Shown in pieces: positions 1 through 64,000 of a DNA stretch of 64,000 nucleotides. Position numbers and translations under genes: made by a program. Every line of letters starts with the position of its first letter. Positions within the stretch are counted from its first letter, which is position 1. The notes below the pieces were generated by a model that worked only from the letters and a program-made list of their open reading frames with translations, searched no databases and was not told where the DNA came from. This DNA comes from Tolypothrix brevis GSE-NOS-MK-07-07A (GTDB lineage Bacteria; Cyanobacteriota; Cyanobacteriia; Cyanobacteriales; Nostocaceae): contig JAHHIJ010000003.1 of the NCBI GenBank assembly GCA_019358985.1, forward strand, positions 186,001 through 250,000, in the 5' to 3' direction.

Positions 1-74
1 TGTAAAGACGGCGATTCCCTTGCGTCTTTGTGATCTAGAATTTTCATTCAACTTACCTTATCAGAACCGTATTG
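1..74 (-). mobile_element. Partial MITE-like element (CAATACGGTT family), cut by the window edge
   Basis: Read on the minus strand, this begins CAATACGGTTCTGATAAG and continues through a segment that reappears almost unchanged at 47668-47757 in the opposite orientation. Both copies contain the same AGACGCAAGGGAATCGCCGTC stretch (given here as positions 8-28). The other end of the copy lies outside the window, so its target-site duplication cannot be checked. No coding capacity is visible. The rest of 75-153 holds nothing I recognise. Confidence 0.7.
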
Positions 75-153
75 CATGTATTCTCACTTTTTTTATAATT
101 GCTGAACTTCCTTTTTGGAAAGATATGAAATTAGGTTTTTGCAAAACAACCCC

Positions 154-1803
154 TCAAATGCCGTAAGAGCGGGGATAGGGCTTTAGGAGTGTCTTAGCTT
201 GATAGACATAAACGACGTTGATAACCACCCCACCTCGTCGAATCGGTATTGTTGCGATCGCATTAAAACTGCTAAAGTAACTTTCATAGCTAGCCATTAA
301 GTCTTTTCTGAGATTAAAGGGGGCAGTAGTGATGTACAAGGCATCTTTTCCCAACCATTGCCCAGGTTTTGACCAAAAAGCAAAGCCACGCAGATCCTTG
401 CCAATATCAAAGCAAGTAATTGGTGTGTCAGCTAGAGGTTTAAGGGACATCGCAATCGGTCCACCTAAATAATAGCGATTGGTAAATATAAAGCTAGAGT
501 TGTGTAGCGCTGCACTGAGGACAGGAGATTCAGCAAAACCACGTCGCAGTTGCCGAATATCAATTAGCTCTGTAGAGGGGTCATCTTTGGGAGCCAAGAA
601 TCCTCCCATTAAAGCGTATTGACTAGGCTTTTGCATGATTCCTGTTGTTATTTGCAGCAGGACAATAAGTAACATGCAGCTAACCGCAATTCCCGAACCT
701 AACAGCCATCGTCGCACAGAACGTCTGGATTTCTCCTGCCAGATAACTGCCTGTTGTCCTAATAGTAAAGTTGTCCCCCAAAATCCTGGCATCGTCCAAG
801 CCGGCAAAATTTGCCGATATCCTCCGATGAGAGTAAACCCGAAAATTATCGGTAGGGACACCCATAAAATCAATAGCACCGAAGGGTCTAAATTTTTTCT
901 GGAAGTTAGTGATTTCTGATAAAAAAATTGATTTATTTGAGCTGCTACTTGTCGCAAACTCACCCACCAAAGCGGAAATCCGATGGTGGGAAATAAATAA
1001 GCTATGCCAAGTAACAAGACAGATATTACACTCAGCAGATTGTAGCCGCTTTTCGGCACTGCACGCTCTGACTGAAAACGAAAAGATACCCAATCATGCT
1101 GGATATTCCAAAACACAATTGGGGAAATGGTGATGATAAATAAGCATAATCCTAACCATGCCCAAGGCGATCGCACTACACAGCGATGACGTGGACTGGT
1201 TAAACAAAAACCAATTAGCCCCACTCCCAAAACAAAACCGTGATATTTGCTATCGCAAGCTAATCCTACCAAAATACCAAGAATTGCTAAACGGTAACTA
1301 GGGACGTATAAATTAGATGAGGAGGATTCTTGATTCCCAGACTGCCGAAAAAACTCATTAACCGCACAATATAAACTGGCTGACCAAAAAAACATCAGTG
1401 GACTGTCAGGTAAACTGAGGATGCCAAAGGTAACTTGAAAAATTGGACAGATGGTAGCGATGGCTAAAGTCAAATTGGCAGCTTTTGCAGAGAATAGTCT
1501 CTTGCTAGTCAGATATAATAGCAGCAAACTGCCTGTGTAGCAAATTATAGCTCCCAAGCGAATTGTGAATTGGGATACAACCCCACCAGTCAACCAGGGA
1601 CCAAAACCAGTTGTCAGCGCAACCAGAAATGGATGATCGAAATAGCTCCAGTCCAGATGCACACTGTAAAGATAGTAGTAAGCTTCATCAAAGGTAGGGT
1701 AAACCGAAAAAGCAAGGAAGGATCGAAACAGCAGTCCCCCAACCAGTAAAAAAAGCACTAACTGATTAGTTTTTTCAGCCAGCCATTTCTGAGCTATTTG
1801 CAT
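154..1803 (-). CDS. Glycosyltransferase family 39-like membrane protein
   Basis: This 549-residue protein has about ten or more hydrophobic segments. Near its N-terminus it carries an acidic loop, FDEAYYY, followed by YFDHPFLVAL about a dozen residues later. That pattern is typical of the ArnT/PMT superfamily (GT39, PF13231), which transfers sugars from polyprenyl-phosphate donors to lipids or proteins at the periplasmic side of the membrane. The loop Asp-Glu is the usual catalytic/metal-binding pair in this superfamily. Substrate and acceptor cannot be told from sequence. It stands alone, with a tRNA gene upstream. The ATG at 1803 gives a short positively charged head before the first membrane span, as expected. 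Confidence 0.8.
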   Translation of the reverse strand: MQIAQKWLAEKTNQLVLFLLVGGLLFRSFLAFSVYPTFDEAYYYLYSVHLDWSYFDHPFLVALTTGFGPWLTGGVVSQFTIRLGAIICYTGSLLLLYLTSKRLFSAKAANLTLAIATICPIFQVTFGILSLPDSPLMFFWSASLYCAVNEFFRQSGNQESSSSNLYVPSYRLAILGILVGLACDSKYHGFVLGVGLIGFCLTSPRHRCVVRSPWAWLGLCLFIITISPIVFWNIQHDWVSFRFQSERAVPKSGYNLLSVISVLLLGIAYLFPTIGFPLWWVSLRQVAAQINQFFYQKSLTSRKNLDPSVLLILWVSLPIIFGFTLIGGYRQILPAWTMPGFWGTTLLLGQQAVIWQEKSRRSVRRWLLGSGIAVSCMLLIVLLQITTGIMQKPSQYALMGGFLAPKDDPSTELIDIRQLRRGFAESPVLSAALHNSSFIFTNRYYLGGPIAMSLKPLADTPITCFDIGKDLRGFAFWSKPGQWLGKDALYITTAPFNLRKDLMASYESYFSSFNAIATIPIRRGGVVINVVYVYQAKTLLKPYPRSYGI

Positions 1804-1878
1804 TTACTTAGTCAGTGCTTAATATAGGCACTGAAGTGCTTACTACGAATCCATATGTAGTTAGACAGACTAGGAAAA

Positions 1879-1970
1879 CGGAGAGGGAGGGATTCGAACC
1901 CTCGGTACGGAGTTGCCTGCCGTACAACAGATTAGCAATCTGCCGCTTTCGACCACTCAGCCACCTCTCC
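1879..1970 (-). tRNA. trnS-GCU: tRNA-Ser (anticodon GCU)
   Basis: On the minus strand the sequence folds as a class II tRNA. The acceptor stem GGAGAGG pairs with CCTCTCC, the T arm contains GGTTCGAATCC, and there is a long variable arm built around TACGGCAGG/CTCCGTA. The anticodon loop TTGCTAA sits between CAGA and TCTG and gives GCU, which reads serine AGC/AGU codons. The discriminator base is G. The 3' CCA is not encoded. Confidence 0.96.
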
Positions 1971-2035
1971 AGGCTCACGATTATTGATCTTATCAGATTT
2001 TCAAGGGTGAGTCAAGGGGGGATTTGTTATTTCTT

Positions 2036-2120
2036 GGATAGTTGATGGTGGATAGTGGTTAGTTGGTGATTGTTGGGGGTCAAAAAATACGACTAACTAC
2101 TATCCACCCTCCAACTACGG
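2036..2120. repeat. STRR-like short tandem repeats downstream of crtB
   Basis: Degenerate 7-8 base units such as TAGTTGA, TGGATAG and TGGTTAG occur on one side, and their complement (CTAACTACTATCCACC) on the other, so the segment can fold back. Heptameric short tandemly repeated repetitive sequences are well known in heterocystous cyanobacteria. It lies between crtB and the tRNA and could end crtB transcripts, but there is no clear T-tract. Confidence 0.5.
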
Positions 2121-2127
2121 ACTAAAG

Positions 2128-4483
<2,356 letters not shown>

Positions 4484-5485
4484 TTAACCTTACTACTTTT
4501 CAATATTTCTTAATTGTTTTCTCGTTTTCATTATACGTTGCAATCCGTTACATTTATCATCCCTGATCGCGATCGTCTATACTTTGGTCAAAAATTTTCA
4601 ACGGAAGAACCCCTCAACCGTAGCTTTCAAGGACGAGCAATTTCTTGCCTCAAATCTTCAGAGCGATTACCCGTGCATCCAGCTCGGTATGGGTGAAGAT
4701 GATGAAAATCATTACTCTGCTTGGATTTGCGGATTTTAAATTTTTTATTTAGTTCTTTATGAAAACTTATTTGTCTGACTTATAAATTATTCAAATTATT
4801 CATATCTGAAGTTTTTAGGCATTTTGCTACATCACAATAACATGAAAACCTTGCCCATTCTGCCTTCTACCTTCTTTTAGCTACCAATTATTAAATAATA
4901 TACTCTGAAAGTATATTTGCTATATCTCAGATGAAAAATGTGCTAATAATCTTTTCTGAGCAAATGTAGCAATTAAAACTATTTCTTGGGAAAAAATACT
5001 GCAAGTTCATTCATCATCATTACCTCTGAGTAGGTGATTTATTCAGCAAGGATGAGCATTTGCGAGTTTGATAACTTTACGACATCGATAAACAAGACTA
5101 GTTGCTGCATCGTATATTTAGCATAAGTAAATATTAATTAAAATGTATTATATATATCGCCAATTATTAAAAAAGCAGTATTTTTACTGTTGCAAATTAT
5201 GTGTGATATCTTGTTTTTTTGATTTTAGTGAAAGCTATTCATAACAAATTTAAATCAAAAAATAGTAAATCATCGACAGAATCTCGAAGCCTTATTTACT
5301 TATTTGCCAACAACAGGATAATATAACTTCTGCTGGGGATCGCTTCTTAGCGTGCCTCTAACTAAGGAGAGATTTATTTGAATTGGCAAAGGATATATAG
5401 TTTGGCTTTTTAGGAGAAAAATTATTTTTGCCAAGACTAGGCTTGCACTTCTTATGTATGCGGGTACCTAAAATTTGACTTGACC
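4484..5485. other. AT-rich intergenic region between divergent crtP and rlpA-like gene
   Basis: About 1 kb with no convincing gene. It should contain the promoters of crtP (leftward) and of the RlpA-like gene (rightward). One stretch on the plus strand, about 4540-4738, stays open for some 65 codons and ends with a protein-like tail (LGMGEDDENHYSAWICGF). It lacks a start codon and a clear homologue, so it may be a gene relic. The remainder is A/T-rich without repeats of the families seen elsewhere in the window. Confidence 0.4.
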
Positions 5486-6709
5486 ATGCTATTTTTTGGA
5501 TTTTTTTGCATTGTATCTTGGATTGGTTCATTTTTCCCGTTGAGCGAAAACTTGCCACCAAGTTTTATGCCAAAGGTTTTTCCCACAAAGGTTTCATCCA
5601 ATTTGGATAAACTATTAAGTAAGAATGGGGAATTTCTGGAGACACCTAACCAGGGATTAAATGTTTGGAGTACCACGATATTACCTACAAGGTTTTTGAA
5701 GATAGATTGGGGTTCTAAAGAATCACCACCAGGGAAAACTAAGTTATCAAATGTTTCCGTCAGCAGAATCAAGCAAAGTAAGAATAAGTTTTGTAGTTCT
5801 TTGCCAGATATTGCATCTGAAAAGATTGCAGTCAAAACAGTAAGTATTTTACCGATTCCTCAGTTGATAGAATCAAGCCTGAATAACCGAGATTTATTGC
5901 CAAATAAAATTTTGCGATCGCTGCAAAATTTCTTCAACTTCTCCACGATGGAACAAGGCTTTGCAACAACACCAGTAGTAGTTGTTCGTCGCGACCAAGA
6001 CAACTATGAAGTGTGGGTAAATAAACGTAAAATTGCGACTTTACCCGACGAAATCGAAGCCAAATCAATGCAACAACGTTTAACGCAAGTCGTCAATTTA
6101 CCTAGATTAGATGCTAATCAACTACGACCTGCATTAGTTGACGGTATACCCGCGTTAATGGCAGGAAATCGCTTTTTGTTTGGAATTCAAAAAGAAGTTT
6201 CTCACCAAATTAAGCGCAGTGGTGAATTACTAGCGATTGAGTGGATTAACAATCTTCGTTCAGCTTTGCAAGCACCTGCTTTTTCACTGGTGGAAGGACA
6301 GCAAGAAATGTATGGTTTAACTCCTTCCAAGAAAAAAATGTTTGGTTTAGCTTCTTGGTATGGTGGTTATTTTCATGGTCGAACAACTGCGAATGGGGAG
6401 AAGTACGATCAAGATGAATTAACAGTTGCTCATAAGTCACTGCCTTTTAACACCTTTTTACAGGTGACTAATTTAAAGAATGGCAACTCTGTGATTGTGC
6501 GCGTAAACGATCGCGGTCCTTATATTCCACCCAGAAGCCTCGATTTGTCAAGGGAAGCAGCAAGGTGTATCAACAGCGAAACCACTGGGGTAGTGCCTTA
6601 TAAAGCCGTGATTTTGGAAAGTAGCGAACCGAAAATGACTTTGAAAAATTCATCTGTTTCTACCGCAAATCTCAAAACAAGTAGAAAAATCACAATAGTT
6701 TCAGATTAA
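5486..6709 (+). CDS. RlpA-like septal ring lytic transglycosylase family protein
   Basis: The C-terminal third (roughly residues 285-370) is a double-psi beta-barrel of the RlpA family. It has ASWYGGYFHGRTTANGE, VRVNDRGPY and SLDLSREAA, which are the three hallmark segments. RlpA enzymes cleave glycan strands lacking stem peptides or bind them during septation and cell separation. The N-terminal two thirds are not recognised, except for a basic-rich segment around VWVNKRKIATLP that cyanobacterial members also carry. I choose ATG at 5486, two codons after a TTG, because it begins a hydrophobic export signal (LFFGFFCIVSWIGSFF). It is monocistronic. Confidence 0.85.
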   Translation: MLFFGFFCIVSWIGSFFPLSENLPPSFMPKVFPTKVSSNLDKLLSKNGEFLETPNQGLNVWSTTILPTRFLKIDWGSKESPPGKTKLSNVSVSRIKQSKNKFCSSLPDIASEKIAVKTVSILPIPQLIESSLNNRDLLPNKILRSLQNFFNFSTMEQGFATTPVVVVRRDQDNYEVWVNKRKIATLPDEIEAKSMQQRLTQVVNLPRLDANQLRPALVDGIPALMAGNRFLFGIQKEVSHQIKRSGELLAIEWINNLRSALQAPAFSLVEGQQEMYGLTPSKKKMFGLASWYGGYFHGRTTANGEKYDQDELTVAHKSLPFNTFLQVTNLKNGNSVIVRVNDRGPYIPPRSLDLSREAARCINSETTGVVPYKAVILESSEPKMTLKNSSVSTANLKTSRKITIVSD

Positions 6710-6761
6710 TTGAACGGCTATTGTGCGTAAATGGTAATATGGCAGCCTATCGCTAAACATC

Positions 6762-6850
6762 GAATACACCTAGAGACGTAGCAGTGCTACGTCTCTACAA
6801 GTTTTTGGGTTTTATAATATATGTACTTCATTTACCTGAAACCTGCTGTA
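6762..6850 (-). mobile_element. MITE-like repeat, TACAGCAGRTTT family, copy 1
   Basis: On the minus strand it starts TACAGCAGGTTTCAGG, runs through an ATATATTATAAAACCC segment and a hairpin made of GTAGAGACGTAGCA and its complement, and ends GTGTATTC. The same layout is found at 45529-45614, and related copies at 11519-11612 and 50452-50559. It lies between the rlpA-like gene and nagZ and encodes nothing. Confidence 0.7.
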
Positions 6851-6925
6851 GGTAAAAAGCTTACTCCATATCACTTTTGACTTCACGGCGGTACTAGTCC
6901 CCATTTCTGCCATACGTAAATCATT

Positions 6926-8008
6926 ATGCCAATATCACAACTTGAGCGCTTTGGACATCACCTGATTCTGGGTATTTCTGGGACTACATTAAGCGATGAT
7001 GATAAACGCGCTCTCAATGAATTGAAACCGATTGGGGTGATATTTTTTGCGAAGAATTTTCGTCAAGGTACTCATTATCAAGTTTGGTTGGAAGCTTTCA
7101 AGGAACTGATTGACCAAGTACGAGAATACGCTGAACGTGACTTGATGTTTCTCACTCTTGACCATGAGGGAGGTTCTGTAATTCGCACACCAATGCCAAT
7201 CACTCGATTTCCTCATCCTTTCTTGTTGGGAACATTGGCTATTGAAGTAGCCAAGTCAACAGCATTAGAATTAAAGTCATTGGGAATCAATGTATCTTGG
7301 TCTCCTGTAGCGGATATTTTTTCTAATCCTGATAATCCCATCATTGGATCTCGTGCTTTTGGTACTACTGCACAAACTGCTGCACAAAATGCCTGCAATT
7401 ACTATTTGGGGTTGAAGGAGTCAGGAATTTTGGGATGTGCAAAGCATTTCCCTGGACATGGAGACACTAGTCAAGATTCGCATATTGAGCTACCAAGTCT
7501 AAATCTGACAGTAGAAGATTTGCGATCGCGTGAACTAATTCCTTTTCAAGCGCTGATCGAACAACAGATACAGATGATTATGACCGCACACATTCTATTC
7601 CCTCAGATAGATGCAGATGTGCCGGCAACCCTGTCAAAATCAATTTTAAATGACATCCTTCGCAAAGAACTTAAATTTGAGGGAGTGATTGTATCTGATG
7701 ACTTAGATATGAAAGCTGTCTCAGATATGTTTATGAAAACTGCGACTGTGGCAAAAGCGTTTAATGCAGGTTGCGATTTATTTATAGTGTCCCGCAATAT
7801 CAATTCATCATCTTTAGAAAGGACTTATGCGATCGCTCAAGATTTCTCTCATTCACTTGATAACGGTAGTCTTGATGAATCGGTAGTTGCAGCAGCTAAA
7901 GCACGAATTGAGAAACTACTTGAGGTGACTCCTCAATATATAGTTCATAATCTTGACGAAGATACTTTGTTGCAACATGCTAAATTAGCGATCGCTTGCA
8001 ATTTTTAG
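6926..8008 (+). CDS. Glycoside hydrolase family 3, NagZ-like beta-N-acetylhexosaminidase
   Basis: The 360-residue protein has the NagZ fingerprint KHFPGHGDT at 173-181, whose His acts with a nearby Asp as acid/base, and the SDD at 257-259 carrying the nucleophile Asp. NagZ removes N-acetylglucosamine from muropeptides in peptidoglycan recycling. The protein is single-domain with no signal peptide, as in cytoplasmic NagZ, and its length is typical (340-380). Neighbouring an RlpA-like gene fits a wall-turnover theme but the two are separated by 216 bp containing a mobile repeat. Confidence 0.87.
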   Translation: MPISQLERFGHHLILGISGTTLSDDDKRALNELKPIGVIFFAKNFRQGTHYQVWLEAFKELIDQVREYAERDLMFLTLDHEGGSVIRTPMPITRFPHPFLLGTLAIEVAKSTALELKSLGINVSWSPVADIFSNPDNPIIGSRAFGTTAQTAAQNACNYYLGLKESGILGCAKHFPGHGDTSQDSHIELPSLNLTVEDLRSRELIPFQALIEQQIQMIMTAHILFPQIDADVPATLSKSILNDILRKELKFEGVIVSDDLDMKAVSDMFMKTATVAKAFNAGCDLFIVSRNINSSSLERTYAIAQDFSHSLDNGSLDESVVAAAKARIEKLLEVTPQYIVHNLDEDTLLQHAKLAIACNF

Positions 8009-8023
8009 TCTCAGAGCAATGAA

Positions 8024-8256
8024 AGCTTACAGGAGCATCGCACAAACTGCGCCAAATTACAAACTCGAAACCCTCTTGCGCTAGTTGCGCTAACTTAACT
8101 GATAAGGCTGTTTTGCCAACTCCATTTATCCCTACCAGTGCAACTAAGCGACATTTATCTTGTTCAACCCACTGTTGTAGCTTAGTTAACTCATCCGTGC
8201 GATCGGAGAAAATAGAGACATCAATCGCTTCTCCCCAATCAGCGCGATTTTGGATT
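8024..8256 (-). pseudogene. Relic of an NB-ARC/STAND ATPase (WD40-type) gene
   Basis: Reading 8256 down to about 8024 on the minus strand gives an open segment with the N-terminal part of a cyanobacterial STAND ATPase. It includes NRADWGEAIDVSIFSDRTDE, then a P-loop GINGVGKTALSVKLAQLAQE, then FVIWRSL. Typical proteins of this kind (NB-ARC followed by WD40 repeats) exceed 1000 residues. Here only some 75 codons remain. The upstream end is replaced by a palindromic repeat (8257-8284), and the downstream end fades into the tail of nagZ. The helix-turn-helix head and everything after the P-loop region are missing, so it is non-functional. Confidence 0.72.
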
Positions 8257-8284
8257 GTAGAGACGTTACATGTAACGTCTCTAC
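8257..8284. repeat. 28-bp palindrome of the GTAGAGACG hairpin family
   Basis: A perfect inverted repeat, GTAGAGACGTTACA / TGTAACGTCTCTAC. The same outer arms with other inner sequence recur at many places in this window. Here it forms the boundary of the STAND relic. Confidence 0.85.
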
Positions 8285-8336
8285 AGTTTTGTTGATGTTT
8301 GTATCCCGCATTTTCGAGAAGTATCGCACTTAATTT

Positions 8337-8562
8337 TTACCTAAACTCTAACAATTCTTCTACTGTTAAATTGATATCGCTTGCAATTTGTCGTAGCAAC
8401 CTGGGGGATATATCACGTCCTTTGTGAAATGGAACAGTCGTTGCTCGACCATCTTCGTGGCGAAATTGTTTATGTGAACCTTTTTGACGCACTTCAATAA
8501 ACCGAAGATTTTCCAGTATCCTAACTACTTCGGAGTGGTTTAAGAACAGGTATGTTGCTCAT
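8337..8562 (-). pseudogene. hicA: hicA toxin gene with a +1 frameshift
   Basis: The ATG at 8562 begins MSNIPVLKP, the usual HicA head, but the frame hits TAG after 13 codons. Shifting by one base at about 8531-8536 restores the rest of a HicA: EVVRILENLRFIEVRQKGSH, then the KQFRHEDGRATTVPFHKGRD core with the catalytic His, ending EELLEFR. One extra base in an otherwise intact gene explains the pattern. HicA is a double-stranded-RNA-binding-fold mRNA interferase. It lies 6 bp after hicB. A sequencing error, or programmed frameshifting, cannot be excluded from sequence alone. Confidence 0.8.
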
Positions 8563-8568
8563 AAATGT

Positions 8569-8778
8569 TTACTGGATGACAATTTGTTGTATACCGACAA
8601 ATTCTCTCTCTAAAACTAATTCCTCATCTTCCAAAAGCATCTCAATTACTTCACGTAAATTATCTTGTAATTCGTCTAAAGTTTCACCTTGAGAATGCGC
8701 TCCAGGAAACCCAGGAACATAGCCTACATAAAGTTTAGTATCAGGATCTCTTTCAACAATCGCAGTAAATGTATTCAT
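8569..8778 (-). CDS. hicB: HicB-family antitoxin
   Basis: This 69-residue protein has the HicB partial RNase H fold signature: an N-terminal FTAIVERDPDTKLYVGYVPG, the PGAHSQGETLDEL stretch, and LREVIEMLLED. It lacks a C-terminal DNA-binding domain, as in the short HicB class. HicB neutralises HicA. The partner downstream is frameshifted, so this may be an orphaned antitoxin. Gene order antitoxin first, toxin second is common in cyanobacteria. Confidence 0.87.
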   Translation of the reverse strand: MNTFTAIVERDPDTKLYVGYVPGFPGAHSQGETLDELQDNLREVIEMLLEDEELVLEREFVGIQQIVIQ

Positions 8779-8824
8779 AGGGCTTGAGTTTTTAAACTAG
8801 TTTAGGCATATTAATTTGATTTTG

Positions 8825-8930
8825 GCGATCGCACTTTCTATGACATCATTATTTTAGACGATCGCACCTTCAATGACCCGATTATATAGAGCGATCGCAC
8901 TTTCGATGATACGATTATATTGATAGAGCG
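8825..8930. repeat. Three degenerate tandem copies of a HIP1-containing unit
   Basis: Units of about 33-36 bp each start with a GATCGCAC-type HIP1 core, then TTTC.ATGA, then a GATTATAT-like part, at about 8825, 8859 and 8892. They lie between hicB and a glycosyltransferase gene with no coding sense. The tandem duplication appears to have used the HIP1 octamer as its boundary. Confidence 0.65.
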
Positions 8931-8955
8931 AATGACACAAAGCGCATTCAAATTT

Positions 8956-9687
8956 TCACCGAATGTCTTTATAAAATTGCTTCAGGTATTGTGGAGACAC
9001 ACCAACACCCCAAAGAAAGCCGATGTAAAGATATATTGCGGTGGCTTTGAAAAACCCCCATTTTGCGACACGGCGATCGCTACTTTGGACGATGCGATTT
9101 ACGAGGCGAATTTTTCCCCGTCGTACTATTTTTAGGCAGAAGTCCGCTTCTTCCATAATTGGCAGGTTGTTATCAAAACCCCCACATTCCCAGAAATCAG
9201 CGCGACGTGCGAAAATTACTTGATCGCCAAACAATAAGCGCAATCCTTGAAAAAACAAATGTGGGCGAAAAAGCAACGGTGCATAATAAGTTTTCACCCA
9301 GTTGTGCAATGAAACTCCCCAGCGCGTTGTTTTTTCACCTGTCATCAGGGAAATAAAACCGCCAGCAACAACAGTTTTGTCTGCTAGTGTCTGCTCAATT
9401 ACTGTTACTAAGTCGTCGCTTACCAAAGTATCTGCGTGCAGAAAGCAGAGGATTTCTCCGGTTGCGAATAAAGCACCTTGATTTAATTGGACAGCGCGTC
9501 CGCATTGTTTGGCAGAAATTACTTGTACACCTGCCGTTTCGGCGATGGCGATCGTTTCGTCAGAACTACCGCCATCCACAACCAGCACCTCCCAAGCTGG
9601 GGGTTCCAGTAAACTTAGATGACGCAAGGTACGTCCCAGACACTTTGCCTCATTCAAAGTAGGGATGATAATTGAGACGCGAGACAT
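8956..9687 (-). CDS. Family 2 glycosyltransferase, TIGR04283-like
   Basis: The 243-residue protein has the GT-A opening VSIIIPTLNEAKCLGRTLRH, a nucleotide-sugar region VLVVDGGSSDETI, and FLHADT in place of the DxD motif. A hydrophobic C-terminal helix follows (AIYLYIGFLWGVGVSP). FLHADT with the short length is characteristic of the TIGR04283 group, which is linked in some genomes to arsenosugar biosynthesis. There is no arsenic gene nearby, so that role is not supported here. It is monocistronic. Confidence 0.83.
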   Translation of the reverse strand: MSRVSIIIPTLNEAKCLGRTLRHLSLLEPPAWEVLVVDGGSSDETIAIAETAGVQVISAKQCGRAVQLNQGALFATGEILCFLHADTLVSDDLVTVIEQTLADKTVVAGGFISLMTGEKTTRWGVSLHNWVKTYYAPLLFRPHLFFQGLRLLFGDQVIFARRADFWECGGFDNNLPIMEEADFCLKIVRRGKIRLVNRIVQSSDRRVAKWGFFKATAIYLYIGFLWGVGVSPQYLKQFYKDIR

Positions 9688-9691
9688 AGAC

Positions 9692-9777
9692 TAGTTAGTG
9701 GTTAGTAGTTAGTAGTTAATAGTTAGTGGTTAGTAAAACAACCAACCATCAACTATCAACCATCAACCATCAACTAA
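9692..9777. repeat. Heptameric short tandem repeats (STRR)
   Basis: Consecutive units of TTAGTAG / TTAGTGG type are followed by their complements (ATCAACC, CATCAAC), spanning the gap between ccmK4 and the glycosyltransferase. The two halves are complementary, so a long imperfect hairpin can form. This could separate transcripts of the two same-strand genes. Confidence 0.8.
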
Positions 9778-9779
9778 CT

Positions 9780-10127
9780 CTATCTCCTGTTACCAATAAT
9801 CGGATTTTCAACAGACTCGCGATACTCTTGGACTTGCTCTGTATAACCGATGGGCAAAACAGCTTCAACGTTTTCATGGGGACGAGGAATAATCACCCAA
9901 GATTCTAAAGTACCACCATAAACATTTTCCACCGCATCAACACCAGCAGCCATCGCGGCTTTTACTTCCGAAACATCTCCGCGAATATTGACTGTAAAGC
10001 GAGCGCTACCAACTCTTATGTAACCGACAAGGGTAACTCGACCGGCTTTCACCATTGCATCTGCTGCTGCTAGTACAGCGGGAAAACCCTTAGTTTCCAA
10101 TGCTCCAACTGCCTGTGCTGATGACAT
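9780..10127 (-). CDS. ccmK4: Carboxysome shell hexamer protein CcmK4
   Basis: A single bacterial microcompartment (BMC, PF00936) domain fills this 115-residue protein, with a short C-terminal tail. The segments [30 protein letters not shown], the pore loop GSAR and [11 protein letters not shown] match cyanobacterial CcmK4. It forms hexamers in beta-carboxysome facets and tunes metabolite passage. It follows ccmK3 with an 85-bp gap; the ccmK3-ccmK4 pair is usually separate from the main ccm operon. A good AGGAG lies before the ATG. CcmK3 and CcmK4 are known to make mixed hexamers, so the pair is probably co-expressed. Confidence 0.93.
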
Positions 10128-10212
10128 AATTGATCTCCTGTATAAGTAAACTTATGTAACGCTACTCAATAATTGCACGAATCTTCGCTACAGATTTTGA
10201 TGGCGAACTTGA

Positions 10213-10524
10213 TTAGAACATACGGTATGGTTCTGATTTTTCCGTGAAGTGGATGGGCAAGATGCTTTCCACATTCTCAGGAGGATTGGGAACGATATAG
10301 TGGGTGATTACCTGACCACCGTAAGCTTCCTCTACGGCAGCGATTCCTGCCGCAACCGCTGTTTTCACCTCAGCTACGTGTCCCCTGACTGCGACTAACA
10401 AGCGAGCGCTTTCCGCTTGACCGTAGTATACGAGTGTTACGCCGGCTGCTTTCACCATTGCGTCTGCGGCTGCTAACACAGCTGGAAAACCTAAAGTTTC
10501 AATTACTCCAACCGCCATTGGCAT
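10213..10524 (-). CDS. ccmK3: Carboxysome shell hexamer protein CcmK3
   Basis: This 103-residue BMC-domain protein reads [34 protein letters not shown] and HYIVPNPPENVESILP. The YY before the pore loop and HYIVPNPPENV are features of CcmK3 rather than CcmK1/2/4. In this family CcmK3 does not form homohexamers but joins CcmK4. The pore loop reads ESAR here, closer to the common CcmK type than the ERGN of some CcmK3 proteins, which might alter charge at the pore. It is first in the ccmK3-ccmK4 unit. Confidence 0.92.
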   Translation of the reverse strand: MPMAVGVIETLGFPAVLAAADAMVKAAGVTLVYYGQAESARLLVAVRGHVAEVKTAVAAGIAAVEEAYGGQVITHYIVPNPPENVESILPIHFTEKSEPYRMF

Positions 10525-10597
10525 GGCATTAACTCCTAAGTCAAGGGATGGGCGTTATTAATTGTACGACGTAGTAAGCGCAAAAAGTGCTTTTTAC

Positions 10598-11410
10598 TTA
10601 AGTGGACAGCTCTTTGCACTCTTCGGCTGACCATTCCCACATTGAGCCAGCATAGTTTTTCACATTAGTAAAGCCTAAAGAAGCTAAAACGCTGACAAAA
10701 AAAGCTGAACGAATACCACCTGTACAATAACTAGCAATGGGAGTATTACGTTGAATTCCTATTGCTTGTAGAGGAGCGATAATTTTTTCAGGTGGAAGTA
10801 AGTTTCCCTTATTATCTATTAAATCTTTGAAGTAGAAATGCACTGCACCAGGGATATGTCCTCCGCGCTTTTCACCGTAAGGAGTTGCCCCATTATATTC
10901 TCGCTTTTCGCGAGTATCAATTACTATTATCTTATTTTCTGCTAGACTCGCTTTCAGTTCATCGCGCTGAATTTCCCATAACGCGGTGCGGTTGACAATA
11001 AAATCTCCAAATTCTTGAGGTTGATTTCCTTCAAAAGTAGTGGGAACACCTACTTTTACAAGTGCATTATATCCACCATCAACGAAAGCTGCGCTGTTAT
11101 GTCCTAAAGTGTGTAACATCCAAACAATGCGTCCTTCTTCACCAAAATTATGAGCGGGATTGCCAATTACAATTACAGGTTTTGAATTGGAAATTCCTAT
11201 TTTACGTAGTTTTTGTTGGAGAATATTTTCGTCTTTTAGGAGGTTGCCTTGATGAGGTTTTTCCGGTTGCGAAAACTCTTGCCAAGTGACGTTAATAGCG
11301 TTTGGGATATGTCCAATAAACCATGCTAATTTGTTGCGAATATCGATAATTGTTGCGTTTTGGGATATTAATTGTTTGGCTTCGTTAGGGCTGAGTATCC
11401 ATTTATTCAT
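10598..11410 (-). CDS. Two-domain rhodanese (thiosulfate/3-mercaptopyruvate sulfurtransferase)
   Basis: Two rhodanese folds are visible. The first (about 1-125) has GHIPNAINV but no Cys in its active loop (VIGNPAHNFGEEG). The second (about 145-268) has GGHIPGAVHF and the catalytic loop SYCTGGIRS with Cys229. This inactive-active order is normal for thiosulfate sulfurtransferases. The protein moves sulfane sulfur to cyanide or other thiophilic acceptors. The loop CTGGIRS differs from the classical CRxGxR/T and CGSGVTA loops, so acceptor preference is unclear. It is monocistronic. Confidence 0.85.
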   Translation of the reverse strand: MNKWILSPNEAKQLISQNATIIDIRNKLAWFIGHIPNAINVTWQEFSQPEKPHQGNLLKDENILQQKLRKIGISNSKPVIVIGNPAHNFGEEGRIVWMLHTLGHNSAAFVDGGYNALVKVGVPTTFEGNQPQEFGDFIVNRTALWEIQRDELKASLAENKIIVIDTREKREYNGATPYGEKRGGHIPGAVHFYFKDLIDNKGNLLPPEKIIAPLQAIGIQRNTPIASYCTGGIRSAFFVSVLASLGFTNVKNYAGSMWEWSAEECKELST

Positions 11411-11518
11411 ATTTAGATGAGGTGTGATATTATATAAAACGAACCACAGAGGAAGAGAGAATAGAGGTAGCTAATTTAATGCTTTTATTTAGGATTGCGA
11501 TAAAATATCTTGACAACA

Positions 11519-11612
11519 TACAGCAGATTTCAGGTAAATGAAGCACATATATAAAACCCCTCTCCTTGTAGAGACGTAGCAGTGCTACGTCTGTTACGTC
11601 TATTCTGCTGTA
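11519..11612 (+). mobile_element. MITE-like repeat, TACAGCAGATTT family, copy 2
   Basis: Starts TACAGCAGATTTCAGG, contains a GTAGAGACGTAGCAGTGCTACG hairpin core (positions 11568-11592), and ends CTGCTGTA, the inverse of its left tip. It sits in the upstream region of the alpha/beta hydrolase gene and may change its promoter. No coding capacity. Confidence 0.7.
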
Positions 11613-11663
11613 GTTTTAGAGGTAGAATTGCGATCTTTACTTATACAATGTAAGCTAAAAATT

Positions 11664-12557
11664 ATGTTTGCTAGTTTTCTTCCTGGGGGAGTTGGGCAAT
11701 TAAGAGAAGCTGATGCGATCGCACTCGCTCAAAGTATTGAGCAGATAGCGATAAATACTCCCCTCAGTACACAACCTATTACCACAACTTATGTACATAA
11801 AGGAAGTGGTGAAACGCCGATTTTATTAATTCACGGCTTTGATAGTTCTTTGTTAGAATTTCGTCGCCTTTTGCCATTATTATCAGAAAATAAGGACACT
11901 TTTGCTGTAGATTTGTTGGGTTTTGGGTTTACAGATAGAGTTTCTGGAATACAGTTTAGCCCCAGTGCAATTAAAACTCATCTTTATTCTTTCTGGAAAA
12001 CCCTAATTAATCAACCTGTAATTTTGGTGGGTGCTTCTATGGGGGGTGCCGCAGCGATTGATTTCACCCTCACTTACCCGGAAGTGGTGCAAAAGCTAGT
12101 GTTAATTGATAGTGCGGGTTTGACTGCTGGTTCACCGTTAAGTAAGTTGATGTTTCCCCCGTTGGATTATTTGGCAACTCAGTTTTTACGTAACCCAAAT
12201 ATACGCAAAAGCATTTCTCGTGCTGCTTACAAAAACAAAAGCCTTGCTTCAACTGATGCTCAATTATGTGCAGCTTTACATTTAGAAATGCCTAGTTGGG
12301 ATTTAGCTTTGATTGCTTTTACTAAAAGTGGTGGTTACAGTGGTTTTAAACTTAATCAACTATCACAAATTAAACAACCTACGCTGATTTTATGGGGTGA
12401 TTTTGATAAGATTTTAGGTACTGTGGATGCCGAGAGATTTAACAAGGCAATTCCACATAGTAAACTTCTCTGGATTTCCGATTGTGGTCATGTTCCTCAC
12501 TTAGAACAGCCGCAAATTACTGCACAACATATTTTAGAGTTTAGTAATAAATATTAG
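11664..12557 (+). CDS. Alpha/beta-fold hydrolase
   Basis: The 297-residue protein has the HG oxyanion motif (LLIHGFDSS), the nucleophile elbow GASMGGAAA, an acid in LWGDFDKI and the catalytic His in CGHVPHLEQP, in the standard order. A Ser-Asp-His triad is therefore present. Proteins with this pattern include lipases, esterases and C-C bond hydrolases; the substrate cannot be told. I use ATG at 11664. A TTG 36 bp upstream is in frame but neither has a good Shine-Dalgarno site. Confidence 0.85.
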   Translation: MFASFLPGGVGQLREADAIALAQSIEQIAINTPLSTQPITTTYVHKGSGETPILLIHGFDSSLLEFRRLLPLLSENKDTFAVDLLGFGFTDRVSGIQFSPSAIKTHLYSFWKTLINQPVILVGASMGGAAAIDFTLTYPEVVQKLVLIDSAGLTAGSPLSKLMFPPLDYLATQFLRNPNIRKSISRAAYKNKSLASTDAQLCAALHLEMPSWDLALIAFTKSGGYSGFKLNQLSQIKQPTLILWGDFDKILGTVDAERFNKAIPHSKLLWISDCGHVPHLEQPQITAQHILEFSNKY

Positions 12558-12609
12558 CATCAAATATTTATGCTTCCACTTGAATATGTATTTGCCTGAC
12601 TAATTTACT

Positions 12610-13341
12610 CTAATCAAGTAACCACATTTGAGAGGAAGTATCCTCACCTTCATCCGGTTGATTTTGCGCTAAATTTACTGAGGAACGGTGTGATTTTTTG
12701 TAGCTTCCGGCTGGTTTAAATTCATGTTGCTCAGGTTCCTGTTGCGGCGGTTTTTCCGATGAATAGTATGATTTTTTGTAGGAGCTAGCGGCTGGTTTCA
12801 ATTGATTTTGTTCAGGTTGGTGTTGCGGTGCTTTTTCTGATGATTGATATGATTTTCTGTAGCTGCTAGCTGGAATAATTTCCTTTTCTTGTTTTACAAC
12901 AATAGTTTCCTTTTCTTTTTTGATAACATTGTTTTCTTCTATAAGTTGGGAATTAGCTTCTGCAAGTTGTAGTGCAGCTTTCTTTGCATCGTAAAGCTCT
13001 TTTGTCAATCGTTCTACTAATGCGTTTTGTTCTGACAAAAGCGCTTGCTCACCAGACAAAGCTGACTGCAAATCACTATTTTTTTGCTGTAGTTGTTTTT
13101 CTCTATAGCGTGATTCTTCTAAAGTTTCTTGCAACTCTTTGACCATTGCTTCTAAATCAGCTTTGGTTGGACTTGTGTGTGTAGCCGTAGTTTGCTCAGG
13201 TGTATCTGGTGATAATTCCTCAAATGATTCGGCATGTTCTACAATTACCTCAGCAGGAACTTCGATTGCAGATTCACCTTCATCTGGTGTGAATTTTTGT
13301 GCTTGTTCTTGTAGCACGTCGGCTACACGTCTGTTTACCAT
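12610..13341 (-). CDS. Coiled-coil protein with C-terminal SYKKSYxSSEK repeats, function unknown
   Basis: This 243-residue protein is not recognised. It has an acidic N-terminal 60 residues, a long heptad-like segment (about 65-150, rich in Glu, Leu, Gln) and a C-terminal part with three imperfect copies of SSYKKSYYSSEKPPQxEPEQ. It ends QMWLLD. No signal peptide or membrane span is visible. The ATG at 13341 is preferred over one four codons upstream because GGAG lies 7-10 bp before it. The Ser/Tyr/Lys repeats could be phosphorylation or interaction sites; that is conjecture. Convergent with the hydrolase gene. Confidence 0.6.
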   Translation of the reverse strand: MVNRRVADVLQEQAQKFTPDEGESAIEVPAEVIVEHAESFEELSPDTPEQTTATHTSPTKADLEAMVKELQETLEESRYREKQLQQKNSDLQSALSGEQALLSEQNALVERLTKELYDAKKAALQLAEANSQLIEENNVIKKEKETIVVKQEKEIIPASSYRKSYQSSEKAPQHQPEQNQLKPAASSYKKSYYSSEKPPQQEPEQHEFKPAGSYKKSHRSSVNLAQNQPDEGEDTSSQMWLLD

Positions 13342-13498
13342 AATTTTCTCCAAGTTTTTGCTACTGACGCTACCTTATAAGACTATAACTCTTTATGTGA
13401 CATAAAAGTCAGAGGGTATTTCCCCTTTCCGCTTTTCACTCTTCAATAGGCAACGATAGAATCGAGAAGCCATCAGCTTTAGAAGTGCAAACCTAAAT

Positions 13499-13675
13499 CT
13501 ACCTGATGGACCAAAAATGCCGACATTTCTGCGACGGCTGAAATTTATTTTTCAGTCGTTGGAATACGCTGATTATTTTACGAAAACTGATGGTGACACT
13601 TTCACTCTTTCAAAAATGATACTTCAGGGGGAGGGCGAAAGGAGGAAGAGAAACATGTACGCTAAAATCCTGTAG
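13499..13675 (+). pseudogene. Relic of the 5' end of a cytochrome P450 (CYP110-like) gene
   Basis: Translated from 13499 the frame reads LPDGPKMPTFLRRLKFIFQS, then LEYADYFTKTDGDTFTL. This matches the usual start of cyanobacterial CYP110-type P450s (LPxGPKxP...PLxY...YGDxFT). After that the frame runs into unrelated sequence and stops within a palindromic repeat at 13672. Some 400 residues including the haem-binding Cys are absent. No start codon precedes the fragment except the internal ATG at 13517. Confidence 0.55.
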
Positions 13676-13699
13676 AGACATTACATGTAACGTGTCTAC
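13672..13699. repeat. Palindrome of the GTAGAGACR hairpin family
   Basis: GTAGAGACATTACATGTAACGTGTCTAC-type inverted repeat. The arms carry paired changes (GACA/TGTC instead of GACG/CGTC), with the hairpin kept. It marks the end of the P450 relic. Confidence 0.8.
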
Positions 13700-14034
13700 A
13701 ATATAGGCAATAAACCTGACATGATATCAAGTAGGATTGCTATATTTGTCTGGTGCTTATGCTTTATGTTTTAACTTGAATTAGTTGACCAAAATTTATC
13801 CGCAGAGTGGAAACATCAATTATGATTTTTTCGTCTAGGTCGTGGGTGTTATCCACTCTTTGAGTTATTAGTTAATAATTTAAAATGTTTTTGTTAAGGG
13901 CAATTACACAGATTTTTGTCTTGATTTTAATTATTAAAACTTTATTGACTTTTTTAATAATTTATTATCCTGATGCAAAGCAAAATCCTCGTAAATAAAG
14001 TTTAAGTAAATGTAAATACATTTTAATCACGCAC

Positions 14035-15348
14035 ATGAAATTGCGCTTATTTTTGGCAAGCTTGGCTAGTTTAGTATTAATGTCTGAGCAAGCAAATGCA
14101 GCTAAATTAGAATCCTGGTATTTTGACCAAGCTCAAAATCAGTTGCATATCACCACCGATTCTGGTATACAGCCTAAAGCTTTTTTACTTGATAACCCTA
14201 AACGATTAGTCATTGACTTACCTGGAACGACGATTGACACTACAACTATGCGAAAAAGCTTTGGCAAAGCTATTAAAGAAATTCGCATTGGACAACCCGA
14301 TGAACAAAGCACTCGATTAGTAATTGAATTAGCACCTGGTTACAATATTTCTCCTGAAGGTCTTTCAATTAAAGGTGATTCGCGATCGCATTGGGTGGTG
14401 AATTTTTCATCAATTAATCGTCAGCCAAATGATGTCTCATTTTCGACTGGTGAAAACCGCCAAGATATTGCGATCGCACCAACTGATGCTTCATTATTTG
14501 CGGGAGTTGTGAATTTAGGTCAAGAATTACCAGCTTTAAATTCCCAAATTAAAGCATTAATGAATCGTTATCGAGCTTTAAATCCGGGAATGTTTTTCTT
14601 AGATTTACAAACAGGTAACTATGTAGATATTAATGGCGAAAAGATATTTTCAGCAGCTAGTACTATCAAGTTTCCGGTTTTGGTAGCTTTATTTGAAGAA
14701 ATAGACGCAGGTAGAATTAAGTTAGATGAAAAACTGATAATGCGTCGTGGTTTAATTGCAGGTGAATCTGGAACAATGCAATATAAACCTGTAGGCACAA
14801 AATTCAGCGTTCTGCAAACTCTGACTAATATGATAGTTATTAGCGACAATACGGCGACTAATATGATTATCGACCGTTTGGGCGGAGAAACTAAATTAAA
14901 TCAACGCTTTCGTAATTGGGGCTTGCAAAATACAGTAATTCGTAATAATCTTCCCGATGTTGGTGGTACGAATACAACTAGCCCGAAAGATTTGGTAAGA
15001 TTGTCAGCATTACTTACTAACAATCGTTTGCTATCACCAAAAAGCCGCAATCAAGTTTTAGCCATTATGCGCGGGACTCGCAATAGATCGTTACTTCCGG
15101 CTGGTATAGACAAGAATGCTATAATTTCTCACAAAACTGGTACACTGAGATTTATCTTGGGCGATGCAGGCATAATTCAAATGCCAAATGGTAAAAGCTA
15201 TTTAGCGGGTATTTTGGTACGCAGACCTAATTATGATGATGGAGCTGTAAGCTTTATTCGTCAAGTGTCAAGAGCAGTTTATAATTATTTGGGCGAGTCA
15301 AAAGTTGGCAATGTTCCTGTTAGTCAATCTAGCTTGGTAGATCGCTGA
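14035..15348 (+). CDS. AMIN domain-serine hydrolase (class A beta-lactamase-like) fusion
   Basis: The 437-residue protein has a signal peptide (cut likely after ANA at about 22), an AMIN domain (about 24-125, AKLESWYFDQAQNQLHITTD start) that binds peptidoglycan, and a class A-type penicillin-recognising domain. Its motifs are STIK at 209-212, SDN at 270-272 and KTGT at 367-370. The region that would hold Glu166 of class A beta-lactamases reads NLPDVGGTNTTSPKDL with no Glu. It is therefore more likely a slow-deacylating penicillin-binding or carboxypeptidase-like enzyme, acting in the periplasm, than an antibiotic hydrolase. AMIN fusions are typical in cyanobacteria. Monocistronic. Confidence 0.85.
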   Translation: MKLRLFLASLASLVLMSEQANAAKLESWYFDQAQNQLHITTDSGIQPKAFLLDNPKRLVIDLPGTTIDTTTMRKSFGKAIKEIRIGQPDEQSTRLVIELAPGYNISPEGLSIKGDSRSHWVVNFSSINRQPNDVSFSTGENRQDIAIAPTDASLFAGVVNLGQELPALNSQIKALMNRYRALNPGMFFLDLQTGNYVDINGEKIFSAASTIKFPVLVALFEEIDAGRIKLDEKLIMRRGLIAGESGTMQYKPVGTKFSVLQTLTNMIVISDNTATNMIIDRLGGETKLNQRFRNWGLQNTVIRNNLPDVGGTNTTSPKDLVRLSALLTNNRLLSPKSRNQVLAIMRGTRNRSLLPAGIDKNAIISHKTGTLRFILGDAGIIQMPNGKSYLAGILVRRPNYDDGAVSFIRQVSRAVYNYLGESKVGNVPVSQSSLVDR

Positions 15349-15568
15349 TATAAAGCGATCGCACGAAAGTTATGAAAAAGGCGATCGCAGCACTGGGATT
15401 CCGAGTTACTTGTGTTGATAGCGATACTTCCACGGATTTATCTTTAAATAATACAAAAGTACTAAAAACAGAATCATCATAATGCTGTATGTTGAAAATG
15501 AACTACTCTGGAGTACCATAACTTTCAATATAGGGAAACCCTAAAGTAGAACAACCACATAGACTCCA

Positions 15569-18001
15569 GTGAAAAAAATTCTGTTTGACGAATCCCACCA
15601 AGAATTGCTGCGATCGCAACAAACTAATGATGCAGATACTTGGACTGAGTTACGCTCTATACTTACCGAAGAACTAAAATATGAGGTATTGCCTCCAGTT
15701 ACATCAGAAACAGCTTCCCTTACAGAACAAATTTTTGATGAGCGTCTCAATGCTGATGTACTAATTTTAGCTGCTCCTACTCAAATCTTTACTGACGACG
15801 AAGTAGAGGCAATTACTTACTTTGTCCGTGCGGGAAAGTCTCTACTAATTGCTAACAACTACTATTCTCTCCAGCCACAGGAACACTGGCATAAAATTAA
15901 CAAATTACTGGAGTCTTTTGGACTTCATGCCCAGCAATTGGTCAGCTATCCGCACGAAAAAGTGTCGAACCTGCACCCACATTATTTAAGTTCTGGAGTC
16001 CGTCGTCTCGCTATCAAAGACCCAACATATCTAAAGCTATTGAATGATGCTCCTCAAGTAGTTGCTACCTTACCTGAGACTGGTAAGCCTTTCTTGACAG
16101 CAGTCGAAGCTAATCGTGGTCGTGTAGTTGCAGTAGGAGATTTTTCACTCTTCGGTGATTCCTACATTCAAAAAGACGACAATCGAATGCTGGCACTAAA
16201 CATTTTTCGTTGGTTGGCATACGATAATTTCCTTGACTTCGGTGGTTCTTATATAAATTCTGAAGTTATTTATGGTCGTACAGAAGTATTCTCAGCTACT
16301 TTAATTAACTCGTATCTACAGAAACGTTTAGAAGGAATTCGCTGCTCATTAGAGTCAGACTCCGTTGCTTTGATTGAGAACCAATCCCAAGAAGTACATC
16401 CCCTTTTAGTTGGAGAAAAGAGTCAGCTAAAGTGGATTATCGAACCTCGGCAGCTTGGTTCCCAGAGTCTCAGACTGAAGGTAGACTTTCCCGAAAACTT
16501 AACTCATCCATCCCTCACACTCAATCCCATTGTCGAGTTTAAGTGCGTGCCAGATGCTGAATTTTCCTTGGTTGTCCGCGACAGTCAAGCAAAAGAGCTA
16601 CAAACTGCGGAAACTGGTGTTGCTTTTAATGTACAAGCAGTGGTTCGTTGGAATCTGAATGCAAAGCAAGTGCCACTACAGCTAGTTGTGGACTGTCCTT
16701 TGGCTCCAATTACGGTTGAGCAAACTGAGGCAGATCGCTGGCGTTTAACTGCTATTGAAGCCGGAAACTGGACAATAAGGTTAACAATTAAAGAAACAGA
16801 TCAAAAGATAACGCGAACAATTGAAGTTCATGCATCACCTCAATTTAAAATTGCTAAGATTGAGCGTTCGATTGTTTCAACCTTGGCAGCAAAGGTGCAT
16901 CATCGAATATCACAAATCTTGCCAGAATTTGATATAGATGTCATTCGACAAATTCCGTTTCAGCTATTAACACCTGAAGACCAAGTTAGAAAAATATACC
17001 CACCAGATATACAAGAGCGTCTTTTGGAAGCTCTTCAGGCAGCTAGAAGCGAAACTGAGGAATTTACTCCCTTAGTCGATGAGTTGCTGTTGTATATTGC
17101 TCCTGTTTACTCACCGCAACACGGTTGTTGCATTCCTTACGATCCAAAATTAGCAGCTCATTTGATTCAGAAATATCCATCGCTTGAAAAAAACATAGCT
17201 TACAACTTTCTATGTGTTGAGGGACATGACTTATATGGTCAAACCTGGTTAGAAGGCAATATTGCCGCTCTTTTACTGCATGAAAAATACGGTCACGGCT
17301 TCTTCTATACACAGACTAAACTAGGTCAGCAACTAGCAATTATTTATCGTCATGGCTTGCTCCGCAAACTCGACTCTGATAGACTGCGATCGCCCTACTT
17401 GCGTTCTATACACCAAGAATACGGGCAAGTTATCCAAATGCTTAACCATAGTGCGCTTTTACTCAATGAGGGTTTTGCCACATGGTTAGAGTTAACTGGG
17501 TTACAACGCTTGTCAGGCATTTTCGAGCAAACAGTTCACCGACGTAAAGAGTTTCTGTTTCAAGATACACAATTAGAAATCTTAGTTCCACGTAGCGAAT
17601 ACTTGAGACGATTTAATCCGGGACCAGGATCGAAGTATCAAATTATGTATGACCGACTCAAAAGTATTCAGAGCTTTTTTAGCTACTTAGATCCGGATTT
17701 TGGGATTCAGTGTGCTGTACAGGCAATGTCGAAAGCTGCTGATATTGATTTTGGCATTAGCGAACAAGATGGACAAATCCAATTTAAGCTAAGTGCAGAT
17801 AAAATCAAAGAGCTACTTTTCGATGATCGTAAAGACTATGAAGCTGGTGCTGATAGACGTATAAGACGCATCTGGCGGATACTGAAAGATTACAGCGAGC
17901 AGTTCCAAGACCATCAAGCCCAATTGCAGTGGCAAAATGCGTATTTACACGCAACCTTTTCTATGGTAAATAAAATTATAGAAGAGAAATTAGGATGGTA
18001 A
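15569..18001 (+). CDS. Large protein with GATase-like N-terminus and HEXXXH gluzincin-like C-terminus
   Basis: This 810-residue protein is not assignable to a named family by eye. The first 220 residues resemble the DUF4350/ThuA-like class I glutamine-amidotransferase-type fold (ADVLILAAPTQIFTDDEVEA, then GKSLLIANNYYS and GRVVAVGDFSLF). A middle part (about 230-430) looks like beta-rich Ig-type repeats. The C-terminal half has HEKYGH at 571-576, an HEXXXH motif otherwise known from dipeptidyl peptidase III (M49), followed by NEGFATWLE at 633-641, which resembles the NEGFA segment of gluzincins that supplies the third zinc ligand. A zinc metallopeptidase role is inferred. No signal peptide. 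Start is GTG at 15569. The small gene 18006 follows after 4 bp, then the SEFIR gene. Confidence 0.6.
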   Translation: MKKILFDESHQELLRSQQTNDADTWTELRSILTEELKYEVLPPVTSETASLTEQIFDERLNADVLILAAPTQIFTDDEVEAITYFVRAGKSLLIANNYYSLQPQEHWHKINKLLESFGLHAQQLVSYPHEKVSNLHPHYLSSGVRRLAIKDPTYLKLLNDAPQVVATLPETGKPFLTAVEANRGRVVAVGDFSLFGDSYIQKDDNRMLALNIFRWLAYDNFLDFGGSYINSEVIYGRTEVFSATLINSYLQKRLEGIRCSLESDSVALIENQSQEVHPLLVGEKSQLKWIIEPRQLGSQSLRLKVDFPENLTHPSLTLNPIVEFKCVPDAEFSLVVRDSQAKELQTAETGVAFNVQAVVRWNLNAKQVPLQLVVDCPLAPITVEQTEADRWRLTAIEAGNWTIRLTIKETDQKITRTIEVHASPQFKIAKIERSIVSTLAAKVHHRISQILPEFDIDVIRQIPFQLLTPEDQVRKIYPPDIQERLLEALQAARSETEEFTPLVDELLLYIAPVYSPQHGCCIPYDPKLAAHLIQKYPSLEKNIAYNFLCVEGHDLYGQTWLEGNIAALLLHEKYGHGFFYTQTKLGQQLAIIYRHGLLRKLDSDRLRSPYLRSIHQEYGQVIQMLNHSALLLNEGFATWLELTGLQRLSGIFEQTVHRRKEFLFQDTQLEILVPRSEYLRRFNPGPGSKYQIMYDRLKSIQSFFSYLDPDFGIQCAVQAMSKAADIDFGISEQDGQIQFKLSADKIKELLFDDRKDYEAGADRRIRRIWRILKDYSEQFQDHQAQLQWQNAYLHATFSMVNKIIEEKLGW

Positions 18002-18005
18002 GACA

Positions 18006-18266
18006 ATGCCACATCCAGATGAAAAACAAGTGATAAGAGACTTAGAAGATTGGAACATGCAAGCGGCAGCAAAGTTCAAAGATTGTATCAACACTGCAAA
18101 AACTTGGAGAAGCCACCGTAATTCGCAAGATAGTTCTGAAGATGCATTTAGTAACGTTATGAATCGTGAAGGTTGTGATCCAAATCTACCGCAATTGTCA
18201 TCATGCAACCCAGAGTTACGCAGACGCGCTCAAACTTGTCTTAATTATTACAAAAATAATTCGTAA
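18006..18266 (+). CDS. Small Cys-containing protein, function unknown
   Basis: The 86-residue product starts MPHPDEKQVIRDLEDWNMQA, has a helical N-terminal half, and four Cys residues, three of them in the last third (GCDPNLPQLSSCNPELRRR and AQTCLNYYKNN). It begins 4 bp after the stop of the 810-residue peptidase-like gene, with the purine-rich AGGATGG some 13 bp upstream, so it is almost certainly co-translated with it. I recognise no family. It may be a partner, inhibitor or substrate of the peptidase; this is inference from position only. Confidence 0.55.
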   Translation: MPHPDEKQVIRDLEDWNMQAAAKFKDCINTAKTWRSHRNSQDSSEDAFSNVMNREGCDPNLPQLSSCNPELRRRAQTCLNYYKNNS

Positions 18267-18555
18267 GTGGATGGAAATAAATAAACGTAACTTATGTCAT
18301 TGCTTCATTCGCAATTACAACAAAGAATTTTTACCACCCACTTCATAGTCCAATACCGTTCAGTTAAGCCCGAAATCCTCTGTAGAGACGCGAAATTTCG
18401 CGTCTCTACATGCCCAAATCAATACCAAAAATCCTTAACTGAACCGTATTGCTTCATAGTCGAGATAAAGACCGTACATAGCTAGCTAATGTACCTAAAA
18501 ACAGTCATACTACTAAAAGTAAGCTTTTTAACTTCATAAGTATGGAGTGTGACCT
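18267..18555. other. Gap between the peptidase pair and the SEFIR gene
   Basis: Nearly 290 bp, of which 18341-18461 is a MITE insertion with its duplicated target. Without the insertion the gap would be about 178 bp. GGAG at 18544-18547 is the ribosome-binding site of the SEFIR gene. Confidence 0.6.
18351..18451 (+). mobile_element. MITE (CAATACSGTT family) with 10-bp target duplication
   Basis: Terminal inverted repeats CAATACCGTTCAGTTAAG (18351-18368) and CTTAACTGAACCGTATTG (18434-18451) match at 17 of 18 positions. Directly outside each end lies the same decamer CTTCATAGTC (18341-18350 and 18452-18461), a perfect target-site duplication. Inside is a GTAGAGACGCGAAATTTCGCG hairpin core (18382-18409). 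There is no transposase, so movement must rely on an enzyme elsewhere. Confidence 0.88.
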
Positions 18556-19698
18556 TTGACTGAATATAAACAATCAGGAAATAACCACGACAATTACCCT
18601 GATCTGCTTGACATCTTACGAGAGAAGCAGAAAATGCGTATAGGACATCCGCAGTCAGGCGAATATGTCATTTTAGAATACAGTGTTAAAGGAGCTAATC
18701 CAAAGCCCGAATCATCTACAGAAATACCTACATCTTCTGATTTAATAGATGATGCTGTATCTGAAGCAAACGCGAATCCACTACCTGAATCATTAACATC
18801 AGATAGTATCGAAAAAGACCGGACAGATGAAAAGAGTGAATCGTCAGAAGAAAATGTAAGATTGGGATCTAAGAGCATGTCTGAAAAGACCCTTAAGTCC
18901 GATGAACTCATTTCAGAAACCCAACCAGCTGCTTCTAGAAGCTTAACAGACTCAAAACGACAACGTTTAAAACAGGAAGAAGATAGCCTTAATAAAGCGC
19001 GGCAGATAACGAGGGACAAATTGAATCAACTGCGTTGCAGTAATGCATCTGAGTCAGACACTGCCAGGAAGTTTCAGTTACAGCAACAAATTAAATCTGA
19101 GAAAGCTCAACTGTCACAGTTAGAAACAGAGTTGTATGAAATTGAGCAAAAACTAAGCTTTTATCCAGCACTTTCTGCTTGTCAAACATCCTCTAGACAA
19201 TTAGATAAAGAAGGAGACGACTCACATCAAAAGCGTGAACCGCCAAAAGTTTTTATTAGCTACAGCCATGACTCTGAAGAGCATACAGAAAATGTAAGAT
19301 TGCTTGCCAAAAAATTACGTAAGGAAAGAGTCGATTGCGAAATTGATCAGTACGTAGCCCATAAGCTTACTAATGACTGGCTTCGTTGGATGGAAAGAGA
19401 AATTGAAGAAGCTAAATTTGTTCTTATTGTGTGCACACAAAAGTATAAAGAGCGAGCTGATAATTATATAGGTGGTGTTGGCTGGGAAGCACGTATTATT
19501 AAAGGAAAAGAATATACCGATCATAATCCAAATAAATTTATAACTGTAACATTTCGTGAACAAGACAAAAGATATAAATTCAGTTGGCTTCATGGTAATC
19601 TTTATGTACTCGATAAAGATAAGTACGACAAAGAATTTATTCGTCTTTGCCGTCAGTTAACTAACCAACCTGACGTTATAAAACCGTCGCTTGGTTAA
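18556..19698 (+). CDS. SEFIR-domain (TIR-like) signalling protein
   Basis: The last 150 residues (about 230-375) are a SEFIR domain: KVFISYSHDSEEHTENVRLL, then RWMEREIEEAKFVLIVCT and GVGWEARIIKGKEYTD. SEFIR is a TIR relative that mediates homotypic interactions or acts as an effector in bacterial conflict and death proteins. Before it lie a Ser/Glu-rich, probably disordered stretch (35-125) and a coiled coil (about 135-200). The first 30 residues (YPDLLDILREKQKM) are unrecognised. The start is TTG at 18556, chosen because GGAG lies 8 bp upstream. The neighbouring peptidase-like gene is on the same strand. Convergent with the HDAC gene. Confidence 0.85.
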   Translation: MTEYKQSGNNHDNYPDLLDILREKQKMRIGHPQSGEYVILEYSVKGANPKPESSTEIPTSSDLIDDAVSEANANPLPESLTSDSIEKDRTDEKSESSEENVRLGSKSMSEKTLKSDELISETQPAASRSLTDSKRQRLKQEEDSLNKARQITRDKLNQLRCSNASESDTARKFQLQQQIKSEKAQLSQLETELYEIEQKLSFYPALSACQTSSRQLDKEGDDSHQKREPPKVFISYSHDSEEHTENVRLLAKKLRKERVDCEIDQYVAHKLTNDWLRWMEREIEEAKFVLIVCTQKYKERADNYIGGVGWEARIIKGKEYTDHNPNKFITVTFREQDKRYKFSWLHGNLYVLDKDKYDKEFIRLCRQLTNQPDVIKPSLG

Positions 19699-19775
19699 TT
19701 TTGGAGATTGCCACCTGAATAATTTACCTTTTTTATTTTGAAGCTTTAAAAATAGAAACTTTTTTTCAGCATGTG

Positions 19776-20696
19776 CTAAACTAAACAGCGGTCTATAGTG
19801 GCGACTACTGATTGAGAAAGCGTTTCAAAATCATAGCCACCTTCTAAGCCAAAAAGAATTTTTCGAGTTAATCCTAAACAATAATCGGTAAATAAACCAT
19901 AATCTTTTGGTTGTAAATTAATCATTGCTAAAGGATCGTCAGCATTACCATCATAACCAGCACTGACAATTAGTAAATCTGGCTGAAAGTTGGATAAAAA
20001 GGGAATTATTTTGTTTTCAAATAATGGCTGATATACTGCCACATCGCTTCCAGGTGGCACAGGTAAGTTTAAAACGTTATCATAAAAACCGCGTTCTGTG
20101 GCTCTGCCGGTACCGGGATAACATGGGTATTGATGTAAAGAACAGTAAGCAATCTGCTCATTACTTTCAACGATCGCCTGTGTACCGTTACCATGATGTA
20201 CATCCCAATCGAGAATAGCGACACGTTGAATTCCCGGTTTTTGTAGAGCGTAAAAAGCGGCGATCGCTGCATTAGAAAATAAGCAAAATCCCATCCCCGC
20301 GTCACTTTCGGCGTGGTGTCCTGGTGGACGCGCTAGCACAAAAGCGGGATTTTGATTTGCTAGCACAGCATTAATTCCATCCAACCATGCACTCGCTGCC
20401 AATAACGCTACATCATAACTGCGCGGGGAAATTGGCGTATCTCCATCCAAATAACCACCGCCGGTAGCAGCGACTTCTTGAACTTTCTCAATGTAGCGCG
20501 GGGTGTGTGCTTGTTGAAGAACAGACATCAACTCAACCGCTTGAGATGTTGGTGTAGGCGATCGCCATTCAATTTGTTCTGCAAACGCAGCTGCTTTGAT
20601 CGCAGAAGCGATCGCTGTTAACCTTTCTGGCTTCTCTGGATGAAAATATCCAGTTTTGTGTTCCAAAAACTCGTCAGAATAGATAACTGGGAACAT
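19776..20696 (-). CDS. Histone deacetylase-family (AcuC/HDAC-like) hydrolase
   Basis: The 306-residue protein has the arginase/deacetylase fold motifs: RPPGHHAESDAGMGFCLFSN with the His-His pair, DWDVHHGNGTQ and SAGYDGNADDP carrying the zinc ligands, and GLEGGYD near the end. Bacterial members deacetylate acetyl-lysine, acetylpolyamines or acetoin-related substrates. Which applies here is unknown. An open frame extends 42 codons further upstream, but the conserved start FPVIYSDEFLEH follows the ATG at 20696, so I use that. Confidence 0.9.
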   Translation of the reverse strand: MFPVIYSDEFLEHKTGYFHPEKPERLTAIASAIKAAAFAEQIEWRSPTPTSQAVELMSVLQQAHTPRYIEKVQEVAATGGGYLDGDTPISPRSYDVALLAASAWLDGINAVLANQNPAFVLARPPGHHAESDAGMGFCLFSNAAIAAFYALQKPGIQRVAILDWDVHHGNGTQAIVESNEQIAYCSLHQYPCYPGTGRATERGFYDNVLNLPVPPGSDVAVYQPLFENKIIPFLSNFQPDLLIVSAGYDGNADDPLAMINLQPKDYGLFTDYCLGLTRKILFGLEGGYDFETLSQSVVATIDRCLV

Positions 20697-20771
20697 AGCG
20701 GCAGCGAGATACAGCGCTTTCAATTCTATCTTGAATAAAAGGCTTGTATGGAGCATCACTATTTTACAGCA

Positions 20772-20787
20772 ATACCCTGTAAGGGTA
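20772..20787. terminator. Small hairpin between the 68-residue gene and the HDAC gene
   Basis: ATACCCTGTAAGGGTAT can pair ATACCCT with AGGGTAT, leaving a 2-3 base loop. It lies in the 118 bp between two minus-strand genes. There is no T-tract, so termination is uncertain; attenuation or RNA stabilisation is equally possible. Confidence 0.3.
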
Positions 20788-20814
20788 TCGCTATACGGAT
20801 TTGCTATGTTAACC

Positions 20815-21021
20815 CTAACCAATCATTTCATCGTTTGGTTCATCAAGCATTTCCGGTACTACACCAGGCATACCGCGAAGTTCTTCTTTTGGCAGTTCGC
20901 GCAACACATCTTCAATATTGGGCGGATGTTTGATTTTATCAAGTACCTCTGGGCTTAATTCCGGCGCATCCTCCTCTGGATTCATCTTTTCAGCTTGATT
21001 AATATCTTTTTCCTGACTCAT
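20815..21021 (-). CDS. Small acidic protein, function unknown
   Basis: This 68-residue product (MSQEKDINQAEKMNPEEDAP...) is rich in Glu, Pro and Asp and has no hydrophobic core, so it is probably disordered. The frame is open 19 codons upstream, but the ATG at 21021 begins the part that looks like protein. It lies between gyrA (divergent) and the HDAC gene. I do not recognise it. Confidence 0.45.
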   Translation of the reverse strand: MSQEKDINQAEKMNPEEDAPELSPEVLDKIKHPPNIEDVLRELPKEELRGMPGVVPEMLDEPNDEMIG

Positions 21022-21286
21022 AACTGTTGCTTTATAGAAGTTACGCCTCAGCTTAATCTCTGCTGTTATGAGACACACACTATCTTGGGGCTTAAATTAC
21101 CACTTTTTGGGCGCATAAGGCACAGAAAGTCAACTGAGATGCCACACACTGTCCCGGCAAACGAAGGCAAAATGTGCTAGAATTGTAACAAATAATTGCC
21201 ATTATTCAAGACTAATTTAGAATAATTCGGCGTTTACTGAATTACAAAAGCTAAAATCTGCCAATTTTGGAGTTTTTTAAGGTTAT

Positions 21287-23923
21287 ATGACTTATTCCCA
21301 GGATAGGATAATCGCAACCGATCTGCGGAACGAAATGTCCCGGTCTTATCTGGAATACGCGATGAGCGTAATTGTAGGTCGGGCGTTACCAGATGCCAGG
21401 GATGGTCTGAAACCTGTGCATCGCCGCATCCTTTATGCCATGCATGAGTTGGGGTTGACAGCAGACCGTCCGTTTAAAAAATGCGCCCGTGTAGTCGGGG
21501 AAGTGCTGGGTAAATATCACCCACACGGCGACACGGCAGTGTATGATGCTTTGGTGCGGATGGCGCAAGATTTTTCCATGCGATCGCCTCTCGTCAACGG
21601 GCATGGCAACTTCGGTTCAGTAGACAACGACCCGCCAGCGGCAATGCGATACACTGAATGTCGCTTGCAAGCCTTAACCAGCGCCGCTTTACTACAAGAC
21701 ATCGAATCGGAAACGGTAGACTTTATCGATAACTTCGACGGTTCCCAACAAGAACCGACAGTTTTACCTGCACGTATCCCCCAATTACTCCTCAACGGTT
21801 CCTCTGGGATTGCTGTGGGGATGGCAACTAACATTCCTCCCCACAACTTGGGTGAATTGATTGATGGTTTCCTAGCGCTGATTCACAACCCGGAAATCAC
21901 TGATATCCAGTTGATGCAGTATATCCACGGTCCCGACTTTCCTACGGGAGCTACTATTCTGGGAACGGCAGCGATAAAAGAAGCTTACACCACCGGACGC
22001 GGTTCGATAACCATGCGGGGCGTAGCTACAATTGAAACCGTAGAACAGCGCGGACGCCCGGATAGAGAAGCGATTATCATCACCGAATTGCCCTATCAAA
22101 CCAACAAAGCGGCGTTAATTGAAAGAATCGCCGAAATGGTGAACGAAAAGCGCTTAGAGGGAATTGCAGATATTCGGGATGAAAGCGATCGCGATGGAAT
22201 GCGAATCGTCATCGAACTCAAGCGCGATGCTTATCCCCGCGTCGTCTTAAACAATCTCTACAAACAAACGCCTTTGCAAGCCAACTTTGGCGCAAATATG
22301 TTGGCGTTAGTAAATTCCGAACCCCAAGTTCTTACCCTCAGGCAATTCTTAAGCGTATTCCTAGATTTTCGCATCCAAGCGATTACTAGAAGAACACTAT
22401 ACGAACTGCGAAAAGCGGAAGAACGCGATCATCTTTTACAAGGGTTATTAATTGCATTATCACATTTAGATGCAATTATAAACTTAATTCGTCATGCACC
22501 GGATGCACCCACAGCAAAAGGTGAATTAATCACAACTTACGGGCTTTCAGAAGTGCAAGCGGACGCAATTTTGCAAATGCAACTGCGACGTTTAACAGCA
22601 TTAGAAGCCGATAAAATTCGCCTAGAACACGACGATTTACAGCATCAAATTGCCGACTTGCAAGATATTTTGGCACGGCGGGAACGGATTTTAGAAATCA
22701 TTGAAACCGAAGTCACCCAAATAAAAGCAATTCATGCCACACCGCGTCGCACGTTAATTTCATTAGGTGAAGGCGAATTAGATGACCTTGATTTGATCGC
22801 CAATGAAAAAGCGATTATTTTGATTACTAAACAAGGTTACATCAAGCGAATGCCAGTGAACACCTTTGAAGCACAAAATCGTGCTACCAGAGGTAAAGCT
22901 GCTGCCAAAGTGAAAGATGATGACACCGTTGAGCATTTCTTGAGTTGCTGCGATCACGACAGTGTTTTATTTTTTAGCGATCGCGGAGTAGTTTACTCCG
23001 TCAAAGCATATCAAATTCCCGTCAGTTCCCGTACAAGTCGGGGTACACCAATTGTACAAATGCTGCCGATTCCCAAAGAGGAAAAAATCACCTCTATCGT
23101 CCCCGTTTCCGAGTTTAGCAGCGATGAATATCTGGTAATGCTCACCAAAGGCGGCAATATTAAGAAAACCGCATTGGAAGCATTTAGCCACATTCGCGCT
23201 AACGGCTTAATTGCCATATCTCTCGAAGAAGGCGACCAACTCCGCTGGGTAGGACGCGCTAGAGTAGAAGACAGCATAATCATTGGTTCCCGTCTGGGTA
23301 TGGCAATTCACTTTCGGTGTACCCAAGAGCAACTGCGTCCTCTAGGTAGGGCAACTCGTGGAGTCAAAGCCATGAAGTTGAAAAAAGGTGATGAATTGGT
23401 GGGTATGGCAATTTTACCAGCCGCAATTCTTGACACCTTAGATACGGTTACAGATACAGAAGTTGACCTAAACGAGGATGTCGAAACAGAAGAAATCATC
23501 GTTGAAGAAGAATTGCAAGAAATTCCCCCTAGCGGGAGTATTGGTCCTTGGGTGTTGGTCATTACAATGGGAGGATATGGTAAACGCGTCCCAGTGACTC
23601 AATTCCGCTTGCAGAATCGTGCCGGTCAAGGTTTAATGGCAACCAAATTCAAAAACCGGAAAACCAAAGACAAATTGGCAACTTTGCAGATTGTCAACAG
23701 CGATGATGAAATCATGATGGTCACTAATCGTGGTATTATTATTCGACAAGCCACAAATGCCATTTCTATCCAATCGCGATCTGCCACTGGAGTGCGAGTG
23801 CAGCGCTTAGATGAAGATGACGCAATTACCGGAGTAGCGATCGTTCCTCCCGATACCGATGAAATGACATCGGATACTAGTGATGTGGCATCCGATACTG
23901 GTGATGTAGCAGAGGTGGAATAA
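21287..23923 (+). CDS. gyrA: DNA gyrase subunit A-type type IIA topoisomerase
   Basis: The 878-residue protein has the breakage-reunion domain ([36 protein letters not shown] and the catalytic Tyr in AMRYTECRL) and a C-terminal six-bladed DNA-wrapping domain. Gyrase introduces negative supercoils with GyrB. The position of the GyrA box (usually QRRGGKG) reads QNRATRGKA. An acidic insert ([21 protein letters not shown]) lies between blades, and the tail has a repeat of [15 protein letters not shown]. Cyanobacteria often have two GyrA/ParC-type proteins, so this could be the second. gyrB is not in the window. Confidence 0.92.
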
Positions 23924-23933
23924 AAGATAAAGG

Positions 23934-25535
23934 ATGAAGTATAAAACAAAAAAGCTGTTTTCAGCCTTTAACCTTTACACTTCATCCTTGTTAAGTGGTG
24001 CTTTGATGGGGCTTACGGTTGCCCCATTTAATGTATGGTTCTTAGCTTGGATTGCCCTTGCCCCCCTGTGGGTGTTAGTTATAGAAGAAAGTAAAAGCAA
24101 GAATTTTCCCCTTTCCCCTTTCCCCTTTCCCCTTTCCCCTTTATTGTGGGGTATAGGTTATCACGGTCTTGCTCTATGCTGGATTACTGGAATTCATCCG
24201 ATGACTTGGATGGGTGTTCCTTGGTTGGCAAGTTTGGGAATAGCCCTATTTTGTTGGACATTTATTACTCTGTGGGGTGCCGCTATAGTCGCTGTTTGGG
24301 CGATCGCTATGAGAACGATTTCCAGCGAAAATGGTTTTATTCGCGTTCTCATTGGTACAGCCGTTTGGTGTGGTTTAGAAGCACTTTGGAGTCATGGCGC
24401 TTTGTGGTGGAGTTCTCTTTCTTACACTCAAAGTCCGTATAATCTGGTAATTTTACATTTAGGTCAACTCTCAGGCTCAACTGCGGTGACAGCATCAATT
24501 GTCGCTGTGAATGGTTTGGTTGCAGAAGCGTGGATCGCGAACCGCAGAGACGCAGAGAACACAGAGAGAATTTCCTGGTTCGTTAATAAATATTTAGCGA
24601 TCGCCGCAGGACTATTAATCACTCTACACTTTATCGGCTTTAGTTTATACAGTCGTCCCCTCGCGCAACCACCAGAAACTGCTTTAAAAGTAGGAATTAT
24701 TCAGGGGAATGTCCCCAACGAAATCAAACTTTACCCTGAAGGTTTTCGTCGAGCGATCGAAGGTTACACTACTGGATATTTAACATTAGCAAATCAAGGT
24801 GTAGATGCAGTTTTAACTCCAGAAGGAGCCTTACCTTTTTTCCACCGTGACTTAAAGGAAACTTCCCTTATTTCAGCAATACGAGAAAAAGGCGTAGTTG
24901 CTTGGATTGGCGCTTTTGGAGAACGAGGACGTAGTTATACAAATAGCTTATTTACCTTTACTGGTAATGGAGAAATTTTCAGTCGTTACGACAAAGCAAA
25001 GTTAGTTCCTATTGGCGAGTATGTTCCTTTTGAGGAAATTTTAGGTGGTATTATTCAGCGGTTATCACCTTTAGATGAACACCAAGTTCCCGGTTCACCA
25101 AATCAAGTGTTTAACACACCTTTTGGTCGTGCTATTGTTGGTATTTGTTACGAATCTGCTTTTTCTGAACAATTCCGCCGTCAAGCTGCCGCAGGTGGAG
25201 AATTTATACTTAGCCCTTCTAACGATGCTCATTATAGCGCTGCTATGCCTGCTCAACACCATGCCCAAGATATCATGCGGGCAATTGAAACTGATAGATG
25301 GGGAGTGCGGGCAACTAATACGGGATATTCAGCTTTTGTTGATCCTCACGGCAGAACTTTGTGGATATCTGGACATAATACCTACGAAACTCATGGGGAA
25401 ACAATTTATCGCCGACAAACGCAGACTTTTTATGTACGGTGGGGTGATTGGTTGACACCATTATTATTAGGATTAGCCGCGTTACTAAAAATTGTAAAGA
25501 CGTTCCGCCGGAACGTCTCTACCACGGTTGCTTAA
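23934..25535 (+). CDS. lnt: Apolipoprotein N-acyltransferase
   Basis: This 533-residue membrane enzyme adds the third acyl chain to lipoproteins. It has several N-terminal membrane spans and a nitrilase-type domain with the catalytic triad Glu297 (TPEGALPF), Lys356 (KAKLVPIGEYVPF) and Cys405 (GICYESAF). Two oddities come from repeats. Residues about 57-70 are encoded by TTTCCCC heptamers (24103-24144). The last 14 residues (IVKTFRRNVSTTVA) are encoded by a GTAAAGACG-type palindromic repeat that also supplies the stop. Another stretch, NRRDAENTERI, comes from a CGCAGAGACGCAGAGAACAC repeat. It starts 10 bp after gyrA. Confidence 0.93.
   Translation: MKYKTKKLFSAFNLYTSSLLSGALMGLTVAPFNVWFLAWIALAPLWVLVIEESKSKNFPLSPFPFPLSPLLWGIGYHGLALCWITGIHPMTWMGVPWLASLGIALFCWTFITLWGAAIVAVWAIAMRTISSENGFIRVLIGTAVWCGLEALWSHGALWWSSLSYTQSPYNLVILHLGQLSGSTAVTASIVAVNGLVAEAWIANRRDAENTERISWFVNKYLAIAAGLLITLHFIGFSLYSRPLAQPPETALKVGIIQGNVPNEIKLYPEGFRRAIEGYTTGYLTLANQGVDAVLTPEGALPFFHRDLKETSLISAIREKGVVAWIGAFGERGRSYTNSLFTFTGNGEIFSRYDKAKLVPIGEYVPFEEILGGIIQRLSPLDEHQVPGSPNQVFNTPFGRAIVGICYESAFSEQFRRQAAAGGEFILSPSNDAHYSAAMPAQHHAQDIMRAIETDRWGVRATNTGYSAFVDPHGRTLWISGHNTYETHGETIYRRQTQTFYVRWGDWLTPLLLGLAALLKIVKTFRRNVSTTVA
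24103..24144. repeat. Six TTTCCCC heptamers inside lnt
   Basis: Perfect TTTCCCC units in tandem lie within the reading frame of lnt, in the loop after the first membrane segments. Six heptamers are 42 bp, a multiple of three, so the frame is kept. Confidence 0.9.
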
Positions 25536-25700
25536 TTGTAAAGACGTTCCGATGGAACGTCTCTACCACGGTTGCTTAAATGATATTAATTATGCTCCCG
25601 TTGTATATCTGATTTCAGATATTTTTCAAATTATCTCACGTCCTTTAATCACACATATTGTAAAGACGTTCCGCCGGAACGTCTCTACGACGGTTGCTTA
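25494..25700. repeat. Three copies of a palindromic repeat at the 3' end of lnt
   Basis: Units of TGTAAAGACGTTCCGCCGGAACGTCTCTAC plus CACGGTTGCTTA follow each other at about 25493, 25537 and 25660 (the longer unit is described by position). The first is coding, forming the C-terminus and stop of lnt. The second has GATGG instead of GCCGG at the tip. The hairpins could also end lnt transcription. Confidence 0.85.
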
Positions 25701-25767
25701 GATGTTACCATTTGAATGTAGTATCTTAGCAGCACAACTTCAAATTACCAAGCAAATTGGTAAAATT

Positions 25768-26208
25768 ATGCCAAGAAAAGAACAAGGATGGGTCACTTTT
25801 CAAACATCTGACGAGGAACGGAAAATTCTCGAAAAGTACTGTCAGGATTCTCAGCGCACTAAGACGGAGATTTTGCGAGAACTTGTGCGGGGTTTAAATA
25901 CGCTTTCCTCTCCACCGGCAGAACAACTACCAACCAAGCAAAGACAGAAGAAAGATGCTGATACTCCACACATAGAAAATAGTCCTCAAAAGAAACCTTT
26001 AAAAGTTAGCTCTCGCAATATTATTAAAGGTGTGGTCAAAGAAGTTATTCGCGGAGAAGTTAACAGTCAAGTGACGATAAAGGTAATTCACGAAGTTGAG
26101 TTAACATCGGTTATTACTACAGCATCAGCAGATGATTTAGAACTATATGAGGGAACAGAAGCATATGCGTTGATTAAGTCCAGTGATATTGCGATCGCTA
26201 AGGATTGA
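25768..26208 (+). CDS. Putative molybdate-type TOBE-domain protein with N-terminal RHH-like region
   Basis: The C-terminal 70 residues (about 78-146) are a TOBE/Mop domain: VSSRNIIKGVVKEVIRGEVN and ending YALIKSSDIAIAKD, which binds molybdate or related oxyanions. The N-terminal 40 residues (WVTFQTSDEERKILEKYCQD, SQRTKTEILRELVR) resemble a ribbon-helix-helix DNA-binding unit. A linker rich in Lys and Pro joins them. The combination suggests an oxyanion-sensing regulator, but this is inference. ATG at 25768 is chosen because the 22 codons upstream look non-coding. It converges with a stand-alone Mop gene. Confidence 0.7.
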   Translation: MPRKEQGWVTFQTSDEERKILEKYCQDSQRTKTEILRELVRGLNTLSSPPAEQLPTKQRQKKDADTPHIENSPQKKPLKVSSRNIIKGVVKEVIRGEVNSQVTIKVIHEVELTSVITTASADDLELYEGTEAYALIKSSDIAIAKD

Positions 26209-26290
26209 AAAGTCGTTAATTTCTTTGAATTTTTAATAATTAATAATTTAAATATTGCCAGGAAAATAGAACTTTGTATTTCATCTATCA

Positions 26291-26319
26291 AGCGACTTGC
26301 AAACAACCTGCAAGTCGCT
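26291..26319. terminator. Hairpin between convergent TOBE genes
   Basis: AGCGACTTGCA and TGCAAGTCGCT form a perfect 11-bp stem around a 7-base loop. It lies 83 bp after one gene and 7 bp after the other, which fits a shared two-way terminator. T-tracts are weak on both sides. Confidence 0.5.
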
Positions 26320-26325
26320 AAATAC

Positions 26326-26535
26326 CTATTCTACAGCTATCATTACATCGGTTGATTTAATTACTACATAAGCTTCTTTGCCTTCTGCAAGCAAGAGCGT
26401 CTCTGCTGAATGTTTTGTAATTATTGCTGTTATTTCTACTCCAGGTGCTATTTCTAATACTACTTCAGTGTTAATAGAGCCTGGTTCAATTTTTGTTACA
26501 ATACCTTTAATAGCATTACGTGCGCTAATTTTCAT
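26326..26535 (-). CDS. Stand-alone TOBE/Mop molybdate-binding protein
   Basis: This 69-residue protein is one Mop domain (MKISARNAIKGIVTKIEPGS, then VEITAIITKHSAETLLLAEG and VVIKSTDVMIAVE). Such molbindins assemble as hexamers and store or buffer molybdate or tungstate in the cytoplasm. It lies tail to tail with the TOBE protein 25768. No molybdate transporter genes are in the window. Confidence 0.88.
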   Translation of the reverse strand: MKISARNAIKGIVTKIEPGSINTEVVLEIAPGVEITAIITKHSAETLLLAEGKEAYVVIKSTDVMIAVE

Positions 26536-26676
26536 CTTTATCTTACCCTAATTAAGTAAAATGTAACTTAGTAATCTTACCAAGAACTTTGATTTCATTG
26601 TTATGGTTGAAAAATAATTAATAATTGCAACAGTTAAATAAGTTTTGTGTCTGCTATTCTACTAGAGGTGAATTTT

Positions 26677-28410
26677 ATGTATGTTAGCGATCGCCTGAAC
26701 AATCCAAATGACTTAAGTCCTAAGTTTGAAGGGTTTTTTTTGGAGATGGCAATGCCACGACAAAAGCAGAGAGTCCAGGAAATCGTCACCGAAGCATTTG
26801 GTTTAGATTGGAATGTCAAGCAAATTGGTGACAATCTGACTGAGTTTGAAGTCACCTTGAACAAAAAAGTTTTGTCAGTCAAAGATGCTTGGGATAAGTC
26901 TTATCATCTGCGTTCTCAACCAGGAGTTGTGGATGCACAGCCACTTTTCGCTGTTCCTTTAAGCGATGGCGAAGACTTCAATCAAGAGCCTGAAGTTGGG
27001 ATGGAGCGCACAATAGATAATCTTAACACCGATGTTGAGTGGAGTCTCAAGCAGATGCGCGTATTTGAGGCATGGAAACGCTTTTTCCCTGATCCGAAAC
27101 GACCACCAGGACATGGTGTTATTATCGGACTACCGGATACAGGTTATACTGAACACCCGGAAATTATTGGCAATATACTTGTAAAAAAAGGCTACGATTT
27201 TCTCAAGAACGACAAAGACGCTAAAGACGAACTCGAAGCACCCTCAACTGTATTGCTACCCGCTCCAAGTCACGGTACATACACATCCAGTTTAATGAGT
27301 AGTCCTAGAGGAGCGCAAGGCAATTACCCAAGCGGAAAAGGAATGACGGGAGTAGCTCCCGGCGCGAAAATAATACCTTTACGAGTATGTTATTCAGTTA
27401 TACTGTTGAGCGTACTTAATCTAGCTAAAGCGATCGAATATGCAGCAGATAATGGTGCTCATGTCCTCTCAATTAGCTTAGGCTGTGGTTTGTTCAACAA
27501 ACGGCTGCGAAGTGCGATCGCTTATGCTCAAAAACGAGGTTTAATTATAGTAGCAGCAGCTGGTAACTTTGTTCCTTACGTAGTTTGGCCCGCTGCCTAT
27601 GAGGAAGTGATTGCTGTTACTGGCTGCGATGCACAAAGTAATATATGGAAGGGTTCAGCACGGGGACAACAAGTTGATGTCACGGCTCCTTGTGATGGAG
27701 TTTGGTGTGCAAAAACTAAAAAGAAAAATGGTAAGATTGAATATGACGTTGAACCAGGTACTGGCACTTCTTTGTGTACTCCCCAAGTTGCGGGTATAGC
27801 GGCTTTATGGTTGTCATATCATGGAAGAGATCAACTCATCCAACGCTATGGAGCCGAAAAAATTCCTTTTATCTTTAATCAAATTTTGCGCGATAGTTGC
27901 GAAAAATTTCCGACATGGCAGCCGAATAAATTTGGTGCGGGAATTGTCAATGCAGAGAAAGTCCTTGCTGCACCATTACCTGATAATGTGACTCGTTCAA
28001 TTATTGCACCAGCGCAAGCGTTACAACAACATCCAGCTATAGACAACGGAAGACTCAATACTTTCACGCATCTGTTTGAAAAGCAACTATTTGACAGTCA
28101 AGAAAAAGCTAATTTTAAAGTCGTTGAAGATAACAAGAAACTGCAAGCATCTCTTGCGGAACTGTTGCAAACAACAGAAACTCAATTACCGCAACGATTG
28201 AAAGAGGTGGGACAAGAGTTAGCTTTTTATTTTGCCACAAAAAAGGAACTTTATCAGCAATTAGCTGAAACTCTAAAGAGCGAAAAATCCGATCCGAATC
28301 AGTTGAAAACAAGAACTTTAACTGAGTCATCAAAACCAAAGAATTTGGATTCGGTGCGCGAGACATTGTTGCAGAATGTGTCTGATGTTTTGAAGGCAAA
28401 ATTGGGATGA
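26677..28410 (+). CDS. Subtilisin-family (S8) serine protease
   Basis: The 577-residue protein has an intact S8 triad: Asp154 (LPDTGYTEHPE), His199 (PSHGTYTSSLM) and Ser365 (GTSLCTPQVAG). Residues 1-120 are probably an N-terminal propeptide-like domain. No signal peptide is visible, so it may act inside the cell, and the C-terminal 130 residues are charged and helical. The ATG at 26677 is chosen because GAGGTG lies 6 bp upstream; the open frame extends 10 codons further. In TGTSLCTP the usual Met after Ser is Leu-Cys. Monocistronic. Confidence 0.88.
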   Translation: MYVSDRLNNPNDLSPKFEGFFLEMAMPRQKQRVQEIVTEAFGLDWNVKQIGDNLTEFEVTLNKKVLSVKDAWDKSYHLRSQPGVVDAQPLFAVPLSDGEDFNQEPEVGMERTIDNLNTDVEWSLKQMRVFEAWKRFFPDPKRPPGHGVIIGLPDTGYTEHPEIIGNILVKKGYDFLKNDKDAKDELEAPSTVLLPAPSHGTYTSSLMSSPRGAQGNYPSGKGMTGVAPGAKIIPLRVCYSVILLSVLNLAKAIEYAADNGAHVLSISLGCGLFNKRLRSAIAYAQKRGLIIVAAAGNFVPYVVWPAAYEEVIAVTGCDAQSNIWKGSARGQQVDVTAPCDGVWCAKTKKKNGKIEYDVEPGTGTSLCTPQVAGIAALWLSYHGRDQLIQRYGAEKIPFIFNQILRDSCEKFPTWQPNKFGAGIVNAEKVLAAPLPDNVTRSIIAPAQALQQHPAIDNGRLNTFTHLFEKQLFDSQEKANFKVVEDNKKLQASLAELLQTTETQLPQRLKEVGQELAFYFATKKELYQQLAETLKSEKSDPNQLKTRTLTESSKPKNLDSVRETLLQNVSDVLKAKLG

Positions 28411-28839
28411 CATATTATATCATGTTTGGTAAATCACACATATTGTAGAGACGTAGCATTGCTACGTCTCTACGAGGGTTAATGAAATTAAGGTTATGTA
28501 AAAATTTGCATTCTTCTGAGAAGTTACTACAAAATTTGAGCGATCGCATGACAATAGGAAATATTCCTATATAATAAATAAATGTCCGAAAAAGGCAGCT
28601 AAATTACCTTGAAAGCCACAAATGAAAGAATTTCTTAAACAATGCTGCCAGATATCCGACCGTCAGACGTGCGATTCCTAAAATAGGCAAATGAATTAAG
28701 ATAAATTGTGGCAGGTTTTCTCTACCTACGCTATTGATATAAAAAGTTGTTACGAGAATAGCTACCCCTTACGGCATTTGGCATCGGGAAAGTTATTCTC
28801 GTATATTTTGATAAACACGCTCAAGTTATTAAGTCGGTT
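28411..28839. other. Intergenic region with palindromes upstream of the zinc-ribbon gene
   Basis: About 430 bp. It holds a GTAGAGACGTAGCATTGCTACG palindrome (28444-28473) and an inverted repeat TACGAGAATA/TATTCTCGTA at 28751-28760 and 28793-28802, enclosing 32 bases just upstream of the next gene, which could be a leader structure. I see no gene. Confidence 0.5.
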
Positions 28840-29247
28840 GTGCAATCCCAAAAAGGCGAAAAAATAGACTTTAACAACGAATATCCGTGTCCCTGTCGTC
28901 GTCGGGGACGCTTGATTCCGATTACCTTAACGGATGCCTTTGGGTGCGATCGCTGTCAGCAAATCTTTGTAGTGCAAGATAATGGTATTGTGCTAGAGCA
29001 ACTTTCTACTACCTATCCCTACAAGCGAGCTTGGCGCTGGACAGGTTCTAGTTGGCATGTTGTGCATCCTCGGTTTGGAGAAAGTTATCTGCCGATAGCG
29101 CTAAGTATCATTTTCGTGCTAGTGATTATATGGCTGCCATTAGCACTACGATTAGCAAATGGTTCCAGCATAATTGCTTGGGCAATGGTGGCGGTGATTT
29201 TGGCTATCTTACCCGCACTAATGGTCTGGCTAACCTACAGACGTTAA
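28840..29247 (+). CDS. Zinc-ribbon membrane protein, function unknown
   Basis: This 135-residue protein has CPCRRRG and CDRC motifs at about 18-42, which could form a zinc ribbon, and two hydrophobic spans at about 84-103 and 110-131. GTG at 28840 is the start. It ends 2 bp before the ATG of proA, so the two are probably one transcript. Conserved as a short hypothetical protein next to proA in my recollection of cyanobacterial genomes, but this is not checked. Confidence 0.7.
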   Translation: MQSQKGEKIDFNNEYPCPCRRRGRLIPITLTDAFGCDRCQQIFVVQDNGIVLEQLSTTYPYKRAWRWTGSSWHVVHPRFGESYLPIALSIIFVLVIIWLPLALRLANGSSIIAWAMVAVILAILPALMVWLTYRR

Positions 29248-29249
29248 CA

Positions 29250-30518
29250 ATGGTGACAGTTGATGTTTTTGACGATCGCCCCGAACCTATGAAAAGCGCC
29301 CTTCGCGCTTATCTAGCTTCCCTGAAATTAGGCACCACCAGAGGAGCAGATCGCAGTCGCGCTGTGTTGGCGATGGCACAGGCACTCAGCCGCTCCTTTG
29401 ATGACATTCTAGAGGCAAATACCTTGGATCTAGAAGCAAGTCGGGAAATGGCGGTGCCTGAGTTGATTTTGGACTGGCTGAAGCTAACTCCAAAACGCTT
29501 AGAAACGACAGTGGAGATTTTGCAAAGGTTGGGGGAATTACCAGATCCGCTGCGACGGGTAAGAAACGCCGACTATCAACTAGAAGACTCGCAAACTTAC
29601 TCGCAGTTAATGCCTTTGGGAGTGATTGCATTTATTTATGAGGCATTTCCGGATTTGGGAGCCATCGCAGCGGGTTTATGCATCAAAACAGGCAATAGTA
29701 TCATTCTCAAAGGGGGGACTGAAGCAAGCAATTCTAACGCGGCGATCGCAAACGCTTTACAAAGTGCGATCGCCGAAGTTGGTTTACCGTCAGGCTGTTT
29801 AGAATTAGTCAGCGCCGAACATGGGGTTTCAATTCGGGATTTAGTCAGTCAAGACCAATACCTCAATTTAGTCATTCCCTACGGACGTTCTAGCTTGGTA
29901 CAACAAGTGGTGCGACAGTCAACCGTTCCTGTGTTAAAATCAGGAATGGGCAACTGTTACCTTTACTGGTCTTTGAATGGTAGTTTGGAAATGGTGCGTG
30001 GAGTCATTTTAGACAGCTATCAAAGCGAACCGGACCCCGTAAACGCCATAGAAAAGGTATTAATTCATCGCCAAGCTTTACCGTCATCTTTAGCAGTTTT
30101 GTGGAACAGCTTGAAAGAAAAAGGCTTTGAAATTAAAGCAGATGCCGAACTAGTAGAAGCCTTTCCGCAATTGCAGCTAGCTAAAGATAGCGAGTGGGGA
30201 AGTGCTTATTTAACGAAGACAGTGGCATTTAAATTGGTGGATAGCTTAGAAGTAGCGATCGCCTGGATTAATCAATACAGCAGCGGTCACGCTGACTGCA
30301 TTGTTACCGAATCATATCAGGAAAGTCGGCAATTTGCTTTAGGAGTCAACAGCGCTTCTACCTACATTAACGCTTCCCCGCGCTTTTCTCGCAACCCCTC
30401 CCGGGGAGATTCGGTATTTTTAGGAATGTCTAATCAAAAAGGTCATCGACGCGGTTTAATTAGTTTAGAAACTTTGACGACTGTTAAACATATTGTGCAG
30501 GGAAATGGACGATTTTAA
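29250..30518 (+). CDS. proA: Gamma-glutamyl phosphate reductase
   Basis: The 422-residue protein is of the aldehyde-dehydrogenase fold. The catalytic Cys is Cys236 (SGMGNCYLYW) and the ending includes RGDSVFLGMSNQKGHRRG. ProA reduces gamma-glutamyl phosphate to the semialdehyde in proline biosynthesis. The ATG at 29250 gives a normal length; a longer open frame to 29052 lies over the upstream gene and is not used. proB is not nearby. A GTAAAGACG-type palindrome (30523-30551) follows and may end the transcript. Confidence 0.94.
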   Translation: MVTVDVFDDRPEPMKSALRAYLASLKLGTTRGADRSRAVLAMAQALSRSFDDILEANTLDLEASREMAVPELILDWLKLTPKRLETTVEILQRLGELPDPLRRVRNADYQLEDSQTYSQLMPLGVIAFIYEAFPDLGAIAAGLCIKTGNSIILKGGTEASNSNAAIANALQSAIAEVGLPSGCLELVSAEHGVSIRDLVSQDQYLNLVIPYGRSSLVQQVVRQSTVPVLKSGMGNCYLYWSLNGSLEMVRGVILDSYQSEPDPVNAIEKVLIHRQALPSSLAVLWNSLKEKGFEIKADAELVEAFPQLQLAKDSEWGSAYLTKTVAFKLVDSLEVAIAWINQYSSGHADCIVTESYQESRQFALGVNSASTYINASPRFSRNPSRGDSVFLGMSNQKGHRRGLISLETLTTVKHIVQGNGRF

Positions 30519-30522
30519 AATT

Positions 30523-30551
30523 CGTAAAGACGTTCCGCCGGAACGTCTCTA
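30523..30551. repeat. Palindrome of the GTARAGACG hairpin family after proA
   Basis: Arms GTAAAGACGTTCCG and CGGAACGTCTCTAC form a long hairpin between convergent proA and a Uma2 gene, where it could serve as a two-way terminator. Confidence 0.75.
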
Positions 30552-30595
30552 CAATATGTATAATTGGCTTTTATCCTAATAAGTTAAAAGTAAAT

Positions 30596-31228
30596 TCACA
30601 AAGCCGCATCAAAAATTTGCTGTGCGGTAAGGTTCAGTTGAGGAAAGGTTGGAGAAACGACTGGTGTATTCCCCCGAAACAATGTTCTTACATATTCCTC
30701 ATCCACAAGTTCGCATACAAAAAGAGCAGATTGTTTGGGATTGCCGAGAAAATCACGTCCGCCCAACGCCGCATAGTCAGCTATCCAATATTCGGGAATG
30801 CCCATCTCTTCTCTTCGAGACGCTACGCGAACATAATCGGCAAATTTTTTGTGGTAGTCATCGCGCCAGTTTGTTGACACAACTTCAATTAACAAAGGGA
30901 TTGACGCTCCTTGAGTAACAGTTGACTCTTTTTCCCATAGCGGTTCATTGTGGAGATTATCAGAATTTACCAACAGAATATCTGGGAAGTACCCCGAATC
31001 TCTTTGAGGAGGTTTAACTAATGCAGTTTTGGGAAGTAAATAGGGAATTCCCATACTTCTAACTTGCACAGCTAGCTCTAACGTTAAAAAACTTGTGACC
31101 TTCTCGTGCTTCCCCGTTGGCTGCGACATTTCAACAATCACTCCATCATGTAGCTCGTAGCGCTTACCGTCGGGGAGCCACTCGATAAATTCTTCATAGG
31201 TTACAAGCTTAAATAAGGTTTGGGTCAT
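30596..31228 (-). CDS. Uma2-family (DUF820) putative endonuclease, with repeat insertion
   Basis: The 210-residue protein has the Uma2 restriction-endonuclease-like fold: YEEFIEWLPDGKRYELHDGV, PDILLVN, LLIEVVSTNWRDDYHKKFAD and GIPEYWIADY. Uma2 proteins are very numerous in cyanobacteria; functions are largely unknown. Between FADY and MGIPEYW, where relatives have two or three residues, there are about nine (VRVASRREE), encoded by a CTTCTCTTCGAGACGCTACG repeat at 30806-30832. ATG at 31228 follows GGAGG at a good spacing. It is 22 bp after the other Uma2 gene. Confidence 0.85.
   Translation of the reverse strand: MTQTLFKLVTYEEFIEWLPDGKRYELHDGVIVEMSQPTGKHEKVTSFLTLELAVQVRSMGIPYLLPKTALVKPPQRDSGYFPDILLVNSDNLHNEPLWEKESTVTQGASIPLLIEVVSTNWRDDYHKKFADYVRVASRREEMGIPEYWIADYAALGGRDFLGNPKQSALFVCELVDEEYVRTLFRGNTPVVSPTFPQLNLTAQQIFDAAL
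30806..30832. repeat. Short repeat inserted in the Uma2 reading frame
   Basis: TCTTCTCTTCGAGACGCTACG-type sequence, related to one at 50612-50655 (CTTCTCCTTCGGAGACGCTA...GACGCTACGCGAACG). It adds about eight residues to Uma2 without a frame change. Confidence 0.65.
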
Positions 31229-31250
31229 ACCAACGCCTCCACATATAAAT

Positions 31251-31805
31251 CTACTCAAACACAGGTGGCCATAATTCAGAAATTGCAACTTCCCAGCCAG
31301 GAAATAACTCAGTAATAGTTAACTTATCCTCACCTGTCAAAACTTCAATATCACCATTAGGACGATAAACACTTACTGTTAACTCATCCGGATTAATTAA
31401 TATTCCTATCCTGGCGCCTAATTCTAAAAATAACTTGACTTTATCTTCTAATTTAGAAATTCTATCTGTTTTCGATTTTATCTCTACAACCAAATCAGGT
31501 ACTAACTGACCAAAATCTCTAACAGTGCGTTTTAGTCTTTGCGCTGCCACAAAAGACACATCGGGAGCGCGTAAATCACTATTTGGCATAATAAACCCAC
31601 CACTTGAGTCAAATATCCGCCCAATTTTACGAGGATTAACCCATAGTTTTAGTAAAAATATTAACTGAGCGCCGATTTCACTAGATTCGATGTCTGATGG
31701 ACCCATAACTAGAAGATTTCCTTCTTGCAGTTCTATTTGGTAGTCCTGTTCATCCTCTTGTAGCTTTTGTTGTAGTCTTTCTACATCTTCAATAGTGAGA
31801 CTCAT
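31251..31805 (-). CDS. Uma2-family (DUF820) putative endonuclease
   Basis: The 184-residue protein has LRAPDVSFVAAQ and LVVEIKSKTDRISKLEDKV, which give a complete PD...ExK-type active site, and GARIGILINPDE. It is first of two adjacent Uma2 genes, which share a transcript but differ in sequence, so they are not a recent duplication. Start ATG at 31805. Confidence 0.86.
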   Translation of the reverse strand: MSLTIEDVERLQQKLQEDEQDYQIELQEGNLLVMGPSDIESSEIGAQLIFLLKLWVNPRKIGRIFDSSGGFIMPNSDLRAPDVSFVAAQRLKRTVRDFGQLVPDLVVEIKSKTDRISKLEDKVKLFLELGARIGILINPDELTVSVYRPNGDIEVLTGEDKLTITELFPGWEVAISELWPPVFE

Positions 31806-31858
31806 ACAATTTTTTATATATAGTTGACGTTACAGTCATCTTAACCTTGTTCATAAAT

Positions 31859-31949
31859 AGGACTTACGCACTTGTTACGAGAAAACAAGACTTTGAGATT
31901 GCTTCCTTGCGTCGCAATGACGGAAATACGTAGTTCGTGCGTAAGTCCT
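31859..31949. mobile_element. Small inverted-repeat element (AGGACTTACGCAC ends)
   Basis: Perfect 13-bp terminal inverted repeats, AGGACTTACGCAC and GTGCGTAAGTCCT. The interior, on the minus strand, contains CGTCATTGCGACGCAAGG and GAAGCAATCTC, a motif seen as a palindromic repeat in many unrelated bacteria. No clear target duplication. Confidence 0.7.
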
Positions 31950-31977
31950 GATAAAATTCAAAATCATACCTACCGTC

Positions 31978-32006
31978 GTAGAGACGTTCCGGCGGAACGT
32001 CTCTAC
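31978..32006. repeat. Palindrome of the GTAGAGACG hairpin family after desB
   Basis: GTAGAGACGTTCCGG/CGGAACGTCTCTAC arms, 19 bp after the desB stop on its transcript side; a likely transcription end for desB. Confidence 0.7.
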
Positions 32007-32024
32007 TATGATATTAGGGGTAAT

Positions 32025-33092
32025 TTACTTCTTATTAGAAGTGTAGTAAACCTTATCTCCAGTATCTGGGACAAAATGACAACTAATAGATGAACGCCAT
32101 AATGAAACCCAAATTGGCTCTTCAGTTTTGCGGTAGTAGTGACCCAAAATTGGTTTAATAGCCTCAGTAGCTTTTTTCAAATTGTAGTGAGGCATATTCA
32201 AGAAAATGTGGTGAGCTACATGAGTACCGATATCATGATGGATATGGTTAATAAAACCATAATCGCGGTCAACGGTAGAAATAGCACCTTTCAAAAAAGT
32301 CCAATTTTCCCCACGATACCAAGGAATATCAGCTTCGGTGTGGTGCAAAAATGTCACCAAATCGAGCCACATAATAAACACAAGATAGGGTACGGCATAG
32401 TATTTTAACAACCACATCCAACCCCATTGGTAAGTTCCTAAAGCGAGTAAACTCACCATACAAATTAACCAGATACTGCTGGCAATGACATCCCATTTTT
32501 CTGAAGGTTTAAAAAGTGGGCTGTTGGGGTGAAAATGGGAGCCTTCTTTATTAGGACTCCGCTTAAATAAATACACCGGATAAGCCAATAAAAATACATA
32601 ATATCGACCTATTTTTTGCAACCAATCCATTTCGTTGTAGTCCGATTGACTCACAGGATACCAGCTTTCATCATTTTCCAGACTGCCAGTATTTAAGTGG
32701 TGAGTTCTATGACTAATTCTCCAACCATGATAAGGAACAAGTATCGGTGTGTGCGAAAGATGACCAATCAAATCATTCAACCATTTCTTCTTAGAAAAAG
32801 ATTGGTGTCCGCAGTCGTGTCCAACTACAAACAAAGCCCAAAACATCGTTCCTTGCATTACCCAAAAAATCGGAAAGAAATACCAAGAATCGAGGTAATG
32901 AGCTACTGCATAAAGTAGACCAATAATCAAGATGTCTTGAAAAAAATAATATAGTGATTTGCCAACATTAGGCTGAAAACATTCAGCGGGTATTGCAGCT
33001 TTCAAATCACCAAGGGTAAAAGGCAGGTTGGTTGTATCCTCTAATGATTCTGAGTTCTGAGGATTATCTAATTTAATGGTATCTAATTGCAC
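32025..33092 (-). CDS. desB: Omega-3 (delta-15) acyl-lipid desaturase DesB
   Basis: The 355-residue membrane protein has the three His boxes HDCGHQSF, HRTHH and HVAHH that hold the di-iron centre, and the DesB traits LPFTLGDLKAAIP, HLSHTPILVPYHGWRISHR and IDRDYGF-like TVDRDYGFINHIHHDIGTH. It makes trienoic fatty acids (18:3) in membrane lipids, using ferredoxin, and is normally induced by cold. It is third in the desC-desA-desB series, 204 bp from desA. Confidence 0.93.
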   Translation of the reverse strand: MQLDTIKLDNPQNSESLEDTTNLPFTLGDLKAAIPAECFQPNVGKSLYYFFQDILIIGLLYAVAHYLDSWYFFPIFWVMQGTMFWALFVVGHDCGHQSFSKKKWLNDLIGHLSHTPILVPYHGWRISHRTHHLNTGSLENDESWYPVSQSDYNEMDWLQKIGRYYVFLLAYPVYLFKRSPNKEGSHFHPNSPLFKPSEKWDVIASSIWLICMVSLLALGTYQWGWMWLLKYYAVPYLVFIMWLDLVTFLHHTEADIPWYRGENWTFLKGAISTVDRDYGFINHIHHDIGTHVAHHIFLNMPHYNLKKATEAIKPILGHYYRKTEEPIWVSLWRSSISCHFVPDTGDKVYYTSNKK

Positions 33093-33296
33093 TTGATTCT
33101 GTTGTAGGAAATGAACCGGACATTTTTTGACGCATGAAATTTAACCTCTGCAACGCATTGTTTGAGGTATGTTTCAGGTTTTGTTTGCAGTAAGAATTCA
33201 TCTGGCAATATTTTTAACACTTTGCGTGTATGGATGATTGCCAGAATCTATTTGAAAGCATGAAAATCTAAACTTATTTCACACTTTAAGCTTTTT

Positions 33297-34349
33297 TTAT
33301 CGCTTTGCGTAATAGTCATTTAAAGACTCATAACCACTATCGGTTTTATAGAGTTGACATTGGTCTGTAATTTGCTTCATTAAAGACCAAGAAAACCGAC
33401 ATTCATCATGTAGATACGCACCCCAATTTTCTTGGATACTGCGATAAGCCATCCGTAAATTATAAGAAGGAATAGCAGTAGAAATGTGATGAGGGACGTG
33501 AACATTAATATCGTGGCAAAGGAATTCTACCCAGAGTGGATAATCGCAGTGAATTGAGCCAAATAACTGCGCTATTCCAGCATTCCACTTAGAAGCTTCC
33601 AGGAAAGGAACATCTGAAGCGGTATGGTGAACAATAGTAAAAGTACTCATCCAGAAATGGTAGACCAGCCAGGGTATCAGCCAAAATTTGAGAAAACCCC
33701 AGATACCGGTTGTAGCTATCAGAGTTGGGAAAGCGATCGCAGCAAAAATAGCTACCACAGCCACAGAAAGTTTAACACTTGACTGCTCTTTAGTTTGGAA
33801 CTTTCGCCAATCAAAGTGTACAACTGCCCAATGTCCGACTGAACCTACCCACCACAAGCGTTTGGTGATGAATACTTGAAAGGCAGACTGCTTAACTTTA
33901 TCCCAACCTTCAAACACTTCTGGTCTGATGGGATGCCAAGCATTGTCTTCGTCTAGTTTATTGGTATGAGCATGATGATAATTATGCTTTATACGCCAAC
34001 TGTGGAACGGGTAAATCAACGGCATCATAAATAAATGCCCTACCACATCATTTACCCAACGACGTTTGGCAAATGAACGATGACCACAATCATGTCCGAT
34101 CACAAAAAAACCCGTCAACGCGGTTCCTGTGAAAAGCCACGCTACGGGTAAGAGAAACCAAGGAGAAAATATCAGGCTTAAGTAGCCCAAACTTACCATC
34201 AAGACATTGATTATTGCTCTTGTCCAAGCTTTGCGACGATCCTGTATAAAACATTCTCGTGGCAGGGTTTTGATAATATCTTTAAGCTTCAGGTCAGAAT
34301 TACCAAAGTCACGAGCTTCTTGTTGACTGTTGATTGTTGATGTAGTCAT
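33297..34349 (-). CDS. desA: Delta-12 acyl-lipid desaturase DesA
   Basis: The 350-residue protein has His boxes HDCGHRSF, HNYHHAH and HVPHH, and the DesA traits LKLKDIIKTLPRECF, FHSWRIKHNYHH and WGFLKFWLIPWLVYHFWMST (all near residues 20-240). It desaturates oleoyl chains at delta-12 in glycerolipids. ATG at 34349 gives the family length; an open frame extends nine codons upstream. Second in desC-desA-desB. Confidence 0.94.
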   Translation of the reverse strand: MTTSTINSQQEARDFGNSDLKLKDIIKTLPRECFIQDRRKAWTRAIINVLMVSLGYLSLIFSPWFLLPVAWLFTGTALTGFFVIGHDCGHRSFAKRRWVNDVVGHLFMMPLIYPFHSWRIKHNYHHAHTNKLDEDNAWHPIRPEVFEGWDKVKQSAFQVFITKRLWWVGSVGHWAVVHFDWRKFQTKEQSSVKLSVAVVAIFAAIAFPTLIATTGIWGFLKFWLIPWLVYHFWMSTFTIVHHTASDVPFLEASKWNAGIAQLFGSIHCDYPLWVEFLCHDINVHVPHHISTAIPSYNLRMAYRSIQENWGAYLHDECRFSWSLMKQITDQCQLYKTDSGYESLNDYYAKR

Positions 34350-34544
34350 GAATACCTGATAGACAACAAACCTCACTACCGATTTAGAGACACGAGTTTT
34401 TATGTCTCTACAGACTGATGCAAAGTTTCCTAACTTACCTTAGCGCTTTGGATTATAGCAACCTAATTGAGCATAGCGCACCAGTAAATCGTGTTTGTAC
34501 CTTTTTTTGGGATTTCCGCGAATAAATATTGGTAAAAGTCTTTT

Positions 34545-34600
34545 ATTATGAGTCAAGAGTCAAGAGTTTATTGACCCTTGACCCTTGACCCTTGACCTAC
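34545..34600. repeat. GAGTCAA / TGACCCT short tandem repeats between desC and desA
   Basis: GAGTCAAGAGTCAAGAG is followed by TTGACCCTTGACCCTTGACC, and the two parts are roughly complementary. It could fold into a hairpin just after desC, possibly separating desC and desA transcripts. Confidence 0.7.
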
Positions 34601-34603
34601 TTA

Positions 34604-35419
34604 CTACTTTCCTGGTGCTAGCTTTACATTCGTAGCCAGACCGATCGCTTGCAGCAATTGAATTGTCATCCATGTTAAATCGATTTCCCACCATTCCAGC
34701 CCGTGACGAGCCGAGTATTGATAAGCGTGGTGGTTATTGTGCCAACCTTCGCCAAATACTAAAACAGCTACCCACCAGCAATTAGTTGAGCGATCGCCAC
34801 AATCGTGCGTCTGGTAGCCAAATTTGTGCGTAGCGCTGTTTACCAACCAAGTGCAGTGATAAACCCAGACAATGCGAGCAAAAATTCCCCAAACGACAAA
34901 CGACCAACCACCAAGCCACAAAAGTAGTCCACCCAACGCAAATTGGATGACAATAAAATATTTTTGTAAAAACTGATAAACTGAGTCGTCGTTAAGGTCT
35001 TTAGTAAAGCGATGAGCTTCCGCATGAGCGGGGGAGTGATAAATTAGCCAACCCATGTGACTCCACCAAAAGCCTTTGTTGGAATCATGGGGATCGGCAA
35101 CTTGGTCAGAGTGCAAATGGTGTATCCTGTGTGTACCGATCCATTCAATTGGTCCACCTTGACAGGCGAGTGTCCCACAAAATACGAGAAAATATTCTAG
35201 CCATTTGGGAGTTTGAAAACTGCGGTGAGTCACAAGACGGTGAAATCCTAGAGTAATACCTAAACCACCAGTCACCCAGTAAAGAAATAAAGCGACGCCA
35301 ACTGCTTTCCAGCTAAAGTTACTCGGAAGCAGTGCAAATAAAGCTCCGATGTGCAGAGCAAGGAAAAAGAGGGTGTTAACCCAGTTGATTTGAGGTTTAG
35401 TTGAGGCAGCAATTGTCAT
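34604..35419 (-). CDS. desC: Delta-9 acyl-lipid desaturase DesC
   Basis: The 271-residue membrane protein carries the acyl-lipid/CoA desaturase His boxes HRLVTHRS, HRIHHLHSD and HNNHHAYQYSARHG. It puts the first double bond into stearoyl chains at delta-9. It is first in the desC-desA-desB series. A divergent gene begins 88 bp upstream, so the promoter region is short. Confidence 0.93.
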   Translation of the reverse strand: MTIAASTKPQINWVNTLFFLALHIGALFALLPSNFSWKAVGVALFLYWVTGGLGITLGFHRLVTHRSFQTPKWLEYFLVFCGTLACQGGPIEWIGTHRIHHLHSDQVADPHDSNKGFWWSHMGWLIYHSPAHAEAHRFTKDLNDDSVYQFLQKYFIVIQFALGGLLLWLGGWSFVVWGIFARIVWVYHCTWLVNSATHKFGYQTHDCGDRSTNCWWVAVLVFGEGWHNNHHAYQYSARHGLEWWEIDLTWMTIQLLQAIGLATNVKLAPGK

Positions 35420-35461
35420 GCAGTAATCACCTGAGTAGGAAATGAATGAACGTTAGGAACC

Positions 35462-35496
35462 GCGAGATCGAAAGATCCGCATGTGTATTTTTTTTT
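35462..35496. promoter_or_regulatory. Hairpin plus T-tract in the desC/PLP-enzyme divergent region
   Basis: GCGAGATC-GAAA-GATCCGC forms a stem with one bulged A and a GAAA tetraloop (35462-35480). After seven bases follows a run of T (35488-35496). It sits between the two starts, upstream of the Shine-Dalgarno site AGAGG of the rightward gene. It could be a regulatory leader for either gene. Confidence 0.35.
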
Positions 35497-35507
35497 AAGA
35501 GGAACAA

Positions 35508-36737
35508 ATGAACAGCTTTGATGTGCTGCAAGAAGCAGAAGAGGCACTGTTAGAGATTTTTTCTAAAATTGACACTCAGGTCAAGCATAATCTGAAACGA
35601 GTGCTGGATGCATTTCGCGATCGCCGTGTAGGTGCACACCATTTTGCTGGTGTAAGTGGTTATGGTCATGATGATTTAGGACGAGAAACTTTAGATAAAG
35701 TTTTTGCGGATGTGATGGGTGCTGAGGCGTCGGTGGTGCGGGTGCAGTTTGTTTCCGGAACCCATGCGATCGCTTGTGCTTTATATGGTGTCCTCCGTCC
35801 TGGGGATGAAATGCTTGCTGTTGTGGGGGCACCCTATGATACTCTCGAAGAAGTCATTGGTTTACGCGGTGAAAATCAAGGTTCTCTTCTTGATTTTGGC
35901 ATAAATTATCGACAATTGAATCTAACCCCTGAAGGAACCATCGATTGGCAAGCCTTAAGCCGGGGGGTAGAAAAAAATACTCGCTTAGTATTAATTCAGC
36001 GTTCTTGTGGCTATTCCTGGCGTCCAAGTTTATCAATTGCTGAGATTGAAAAAATTATCCACATAGTCAAACAGCAAAATCCCAACACCATTTGTTTTGT
36101 CGATAACTGCTACGGCGAATTTATCGAAACCAAAGAACCTACTGCCGTGGGTGCTGATTTAATGGCGGGATCATTAATTAAAAATCCTGGTGGTACAATT
36201 GTCAACGCAGGTGGATACATCGCCGGTCGTGCCGACTTAGTAGAAGCAGCCGCATGTCGCCTTACCGCACCGGGAATTGGTAGTTATGGTGGTGCGACTT
36301 TCGACCAAAATCGCATTCTCTTCCAAGGCTTATTTCTCGCTCCGCAGATGGTAGGAGAGGCGATGAAAGGAACTCACCTGACGGGTTATGTGTTTGATAA
36401 ACTTGGTTATCCGGTGAGTCCCGCACCTTTTGCACCCCGCCGCGATGTGATTCAATCAATTAAACTGGGTTCCGCAAAAAAGCTGATTGCCTTTTGTAAA
36501 GCGATACAACAGCATTCTCCCATTGGTTCCTATCTCGACCCCGTTCCAGATGAAATGCCTGGGTATGAGAGCCAGGTAGTGATGGCTGGAGGGACGTTTA
36601 TTGAGGGTAGTACTTCGGAGTTTTCCGCCGATGGTCCTTTGCGGGAGCCATATGTAGTTTATTGTCAAGGTGGCACTCATTGGACCCATGTAGCGATCGC
36701 ATTAGAAGCAGCGATCGAAGCTGTGGGAAAAGCGTAG
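35508..36737 (+). CDS. PLP-dependent enzyme of the aluminium-resistance / methionine gamma-lyase-like family
   Basis: The 409-residue protein matches PF06838 (aluminium resistance protein, Cys/Met metabolism PLP fold): GYGHDDLGRETLDKVFADV, FVSGTHAIACALYGVLRPGD, FVDNCYGEF, and the PLP-binding Lys225 in GSLIKNPGG. The reaction in cyanobacteria is not established; the family name comes from a plant/Arthrobacter observation. AGAGG lies 8 bp before ATG. Convergent with the WD40 gene. Confidence 0.88.
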   Translation: MNSFDVLQEAEEALLEIFSKIDTQVKHNLKRVLDAFRDRRVGAHHFAGVSGYGHDDLGRETLDKVFADVMGAEASVVRVQFVSGTHAIACALYGVLRPGDEMLAVVGAPYDTLEEVIGLRGENQGSLLDFGINYRQLNLTPEGTIDWQALSRGVEKNTRLVLIQRSCGYSWRPSLSIAEIEKIIHIVKQQNPNTICFVDNCYGEFIETKEPTAVGADLMAGSLIKNPGGTIVNAGGYIAGRADLVEAAACRLTAPGIGSYGGATFDQNRILFQGLFLAPQMVGEAMKGTHLTGYVFDKLGYPVSPAPFAPRRDVIQSIKLGSAKKLIAFCKAIQQHSPIGSYLDPVPDEMPGYESQVVMAGGTFIEGSTSEFSADGPLREPYVVYCQGGTHWTHVAIALEAAIEAVGKA

Positions 36738-36752
36738 AAGAGAAGTAGGGAA

Positions 36753-36785
36753 CTGACTTTTCCCGTTAAGTCTCAAAAAGCTTGC
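36753..36785. repeat. Left 33-bp inverted repeat of the CHAT-TIR/WD40 cassette
   Basis: The 33 bases at 36753-36785 are the reverse complement of 43350-43382 with one mismatch. The left copy begins CTGACTTTTCCCGTTAAG and ends AAAAAGCTTGC. It is 36 bp outside the stop of the WD40 gene. Confidence 0.93.
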
Positions 36786-36820
36786 TCATAATTGCTCTTT
36801 ATTAAATCCACAATCCTAAA

Positions 36821-39800
36821 TTACTGGGTTAAGGTAGCGATCGCCTCTCGAAACTTTTGCCAGATGAAACCACCAAAGGAATTAGCTGTTGACACACTAG
36901 AAGATTCTGGTTGGCTAGCAGGTTGATCTGGACAGGTTTTATGATAAGGTTGCTCCCCAAAAGCTTCTTGCCACTCTTGCGGAGTTAAATTGCGCCCTGC
37001 TGTGCGACAAGCGATATTGAGCAAGTCATCATTGCTGGTATGCACCCGCCAGAGACGTGCATCACTACTACCACTGAGCAGCCAGCGACTATCAGGGCTA
37101 AAGGCTAAAGACCCAACAGCACTATCATGTCCACGTAGCACAATGGGTGCAGCAGTGGGGTCAGTGGGATTCCATAAACGGATGGTCTGGTCTTCACTGG
37201 AGGTTGCTAGCCATTGGCTATCGGGGCTGAATTCTAGACCAAAAACACGTCCGCGATGTCCAGCCAGCAGATCCGGTTCTTTGGCAAGATTATTCATATC
37301 CTGTAACTTAACTTGAGAATTCCAAGAACCAGCAGCCAACCAGTGACCATCTGGACTGAAGGCAACTTGAACAACACGCCCAACTGGATCAAACTTAATA
37401 ATCTTTGCACTTGCTGAGGGGTTGCTAGATGTGAGATCCCACAGTTTAGCTGTACCGTCCCAGCTTGCTGTTGCTACCCACTTACTATTAGGACTCAATG
37501 CTACATCTGAAACGACATCGCAGTGAGCAGATAGAGAAATGGGATTGGGATTAGGATTCTTTTTGGTTAAATCCCAAACCAAGGTATTTCTGTCACTGCA
37601 ACCCGCTATATTACCACCAGTAACCAACCGACGCTCATCTGGGCTAAAAGCAAGCGATCGCACTCCATAGTTTTGCGTGTTTAGCACAAAGCTTGGCTCA
37701 GTTGGTAGACTGGGCTTTTTCATGTCCCATAATCGCACGGTTCCGTCGTAGCTGCCGGCGGCTAACCACCTACCAGTAGAACTGAATGCCATACTCCAGA
37801 AACTTGGTCCTTCGAGGATATGTGGCTGTGCAGTAGGATTGGTCATATCCCACAACCGCACAGTCCTATCAGGTCCAGTTGAAGCTAACCATTGCTGATT
37901 GGGGCTGAAAGCCAGACTGTAGATATCAGATGTGTGTCCGGCTAGCGAGATGAGTGGACGCAGCAGATCAGTGGTGTTCCACAGTCGAATGATTTTGTTG
38001 CGGCGGCTAGCACTTGCTATCCACTTGCCATCAGGGCTGATTGCAACTGCCGATACCCTATCTTTATCTTTAATCCCCGGCAGAACAATTGGGTCATTCA
38101 AAACGTTGGCAACTTTCCAAAGTCGGGCTTGAGTATCTTCGCTAGCAGTCGCTAACCATTGCCCATCCGCATCAAAGGTAATGGTATTAACCCATCCTTC
38201 ATGTCCTTGGAGAACTACAGGTGGAACAGATAAGTCGTTAATGTCCCATAATTTAGCTGTGCCGTCTCTACTGGCAGTTGCTAACCATTTGCCATTGGGA
38301 CTGAATTTGACTGCATCGACTGTAGCTTTGTGTCCCCCCAAAACAACGCGACAGACAGGATAATCTTCATCAGTTTGACAGGTGGAGGATTTAGTCTGTG
38401 AGGGCTTCAGGCTTTGCATATCCCACAGTTTCACATTTGCGTCTATGCTACCTGTGGCTAACCAGCGACTATCTAGGCTAAAGGCGATCGCGGTAATCCA
38501 TTGATCGTGTCTGCCTATAATTACAGATGAAGTATCAGCCAAATTCTTCGATTTTAAATCCCACACTTGCACAGAGTAGGATATACCAGCTGCCAAACGC
38601 TTTTCATCAGGACTGAAGGCAAGCCCCCGAATATTATCTTCATCACTATATTTTTTAGCCTTTAAAATGATGGGTTTGGCAGAAGAGCTAATCGCTGCCA
38701 TATCCCACAGTCGTACATCAATGTCAGTTTCATTGGTATATGCTCCACCTGTAGCCAACCATCGCCCAGAAGGACTGAAAACGATGTACCCAATCGAAGC
38801 ATTGTGTCCCTGTAGCAGTATATGTCTGGAGGCAGGCACTTGAGTTGTCAAATCCCAAAGTCTGATGGTAGTGTCTCCACCTGCTGTAGCCAGCCATTTA
38901 CTGTCAGGACTAAATGATAGTGCGTTTATTGCATCGGGAGATATCTGGTCTTTTGAATTCGCGTGCCCTTCCAGGATTAGCGGTTTGGTGGCAAAGTTGG
39001 GTGCAGTGAGATTCCAAAGTTGAATCTTGGTATTTTTACCGATCGCCCCTAACCATTTGCCATCGGGACTAATAGCAACAGTTTTTACCTCACCTATACT
39101 TCCCTGTAAAATAATCGCGGGTTTATCAGGATTGAGCTTATCCCATAAACGCACCGTTCCATCTTTGCTTCCTGTCGCCAACCAATTTCCTTTTGAGCTA
39201 AAAGCCACAGTAACCACTGGTTTCTCATGCCCAATCAACGGAGTACCGCCAATTTCACCTAGCAATCGACGCAACAACCCCCCCGCTTCTGTACGCCGGA
39301 AAATATCTTTACCTGTTTTGAGAGATTCAACTGCATCTGTTTTGAGAGATTCAACTGCAAATAAAAGGCTGCGTTGCGGAAATACGTCACGCAATGCTAA
39401 AGCCTGTCCTGCTAAGGTTTGAACTAATTTTGCTTTGTCAGCAATTTGGCGTTGTTTTGCTTCAGCTTTTTGAGCTGTTTCTGCCTGTTGTCGGCGTTCT
39501 TCGGCAGTTTTTCTGGCATCTACTGCAATTTGGCGTTGTTTTGCTTCGGCTATTTGGGCTGTTTCTGCCTGTTGTCGGCGTTGTTCAGCAGTTTTTCTGG
39601 CATCTACTGCAATTTGGCGTTGTTTTGCTTCAGCTATTTGGGCTGTTTCTGCCTGTTGTCGGCGTTCTTCGGCAGTTTTTCTGGCATCTACTGCAATTTG
39701 GCGTTGTTTTGCTTCAGCTATTTGGGCTGTTTCTGCCTGTTGTCGGCGTTCTTCGGCAGTTTTTCTGGCATCTACTGCAATTTGGCGTTGTTGTGCTTCT

Positions 39801-41176
39801 TGTTGTTGAGCGACTTCCGCTTTTTTCTTAGCTGCTTCCGCTTCTTGCTGACGTTTTTGGGCTAACTTTTGGGCTGCTTCGGCATTTTTTCTCTGCTGTT
39901 CTGCTATGAGGCGTTGTTCTTCTGCAATTTGACGTTGCTGATGTGCTTTTTTTGCATTCTGTTCGGCGATCGCTTTTTGTTGTTCTGCTTCCTGAGCTTT
40001 CCACCAACCAAATCCAGCCAAAGGTACTGAGGAAAATAAAATCAATCCAATCAAGACTACAGCCGCACGTTGTAGTCGTTTGGTCCAGTTAACAGGTAAA
40101 TGATTGCCAATCCAGGTATTATTAAATACTTGCCGATAAATAGCATTGCGAATTTTTAAGGTTTTGCCTTCACGCTTGACGACACCAGAAAGCTTCAGGT
40201 GAGATTTGACAAGGGACTGCTCCTCATCAATAACCGAATGGCGATCGCGCCACACTTGTTGATAAATACTGAGAACACTGATAATATCGGGCGCACGCTT
40301 AGTTAACATATCCCGCACAAATTGTAAGTTATTGTCTTGCTCGCTGGCATTGCCCAAGAACGTGCTGCCCACAACGCGATCAACCTCGACTTCCGACCAA
40401 TCGACTTGATTGCGATCGGCGAGAATGCGACAAAGACGCTGACTTAAATACGGATGTCCTCCTGTCCACTTCAACACCCATCGCAACACATTTTGTCCAG
40501 TCTCAATGGGTAATCCTAAGCCTGCGGCTAGGGGTTGCGCTTCCTCGAAGGTAAAATCTGTCAAATCTACCCGTTGTCCGATATTGAAGGGTGTACGCTT
40601 CGGATCGCGGATTAAATCGCCTGGTGTGGCTACACCAATCAAAACAAAAGAAAGGCGGCGGAATTCGGTATTTGTAGCCCGGGCGACGTGGAAATAACGA
40701 ATCGTTGCGTAAAAATCATCAGTGAAATCCAGGCTGAGGGTAGTGTCAATTTCATCAACAAAAATTACTACGGGAGCGGCGACTTCAATCAGCAAGACAT
40801 TCTGAAAAAACAGATTTAGCCGCTGGGTGACGCCCAAATGGTTATGCGTCTGCCACCACTGATTGACATCGGTATCTAGTATCAGTTGATTTGCAATCTC
40901 ATTGAGCAATCCTTGATACCATTGTTCAGCAGTTAAGTTGACACCTAAATTTCCGCTGATATCGATAATCACACATTGGACGCCTTGCTCTATCAACTGT
41001 TCTGCTGTCCGGATCATCAAGCTGGATTTTCCCAACTGGCGGGGAGTGAGGACGTATGCAAAGGTAGCATCACGACACAGTGCTAGTAGTTCTGCATCTG
41101 CCTGTCGAGGAATATACAACCCTCGTTCATTTGCCTGGACAGTACCGCCAACGGTGTAAATGGTAGGTTCAGCCAT
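36821..41176 (-). CDS. STAND-type (AAA_35-like) ATPase with coiled coil and WD40 repeats
   Basis: The 1451-residue protein has an N-terminal ATPase (about 1-360, TPRQLGKSSLM P-loop at about 44-54 and VIFVDEID Walker B), one membrane span at about 375-400 (AAVVLIGLILFSSVPLAGFGW), a 200-residue charged coiled coil including four 28-residue repeats (QIAVDARKTAEERRQQAETA), and about 16 WD40 units ending in xxLWD. Such proteins are membrane-attached signalling sensors in cyanobacteria; propellers would bind a trigger. ATG at 41176 overlaps the stop of the upstream CHAT-TIR gene by 8 bp (ATGGCTGA), so the two are coupled. Its ATPase is related to that of the partner. Confidence 0.9.
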   Translation of the reverse strand: MAEPTIYTVGGTVQANERGLYIPRQADAELLALCRDATFAYVLTPRQLGKSSLMIRTAEQLIEQGVQCVIIDISGNLGVNLTAEQWYQGLLNEIANQLILDTDVNQWWQTHNHLGVTQRLNLFFQNVLLIEVAAPVVIFVDEIDTTLSLDFTDDFYATIRYFHVARATNTEFRRLSFVLIGVATPGDLIRDPKRTPFNIGQRVDLTDFTFEEAQPLAAGLGLPIETGQNVLRWVLKWTGGHPYLSQRLCRILADRNQVDWSEVEVDRVVGSTFLGNASEQDNNLQFVRDMLTKRAPDIISVLSIYQQVWRDRHSVIDEEQSLVKSHLKLSGVVKREGKTLKIRNAIYRQVFNNTWIGNHLPVNWTKRLQRAAVVLIGLILFSSVPLAGFGWWKAQEAEQQKAIAEQNAKKAHQQRQIAEEQRLIAEQQRKNAEAAQKLAQKRQQEAEAAKKKAEVAQQQEAQQRQIAVDARKTAEERRQQAETAQIAEAKQRQIAVDARKTAEERRQQAETAQIAEAKQRQIAVDARKTAEQRRQQAETAQIAEAKQRQIAVDARKTAEERRQQAETAQKAEAKQRQIADKAKLVQTLAGQALALRDVFPQRSLLFAVESLKTDAVESLKTGKDIFRRTEAGGLLRRLLGEIGGTPLIGHEKPVVTVAFSSKGNWLATGSKDGTVRLWDKLNPDKPAIILQGSIGEVKTVAISPDGKWLGAIGKNTKIQLWNLTAPNFATKPLILEGHANSKDQISPDAINALSFSPDSKWLATAGGDTTIRLWDLTTQVPASRHILLQGHNASIGYIVFSPSGRWLATGGAYTNETDIDVRLWDMAAISSSAKPIILKAKKYSDEDNIRGLAFSPDEKRLAAGISYSVQVWDLKSKNLADTSSVIIGRHDQWITAIAFSLDSRWLATGSIDANVKLWDMQSLKPSQTKSSTCQTDEDYPVCRVVLGGHKATVDAVKFSPNGKWLATASRDGTAKLWDINDLSVPPVVLQGHEGWVNTITFDADGQWLATASEDTQARLWKVANVLNDPIVLPGIKDKDRVSAVAISPDGKWIASASRRNKIIRLWNTTDLLRPLISLAGHTSDIYSLAFSPNQQWLASTGPDRTVRLWDMTNPTAQPHILEGPSFWSMAFSSTGRWLAAGSYDGTVRLWDMKKPSLPTEPSFVLNTQNYGVRSLAFSPDERRLVTGGNIAGCSDRNTLVWDLTKKNPNPNPISLSAHCDVVSDVALSPNSKWVATASWDGTAKLWDLTSSNPSASAKIIKFDPVGRVVQVAFSPDGHWLAAGSWNSQVKLQDMNNLAKEPDLLAGHRGRVFGLEFSPDSQWLATSSEDQTIRLWNPTDPTAAPIVLRGHDSAVGSLAFSPDSRWLLSGSSDARLWRVHTSNDDLLNIACRTAGRNLTPQEWQEAFGEQPYHKTCPDQPASQPESSSVSTANSFGGFIWQKFREAIATLTQ
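39441..39792. repeat. Four 84-bp direct repeats in the WD40 gene
   Basis: The unit start GCAATTTGGCGTTG recurs at 39441, 39525, 39609, 39693 and (partly) 39777, spaced exactly 84 bp. The units are nearly identical and encode the 28-residue coiled-coil repeat. This length should be prone to copy-number change. Confidence 0.95.
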
Positions 41177-43313
41177 GCAGATGCTCCCGGAAGTAGTTGG
41201 CATAAAGTTGACAGCGCGGTATAATTACCTGACCTTCACGCCGGACTAAACCAGCTGCACTCAATAATCGGGCAATCCGCTCATCTGGACAGGTATTGTT
41301 GTGAATTGCTTGGAAAAATCCTTGCACCAGGTCTTTTTTTTCGTAGATGCGGAATAGGTGATAGCGCAGGTGATCGCCAAAGGGACCGCGATCGCTGATT
41401 GCTTGAGCAAACAGTTCCTCTACTGAAATCTGCTGGCTAGCAACTAAATACAGCGATCGCCGCACTAAATAAGGATGACCATGCAATAACCCCATCAACT
41501 GGCTTGCTTGCAACTGCGTCAAGGGTAAACCATGCCTGTGATTGAGATCGGCAACTTGTTCTGGTGTAAAGTCGTCAAGCAGGAGGACTTCGCCTACATT
41601 GAAGGGCGATTGATTCAGGTTGGCAATTAGATGATAGGGTTCGGTAGCAGTCACCAGCGCCAAGTCAAATTGTTTCCAGATCCGCTTAGTAGGTAAAGCG
41701 CGGTTATTGTGCCAACTGCGTAACATCCCAAAAAAGTCGGAACGAAACTCAGCATCAAACATCCGATCCACTTCATCCATTGCTAGCAGCAAGGAACCAC
41801 CGAGTTCTTTAAGCAGATAGGATTCCATATAGCGGTTGCAACGCTGATTGTTACCCACAGCTTGTTGCCATAATTCTTCAGTTCGATTAGGTATTCCCAG
41901 TTGTTCGGTTAAAACCGTACAAAATTGCTGATAAAAAATATCTGCATTGGTAAGGGTATTTTGATCAAATAATTGAAAATCCAAGAACGCCACGTGCTTT
42001 CCGACTTTCATCGCTGCATCGATCACCCGGATCAACAACGAACTTTTGCCCATTTGCCGCGGTCCTTTGATTGTTAAAGTGACTCCTCGTCGCCCGATTG
42101 TGGCGATCGCGATCGCATCTTGGGGGCGCTCGATGTAAAATTCCGACTCTGAGTCCATTGTCCCTTCTGGCATCTCCAGAGGTACTGGTTGAGCAGACGG
42201 AGATGGGCGCGGTAAAGATGCTTGTGGAGAAATTTGCAGCAAGTCGGCTTTAGACTGTTCTGTACTGATGGAAAGAGTATCACCTGCGATCGCCCGTCTT
42301 AACTCTTCAATCAAGTCGCCTGTATCTTCATTTCCTTCCCACAATGCCCAGTGGATGACGTTGAGATAAACACTCAGTGGATACTGAAACGGTTCTCGAT
42401 AGTCCAGACGTACTGGTAAAATTAGGGGATGTCCACCCTGCTCTTTTGCCAGACGGTATGCTGTGGCAATCTCAAGTTCCACCATTTCGCTGTGAACAGC
42501 TCGTTTTGAGAGAAAAACAATCAAAAAATCTGCCCGACGCAATTCAACTTCAATCCTTTCTGCCCAAGGCGTACCCACCAGCATCGCTTGATCGATGAAC
42601 ACCTCATGTTGTTGACTGAGTGCTTGAAACACCTGTAGCGCTACTGTTTCATCAGGTTCAGCGTTGCGTTTGTAGCTGATGAAAATGCGACTTTGCGGCG
42701 TTGTCAGCACTTTTTGGGCAGCTTGGGGAAAAGATGACCGTTTCTTGAGTATTGGTGTTGCTGACTCTGGAATACTCTCGAAGTCGATGGCAATACAACC
42801 CAATTCAAAAGCATCTTCTAGCGATCGCCCAGCACCCAATCCATCATAAAAGCCAACGGCAAATTTAATTGCGGCGCGATCGCCAATTGCCTGGTTCATC
42901 CCAACTACATAATCAATGTGTTGACAAATTGCTTCTGCTTGCACCTCGCTATAGCAAGCATTTAATAATACACACTCAACTTTATTTTGGAAAAGCCTGA
43001 ACAACCGCGCTAAAGATTGAGCGCTAACTAATTGCATCTTTCCCGCGCCGTCTTCCAGAATTAATCCTTGAGTACCTGCCCCATGTCCCGAAAAATGTAC
43101 AATTTGTGGCTCATGGTCCAACAATGCCCGTTGCAAATCATTAGGGCGTACCGCCCACCGGGAGATAATTTCAAACTGATCTCGGCTGCGTGACCGTTCT
43201 AAGCCTGTTTGAATTTCTCGTACCTCTTCATTTAGGCGTAAATTATCAGTGTCTTTGGGATTGGCTGTGAGAATCAGGATCTTTTTCACGGGGTGAGATT
43301 GAGGGCATGACAA
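41169..43313 (-). CDS. CHAT-TIR-STAND (AAA_35) fusion protein
   Basis: The 714-residue protein joins three signalling modules. Residues 10-190 are a CHAT caspase-like protease with His77 (VHFSGHGAG) and Cys120 (VLLNACYSE). Residues 207-345 are a TIR domain (SRIFISYKRNAEPDE, then ADFLIVFLSK and HSEMVELEI with a candidate catalytic Glu281). Residues 395-714 are a STAND-like ATPase (GPRQMGKSS at 417-425, LLLAMDEVD Walker B). TIR domains can cleave NAD+ and CHAT can activate downstream targets by cleavage; here they share one nucleotide switch. It is followed, with 8-bp overlap, by the WD40 ATPase gene. The cassette is IR-bounded. Confidence 0.92.
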   Translation of the reverse strand: MSCPQSHPVKKILILTANPKDTDNLRLNEEVREIQTGLERSRSRDQFEIISRWAVRPNDLQRALLDHEPQIVHFSGHGAGTQGLILEDGAGKMQLVSAQSLARLFRLFQNKVECVLLNACYSEVQAEAICQHIDYVVGMNQAIGDRAAIKFAVGFYDGLGAGRSLEDAFELGCIAIDFESIPESATPILKKRSSFPQAAQKVLTTPQSRIFISYKRNAEPDETVALQVFQALSQQHEVFIDQAMLVGTPWAERIEVELRRADFLIVFLSKRAVHSEMVELEIATAYRLAKEQGGHPLILPVRLDYREPFQYPLSVYLNVIHWALWEGNEDTGDLIEELRRAIAGDTLSISTEQSKADLLQISPQASLPRPSPSAQPVPLEMPEGTMDSESEFYIERPQDAIAIATIGRRGVTLTIKGPRQMGKSSLLIRVIDAAMKVGKHVAFLDFQLFDQNTLTNADIFYQQFCTVLTEQLGIPNRTEELWQQAVGNNQRCNRYMESYLLKELGGSLLLAMDEVDRMFDAEFRSDFFGMLRSWHNNRALPTKRIWKQFDLALVTATEPYHLIANLNQSPFNVGEVLLLDDFTPEQVADLNHRHGLPLTQLQASQLMGLLHGHPYLVRRSLYLVASQQISVEELFAQAISDRGPFGDHLRYHLFRIYEKKDLVQGFFQAIHNNTCPDERIARLLSAAGLVRREGQVIIPRCQLYANYFREHLHG

Positions 43314-43349
43314 TTTACAAAGAATATATTTTATATTAATCCTTTCTGG

Positions 43350-43382
43350 GCAAGCTTTTTGAGGCTTAACGGGAAAAGTCAG
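43350..43382. repeat. Right 33-bp inverted repeat of the CHAT-TIR/WD40 cassette
   Basis: Begins GCAAGCTTTTTGAGGCTTAA and ends GGGAAAAGTCAG. It matches the reverse complement of 36753-36785 at 32 of 33 positions and ends 37 bp upstream of the CHAT-TIR start codon. Confidence 0.93.
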
Positions 43383-43531
43383 GATTAGGGAAAGATGGAA
43401 AGAATAATTTGTGACCTTTTTTGAATTGGAGCGATCGCGCAGCGTCTCTGCTCATAGAAGCGACTTGACCCTTGACTAATGACCAATAGGCAGCCGATGT
43501 TGAAATTAATTATGCGTCACCCAGAACCCTT

Positions 43532-43556
43532 GTAGAGACGTAGCACTGCTACGTCT
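43532..43556. repeat. Palindrome of the GTAGAGACG hairpin family after the TAXI gene
   Basis: GTAGAGACGTAGCACTGCTACG is followed by TCTG instead of TCTC, so the outer stem is slightly shortened. It is 18 bp beyond the TAXI-gene stop and may end that transcript. Confidence 0.7.
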
Positions 43557-43573
43557 GTTTTCCACGCCTATGA

Positions 43574-45169
43574 CTAATGACGTTCGATCGCATCTCTTGT
43601 AGTTTTGTAAGCCTCAATAAAAGTTCGGAAGGATTCTTGAGAAATTTCCTCTAAAATCAGTTTGTCTGCAACTTCCTTGAGAATTTCATCTATCTTCTGT
43701 TGAAGTACATCTTTAGTTTCTTTAGTATCGTGTAGTAATTCAACGATCGCTTTAATATATTTTGCAGAAACTTCTCGTTGCTTATATTCTATTTGTTGCT
43801 CAATAAGTTGTTTTTCGCGTTCTATTGCTTCGCGAGTTGTTTTGTAAGCTTCGTTAAAAGTTCGGAAGGATTCTTGAGAAATGCTCTCCAAAATCAGAGC
43901 ATCAGCAGCTTTCCTAAAAATTTCATCAAGTAACTTTTGGTTTTTTTCAAGGTCGTTTGGACTTGCTTTCATTAAATTAATAGCTGATGCAATATATTCA
44001 TCAGCCTCATTTTTTCGGCTACTTTCTATCCATATTTTCAGTTGTCTAATCCAGGAAACAACGACTACAATAACTGTTAAAATTAAAGCTAGATAGTCTG
44101 CATGTTCTTGCACAAAAGAGGGTTTATCTCGTTCATAAAAAGCAACTGCACCTGGATGAATAGGAGGGATACTACCACTTGTATTACTTGGACGGTCAAT
44201 ACTAGCAATCAAGGGTTTCACCTCAGGATGCTCTTTAGAAATGGCATTGGCTATTTCTTGACGATGCTCAAATATAATGCGAGTAATTTCTTGGATAACA
44301 CTTGCATCTACCGTATCTCTTACTACTAATATTCTTGATACTGCGACTGTTGGTAAGTCTTTGTCAGGTACCGCGAAATTGCCTTTGTATGCTCCTTGAG
44401 GAATTTCGGCGCTTTCAAAAGCAGGATGTTGAATTTTCATCGCTTTTGCCTGTTCAATAGACACCAATCTTCCATCGTAGTCTTTGACAAGCATAGAAAT
44501 ACCTTGGTTCCCTAAAGCGCGAACACGAAACAAAGCATCTACCGTTCTAGATTTAAAATCTTCTTCTGCTTGCTTATCATCGTAATTTTCATTATTACTT
44601 AAACCAGTAACTTTAATATCTAACGTTTTTTTATCTTCTTTTAGTAAACCGTAATGCTGTGCGACTTTATCAAAAGATTTGTATTGTCCTCCTTTAATAG
44701 GTAAAGCAACTCTTTTACCTCTCAAATCAGAGAATTGCTTGATATTTGGATCTCTAACTACTAGCTGAAATAAATCTTTATACAATATAGCCACGGTTCT
44801 AGACGATTGAGCTTTGGTACCAGATATTTCCTCAGAGGCAACGTCTGCTTGAGCTGTTGCTAACTGTGCAGTACCTTCTTGCAATTTTTTGAGGCTTTCT
44901 GCTGTACCCCCAGTAGATATGACTTCAATCTTAATACTGGAATTGCGTTCTACGACCTTTTCAATCGCTTCGCTGATAATATAACTTTCCCCTTCAGGAT
45001 CTCCTGCTGCGAGAGTGAGAGTAGATGACATCAAACCTCGAACTCGGAGGTTGTGATAGGTGGTTAGTGCAACTAAACTTAAGCTGGCAAATCCCAAGCA
45101 AATAAAGATGAATTTGGATAAAGGGTCGAGATTGCGAAAAAAGCTCAGGAAATTGAATTTAACTGTCAT
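43574..45169 (-). CDS. TAXI-family solute-binding protein with C-terminal membrane and coiled-coil part
   Basis: The 531-residue protein starts with a membrane anchor (FIFICLGFASLSLVALTTY) and a TAXI (TRAP-type) binding domain (LTLAAGDPEGESYIISEAIE, then STGGTAESLKKL and GKRVALPIKGG). A second membrane span (about 358-378) follows, and then a cytoplasmic tail with a duplicated 33-residue block (ILESISQESFRTFNEAYKTT and ILEEISQESFRTFIEAYKTT). No TRAP membrane subunits are nearby. The layout suggests a two-span sensor rather than a transporter component; that is inference. Confidence 0.8.
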   Translation of the reverse strand: MTVKFNFLSFFRNLDPLSKFIFICLGFASLSLVALTTYHNLRVRGLMSSTLTLAAGDPEGESYIISEAIEKVVERNSSIKIEVISTGGTAESLKKLQEGTAQLATAQADVASEEISGTKAQSSRTVAILYKDLFQLVVRDPNIKQFSDLRGKRVALPIKGGQYKSFDKVAQHYGLLKEDKKTLDIKVTGLSNNENYDDKQAEEDFKSRTVDALFRVRALGNQGISMLVKDYDGRLVSIEQAKAMKIQHPAFESAEIPQGAYKGNFAVPDKDLPTVAVSRILVVRDTVDASVIQEITRIIFEHRQEIANAISKEHPEVKPLIASIDRPSNTSGSIPPIHPGAVAFYERDKPSFVQEHADYLALILTVIVVVVSWIRQLKIWIESSRKNEADEYIASAINLMKASPNDLEKNQKLLDEIFRKAADALILESISQESFRTFNEAYKTTREAIEREKQLIEQQIEYKQREVSAKYIKAIVELLHDTKETKDVLQQKIDEILKEVADKLILEEISQESFRTFIEAYKTTRDAIERH

Positions 45170-45338
45170 AACTCTAAAATTTTAATCTTTGGCAGAGATT
45201 AATGCACAACGACTCCCGCCGGTAACAGAGTAATGTTCCATTGAGTTGCGTTGTATTTGAGCTACATGAAACAGTTATGGATACAAATCGTAACGACGGC
45301 GTTCCAGACCAAATTTGATTGACTGTAAATTTACACCG

Positions 45339-45420
45339 TTTTTTTAACGCAAAGGGACGCAGAGTAAGCGCAGAGGGACGCAGAGTTTTTCTGAATTTAA
45401 TTCGTTACGAACTTGTGCAA
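45339..45420. repeat. 82-bp dispersed repeat, copy 1
   Basis: Contains TTTAACGCAAAGGGACGCAG, AGTAAGCGCAGAGGGACGCA and ends GAACTTGTGCAA. The copy at 58112-58193 differs at about two positions, both C/T. Confidence 0.85.
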
Positions 45421-45528
45421 AATTGTACTTAGATGCTGTAGTTCGGAGCAACTTGCAAACTCTGATTTTATACAAAGAAGCCCTCGCTGCTCAAAATTTA
45501 TTGGCAACGAGAGCGTCGGATCACGATA

Positions 45529-45614
45529 TACAGCAGATTTGAGGTAAATGAAATACATATATAAAACCCAAAACTTTGTAGAGACGTAGCAGTGCTACGT
45601 CTTTACGTGTATTC
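45529..45614 (+). mobile_element. MITE-like repeat, TACAGCAGATTT family, copy 3
   Basis: Starts TACAGCAGATTTGAGG, includes ATATATAAAACCC and a GTAGAGACGTAGCAGTGCTACG core (45578-45606), ends GTGTATTC. Same layout as 6762-6850 read on the minus strand. Confidence 0.7.
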
Positions 45615-45646
45615 CATTAGAGCGATAGAGTGCTGTAAAGCCTATC

Positions 45647-47005
45647 CTAATAATTCTTTTGCCAAGGTCCCCAGATTGCAAAAGTGATTCCGGGGGTTTG
45701 GACATTCACAAACATTGTCCGACCATCTGGAGAGAAGCAAGCACCAGCCAACTCACTAAGCGCGCTACGAGCAAACTGGTACAGTTCCCCACCAGGAGCA
45801 ACCCCGACAACAAAGTTATCGCCGGCGCCATCTTCACAAAGAAAGAGGTCGCCAAAGGGAGCCACCACAATGTTATCAGGCATATCTAATACTGTTCTAT
45901 CGTTTGGCTCGACAAATAGTTCAATAGTGCCACCTTCTCTGGCATTTCTGCCAGGAATATAACGCCAAACCTGACCCCCACTGTTAGCACCACCACTTGT
46001 AGCACAAAAGTAAAACTCTCCGTTGCCGTACCATATTCCTTCACCGCGAGTAAATTGTGCGGCTCCTTTAGCAAAACCTTCTCTCCGCACTGTGTCTAAT
46101 TGAGGATCGAAATCTTCAATGCGAACCCACTCTACTTCCTTTGGTTCATTTATAGGGAAATTAGTTCTGGTTATGGCTTGAGGCATATCCTTAATTTTGA
46201 GAGCCTCAAGGATACCACCTGCCTCTAATTTGCCTGGTTTATTGGGGATGAAGCGATAGAACAAGCTATCTCCAGTGTCTTCTGTCTGATAGACAATTCC
46301 GGTTCTGGGGTCTATGGCAACGGCTTCATGGTTGAACCGACCCATTTCTACTAAAGGTCTAGGATCAACTGTACCCTTTTTGGGTTTGCGAAGCGCTGGA
46401 ACTTCAAAGTTATAACCGTGTCGCTGAGAAACTCTGTTCGGATTGGGTACGAAGATACCAGAATTTGCTGGCTGTTGTATCATCTCAGGAGTAGTTTCTG
46501 GAGTGGAGGTGTTTTCTTCACTACTAATCCATGACCCCCAAGGAGTTAGACCACCAGCACAGTTACGGTAAGTTCCCGCTAGTGAAGCGTAATCTGTAAT
46601 AAGTTCACGCTTTGGGCTAACGATTAATGTAGTTGTGCCACCCTTACAAAGCTCGTCATACCTTTGTCCAATGACTTCTGTCCTTGAGTTTGGGCTAAGT
46701 TCGTGATTGCGAACTAAGATAACGGAGCGATTTGGTCCAGCGAAAGCAGCCATGCCATCATGAGCTCCAGGCACTGGGTTGCCGTCACCCATCATATCGC
46801 CTGTCCGCGAAAATGCTCGGTATTTAAATCCGTCTGGTAAGTCTAACAAGCCATCAGGATCTGGGATGAGCGGACCATAGCCTGAACCTGTGAGGGATTT
46901 TCCTTGAGCGGCTTTAGCATAAACAGCTTTTAAAGTATCCCCAACAACAAGAGTTGCAGCAGTTGCACCTGCAATAGTAACAAATTGTCTTCGTGAGAAA
47001 GCCAT
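45647..47005 (-). CDS. PhoX-family (DUF839) phosphatase-like protein
   Basis: The 452-residue protein begins SRRQFVTIAGATAATLVVG, a Tat-type signal, so it is exported folded. Segments such as ILVRNHELSPN, GGLTPWGSWISSEEN, GRFNHEAVAIDPRTG, YQTEDTGDSLFYRFIP and GACFSPDGRTMFVNVQ are typical of PhoX/DUF839. PhoX is a calcium/iron alkaline phosphatase for phosphate scavenging. Many cyanobacterial DUF839 members differ from true PhoX, so the activity is uncertain. It stands alone. Confidence 0.87.
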   Translation of the reverse strand: MAFSRRQFVTIAGATAATLVVGDTLKAVYAKAAQGKSLTGSGYGPLIPDPDGLLDLPDGFKYRAFSRTGDMMGDGNPVPGAHDGMAAFAGPNRSVILVRNHELSPNSRTEVIGQRYDELCKGGTTTLIVSPKRELITDYASLAGTYRNCAGGLTPWGSWISSEENTSTPETTPEMIQQPANSGIFVPNPNRVSQRHGYNFEVPALRKPKKGTVDPRPLVEMGRFNHEAVAIDPRTGIVYQTEDTGDSLFYRFIPNKPGKLEAGGILEALKIKDMPQAITRTNFPINEPKEVEWVRIEDFDPQLDTVRREGFAKGAAQFTRGEGIWYGNGEFYFCATSGGANSGGQVWRYIPGRNAREGGTIELFVEPNDRTVLDMPDNIVVAPFGDLFLCEDGAGDNFVVGVAPGGELYQFARSALSELAGACFSPDGRTMFVNVQTPGITFAIWGPWQKNY

Positions 47006-48035
47006 AGTTTCTGTGATTTAATTGTCTGTAAAAATTAGTAGATGTTGTGCAATATTTAGGTTGTGCTATAAACTTCTACAAGAGTAAAATATCTGGCGTT
47101 TTAATGCCTAATCTGACTCTTGAGCATGGTTAAAACAGGTAAAATTTCTCAATTTCCCCCTAATTTTTTTTGCCACAATTGCTCAACTAAGTTAATGCAA
47201 CCAAATAATATACTGATAAAGTTAAGCTCAGTTAATCGTTGTGTTAACTATGTTTTAAGAAGCAATATTGAAAAATTTAATTTAAACTTTTATCTCTTTT
47301 TAAGATTAGTTTGATTATTTATTTAATATACAGCAGTTTTTATTAGACATCGACCCCTATGCTTATGATGCGTTACCACAAAGCCAAGAGACGTAGCACT
47401 GCTACGTCTCTACATTCCTTTTCACGCAGATGTCTATTATTCAGATAAAAAATAGGAACACGATATTATCGTGTCCCAACAAATAACTGAAAAGCATCCC
47501 TAATTTACTCTCAGAAAACAAGTATTATTCTGCAATACGCTTGGTGTTAAGGATTATTGGTGGTAATTCTAGATGTGTAGAGACTTCGTATTTCACGTCT
47601 CTACATTAGACATCTGTTGGAAAAGATGTAGAGACGTAGCAATGCTACGTCTAATCAAGGGTTATGGCAATACGGTTCGGATAAGATTTTTTGATGAAAA
47701 TTATAGATCACAAAGACGCAAGGGAATCGCCGTCTCTACAAAGGACTTCTTATTGTAAAGACGGCGATTCCCTTGCGTCTCTTGCCCTAACCGAACCGTA
47801 TTGAGGGTTATGGGTAAAGCATAATTAATTTCCACTCCTATGTCTATTAGACATCTCCAGAAAACAATGTAGAGACTTCGTATTTCGCGTCTCTACAAGG
47901 GTTGTGGACAACGCATAGTTCATTTTCATTCCTATGTCTATTAGACGTCTCCAGAAATTAATTATGCGTTGCCCGAAACCCTTGTAGAGACGTTCCGCCG
48001 GAACTTTACGTATGAATCTGGAGATGTCTATTGTA
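47006..48035. other. 1-kb repeat-dense region between the phosphatase gene and bciB
   Basis: No gene is supported; short open frames here lie in repeats. It holds GTAGAGACG-type hairpins at 47388-47413, 47577-47604, 47628-47652, about 47866-47896 and 47981-48003, a GGAACACGAT/ATCGTGTCCC hairpin at 47453-47475, a lone MITE end CAATACGCTTGGTGTTAAGG at 47533, and a complete MITE at 47668-47803. ATTAGACATCTCCAGAAA-like motifs recur at 47341, 47605, 47838 and, with variation, 47940. Confidence 0.75.
47668..47803 (+). mobile_element. MITE (CAATACGGTT family) with 10-bp target duplication
   Basis: Ends are CAATACGGTTCGG and CCGAACCGTATTG, perfect 13-bp inverted repeats. AGGGTTATGG occurs directly outside both ends (47658-47667 and 47804-47813), a perfect 10-bp target duplication. 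Inside is an inverted pair of the AGACGCAAGGGAATCGCCGT segment, also seen at window position 1-74. No transposase. Confidence 0.9.
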
Positions 48036-49229
48036 TTATTCAGGTAATTTATACTGCCCAACAATCCGTTTAGCAAACTCCGGAACATGTGCGTCTAACT
48101 TCTCCGGATGATTCCGCTTGACGTATAAATAATTACGGGTAAAGTGAGAATCAATGGAGAAACGTGCATATTCTAAACCTTTGGGACCAATTTTTTCAAT
48201 CACGACACCCATCAATTTTGCCGCCCACATCGGCAGAGTAACGCCTTTGTCATAAGCGGGAATACTTTGTTGTACGGCTTCTTTCCGGTTTCCTTGCGAT
48301 GTCACAGGCTGGGTTTTTAGCTGGTCTTTCACCAAATCCAGCATTTCTTTACCTGTATCATTTCTGACTACAATCCACTGCCAACCGAAAGGTGCGCCCA
48401 TGTAACCGACTACCAAATCTGCCAGGGAATTTACGTAATCAAAGCAACTCATACAAGAAGGGGCAAAAACATCTTTGAGTTTGTTGGTTTTTAAGCCAAA
48501 GAATGGTACGGTTTCTGTTGAGCCATCTTCGTGTTTGAAGTGAACTCGGAAGTCTTGCATGAATTCGTAGTGTACCACTGTTTCAGGCGATCGGCTAGTG
48601 GTTTCTAAGAATTTTTGCAATCCGGCACGGTTGACATTATCTACACATGGCGTTCCTAAAACATACAACTTTTCTAACCCAAGTTGTTTTTCGACGGCTC
48701 GTAATGCTTGAATTTGGCAACCAACCCCAATTACTAACAGTCGCTTCATTCCCGATTTTTCTATTTGTTCCAACACGGAAAGGTTAGGGGATAGTGTTGG
48801 TTTATTTACTCGCGCCGCTAGTATTTCTTCTGGGGTTCTGGCGATGATTGGCATCGGTTGAAAGCGGTCTTCTTTGGTGTTTTGTACGCAGACAACGCCT
48901 TCAACTATGCCGCGATTGAGCATTTCAATGGCAATGCTGCTAACAATTCCCGTCCATTGTGCGCCTTCGATGGGCTGCTGTTTGCGGGCTGCGGTCATGT
49001 GTTGATGAACACCAAAGTAGAGTTCATCGGGGTTATCGAGATTGCGCGATCGCTCGTGGGTTTCTTCTTCAAGTTCGCCTATTTGCTGATTAATAAAAGC
49101 GCAGGCTTCCTTGACATAGTGAATGTAATATGTATCGCACAGTCCACACTCGCTACACAGTTCTTTCGCAGGACGACGGCTAGAGGGTTTGAGAGCTTTG
49201 GCTTTTTTGTGAGGATAAACTGAAGTCAT
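48036..49229 (-). CDS. bciB: Ferredoxin-dependent 8-vinyl (divinyl chlorophyllide) reductase BciB
   Basis: The 397-residue protein has the iron-sulfur motif CSECGLCDTYYIHYVKEACA near 24-43 and CMSCFDYVNSLADLVVG at about 260. It has the F420 hydrogenase/dehydrogenase beta-subunit fold with VGVGCQIQALRAVE and GTPCVDNVNRAG. This matches the cyanobacterial BciB group (Synechocystis slr1923), which reduces the 8-vinyl group of divinyl (proto)chlorophyllide with ferredoxin. It carries FAD and two 4Fe-4S clusters in known members. The related 7-hydroxymethyl-chlorophyll reductase is the alternative. Monocistronic. Confidence 0.88.
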   Translation of the reverse strand: MTSVYPHKKAKALKPSSRRPAKELCSECGLCDTYYIHYVKEACAFINQQIGELEEETHERSRNLDNPDELYFGVHQHMTAARKQQPIEGAQWTGIVSSIAIEMLNRGIVEGVVCVQNTKEDRFQPMPIIARTPEEILAARVNKPTLSPNLSVLEQIEKSGMKRLLVIGVGCQIQALRAVEKQLGLEKLYVLGTPCVDNVNRAGLQKFLETTSRSPETVVHYEFMQDFRVHFKHEDGSTETVPFFGLKTNKLKDVFAPSCMSCFDYVNSLADLVVGYMGAPFGWQWIVVRNDTGKEMLDLVKDQLKTQPVTSQGNRKEAVQQSIPAYDKGVTLPMWAAKLMGVVIEKIGPKGLEYARFSIDSHFTRNYLYVKRNHPEKLDAHVPEFAKRIVGQYKLPE

Positions 49230-49376
49230 ATAAATTCTTTGTCTTATGGAGATATCGCTTTTATTACAATACCTTGTTTAGTATATATGCACTAAAGGAT
49301 GTTTAAATTAACCCTAACCGCGATCGCAATACCACAAGATAAAATTAAGAAAGTCTATTGAGGTATTAACTTCACA

Positions 49377-49598
49377 ATGGGTACTTTGCCTGAAATCGAA
49401 GCTGCTATTAAACAACTACCTGAAAATGATATTCGTCAATTAGCTGCATGGCTAGAAGAATGCTTGGAGCAAATGTGGGATAAACAAATAAAAAATGACT
49501 TGACATCAGGAAAATTAGATCGACTAATTGCAAAAGCCGAAGCTAATATTGCCGACAAACCGGTGCGAGATATAGATGAAATCCTTAACAACTCCTGA
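49377..49598 (+). CDS. Antitoxin-like small protein
   Basis: The 73-residue product (LPEIEAAIKQLPENDIRQLA, then WLEECLEQMWDKQIKNDL, ending DEILNNS) is of the type seen in front of RelE/ParE-like toxins in cyanobacteria. A short toxin-like frame (49576) overlaps its end by 23 bp, as in such operons. Assigned by size, overlap and the nature of the downstream frame. Confidence 0.7.
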   Translation: MGTLPEIEAAIKQLPENDIRQLAAWLEECLEQMWDKQIKNDLTSGKLDRLIAKAEANIADKPVRDIDEILNNS

Positions 49599-49659
49599 TT
49601 TTTGGAAAGCTTATGCTCAACTACCGAAGGATATAAAAGAACAAGCAAAGAAAGCATAG
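49576..49659 (+). pseudogene. Truncated RelE/ParE-type toxin gene
   Basis: Starts ATG inside the antitoxin gene and reads MKSLTTPDFWKAYAQLPKDI, then KEQAKKA and a stop. This is the usual head of a RelE/ParE-superfamily toxin (normally about 90-100 residues), ended after 27 codons. The stop is next to an inverted repeat (49662-49734), whose insertion or an associated deletion probably cut the gene. Confidence 0.7.
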
Positions 49660-49661
49660 AT

Positions 49662-49734
49662 GATTACCGGATAAACTTCACAATTAACTATTGAAAATGC
49701 CTTTGTAAAACTTGAAAATATCTATCCGGTAATC
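49662..49734. mobile_element. Small inverted-repeat element ending the toxin frame
   Basis: GATTACCGGATA at 49662-49673 and TATCCGGTAATC at 49723-49734 are perfect 12-bp inverted repeats enclosing 49 bp. It may be a tiny mobile element or a terminator between convergent units. Only one copy is seen in the window. Confidence 0.5.
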
Positions 49735-49749
49735 GACGATTAACGGCTA

Positions 49750-50421
49750 CTAGTTCACAATTAAACCATCCTGAACTCGGATAATCCTTTTAGTTTGAGC
49801 CGCGATATCTGGTTCATGAGTCACAATCACAATTGTGATACCTTGTTCATTAAGTTCTGTTAACAACTTCATCACCTCATAAGAAGTTTCAGTATCTAAA
49901 GCTCCCGTTGGTTCATCTGCTAAAACTAATGCAGGTCTATTAACTAATGCACGCGCGATCGCTACTCGTTGTTGTTGTCCCCCAGAAAGTTGGCTGGGAC
50001 GGTTGGAAATGCGATCGCCTAATCCCACCCTTCTCAAAGCTTCTAATGCCCTTTTACGGCGTTGTGGCTTTGGTAGGTTCGCATAAACCATTGGTAACAT
50101 AACATTATCTAAAGCAGTTGCACGCGACAGAAGGTTAAATTGTTGGAAAACAAAACCGATTCTTTGATTGCGAATATACGCTAATTCATCATCATCAAAA
50201 GTAGTCAGGTTTCTACCTTCAAAAATATAGTTTCCAGTTGTCGGACGATCCAAACAACCGACAATATTCATGAGCGTAGATTTGCCCGAACCTGAGGCAC
50301 CCATAATCGAGACATATTCACCTTCTTCAATAGAGAGTTGAATTCCCTTAAGGATGGGAACACTAACTTCTCCTAAATGGTAAGTTTTCGTAATTGATTC
50401 CATCCAAATCATCGTTGTCAT
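49750..50421 (-). CDS. ABC transporter ATP-binding protein (MacB/LolD type)
   Basis: The 223-residue protein has Walker [10 protein letters not shown], signature [15 protein letters not shown], Walker [13 protein letters not shown] and the switch His in VTHEPDIA. The MacB/LolD/FtsE subgroup is indicated by [21 protein letters not shown]. It powers a mechanotransmission exporter with the permease 50707. It is third in the operon HlyD-permease-ATPase; the gap before it (285 bp) is filled by repeats. Confidence 0.93.
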
Positions 50422-50451
50422 ATTTATTTAAAGTTGTTGGTTGTTAGTTGT

Positions 50452-50559
50452 TACAGCAGATTGCGTTATTATTAAATACACGTAGAGACGTTCCGCCGGA
50501 ACGTCTTTACAGGATTTTCGGTTTTATTCATGTACTTCCTAAACCTGAAATCTGCTGTA
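50452..50559 (+). mobile_element. MITE-like repeat, TACAGCAGATT family, copy 4 (both ends present)
   Basis: TACAGCAGATT at the left and AATCTGCTGTA at the right are perfect 11-bp inverted repeats. Core hairpin GTAGAGACGTTCCG / CGGAACGTCTTTAC. It lies in the gap between the permease and ATPase genes. Together with 50591-50686 it fills that gap. Confidence 0.78.
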
Positions 50560-50590
50560 TATCATTTCTCTATAAATATATCCATAATTA

Positions 50591-50686
50591 GCCCACGCAG
50601 GTGGGCTTCCCTTCTCCTTCGGAGACGCTAACGCGAACGGGACGCTACGCGAACGTTCCTATAGCCCCAGGCTTCCAGCCTGAGGG
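50591..50686. repeat. REP-like hairpins between permease and ATPase genes
   Basis: GCCCACGCAGGTGGGC (50591-50606), a CGGAGACGCTAACGCGAACG segment with GACGCTACGCGAACG following, and CCCCAGGCTTCCAGCCTGAGGG (50665-50686) each form hairpins. This type of repeat is dispersed in cyanobacteria. It could dampen read-through to the ATPase gene. Confidence 0.7.
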
Positions 50687-50706
50687 ATTATCCGAAATAA
50701 TTAATA

Positions 50707-51978
50707 TTAATCACTTCTTAAAGCTGTAATTGGATCTAATTTAGAAGCGCTTCGTGCGGGAATTACCCCTGCGAGTAAACCAACAGTTAACGAAAGTCCA
50801 AACCCGACAATTACTGACCAGAAAGAAACCACAAATGGAAATTTGAAAATAGTTGCTGCCACAAAAGCAATCAAAATACCACTTCCGATACCAATACCTC
50901 CGCCAACAGTAGAAATTACAATCGCTTCCGCTAAAAATTGATTGAGAATAGCTGAATTTGTCGCCCCTACTGCTTTGCGAATTCCGATTTCCCGCGTTCG
51001 TTCGACAACAGAAACCAGCATAATATTAGCAATTCCAATTCCACCAACGACTAAAGAAATCCCAGCGATCGCTACCACCATTACCGTAAATAAACCAACA
51101 ATATTTGTAAAGGTGCTAATAATATCCGCTTGGTTAGTAATCCGAAAATCATCAGCTTGGGGTGGGTAGATATTGTGACGCAAACGTAAAAGATTTGAGA
51201 CTTGAAACTGAACAGCGTCTAACTGTTCCTGATTTCCAGCTTTAATCAAAATCCCGTTCACAGAAACCCCAGATAAAGCATTGTTCCCAACAAGTCTTGC
51301 TGACATACTAGTAAGAGGTAGGAAAACTAAGTCATCTCTGTCCATTCCTCCTTGAGAACCTTTAGATTGCGTTACACCGATCACTTGATAAGCTTCTCCT
51401 TGAATGCGGATTATCTTACCTATAGGATCACCACCATCTGTAAACAAAGTACTTTCAACAGTTGGTCCAATAACAGCAACTTCTTTAGCAGTATCTAGTT
51501 CTTCTTGATTAAAAAATCTCCCATTTTGGATTTGAATATCTCTGACTTCTGGGTAGTTTAAATCTGTTCCATAAATGGGTGTTGAACTGTTTTGACCTCC
51601 ATAAACAATTTGTGTATTTCGTACAAGGTAGGCAGAGACAATTTGGGCAGATGGTGCTTGTTGAGCGATCGCTTTGGCATCATCCCAAGTTAATGTACTA
51701 CTAGAACCAATTCCTTGACGGATATTTCCGCTTCTAGCTGCACCAGAAAAAACTGAAAGCACATCTGGACCCAAAGCCTGTATCTGTTGCTCGGTTCCTT
51801 TCTGCACACCCTGCCCAACAGAAGTAATGGCGATTACTGAGGAAATCCCAATAATTACGCCCAGCATCGTTAAACCTGTGCGTAATTTGTTACTCCAAAG
51901 TGTCTCCACCGCCATTGACAATATTTCTAGCAGTGAGACAGTAGAGCTACTTTTCTGTTTAGGTAAAACCTTAAGCAT
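50707..51978 (-). CDS. ABC transporter permease (MacB-like)
   Basis: The protein (423 residues from the ATG at 51978) has an N-terminal membrane span (LRTGLTMLGVIIGISSVIAI), a periplasmic MacB_PCD-type domain, and three C-terminal spans with ERTREIGIRKAVGATNSAILNQ-like coupling helix sequence (VVERTREIGIRKAVGAT). It pairs with the downstream ATPase and upstream HlyD-type protein for export of an unknown compound. An ATG at 52026 is in frame but lies inside a MITE (52005-52163), so the next ATG is preferred. Neither has a clear Shine-Dalgarno site. Confidence 0.9.
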   Translation of the reverse strand: MLKVLPKQKSSSTVSLLEILSMAVETLWSNKLRTGLTMLGVIIGISSVIAITSVGQGVQKGTEQQIQALGPDVLSVFSGAARSGNIRQGIGSSSTLTWDDAKAIAQQAPSAQIVSAYLVRNTQIVYGGQNSSTPIYGTDLNYPEVRDIQIQNGRFFNQEELDTAKEVAVIGPTVESTLFTDGGDPIGKIIRIQGEAYQVIGVTQSKGSQGGMDRDDLVFLPLTSMSARLVGNNALSGVSVNGILIKAGNQEQLDAVQFQVSNLLRLRHNIYPPQADDFRITNQADIISTFTNIVGLFTVMVVAIAGISLVVGGIGIANIMLVSVVERTREIGIRKAVGATNSAILNQFLAEAIVISTVGGGIGIGSGILIAFVAATIFKFPFVVSFWSVIVGFGLSLTVGLLAGVIPARSASKLDPITALRSD

Positions 51979-52004
51979 ATTGTGATATTTATAACTAACT
52001 TTTT

Positions 52005-52163
52005 GGCGTTGCACCAATTGAGGCATGAATCCACATGTAGAGACGTAGCACTGCTACATGTAGAGACGTAGCACTGCTACATGTAGAGACGTAGCACTGC
52101 TACGTCTCTACAAAAATTTTGGTATTAGATAAAATCATATTGATACATGAAATCAGCAACGCC
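52005..52163 (-). mobile_element. MITE (GGCGTTGC family) with 8-bp target duplication at the HlyD stop codon
   Basis: GGCGTTGC at the left and GCAACGCC at the right are inverted repeats, extended by GGCATGAAT / ATACATGAAA-like partly matching inner parts. AACTTTTT stands directly outside both ends (51997-52004 and 52164-52171), a perfect 8-bp duplication. The right copy overlaps the stop codon of the HlyD gene (52170-52172). The interior includes three tandem copies of ATGTAGAGACGTAGCACTGC (52034-52111). Confidence 0.88.
52034..52111. repeat. Tandem triplication inside the MITE
   Basis: The 23-24 bp unit ATGTAGAGACGTAGCACTGC plus TAC occurs three times in direct tandem, the last one completing the usual palindrome with GTCTCTAC. 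It is not a CRISPR: there are no spacers. Confidence 0.9.
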
Positions 52164-52169
52164 AACTTT

Positions 52170-53876
52170 TTAAGGTGGACCACCACGACCACCGCTGCCA
52201 CGACCACCACCTCCTCCCACACCAGGAAGAATTCCGCCTCGCGGTGTTGATTGCGGTCGTGATCCTGGGGGAAAGCTGAGTAATACCCTTTCGTTTCCTT
52301 TCAATCCAGATTTAACTTCAGTATATTTATCTACTGTAACCCCAGTCTGAATGCGAGTAAACACAGGTTGATTATCTTCTCCTGCTACAAACACACCTGT
52401 AGATTTTTCTCGGCGTACAACGGCTGCTGTTGGCACTACAAGCACATTTTCCAATTGACCCACTTGGAAATCTGTTGTTACATTCATTCCAGACCGCAAC
52501 AGCTTTTCGGAATCCGAGACAATGGCTAACTTCACTTGAAAACTGGTAACATTTTGCTCTACGATCGCTTGAGCGGCAATTTGACTGACTTTACCCTCAA
52601 AGGTTTTTCCTGGATAGGCATCTGCCGTAATTGTCACTTTCTGACCAAGGCGGATTTTAGCAATATTTACTTCAGCGATATTTGCTACAACCTGATTTGT
52701 GGAAGCCAAGGATACAATTGAAGAAGATGTTGCACTAGATACAGCACTTCCTGAAGTAGTTGGCGTCACAAAAGCACCTGGGTCAGCATACTTTTGAGTT
52801 ATAACACCATCAAAAGGTGCCCGAAGTATGGTGTCATTGATTTGAGTTTGAATCGTTTGCAGAGAACCGCGAGCGGAAGCTACCTGAGCGCGTGCTTGCT
52901 GAATATCTTCTGGACGCGAACCGGCTTTCAAAAGTGCTAAAGCTTGCTGTTTTTGCCTGACTACAGCTTGTGCTTGCTGAATATCTTCTGGACGCGAACC
53001 GGCTTTCAAAAGTGCTAAAGCTTGCTGTTTTTGCCTGACTATAGCTCGTGCTTGTTGCATCTCTTCTGGACGCGAACCGGCTTTTTGCAACCCTAGTGCT
53101 TGAATAGCTTCATTTACTTGACCTTGGGCACTGTCACGATCTGCACGGCTTTCGTTTACAATTTGAAGAGAAATGGCTCCAGAATTGTAAAGTTGCTGAT
53201 TGCGGCGTAAATTATCTTCGGCTTTACTTAAAGTGGCTTGAGCGCTTTGTAAACGTGCCTCTGCTTGACCAATATCTTGAGAACGATTACCTACTTGTGC
53301 CTTTTGCAAATTTGCTTGAACTTCATCTAATGATGCTTGTGCTGAAGCAATATCTTGAGGACGATTACCTGCTTGTGCCTTTTGCAAATTTGCTTGAGCT
53401 TCATCTAATGATGCTTGGGCTGAAGCAATATCTTGAGGACGATTACCTGCTTGTGCCTTTTGTAAATTTGCCTCTTGTTGCGCTATTTGCGCTCTGGCTT
53501 GGGTGAGTTGTCCTTGCAAATTTGAATCATCCATATTCGCAAGTATCTGTCCCTCTTTGACTGTATCGCCTTCCTTCACCAGCAGTTTTTTTAGTATACC
53601 TGATTGTTTAGGACTGACGTTAATCGACTTTTCCGGCTTCACAGTTCCGTTCGCCGAAATCTTAATAGTTAAATTTTGACGAGATACAGGTTGTGTCAAA
53701 ATTTTTGCCTTTGCTTCTTGTTTCTGAACAACCACAATCTGGCGATAAACTACGTAACCGACTCCACCCAAAAGACTAAATGTAACTAGCCAAGGTATCC
53801 AGTTAATTCTGCCCTTTTTCTTTTTTTCTGGTAAAAAATGTGTGGAATCTACAGACTGGGATGTATCTAATTTCAT
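52170..53876 (-). CDS. HlyD/MacA-family membrane fusion protein
   Basis: The 568-residue protein has one N-terminal span (WLVTFSLLGGVGYVVYRQIVV), a lipoyl-type half (SINVSPKQSGILKKLLVKEG, GDTVKEGQILANMDD), a long alpha-helical hairpin, and the second half (LRAPFDGVITQKYADPGAFV). The hairpin is enlarged by 26-residue repeats: three of the NRPQDIASAQASLDEAQANL type and three of the SRPEDIQQAQAVVRQKQQAL type. It ends in a Gly/Arg-rich tail. First in the operon with permease and ATPase; a TolC partner is not nearby. DevB of DevBCA is an alternative relative. Confidence 0.9.
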   Translation of the reverse strand: MKLDTSQSVDSTHFLPEKKKKGRINWIPWLVTFSLLGGVGYVVYRQIVVVQKQEAKAKILTQPVSRQNLTIKISANGTVKPEKSINVSPKQSGILKKLLVKEGDTVKEGQILANMDDSNLQGQLTQARAQIAQQEANLQKAQAGNRPQDIASAQASLDEAQANLQKAQAGNRPQDIASAQASLDEVQANLQKAQVGNRSQDIGQAEARLQSAQATLSKAEDNLRRNQQLYNSGAISLQIVNESRADRDSAQGQVNEAIQALGLQKAGSRPEEMQQARAIVRQKQQALALLKAGSRPEDIQQAQAVVRQKQQALALLKAGSRPEDIQQARAQVASARGSLQTIQTQINDTILRAPFDGVITQKYADPGAFVTPTTSGSAVSSATSSSIVSLASTNQVVANIAEVNIAKIRLGQKVTITADAYPGKTFEGKVSQIAAQAIVEQNVTSFQVKLAIVSDSEKLLRSGMNVTTDFQVGQLENVLVVPTAAVVRREKSTGVFVAGEDNQPVFTRIQTGVTVDKYTEVKSGLKGNERVLLSFPPGSRPQSTPRGGILPGVGGGGGRGSGGRGGPP

Positions 53877-54567
53877 TTTTAATTTTCGGTGTAGAAATAA
53901 CGGCTACCGAGAGACATTGTTGTAAAAACTTAAGTTAACTATAGTATGATAATTTTGTATTAAGAATTTCTTTTATCTGTAGAGTTTTCATTGAGACTGC
54001 ATACACTTACACATTTTTTGTAGTTGTTGCTTTTGCTTTAGTGCAGAGGCTTTTGATATTCATCATATAAAATTAACTTAAACAATTATATGTATCAAAA
54101 GTTCTAAACTCATCCATGACCTTAGTCACGAATTTTGCTCTCTACATTATTGTGCGATCGCAAACTTGCAAGAACTAAGGTAAAAATAGGGGTTTCAGCC
54201 CTCGTGAACAATAGACATCTCCCAAAAAGACGTAGAGACGTAGCACTGCTACGTCTCTACAAGGGTTTCGGGCAAACTACCCTTGACTCAACATCAAACG
54301 GTCAAACAGCGTTTACCCTCACCTTGCCAATTATCTCAAGCGATCGCATTTGAAACCAATTTAAATTATAAAATACACTCATTAAATAAGTAGGCGCAAT
54401 TAAACTTAAAATAGTGTCTTTCTTAGTAGTGAGCGGTTTACCGCTCGTATCAACGTTTTCAAGGGCTTCAGCCCTTACTACCTGACAAAACGTTTGAGCG
54501 ATCGCACCTCAAACCAATTTAAGTTATAAAATGCATTATTAATAAATATCAAAAAAATAACATCCAA
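53877..54567. other. Intergenic region upstream of ggt and the efflux operon
   Basis: Nearly 700 bp between divergent units. Contains a GTAGAGACGTAGCACTGCTACG palindrome at about 54233-54262, hairpins GAGCGGTTTACCGCTC and AAGGGCTTCAGCCCTT at about 54430-54476, and two imperfect direct copies of a 50-bp unit starting GCGATCGCA..TGAAACCAAT (54340-54391 and 54498-54550). No gene is visible. Confidence 0.55.
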
Positions 54568-56394
54568 ATGCGTAACAGCAAATATAAACAAGTTGCGTCT
54601 GCAATCTTTTATCTTAGTATTGTATTTAACAGTCAATTAGTATCAGCCACCGTAAGATTACCTTTACGCACCAAAAAGGCAATGGTGGTTTCAGCTAATC
54701 CCTTAGGAAGCGAAGCCGGCTTAGAAATGTTACAAAAGAAAGGTAACGCAGTTGATGCCGCAGTTGCCACAACCTTTGCTATTTCTGTAGTAGAACCTTT
54801 TTCGGCAGGAATTGGTGGTGGCGGATTTTTGCTCATGCATTCAGCGCAAACTGGAGAGATGAAAGCCCTCGATTTTCGCGAACGCGCACCATTAAAAGCT
54901 ACCAAAAAGATGTACCTCGATGCTCAAGGTAAGGTGCGTCCAAATGTTAGTATTAACGGTTATTTGGCAGTAGCGACACCAGGAACAGTAGCGGGATTGT
55001 ATGAATTACATCGTCGTTATGGTAAACTACCTTGGCAAGAAGTTGTGAAACCTGCCATCGCTCTAGCGAAAAATGGCTTCATCCTCAGTCAACAACCTAC
55101 TTGGCGTTCTCTGCAAGCATATCCAGAACGCAAACAAGCAATTCTGGCTAACCCAGCAGCACGAGCAATTTTCACTCGCAACGGCGAATTTTATCAACCA
55201 GGGGAAAGGTTAGTACAGCGCGACTTAGGAAAAACTTTAGAAGCAATTGCCAAGAATCCCCAAGATTTTTATACCGGAAATATTGCGCGGGCGATCGCTT
55301 CCGACATGGCAAAAAATAATGGTTTAATTACACTCGAAGACTTAAAATCTTATAAACCAATTTGGCGCACACCAATTTGTGGTAACTTCCGCTCCTCTAA
55401 AATTTGCTCAATGCCACCACCTTCATCGGGAGGCGTTCACCTATTACAAATTTTAAACATTATTGGTGACACAGATTTAAAATCTTTGGGATGGCATCAC
55501 CCAGATGCTTTACACTTAATGACAGAAGCAATGAAAATTGCCTACGCTGATCGCTCTGTATATTTAGGCGATCCCGATTTTGTCAAAGTGCCTGTACAAC
55601 AACTTATCAGCCCAGCATACGCCAAAATGCGACGAGGGCAAATCACAATGGATCGCGCTAAACCCTCAACTGAAGTTAAGCCGGCAGAGATGGGGAAATG
55701 GGGAGTGGGGGAGACAAGGAAGACAAGAAAGACAAGGGAGACGAAAAGACAAACTCCCCCTGCCTCCTTATCCCCCTCATCCCCCTCATCCCCTCGTCTT
55801 CGCTACGAGGAGTCTCCGGAAACTACCCACATTAACGTTGTGGATGAACAGCGTAACGCGATTAGTTTGACTTTTACGGTAAACTATGCGTTTGGTTCTG
55901 GGGTGGTAGCGTCGGGAACTGGTATTTTGCTGAATGATGAAATGGATGATTTTGCAGCGGCACCGGGAGTACCGAATGCTTATGGTTTGGTGGGTAATGA
56001 AGCAAATGCGATCGCATCCCGCAAAACTCCTTTATCCAGCATGACTCCGACAATTATCACCGAAAATAATCGCCTCCGCATGGCAGTAGGTGCGGCGGGA
56101 GGTGCTACCATCATTACCCAAGTGCTGCAAATTATCCTGAATGTCTTAGAATACAAAATGGATGCAGGTGCGGCTGTTTCTGTCCCACGCATACATCATC
56201 AATGGCTTCCCGATGAGTTGCGAACCGAACCTTGGGGTTTAGATGCCGTGACTCTGCAAGAATTACGCCGTCGCGGACAAAATATTAAAGAAACTACTCC
56301 TTGGGGTAATGCTAATGCGATCGTTGTTACCCAAGATGGTACCTTGGAAGGAGCAGCCGATGCTCGTGGTGAAGGTTCCTCTAGAGGCTTTTGA
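54568..56394 (+). CDS. ggt: Gamma-glutamyltranspeptidase with an insertion at the processing site
   Basis: The 608-residue Ntn hydrolase has a signal peptide and GGT motifs: GSEAGLEMLQKKGNAVDAAV, GIGGGGFLLMH, and the small-subunit start TTHINVVDEQRNAISLT with nucleophile Thr419. The precursor must cut itself before this Thr. Just upstream, residues about 375-416 are an insertion rich in Lys, Arg, Thr, Ser and Pro (GETRKTRKTRETKRQ, LSPSSPSSPRLR), encoded by purine-rich repeats (55690-55817). GGT transfers or hydrolyses the glutamyl group of glutathione in the periplasm. Confidence 0.93.
   Translation: MRNSKYKQVASAIFYLSIVFNSQLVSATVRLPLRTKKAMVVSANPLGSEAGLEMLQKKGNAVDAAVATTFAISVVEPFSAGIGGGGFLLMHSAQTGEMKALDFRERAPLKATKKMYLDAQGKVRPNVSINGYLAVATPGTVAGLYELHRRYGKLPWQEVVKPAIALAKNGFILSQQPTWRSLQAYPERKQAILANPAARAIFTRNGEFYQPGERLVQRDLGKTLEAIAKNPQDFYTGNIARAIASDMAKNNGLITLEDLKSYKPIWRTPICGNFRSSKICSMPPPSSGGVHLLQILNIIGDTDLKSLGWHHPDALHLMTEAMKIAYADRSVYLGDPDFVKVPVQQLISPAYAKMRRGQITMDRAKPSTEVKPAEMGKWGVGETRKTRKTRETKRQTPPASLSPSSPSSPRLRYEESPETTHINVVDEQRNAISLTFTVNYAFGSGVVASGTGILLNDEMDDFAAAPGVPNAYGLVGNEANAIASRKTPLSSMTPTIITENNRLRMAVGAAGGATIITQVLQIILNVLEYKMDAGAAVSVPRIHHQWLPDELRTEPWGLDAVTLQELRRRGQNIKETTPWGNANAIVVTQDGTLEGAADARGEGSSRGF
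55690..55817. repeat. GA-rich/CT-rich repeat inserted in frame in ggt
   Basis: GGGGAGTGGGGGAGACAAGG, AGACAAGAAAGACAAGGGAG, then CCCCTCATCCCCCTCATCCC and CGTCTTCGCTACGAGG. The first and second halves are roughly complementary, so a long hairpin can form. The frame is kept. Confidence 0.8.
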
Positions 56395-56500
56395 AAAGTC
56401 AGCATAAAAAGAGTAGCATCTGTAACGCCAATTTATAATATTTTCTTTGCGTACCTCTGCGCCAAACTTCGCGTACCTTTGCGTTAAAAAAATCCAAAAC

Positions 56501-57271
56501 TTAAGTTAGTGCCTGCAAATGTTCAGCTAAAGTTTGAAGTAAAAGCGGTTGTTCTGATTGGATAAAAAAATGATCCCCACGGAACATCTGTAAATTATAA
56601 GAAGCTATGGTGTGCGATCGCCATGCTTTCAATTCTTCAAGACTAGCCTCTTCGTCTTCTAAGCCACCAAAAACAGTAATTGGACATTCAAGTGGCGGTT
56701 CCTGGGCGTAAACATAAGTTTCCAACATTGCAAAATCTGCCCGTAGTATAGGCATGAGCAGTTCCATCAATTCAGTATTCTGCAATACTGAATCCGGTGT
56801 ACCATTGAAACGGCGCAGTTCTTCAATGAACTCAGTGTCTGGTAGTGCATGAATAGGTGGCTTTGGTGACGGGATTTGAGGAGCGCGCCTAGCAGAAACA
56901 AATAGGTGAACTGGACTAAGATTATACTCTCTACGAAGTTGACGAGCAAGTTCAAAACTGACCAACCCACCGAGACTATGACCGAAGAAAGCGAATGGTT
57001 TGTCTAAATATGGGAGGAGGGCTGAAGTTAAAGTCGAAATCAAAGGTTGTAACCGTGAGAAAGGAGTTAACCTACTTTGGAGTCCCCGTCCAGGAAGTTC
57101 AATGGGACAAACTTCCACAGTGGTAGGTAGACTTGTTAGCCACCGGCGAAAAATGAGAGAACTAGCTCCTGCGTAGGGAAGGCAGAATAAACGCACCGAA
57201 GCATGAGGATTTGGATAGGGACAAGTAACGCAATTAAATATTTTTGTGGTTTGCATAGTCAAACTGTTCAC
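56501..57271 (-). CDS. Type II thioesterase (NRPS/PKS-associated)
   Basis: The 256-residue alpha/beta hydrolase has RLFCLPYAGASSLIFRRW, the nucleophile motif FFGHSLGGLVSFELAR, and the His in FRGDHFFI, which are the signatures of type II thioesterases of the GrsT/SrfAD group. These free stalled carrier-protein thioesters in non-ribosomal peptide or polyketide assembly. No such synthetase is in the window, so it is an orphan here or serves a distant cluster. An ATG five codons in (MQTTKIFNCVTC) is also plausible as start. Confidence 0.9.
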   Translation of the reverse strand: MNSLTMQTTKIFNCVTCPYPNPHASVRLFCLPYAGASSLIFRRWLTSLPTTVEVCPIELPGRGLQSRLTPFSRLQPLISTLTSALLPYLDKPFAFFGHSLGGLVSFELARQLRREYNLSPVHLFVSARRAPQIPSPKPPIHALPDTEFIEELRRFNGTPDSVLQNTELMELLMPILRADFAMLETYVYAQEPPLECPITVFGGLEDEEASLEELKAWRSHTIASYNLQMFRGDHFFIQSEQPLLLQTLAEHLQALT

Positions 57272-57771
57272 CTAATAGTTATTTTATGTGAGGTTGCGCT
57301 TTATCGCCCTGCGCGATCGCGATCCAGGTGTGAGATTCTGCTGGCTATACAACAAACAAAGCCCACGCTCACCTAGCCGAACGGCAACTTTGCCTAATCG
57401 CGAAGGTGGGCTAATCAGACGCATCCTAATATCTACAATATCGGGAGTTTTTGGCATCTATCTAAAGATAGAAAAATTACCTTTATTCTGATTAGTATTT
57501 AATAATCAAATTAGCTTCCAATCGCGGTATAGTCAGTAAAAGGGTGAAAATTAGATTTTCTCCATTTTCCAATTCCGGTTGGGAAATTCTTACTACTGCT
57601 GTTTATTTCAATTTCATATTAGATGAAATGCTCTGTTGTTAATTCTTTGCCACTTAGCAGGGAAATACTAGTACAGTTCGGCAGAAACAGCAGGTAAGAA
57701 GATCAGGAAAAAACTTAAGCTTGTCTACCAAAAGGATAAATCATAAAACTTGTCAACCAAAAGGATAAATC
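57272..57771. other. Intergenic region upstream of the small secreted protein
   Basis: About 500 bp. Contains a repeat with ends GCCCACGCTCACCT and AGGTGGGC (57361-57413) and, at the right edge, a 29-bp tandem duplication of the ribosome-binding region (57720-57777). No gene is seen. Confidence 0.5.
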
Positions 57772-57777
57772 ATGAAA
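57720..57777 (+). promoter_or_regulatory. Tandemly duplicated ribosome-binding/start region
   Basis: CTTGTCTACCAAAAGGATAA (57720-) and CTTGTCAACCAAAAGGATAA (57749-) are two copies of one 29-bp unit. Both contain AAAGGA. Copy one continues ATCATAAAA and copy two ATCATGAAA, so only the second has the ATG. The first may act as a standby ribosome site. Confidence 0.75.
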
Positions 57778-58083
57778 CGCCAAATTTCTCTTGTCATCGC
57801 TTTATTGGTATCATTTTTGTTGATGTTTAGTCCCATTGCCAGGGCTGAGGAGATGAAACCTCAGACTTTTAGCACATCCGAACCGGTTGAGCTAAAAGTT
57901 GTTGAAATCCCACAAGATAAAAACAAAGCAGATTCACCATCAGAAGTAAAGGGTGAAGCTCCGGCTATTGATAAACCGGGGTTATCAGCCAAGGGGTGCG
58001 TCATATGTCCAGATGGTCGCTGGGGACGTTGGGCGTATGCGGATAGTCTTGATTATCAAAGCTGCCTAGCAACTTGTAACTAA
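57772..58083 (+). CDS. Small secreted Cys-containing protein, function unknown
   Basis: The 103-residue precursor has a clear signal peptide (QISLVIALLVSFLLMFSPIA, cut after ARA at about 25). A Glu/Pro/Lys-rich linker follows, and a C-terminal part with four Cys (KGCVICPDGRWGRWAYADSL, YQSCLATCN), likely two disulfides. I do not recognise it. The layout (leader, linker, C-terminal four-Cys core) is like a small exported peptide; no exporter or modifying enzyme adjoins. Confidence 0.65.
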   Translation: MKRQISLVIALLVSFLLMFSPIARAEEMKPQTFSTSEPVELKVVEIPQDKNKADSPSEVKGEAPAIDKPGLSAKGCVICPDGRWGRWAYADSLDYQSCLATCN

Positions 58084-58111
58084 GTACAGCTTTGCGTAAA
58101 ATCCTAGTGTC

Positions 58112-58193
58112 TTTTTTTAACGCAAAGGGACGCAGAGTAAGCGCAGAGGGACGCAGAGTTTTTCTGAATTTAATTTGTTATGAACTTGTGCAA
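58112..58193. repeat. 82-bp dispersed repeat, copy 2
   Basis: Nearly identical to 45339-45420. It lies directly after the small secreted protein gene. Confidence 0.85.
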
Positions 58194-58311
58194 TGTTGTC
58201 CTAAGATAACTCACTCATAAATTAGGCATAAGCAGATAAGCAGTGTTTTAAGAAAGCTTTTGCCTAGTTAAATATAAACAGGTAATTTGTACTAAATTTG
58301 AGGTGTTGCTG

Positions 58312-58406
58312 AATTCAGGGCATGAAAATGATTTTGCGTGATTTCAAAGAGACGAAGCATGTGCAACGTCTCTACACCAAAATTCATACATCTAATCAGC
58401 AACGCC
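58312..58406. mobile_element. MITE-like element of the GGCGTTGC family
   Basis: Ends GGTGTTGCTG and CAGCAACGCC match as inverted repeats at nine of ten positions, as in 52005-52163. Flanks AAATTTGA and GAATTTTA agree at six of eight positions, which would fit an aged 8-bp duplication. A GAGACGAAGCATGTGCAACGTCTC hairpin lies inside (58350-58374). Confidence 0.6.
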
Positions 58407-58430
58407 GAATTTTAGTATTATAAAGGATTT

Positions 58431-60815
58431 ATGAGAAAGCAGACGAACTATTTCTGGATTGCTGGTTTAGGGTTTTTATGCTTTCTGACTAAAACCGATT
58501 TGATTCAGGCACAAATTACGTCAGATAGGACTTTATCTACTGAGGTTTTAACCCCCAATAATCTCGACTTTACTATTATTAATGGAAATAGAGTTGGAAA
58601 CAATCTTTTTCATAGTTTTGGAGAATTGTCTGTACCCACAGGTGGATCGGCTTTTTTTAGTAATGACTTGAATGTTCAAAATATTATTAGCCGGGTGACA
58701 GGTGGCTCAATCTCTAATATAGATGGCTTACTCAAAACCAACGGTTCTGCTAATCTTTTTCTGATTAATCCCAACGGTATTATCTTTGGTCAGAATGCCT
58801 CGTTAAACATTAATGGCTCTTTCGTGACTAGTACCGCGAATAATATCATATTTGCTGATGGCACACAATTTAGTGCTACTAATCTCCAAACACCACCACT
58901 ACTAACTGTAAGTGTTCCTATTGGTTTGCAATTTGGGCAAATTGCTCAACCAATTCAAATTGAGGGGTCTACACTACGAGTTATGCCTGGTAATACCTTA
59001 GCTATCTTAGGTGGTAATGTATTAGTCAAAGGTGGCAGATTGATTGCACCAGGAGGACGAGTTGACTTAGGGAGTGTTGCTTCTAACAGTTCCGTCAGCC
59101 TGAGTCCAATTTCCGAAGGCTGGGCATTTGGATATGAAGGAGTGCAGAATTTCCAAGATATTCAATTATCCCAAGCTTTGATTGGTATAAATGGTGAAGG
59201 CAATGGTGGTCTTCAGTTACGTGGCAGAGATATTGCCATCGCTGACAATTCACAAGTAACAGGGTTTACTCTGGGAAAGAAACCAGGTCAACCTCTGTCA
59301 ATCAAAGCATCTGAATCTGTAGAAGTAAGTAACGACAGCCAGTTACTTGGTGGGACTAGGCAAAACAGATTCGCGAGTGACATAAACATTGAAACGAAAC
59401 GGTTGATTGTCCGTGATGCTGGATCTATAGATGCGTCTACCTCTGGTTCTGGAGCGGGAGGGAACATAACAGTAAATGCTTCGGAATCTGTACAGTTACT
59501 GGGTAATGGATTTTCTACAAGCTTAGGGACTCAGAGTACCAGTCGTAACAGTGATGCTGGGAATGCTGGAACAGTGAATATTTCCACCGGTAAATTAATT
59601 ATCCGTGATGGAGGGCGAATATTAACTACTACCATTAGTTCAGGTAATGCTGGGACTTTGAGAATAGACGCCTCTGAATCTGTAGAAGCCAGCGGTATAT
59701 CCGTACTAGATAGGAATTTACCTAGTGGTTTGGTTGCTGAGACTAGAACCAGCACGGCATCGATCCCAGCGACTGGCAATGGGGGGGACTTAATAATCAA
59801 CACACAACGTTTGCTTGTCCAAAACGGTGGAAGCATCTCAACTGCTGCCATTAATGGTAGTAGAGGTCAGGCAGGGAGGTTAGATATAAATGCCTCGAAT
59901 TCTGTGACAGTTACTGGCACCGGCATCGATCGCAATGGTCAGATTGTTCGTAGTAATTTGTTAGCTGCAAGCGATGGTTTTGGTAGTGCTGGCGATTTAA
60001 GAATTAATACTAACAAATTGACTGTCCGAGATGGGGCAGCAATTAGTGTGGCTAGTACTGGCTTTGGGAATGCAGGCAACTTAGAGATTACCTCTGATGT
60101 GATATTGCTCGACAATCAAGGAAAACTCACGGCTGACACCAGAGCAGGAGAGGGAAATATCAACTTGCGCTCTCTTAATTTAATATTGCGCCGAGGCAGT
60201 GCTATCACTACCAACGCCACAGGCAATAATATCACAGGCGGCAACATCAACATCGATGCCAACAATGGTTTTATCGTTGCCTTTCCTGGGGAAAATAGCG
60301 ATATCAGTGCCAATTCTGTTGATTTTCGCGGCGGAAATGTAGCTATTGATGCCTCTGGTATTTTTGGTACTCAGTTCCGGAATGCACTTACTCTCGAAAG
60401 TGATATCACGGCTACTGGAGCAAATCCTTCCTTAAGTGGGAATGTGCAAATCAATACACCTGATCTAGATCCTACTCGTGGATTACTAAAACTATCCAGC
60501 GATTTTGCTGACCAAAGTCATTTAATTGCCCAAGATTGCCCAGCAAATCGAGGCGATGTATTTATAATCACCGGACGTGGGGGTTTACCACCTTTACCGA
60601 GTGAAGCACTGCGTAGTAATCAGACTGCAACCGTTAATTGGGTAACGGAGGGAGAGGGGGAGAGAATAACTAAAGTCAGTGACTCCAAGTTACCAAATCA
60701 AATTGTGCCTGCTACTGGTTGGGTAATTAACGACAAAGGGGATGTGACGTTGATCGCCTCTACTACTAAGACTACACCTGAAAGCTTAACTTCAACTACT
60801 TGTCCTGCATTGTAG
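58431..60815 (+). CDS. Filamentous haemagglutinin-type (TPS) secreted beta-helix protein
   Basis: The 794-residue protein has a signal peptide (YFWIAGLGFLCFLTKTD) and the haemagglutination activity/TPS domain (ITSDRTLSTEV, NLFHSFGELSVPTGGSAFF, FLINPNGIIFGQNASLNING). The rest is repetitive (SESVEVS, GNAGTVNIS, LIVRDGG), typical of a right-handed beta-helix. Such proteins leave the cell by two-partner secretion through a FhaC/ShlB pore, not found here. Cyanobacterial members are short, as here, and often stand beside CHAT genes, as the next gene does. Confidence 0.9.
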   Translation: MRKQTNYFWIAGLGFLCFLTKTDLIQAQITSDRTLSTEVLTPNNLDFTIINGNRVGNNLFHSFGELSVPTGGSAFFSNDLNVQNIISRVTGGSISNIDGLLKTNGSANLFLINPNGIIFGQNASLNINGSFVTSTANNIIFADGTQFSATNLQTPPLLTVSVPIGLQFGQIAQPIQIEGSTLRVMPGNTLAILGGNVLVKGGRLIAPGGRVDLGSVASNSSVSLSPISEGWAFGYEGVQNFQDIQLSQALIGINGEGNGGLQLRGRDIAIADNSQVTGFTLGKKPGQPLSIKASESVEVSNDSQLLGGTRQNRFASDINIETKRLIVRDAGSIDASTSGSGAGGNITVNASESVQLLGNGFSTSLGTQSTSRNSDAGNAGTVNISTGKLIIRDGGRILTTTISSGNAGTLRIDASESVEASGISVLDRNLPSGLVAETRTSTASIPATGNGGDLIINTQRLLVQNGGSISTAAINGSRGQAGRLDINASNSVTVTGTGIDRNGQIVRSNLLAASDGFGSAGDLRINTNKLTVRDGAAISVASTGFGNAGNLEITSDVILLDNQGKLTADTRAGEGNINLRSLNLILRRGSAITTNATGNNITGGNINIDANNGFIVAFPGENSDISANSVDFRGGNVAIDASGIFGTQFRNALTLESDITATGANPSLSGNVQINTPDLDPTRGLLKLSSDFADQSHLIAQDCPANRGDVFIITGRGGLPPLPSEALRSNQTATVNWVTEGEGERITKVSDSKLPNQIVPATGWVINDKGDVTLIASTTKTTPESLTSTTCPAL

Positions 60816-61158
60816 TGGCACTTGGGATTGCAATAGACTTCTTGAGTGGAAAAAAATGTAGAGACGTAGCACTGCTACGTCTCTCGCGCTTCTGGATAAC
60901 GCATATTTAGATCAGGTCGATGTCTCATATATATTACAATACGGTTGGTGTTAAGGATAATTGTAGGTTGGGTTGAAGGTCGTGAAACCCAACAAACCCC
61001 CCGAAAATGTTGGGTTTCGTTCCTCAACCCAACCTACGCAGTTTAAAGTTTTTGACGCTAACACCAAGCGTATTCATATATAGTAGACACCTCCAGAAAA
61101 GACGTAAAGACGTAGCAGTGCTACGTCTCTACATAATATGTAATCTACCGGAGATGAT
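60816..61158. other. Repeat-filled gap between haemagglutinin and CHAT genes
   Basis: About 340 bp: a GTAGAGACGTAGCACTGCTACG palindrome (about 60857-60885), a MITE (60937-61075), and a GTAAAGACGTAGCAGTGCTACG palindrome (about 61104-61132) that ends 27 bp before the CHAT start codon. GGAGATGAT precedes the ATG. Confidence 0.75.
60937..61075 (+). mobile_element. MITE (CAATACGGTTGGTGTTA variant) with near-perfect 10-bp target duplication
   Basis: Ends CAATACGGTTGGTGTTA and TAACACCAAGCGTATT are inverted repeats with one mismatch. Flanks ATATATATTA (60927-60936) and ATATATAGTA (61076-61085) agree at nine of ten positions. Inside is a large hairpin of GTAGGTTGGGTTGA and TCAACCCAACCTAC, a widespread cyanobacterial palindrome. 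Confidence 0.8.
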
Positions 61159-63996
61159 ATGAGAAGAAAACGGTGGGGATTTATTGTAGGGGTACGACGT
61201 TTTATAAAGAATAAACTTTTTGCAGAAGTTAGGAAAAAACGTCACAAAAAACCTTTCCCCCTTCGCCTCTTTTTTGTTGCGTTGTTTATCACTTGGGTGA
61301 TAATTTCATCACCAGTGTTTTCTCAAGGGCAACCGGCAAATGGTCAAGTATTGATTGAACAAGGTCGAAAACTCTATGAGGCTGGAGAGTTATCGACAGC
61401 GGTGATGATTTTGCAGCAAGCAGCTTCTTCTTTGGGAACTCAAGGAGATAAACTAGGAGAAGCGATCGCTTTAAGTAATCTCTCATTAGCCTTTAAACAA
61501 CTTGGACAGTGGGAAAAAGCAGAAATAGCGATCGCACAAAGTCTGCAAATCTTAACAACCTCAAAAAATACCCCAAATTCCGCATCAGTTTTCGCGCAAA
61601 CATTAGAAATCCAAGGAAATCTGCAATTAGAACTAGGTAAACCAGAACTTGCTTTAGACACATGGAAACAAGCTGAAAATATCTATGGGAAAATAGGTGA
61701 TGAAGTTGGTAAAACTCGTAGTCTGATTAACCAAAGCATTGCCCAACAAGCTTTAGGGAAATACCTACTGTCTCGGATGACATTAGAGCAGATGTACTCC
61801 CGTCTAGAAAAGCAACCAGACTCATTGGTTAAAGCTACCGCTTTACGCAGCCTGGGTGATGTGGTGCAATTAATTGGTAATTTAGAACTATCGTTAAAAG
61901 TTTTGCTCGAAAGTCGGGACATAGCCGAAAAATTACAATCTCCTCCAGAAATAAGCGCTGCTTTGCTCAGTTTAGGTAACATTTACGCAACTTTAGGTAA
62001 GAGAGAATCGCACCACGATACTACAACTGTTGAAGAGTATACGCCCCTTTACTATTTAAGCACATCTGTTTTCACTAAAAGCCCAGGAGCTATCAAATTT
62101 TACCAACAAGCAGCGCAATATTATTCGGAAGCTGCTAACACATCTACTTCACCATTTGGACAAATCCAAGCACAACTAAATCGAGTGAGTATGTTGTTGG
62201 AACTACAAAAATGGTCGCAAGCACAACAATTATCGTCTGAGATACAGTTAAAGCTGACAAAAATACCACCCAGCAAGACGACGATTTCTGCTCAAATTAA
62301 CTTAGCTCAGAGTTTGGTATACTTAAAACAAGCTACTAATGCAGAGATTCCGTCGTGGAAAGAAATTGCTCAAAGTTTGGCAACAGCGATTCAACAAGCT
62401 AAAAGCATTGACGATAAGCGTTCCGAAGCTTATGCTCTCGGTGCCCTTGGTGGATTGTATCTGAAAACTCAAGATATACCTAACGCGCAGAAGTTGACCC
62501 AGCAAGCTTTGATACAAGCTCAGGCAATTAAAGCTAAGGATATTGCTTATCTTTGGCAATGGCAATTAGGACAGATACTCAAAATTAAAGGTGATATTTC
62601 TGAGGCGATCGCGTTCTATACTCAAGCTGTAGATAGTCTAAAATTTTTACGCAATGATTTGATTACCCTAAATCCAGATGTGCAATTTAGCTTTCGGGAT
62701 AATGTCGAACCTGTGTATCGGCAATTAGTTGATTTACTCTTGCAACCCGTAGGAGGGAGGGGGGGACAAGAGGACAAGGGGACAAGGGGACAAGGGGGAC
62801 AAGGGGAGGGGGCGAATATTTCTTCTTTACCCTTTACCCCTCCTCAATTTTCAGTTAGTCAAGATAACTTAAAGCAAGCGCGAAATGTGATTGAAGGTTT
62901 GCAATTAAGTGAACTAGAAAACTTTTTTCGAGAAGCTTGTTTAGAAGCGAAACCAAAACAAATTGATGACGTAGTTGACAAAATTGATCCAACAGCGGCA
63001 GTTATTTATCCGCTGATTTTAAAAGACCGTATAGAAATTATTCTTAAGTTACCAAATCAAGCTAAACTTAGCCACTATACAACTTACAAAGAGGCAAAAG
63101 AAGTTGAACTAAACCTAGATAAATTAGGGCAATTTCTTAGAGAACCCGACCGGATTAATGATGTTCAGAAACTTTCCCAACAACTGTATGGTTGGTTAAT
63201 TCAACCATTGGAAGTTGATTTAGCTCAGATGAACATAAAAACCTTAGTATTCGTCCTAGATGGTTCTTTGCGAAATATTCCTATGGGTGTTCTTTATGAC
63301 GGGAAACAAAAACAATATTTAATCCAAAAGTATGCGATCGCTTTAGCTCCTGGTTTGCAACTTATTGACCCCAAACCTTTCCAACGACGAGAATTAAATG
63401 TTTTAATTGCTGGAGTTAGCGAACAACGTCAAATCGAAGGTCGCTCATTTGCTCCACTCAAGAACGTGGTAGTGGAATTACAGAAAGTTCAGTCATCGAT
63501 ACCCAAAAGTCAAGAACTTATAAATCGCACTTTTACAGAAAAAAATGTCCAAAATCAGATTAAACAAGCGCCATTTAGTATAGTTCACATAGCGACTCAT
63601 GGTGAGTTTAGTTCTAACGCCGAGAAAACCTTTATTCTCACTTGGGAACAGCTGTTGAAAGTCAAAGATTTTGATAACTTATTGCGACTTCGTAATAGAA
63701 GCGATCGCGCAATTGAATTACTTGTCCTCAGTGCTTGTCAAACCGCTAGTGGTGACAAGCGAGCTACCTTAGGGTTAGCGGGAATAGCCGTGCGAGCAGG
63801 CACCCGCAGTACTTTAGCAACTTTATGGTCGGTAGAAGACCAATCAACTGCCGAATTAATGAATCTATTTTATCAAGAGTTAGCACAAGGCAAAACTAAA
63901 GCCGAAGCTCTGCGTCACGCTCAACTTGCTTTATTAGTTAAATATCAAACTCCTTATTTTTGGGTGCCTTATGTTTTAGTGGGAAATTGGCTTTAG
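61159..63996 (+). CDS. TPR-CHAT protease-domain protein
   Basis: The 945-residue protein has an N-terminal membrane anchor or signal (LFFVALFITWVIISSPVFSQ, about 36-55), several TPR-like repeats (about 65-470) and a C-terminal CHAT domain (about 650-945) with His814 (VHIATHGEF) and Cys860 (LVLSACQTASGD). It ends in FWVPYVLVGNWL, the normal CHAT end. Residues about 530-555 (GGRGGQEDKGTRGQGGQGEG) come from G-rich repeats at 62750-62815. CHAT proteases are activated through their TPRs, as in the known Craspase case. It follows the haemagglutinin gene. Confidence 0.92.
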   Translation: MRRKRWGFIVGVRRFIKNKLFAEVRKKRHKKPFPLRLFFVALFITWVIISSPVFSQGQPANGQVLIEQGRKLYEAGELSTAVMILQQAASSLGTQGDKLGEAIALSNLSLAFKQLGQWEKAEIAIAQSLQILTTSKNTPNSASVFAQTLEIQGNLQLELGKPELALDTWKQAENIYGKIGDEVGKTRSLINQSIAQQALGKYLLSRMTLEQMYSRLEKQPDSLVKATALRSLGDVVQLIGNLELSLKVLLESRDIAEKLQSPPEISAALLSLGNIYATLGKRESHHDTTTVEEYTPLYYLSTSVFTKSPGAIKFYQQAAQYYSEAANTSTSPFGQIQAQLNRVSMLLELQKWSQAQQLSSEIQLKLTKIPPSKTTISAQINLAQSLVYLKQATNAEIPSWKEIAQSLATAIQQAKSIDDKRSEAYALGALGGLYLKTQDIPNAQKLTQQALIQAQAIKAKDIAYLWQWQLGQILKIKGDISEAIAFYTQAVDSLKFLRNDLITLNPDVQFSFRDNVEPVYRQLVDLLLQPVGGRGGQEDKGTRGQGGQGEGANISSLPFTPPQFSVSQDNLKQARNVIEGLQLSELENFFREACLEAKPKQIDDVVDKIDPTAAVIYPLILKDRIEIILKLPNQAKLSHYTTYKEAKEVELNLDKLGQFLREPDRINDVQKLSQQLYGWLIQPLEVDLAQMNIKTLVFVLDGSLRNIPMGVLYDGKQKQYLIQKYAIALAPGLQLIDPKPFQRRELNVLIAGVSEQRQIEGRSFAPLKNVVVELQKVQSSIPKSQELINRTFTEKNVQNQIKQAPFSIVHIATHGEFSSNAEKTFILTWEQLLKVKDFDNLLRLRNRSDRAIELLVLSACQTASGDKRATLGLAGIAVRAGTRSTLATLWSVEDQSTAELMNLFYQELAQGKTKAEALRHAQLALLVKYQTPYFWVPYVLVGNWL
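62750..62815. repeat. G-rich GGGGACAA repeat in frame in the CHAT gene
   Basis: AGGAGGGAGGGGGGACAAGA, then repeated GGGGACAA units. It encodes a Gly/Gln/Arg linker between the TPR and CHAT parts. It resembles the GGGAGACAAG repeats in ggt. Confidence 0.8.
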
Positions 63997-64000
63997 ATGG

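Follow-up and report, generated by a model that had tools for sequence, protein, structure and literature searches.

A WRAP-type operon between Tn5-like transposon ends in Tolypothrix brevis, a putative defence cassette without transposase

Introduction

In cyanobacteria, a STAND-WD40 protein coupled to a TIR-STAND protein, sometimes with a caspase-like domain, constitutes the conserved system named WRAP (PMC9218822). According to this source, the WRAP-type operon (Npun_R6612 and its TIR-STAND partner) was described by Dunin-Horkawicz, Kopec and Lupas in 2014; 2YMU is the WRAP propeller (PMC6805158). The locus described here lies in a 64,000-nucleotide stretch of Tolypothrix brevis DNA, referred to as the window, and shows the same two-gene coupling of STAND-WD40 and TIR-STAND, with the N-terminal caspase domain that the published account gives for some cyanobacteria. 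It differs in that the pair is placed between Tn5-like ends, and some of the homologous pairs carry CHASE2 instead of WD40. The operon type has thus already been published as conserved in cyanobacteria, and its placement is what sets the window pair apart. Within the literature titles and abstracts searched, a scope outside which the original 2014 description falls, no WRAP-type operon inside IS ends was reported.

Other STAND systems are related in design. As presented in PMC8195603, the nSTAND2 two-gene operon is also mobile and has a STAND NTPase core in both proteins, but one of its NTPases has eroded NTP-binding motifs and in most cases bears GT4 or HEPN, whereas the window pair has both Walker sites intact and belongs to Pfam AAA_35. 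The antiviral STAND proteins Avs and the plant TIR-NLR RPP1 share the general arrangement of a STAND core, an N-terminal effector and a C-terminal repeat sensor, and are structural matches (see below); the window locus, however, splits effector and sensor over two proteins, and PADLOC gives no Avs match.

The composite transposon Tn5 has inverted outer ends of the same type, starting with CTGACT, and generates target duplications near 9-10 bp. Mobile insertion cassettes consist of IS ends around cargo, without a transposase, and are presumably moved in trans. The cassette studied here resembles Tn5/IS50 in its matching, inverted, same-type ends and its CTGACT start but has neither an IS body nor a transposase at either end; a composite transposon carries two IS copies at its ends, and here each end retains no more than some 38-50 bp of IS sequence. 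MIC231 of the IS4 family, to which IS50 also belongs, is described as likewise having IS4-family ends around a cargo, without transposase (PMC2266710); its ends are those of IS231, whereas the window ends are IS50-like, both of the left type, and enclose a 6.5-kb immune-like operon.

We consider it probable that the locus is a transposase-less, IS4/IS50 (Tn5)-like transposon with a complete WRAP-type operon, which would serve as a defence or death switch of the NLR-like kind. Plants and animals use caspase-like, TIR and STAND modules in immunity and cell death; for a two-protein NLR-like system that combines all three, the locus offers both a concrete vehicle of spread and a comparison with empty sites.

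Results and Discussion

The two genes and their products

Gene 1, the proposed effector gene, occupies positions 41169-43289 (minus strand) and encodes a CHAT-TIR-AAA_35 protein, its frame being open back to TTG 43313. The CHAT (caspase-like) domain is encoded at 42810-43274 (minus strand) and carries His77 and Cys120 (numbered from TTG 43313); the TIR domain (Pfam TIR_2), with Glu281, lies at 42327-42686 (minus strand), and the STAND-type AAA_35 domain (Pfam) at 41184-42173 (minus strand). Among the gene 1 copies, His77 and Glu281 are conserved in 50/50 and Cys120 in 49/50, as are the Walker residues Lys423 (50/50) and Asp513/Glu514 (50/50). In most homologues the alignment begins at residue 8-9, corresponding to GTG 43289 in the window; in CHAB 5836 and in G018, the first start codon that the gene 1 frame offers is GTG. 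The original prediction pointed to a nearly equal spacing of 36 and 37 bp between genes and repeats; this depends on TTG 43313, the gaps being about 60 bp and 35 bp with the GTG start, and the equality carries no weight because it hinges on the choice of start codon.

The predicted model of the gene 1 protein gave structural matches to the plant TIR-NLR RPP1 (4.5e-12), to activated SAVED-CHAT (2.3e-9) and to Avs3 (1.9e-7), with low whole-protein agreement (TM-score 0.31 to RPP1; pTM 0.48). By sequence, the CHAT part matched 8tl0 (5.2e-14). In PADLOC, the matches to chat, SAVED_CHAT and TIR were all partial, a full-length system match being absent, and the NCBIfam model ThcB4 (Thoeris type III) scored 32 bits against a cut-off of 220.

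Gene 2 (36821-41176, minus strand; the longer frame starts at ATG 41203) encodes an AAA_35 STAND-type ATPase with a hydrophobic segment near residue 380, a coiled linker and WD40 repeats. Its AAA_35 domain (Pfam) is encoded at 40121-41122 (minus strand); counted from ATG 41203, the Walker A residue Lys59 and the Walker B pair Asp150/Glu151 are invariant in 46/46. Repeat analysis placed tandem repeats of 84 bp (28 residues) in the linker at 39441-39860 (minus strand). The WD40 region, the proposed sensor, extends over approximately 37031-39240 (minus strand), with many WD40 repeats by Pfam. The name-giving member of WRAP has near-identical, recently amplified blades, whereas the window blades differ: a 38-nt blade stretch has 14 further copies in gene 2 that are 61-79% identical to the reference copy, and not all relatives share the amplified trait. 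The relation to the Npun_R6612 propeller was established via another locus, L105, whose gene 2 protein aligns with 2YMU along 573 residues (808 bits, 9.7e-242) and is 62% identical to that of the window in its N-terminal part.

The sensor side of the system varies. Compared with its closest relative, gene 2 is a mosaic in which the coil and propeller are far more diverged than the other parts, and CHASE2 replaces WD40 in 4/8 of the gene 2 partners scanned. In CHAB 5836 the effector protein is 92% identical to that of the window with the sensor strongly diverged, so that these two alleles form a natural comparison for asking what the WD40 sensor targets. Judging from sequence, a reading in which the WD40 protein would be the sensor and the CHAT-TIR protein the executor fits, because the catalytic residues are conserved, the sensor varies and the published reading of the operon agrees. 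The membrane-anchored STAND-WD40 protein would perceive a ligand, its AAA_35 module would then assemble with the AAA_35 of the gene 1 protein, and the latter might unleash CHAT protease and TIR NADase activities, so that the cell is killed or arrested.

A defence role of the pair is putative. It is possible, though doubtful, that the pair is instead a signalling or developmental switch for cell-cell recognition, stress or cell death without an anti-phage role. The CHASE2 partners point in this direction, CHASE2 being described as a small-molecule sensing domain (PMC8195603), and kin or non-self recognition has been proposed for related systems (PMC10907252). However, the combination of CHAT, TIR and STAND, the patchy distribution, the sensor variation and the mobility are typical of conflict systems, and PMC9218822 interprets operons of this type as probably serving innate immunity. 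A search of 50,697 phage records found no homologue at E 1e-10; for a gene of host defence, this result speaks neither for nor against.

The repeats as ends of an insertion sequence

The left end of the cassette lies at 36753-36785 (plus strand) and the right end at 43350-43382 (minus strand), 6,630 bp tip to tip. Alignment confirmed that the two arms are identical at 32/33 positions and that the gene pair lies between them; ungapped extension of the arms covers 55 nt at 82%. The repeat pattern, searched with one degenerate position and a tolerance of up to 3 mismatches, matched twice in the window and never in 100 shuffles, and no further repeat core was present inside 36753-43382 at up to 4 mismatches. 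The earlier statement that nothing else lies inside also held, since no other gene is evident in the open reading frame list, only short overlapping frames.

On sequence grounds, the repeats are the ends of an insertion sequence of the IS4 family that resembles IS50/Tn5, the IS50-like subgroup being assigned provisionally by Tn5-type transposase matches and by the duplication of about 10 bp in elements with these ends. The IS likeness reaches about position 36790 at the left end and about 50 bp inward at the right end. Both ends are of the left type. Over 33 bp from the tip, the left cassette end agrees with IS left ends at 30-32 positions and with right ends at 22-23, and the right cassette end agrees with left ends at 29-31 and with right ends at 21-22 (four left and three right ends were compared, the right end of the copy in the own genome being left out). 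Because both ends are of the left type, a composite-transposon origin of the cassette is possible.

Across the genome, the 33-bp repeat occurs at 5 places (up to 3 mismatches) and its 18-bp core at 11 places (up to 2 mismatches); it is non-unique because it is an IS end. A repeat scattered through the genome had been named as evidence against the original prediction; such scatter was found in form only, and as it reflects an IS end, it strengthens the cassette reading.

The genome holds one decayed, two-ended IS copy of 1,017 bp with a perfect 10-bp target duplication. The copy G000:C1 has the same ends as the cassette and a perfect 10-bp duplication, and its transposase matches Pfam Tnp_DNA_bind (1.7e-9) and, below cut-off, Dimer_Tnp_Tn5 (5e-5) and DDE_Tnp_1 (7e-4). 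More generally, IS copies with cassette-like ends contain transposase genes, and some are bordered by target duplications: among 14 end pairs examined, 5 had an exact 9- or 10-bp duplication, one matched at 10/11 and 8 had none, while three sister copies showed 9 bp instead of 10. A genome search with the C-terminal 166 residues of the relic transposase as query returned as sole match the relic itself. The cassette is probably immobile at present, because this only matching transposase is broken.

Among the matches listed from 145 genomes, only one candidate for another passenger cassette with these ends exceeded about 1.6 kb; this pair (G098, 3,188 bp) is an IS with another transposase-like gene inside.

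The probable insertion site

The cassette is bordered by 10-mers at 36743-36752 (AAGTAGGGAA) and 43383-43392 (GATTAGGGAA), which are alike at 8/10 positions (null 0.0006 when pairs of window positions are drawn at random, 0.0013 locally); taken as 9-mers, only 4/9 are alike. In sequence, they have the appearance of a 10-bp target duplication that has since eroded. Outside the cassette are a methionine gamma-lyase-like (MGL) gene at 35508-36737 (plus strand) and an NMT1-like gene at 43574-45169 (minus strand). These two genes are convergent and 19-1,150 bp apart, without the cassette, in 11/28 other genomes holding the NMT1-like gene, and in 4 of the 11 PhoX is next, as in the window. Such empty sites are defined by gene order, the intergenic DNA being too diverged to show the exact join, and none was present within the genus among the genomes examined. 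The empty sites called for earlier were therefore obtained at the level of gene order, in other genera.

Because the repeats are IS ends, both ends are of the left type, the flanks match at 8/10 and empty sites exist, the unit most likely came in as a transposase-less transposon. It would have landed between the MGL and NMT1-like genes with the WRAP-type operon as its sole cargo, presumably by cut-and-paste, and it may have been moved by a Tn5-like transposase supplied in trans or by two IS copies in inverted orientation, now decayed.

An unlikely alternative is that two separate IS insertions on either side of the pair decayed to stubs and that the pair never moved with the IS. The genome does hold solo, decayed ends of this IS at other places (C29, C60, C44 and C45), two ends on C60 face each other apparently by chance, and the two flanking 10-mers of the cassette are non-identical. 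However, separate insertions require that both stubs be outward left ends alike at 32/33 positions and that they be trimmed to about 35-60 bp from the genes with no further core inside. The flanks match at 8/10 over the length seen for the genome's own IS copy, and the flanking genes are direct neighbours in other genomes. The C60 pair (two one-mismatch cores, 10,193 bp apart, with ordinary genes between) is alike at only 23/33 positions and has no duplication; as a passenger cassette it was rejected as a chance pair.

It is very improbable, and largely refuted, that the repeats act as an invertible switch or as a regulatory or terminator element: the operon is flanked by inverted repeats and one weak terminator-like stem (36748-36764) overlaps the left end, but terminator-like sites in the region number as in shuffles (8 against a mean of 7.6), the sequence is that found at the ends of IS copies that contain transposase genes, some with duplications, no recombinase frame is evident within the cassette in the open reading frame list, and inward-facing repeats are absent at other pair loci. 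The invertible switch was rejected, the cassette ends being IS ends. Of the earlier proposal that the unit may move or invert, past movement is thus supported by the IS ends, the duplication-like flanks and the empty sites, and inversion is not. A promoter scan found 8 sites against 9.9 expected.

Linkage and distribution of the pair

The two genes overlap by 8 bp, as first described, if gene 2 starts at ATG 41176, and by 35 bp with ATG 41203. Gene 2 lies downstream in 49/51 gene 1 copies, so that the predicted co-occurrence is nearly full, and in 32/49 linked pairs the gene 2 match starts 20-35 bp ahead of the stop codon of gene 1. A third system gene was sought in the gapped pairs (8 loci) and rejected; the gaps hold low-complexity or repeat-like DNA or what we take to be a small helical-bundle-like gene or a PIN/antitoxin-like pair.

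Repeat cores facing into the pair were absent from other pair loci, both among the 60 loci scanned (up to 3 mismatches) and in a 38-locus repeat test. In the scan, a core was present at only three loci: at L034 and L037 it lies kilobases away from the pair match, and at L029 there is a 15/18 site, 147 bp upstream of gene 1, which faces away from that gene. In the flanking inverted repeat test (38 loci including the window), the window scored 30; L080 (29), L076 (24), L077 (24) and L082 (15) gave C-rich, low-complexity matches, and the remaining 33 loci scored at most 11 (control pairs: 95% 11, 99% 14, maximum 26). The transposon as usual carrier of the operon was therefore rejected: as no other pair locus has inward-facing ends, transposon carriage is a local event and not the operon's usual way of spread.

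These observations suggest that one way in which such immune units may reach new genomic places is between Tn5-like ends that have lost their enzyme. We propose, only tentatively and as a rather unlikely generalization, that Tn5-like ends package a stand-alone NLR-like operon, trimmed nearly to its ORFs, in a transposase-free cassette, and that such cassettes, together with coil/propeller recombination between copies, could be a route distributing and re-arming the immune receptors of multicellular cyanobacteria.

The cassette-wide DNA likeness to relatives ends just inside the repeats (36828-43336 for CHAB 5836 and 36837-43328 for CHAB 5844). DNA identity to CHAB 5836 is 91% in the gene 1 region and 82% in the flanking MGL/desaturase genes, for which genus-mates show 93-95%, a pattern that points to transfer. 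This sign is not uniform: in G018 the identity is 82.6% against 79% for the flanking yardstick, and the CHAB 5844 pair (78-79%) falls below its flanking yardstick of 82%.

Gene pair and enclosing repeats

The two genes lie on the minus strand between 33-bp inverted repeats (36753-36785 and 43350-43382). As the original prediction had stated, the repeats are alike at 32 of 33 positions, and none of the shuffled sequences reproduced them. Gene 1, the proposed effector, spans 41169-43289 from a GTG start, in a frame that stays open as far as TTG 43313, and carries CHAT, TIR and AAA_35 domains. Gene 2, the proposed sensor, spans 36821-41176, in a frame that stays open as far as ATG 41203; it has an AAA_35 domain, one hydrophobic segment, a repetitive linker and numerous WD40 repeats. 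The near-equal spacing between genes and repeats, to which that prediction also pointed, carries no evidence because it requires an improbable start codon for gene 1. The G+C content is 46.3% in the cassette and 41.3% in the remainder of the window. The gene 2 linker, which aligns with gaps to its relatives, contains a 23-nt perfect direct repeat (39313-39359) and 84-bp tandem repeats (39441-39860).

The operon type is already known, as it is documented in PMC9218822 (citing Dunin-Horkawicz et al.), and a gene 2 homologue (L105) matches the solved propeller 2YMU, identified as WRAP in PMC6805158, over 573 residues. The pair differs from the two-gene STAND operon of PMC8195603, in which one NTPase is inactive, a feature that it lacks. 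Mobile insertion cassettes of the IS4 family are likewise known (PMC2266710). Among the titles and abstracts listed in literature searches, none placed a WRAP-type operon inside such IS ends. Vehicle and cargo are both of known kind, and it is their joining, fairly well supported, that is informative. The gene pair may have an immune function.

The repeats as IS ends

The host genome (6.52 Mb in 74 contigs) contains the 33-bp repeat at five places when up to 3 mismatches are allowed, and the 18-bp core of the repeat at 11 when up to 2 are. On contig C1, two facing cores span 1,017 bp around transposase pieces that match Tnp_DNA_bind and, below the cut-off, DDE_Tnp_1 and Dimer_Tnp_Tn5; this IS copy has a perfect 10-bp duplication, AACCCTTGAC, on both sides. 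Longer copies of about 1.5 kb are present in other genomes of the family. Among 14 end pairs examined, the duplication was exact at 9 or 10 bp in five, matched at 10 of 11 in one and was absent from eight; for the IS4 family, of which IS50 is a member, PMC2266710 gives about 10 bp. The 33-bp pattern was found in 33 of 145 genomes and the exact core in 55.

Both cassette ends are of the left-end type. The first 33 bp of the left end agree at 30-32 positions with four IS left ends and at 22-23 with three right ends (a fourth right end was left out), and those of the right end at 29-31 and 21-22, respectively. A cassette made by replacing one transposase gene would carry one end of each type; outer ends of the same type would be the remnant expected of an inverted composite transposon that had lost its IS bodies. 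Searched with its C-terminal part, the host genome yields no match to the relic transposase other than the relic itself, and the cassette is therefore probably immobile now and stranded.

Short elements of about 165 bp, bounded on each side by this core, occur in the host genome (L017/L186, G000:C24:876-1042) and in a Rhizonema MAG (L037:6212-6377); they resemble MITEs of this IS. One IS copy (L177:1341-4528, in G098) holds a second transposase-like gene within its ends, 3,188 bp in total.

Probable insertion site

The 10 bases outside the left tip, AAGTAGGGAA, match those outside the right tip, GATTAGGGAA, at 8 positions, the chance of which is 0.0006 for random pairs of window positions and 0.0013 for nearby offsets. 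Support for a duplication depends on the 10-bp register, that of the host genome's own IS copy and one other, because three sister copies have 9-bp duplications, and in that register the cassette flanks agree at only 4 of 9 positions. Facing ends alone are little proof, since on contig C60 (L019:4349-14541) two one-mismatch cores of this IS, with ends 23/33 alike, point at each other across 10,193 bp of ordinary genes and lack a duplication, apparently a chance arrangement.

An empty site was recovered at the level of gene order, although the exact join could not be aligned. The methionine gamma-lyase-like gene (MGL) on the left and the NMT1-like gene on the right stand side by side and converge in 11 of the 28 other genomes in which the NMT1-like gene was found (145 searched), with gaps of 19-1,150 bp, ten of them measured together and the eleventh (G095) read off separately; in four of the 11, PhoX follows in the same order as in the window. 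MGL was not seen within 1.5 kb of the NMT1-like gene in the remaining 17. Four genus-mates (one 54% complete) gave no NMT1-like gene at the cut-off used; downstream of MGL they have PhoX (G070), other genes (G021 and G124) or the contig end (G096).

Towards its 3' end, the NMT1-like gene contains an internal duplication (43581-43690 and 43818-43927, 78% identity), and two stretches of about 100 bp (45340-45432 and 45529-45637) have many dispersed copies in the host genome and its genus-mates.

Origin and divergence of the proposed sensor

DNA similarity to the closest relatives, Nostoc sp. CHAB 5836 (36828-43336) and CHAB 5844 (36837-43328), ends just inside the repeats, although the surroundings differ. 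In DNA, the region of gene 1 shares 91% identity with CHAB 5836, compared with 82% for the one yardstick used throughout, 2.1 kb of flanking DNA. In the genus-mates the yardstick is 93-95% identical, but of their gene 1 matches the best full-length one, in G070, reaches 62%, and the rest are partial (e.g. CHAT alone, about 70%). This suggests that the gene pair was gained horizontally. Judged from these identities, the sign is not uniform across relatives, as the pair shows 78-79% against 82% for the yardstick in CHAB 5844, and 82.6% against 79% in G018.

Against CHAB 5836, gene 1 has a dS of 0.25 and a dN/dS of 0.16, and gene 2 a dS of about 0.31 at residues 1-300 and 0.29 at 1301-1400. Across gene 2 residues 301-1200, dS runs from 0.34 (601-700) via 0.55 up to saturation; one of the nine blocks there, 601-700, keeps 84% identity, and the other eight have 43-74%. 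At a finer scale the transitions are abrupt, and conserved islands stand out at residues 476-525 and 651-725 and, less clearly, at 1001-1075. Segments 301-600, 601-700 and 701-1200 score higher against CHAB 5844 than against CHAB 5836, and segments 1-300 and 1251-1451 the reverse. The simplest reading is that coil and propeller were swapped by recombination in one lineage; repeat misalignment may add to the apparent linker divergence. The pattern would fit a sensor under pressure to change, short of proof.

The pair in other genomes

That the two genes belong together was upheld: an AAA_35 gene lies downstream in 49 of 51 gene 1 copies read with their flanks (a set that includes near-duplicate loci, L035 and L106 having identical values), and the two exceptions lie 199 and 1,148 bp from a contig end. 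In 32 copies the AAA_35 match starts inside gene 1, 20-35 bp ahead of its stop codon. His77, Glu281, Lys423, Asp513 and Glu514 (numbered from TTG 43313) are invariant among 50 aligned gene 1 proteins, window included, and Cys120 is present in 49; the Walker residues are invariant in 46 gene 2 proteins. A simple hydropathy scan placed a hydrophobic segment near residues 370-465 in 34 of 42 gene 2 proteins. Eight gene 2 partners scanned with Pfam gave CHASE2 in four, WD40 in two (L086 just below the cut-off) and, in the last two, no C-terminal domain that Pfam recognises; the remainder, judged by motif alone, are mostly WD40. Phage records gave no match at 1e-10, and plasmid matches were mostly partial (80% coverage in 2 of 21 records).

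At L073:10777-11922 (G018), a gene 2 homologue of 381 codons, with about half the ATPase domain plus WD40 blades, adjoins an 86%-identical gene 1 and perhaps arose by in-frame internal deletion. The operon is split at L108 and L109 by a PIN-toxin/antitoxin-like gene pair lying between its two genes, and at L080 and L082 a gap of about 0.85 kb between the genes holds a small gene encoding a helical-bundle-like protein.

Predicted fold of gene 1

An AlphaFold2 model of gene 1 was built from ten sequences (mean pLDDT 79.7, pTM 0.48). Foldseek matched it to the plant TIR-NLR RPP1 (4.5e-12, TMq 0.31), to the activated SAVED-CHAT filament (2.3e-9), and further to archaeal AAA+/Walker-type ATPases, the phage receptors Avs3 and Avs4, and CED-4, with many unrelated AAA+ proteins ranking lower. 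The domain arrangement in the model is not secure. The domain identities are secure, and a sequence comparison also matched the CHAT part to that SAVED-CHAT structure (5.2e-14).
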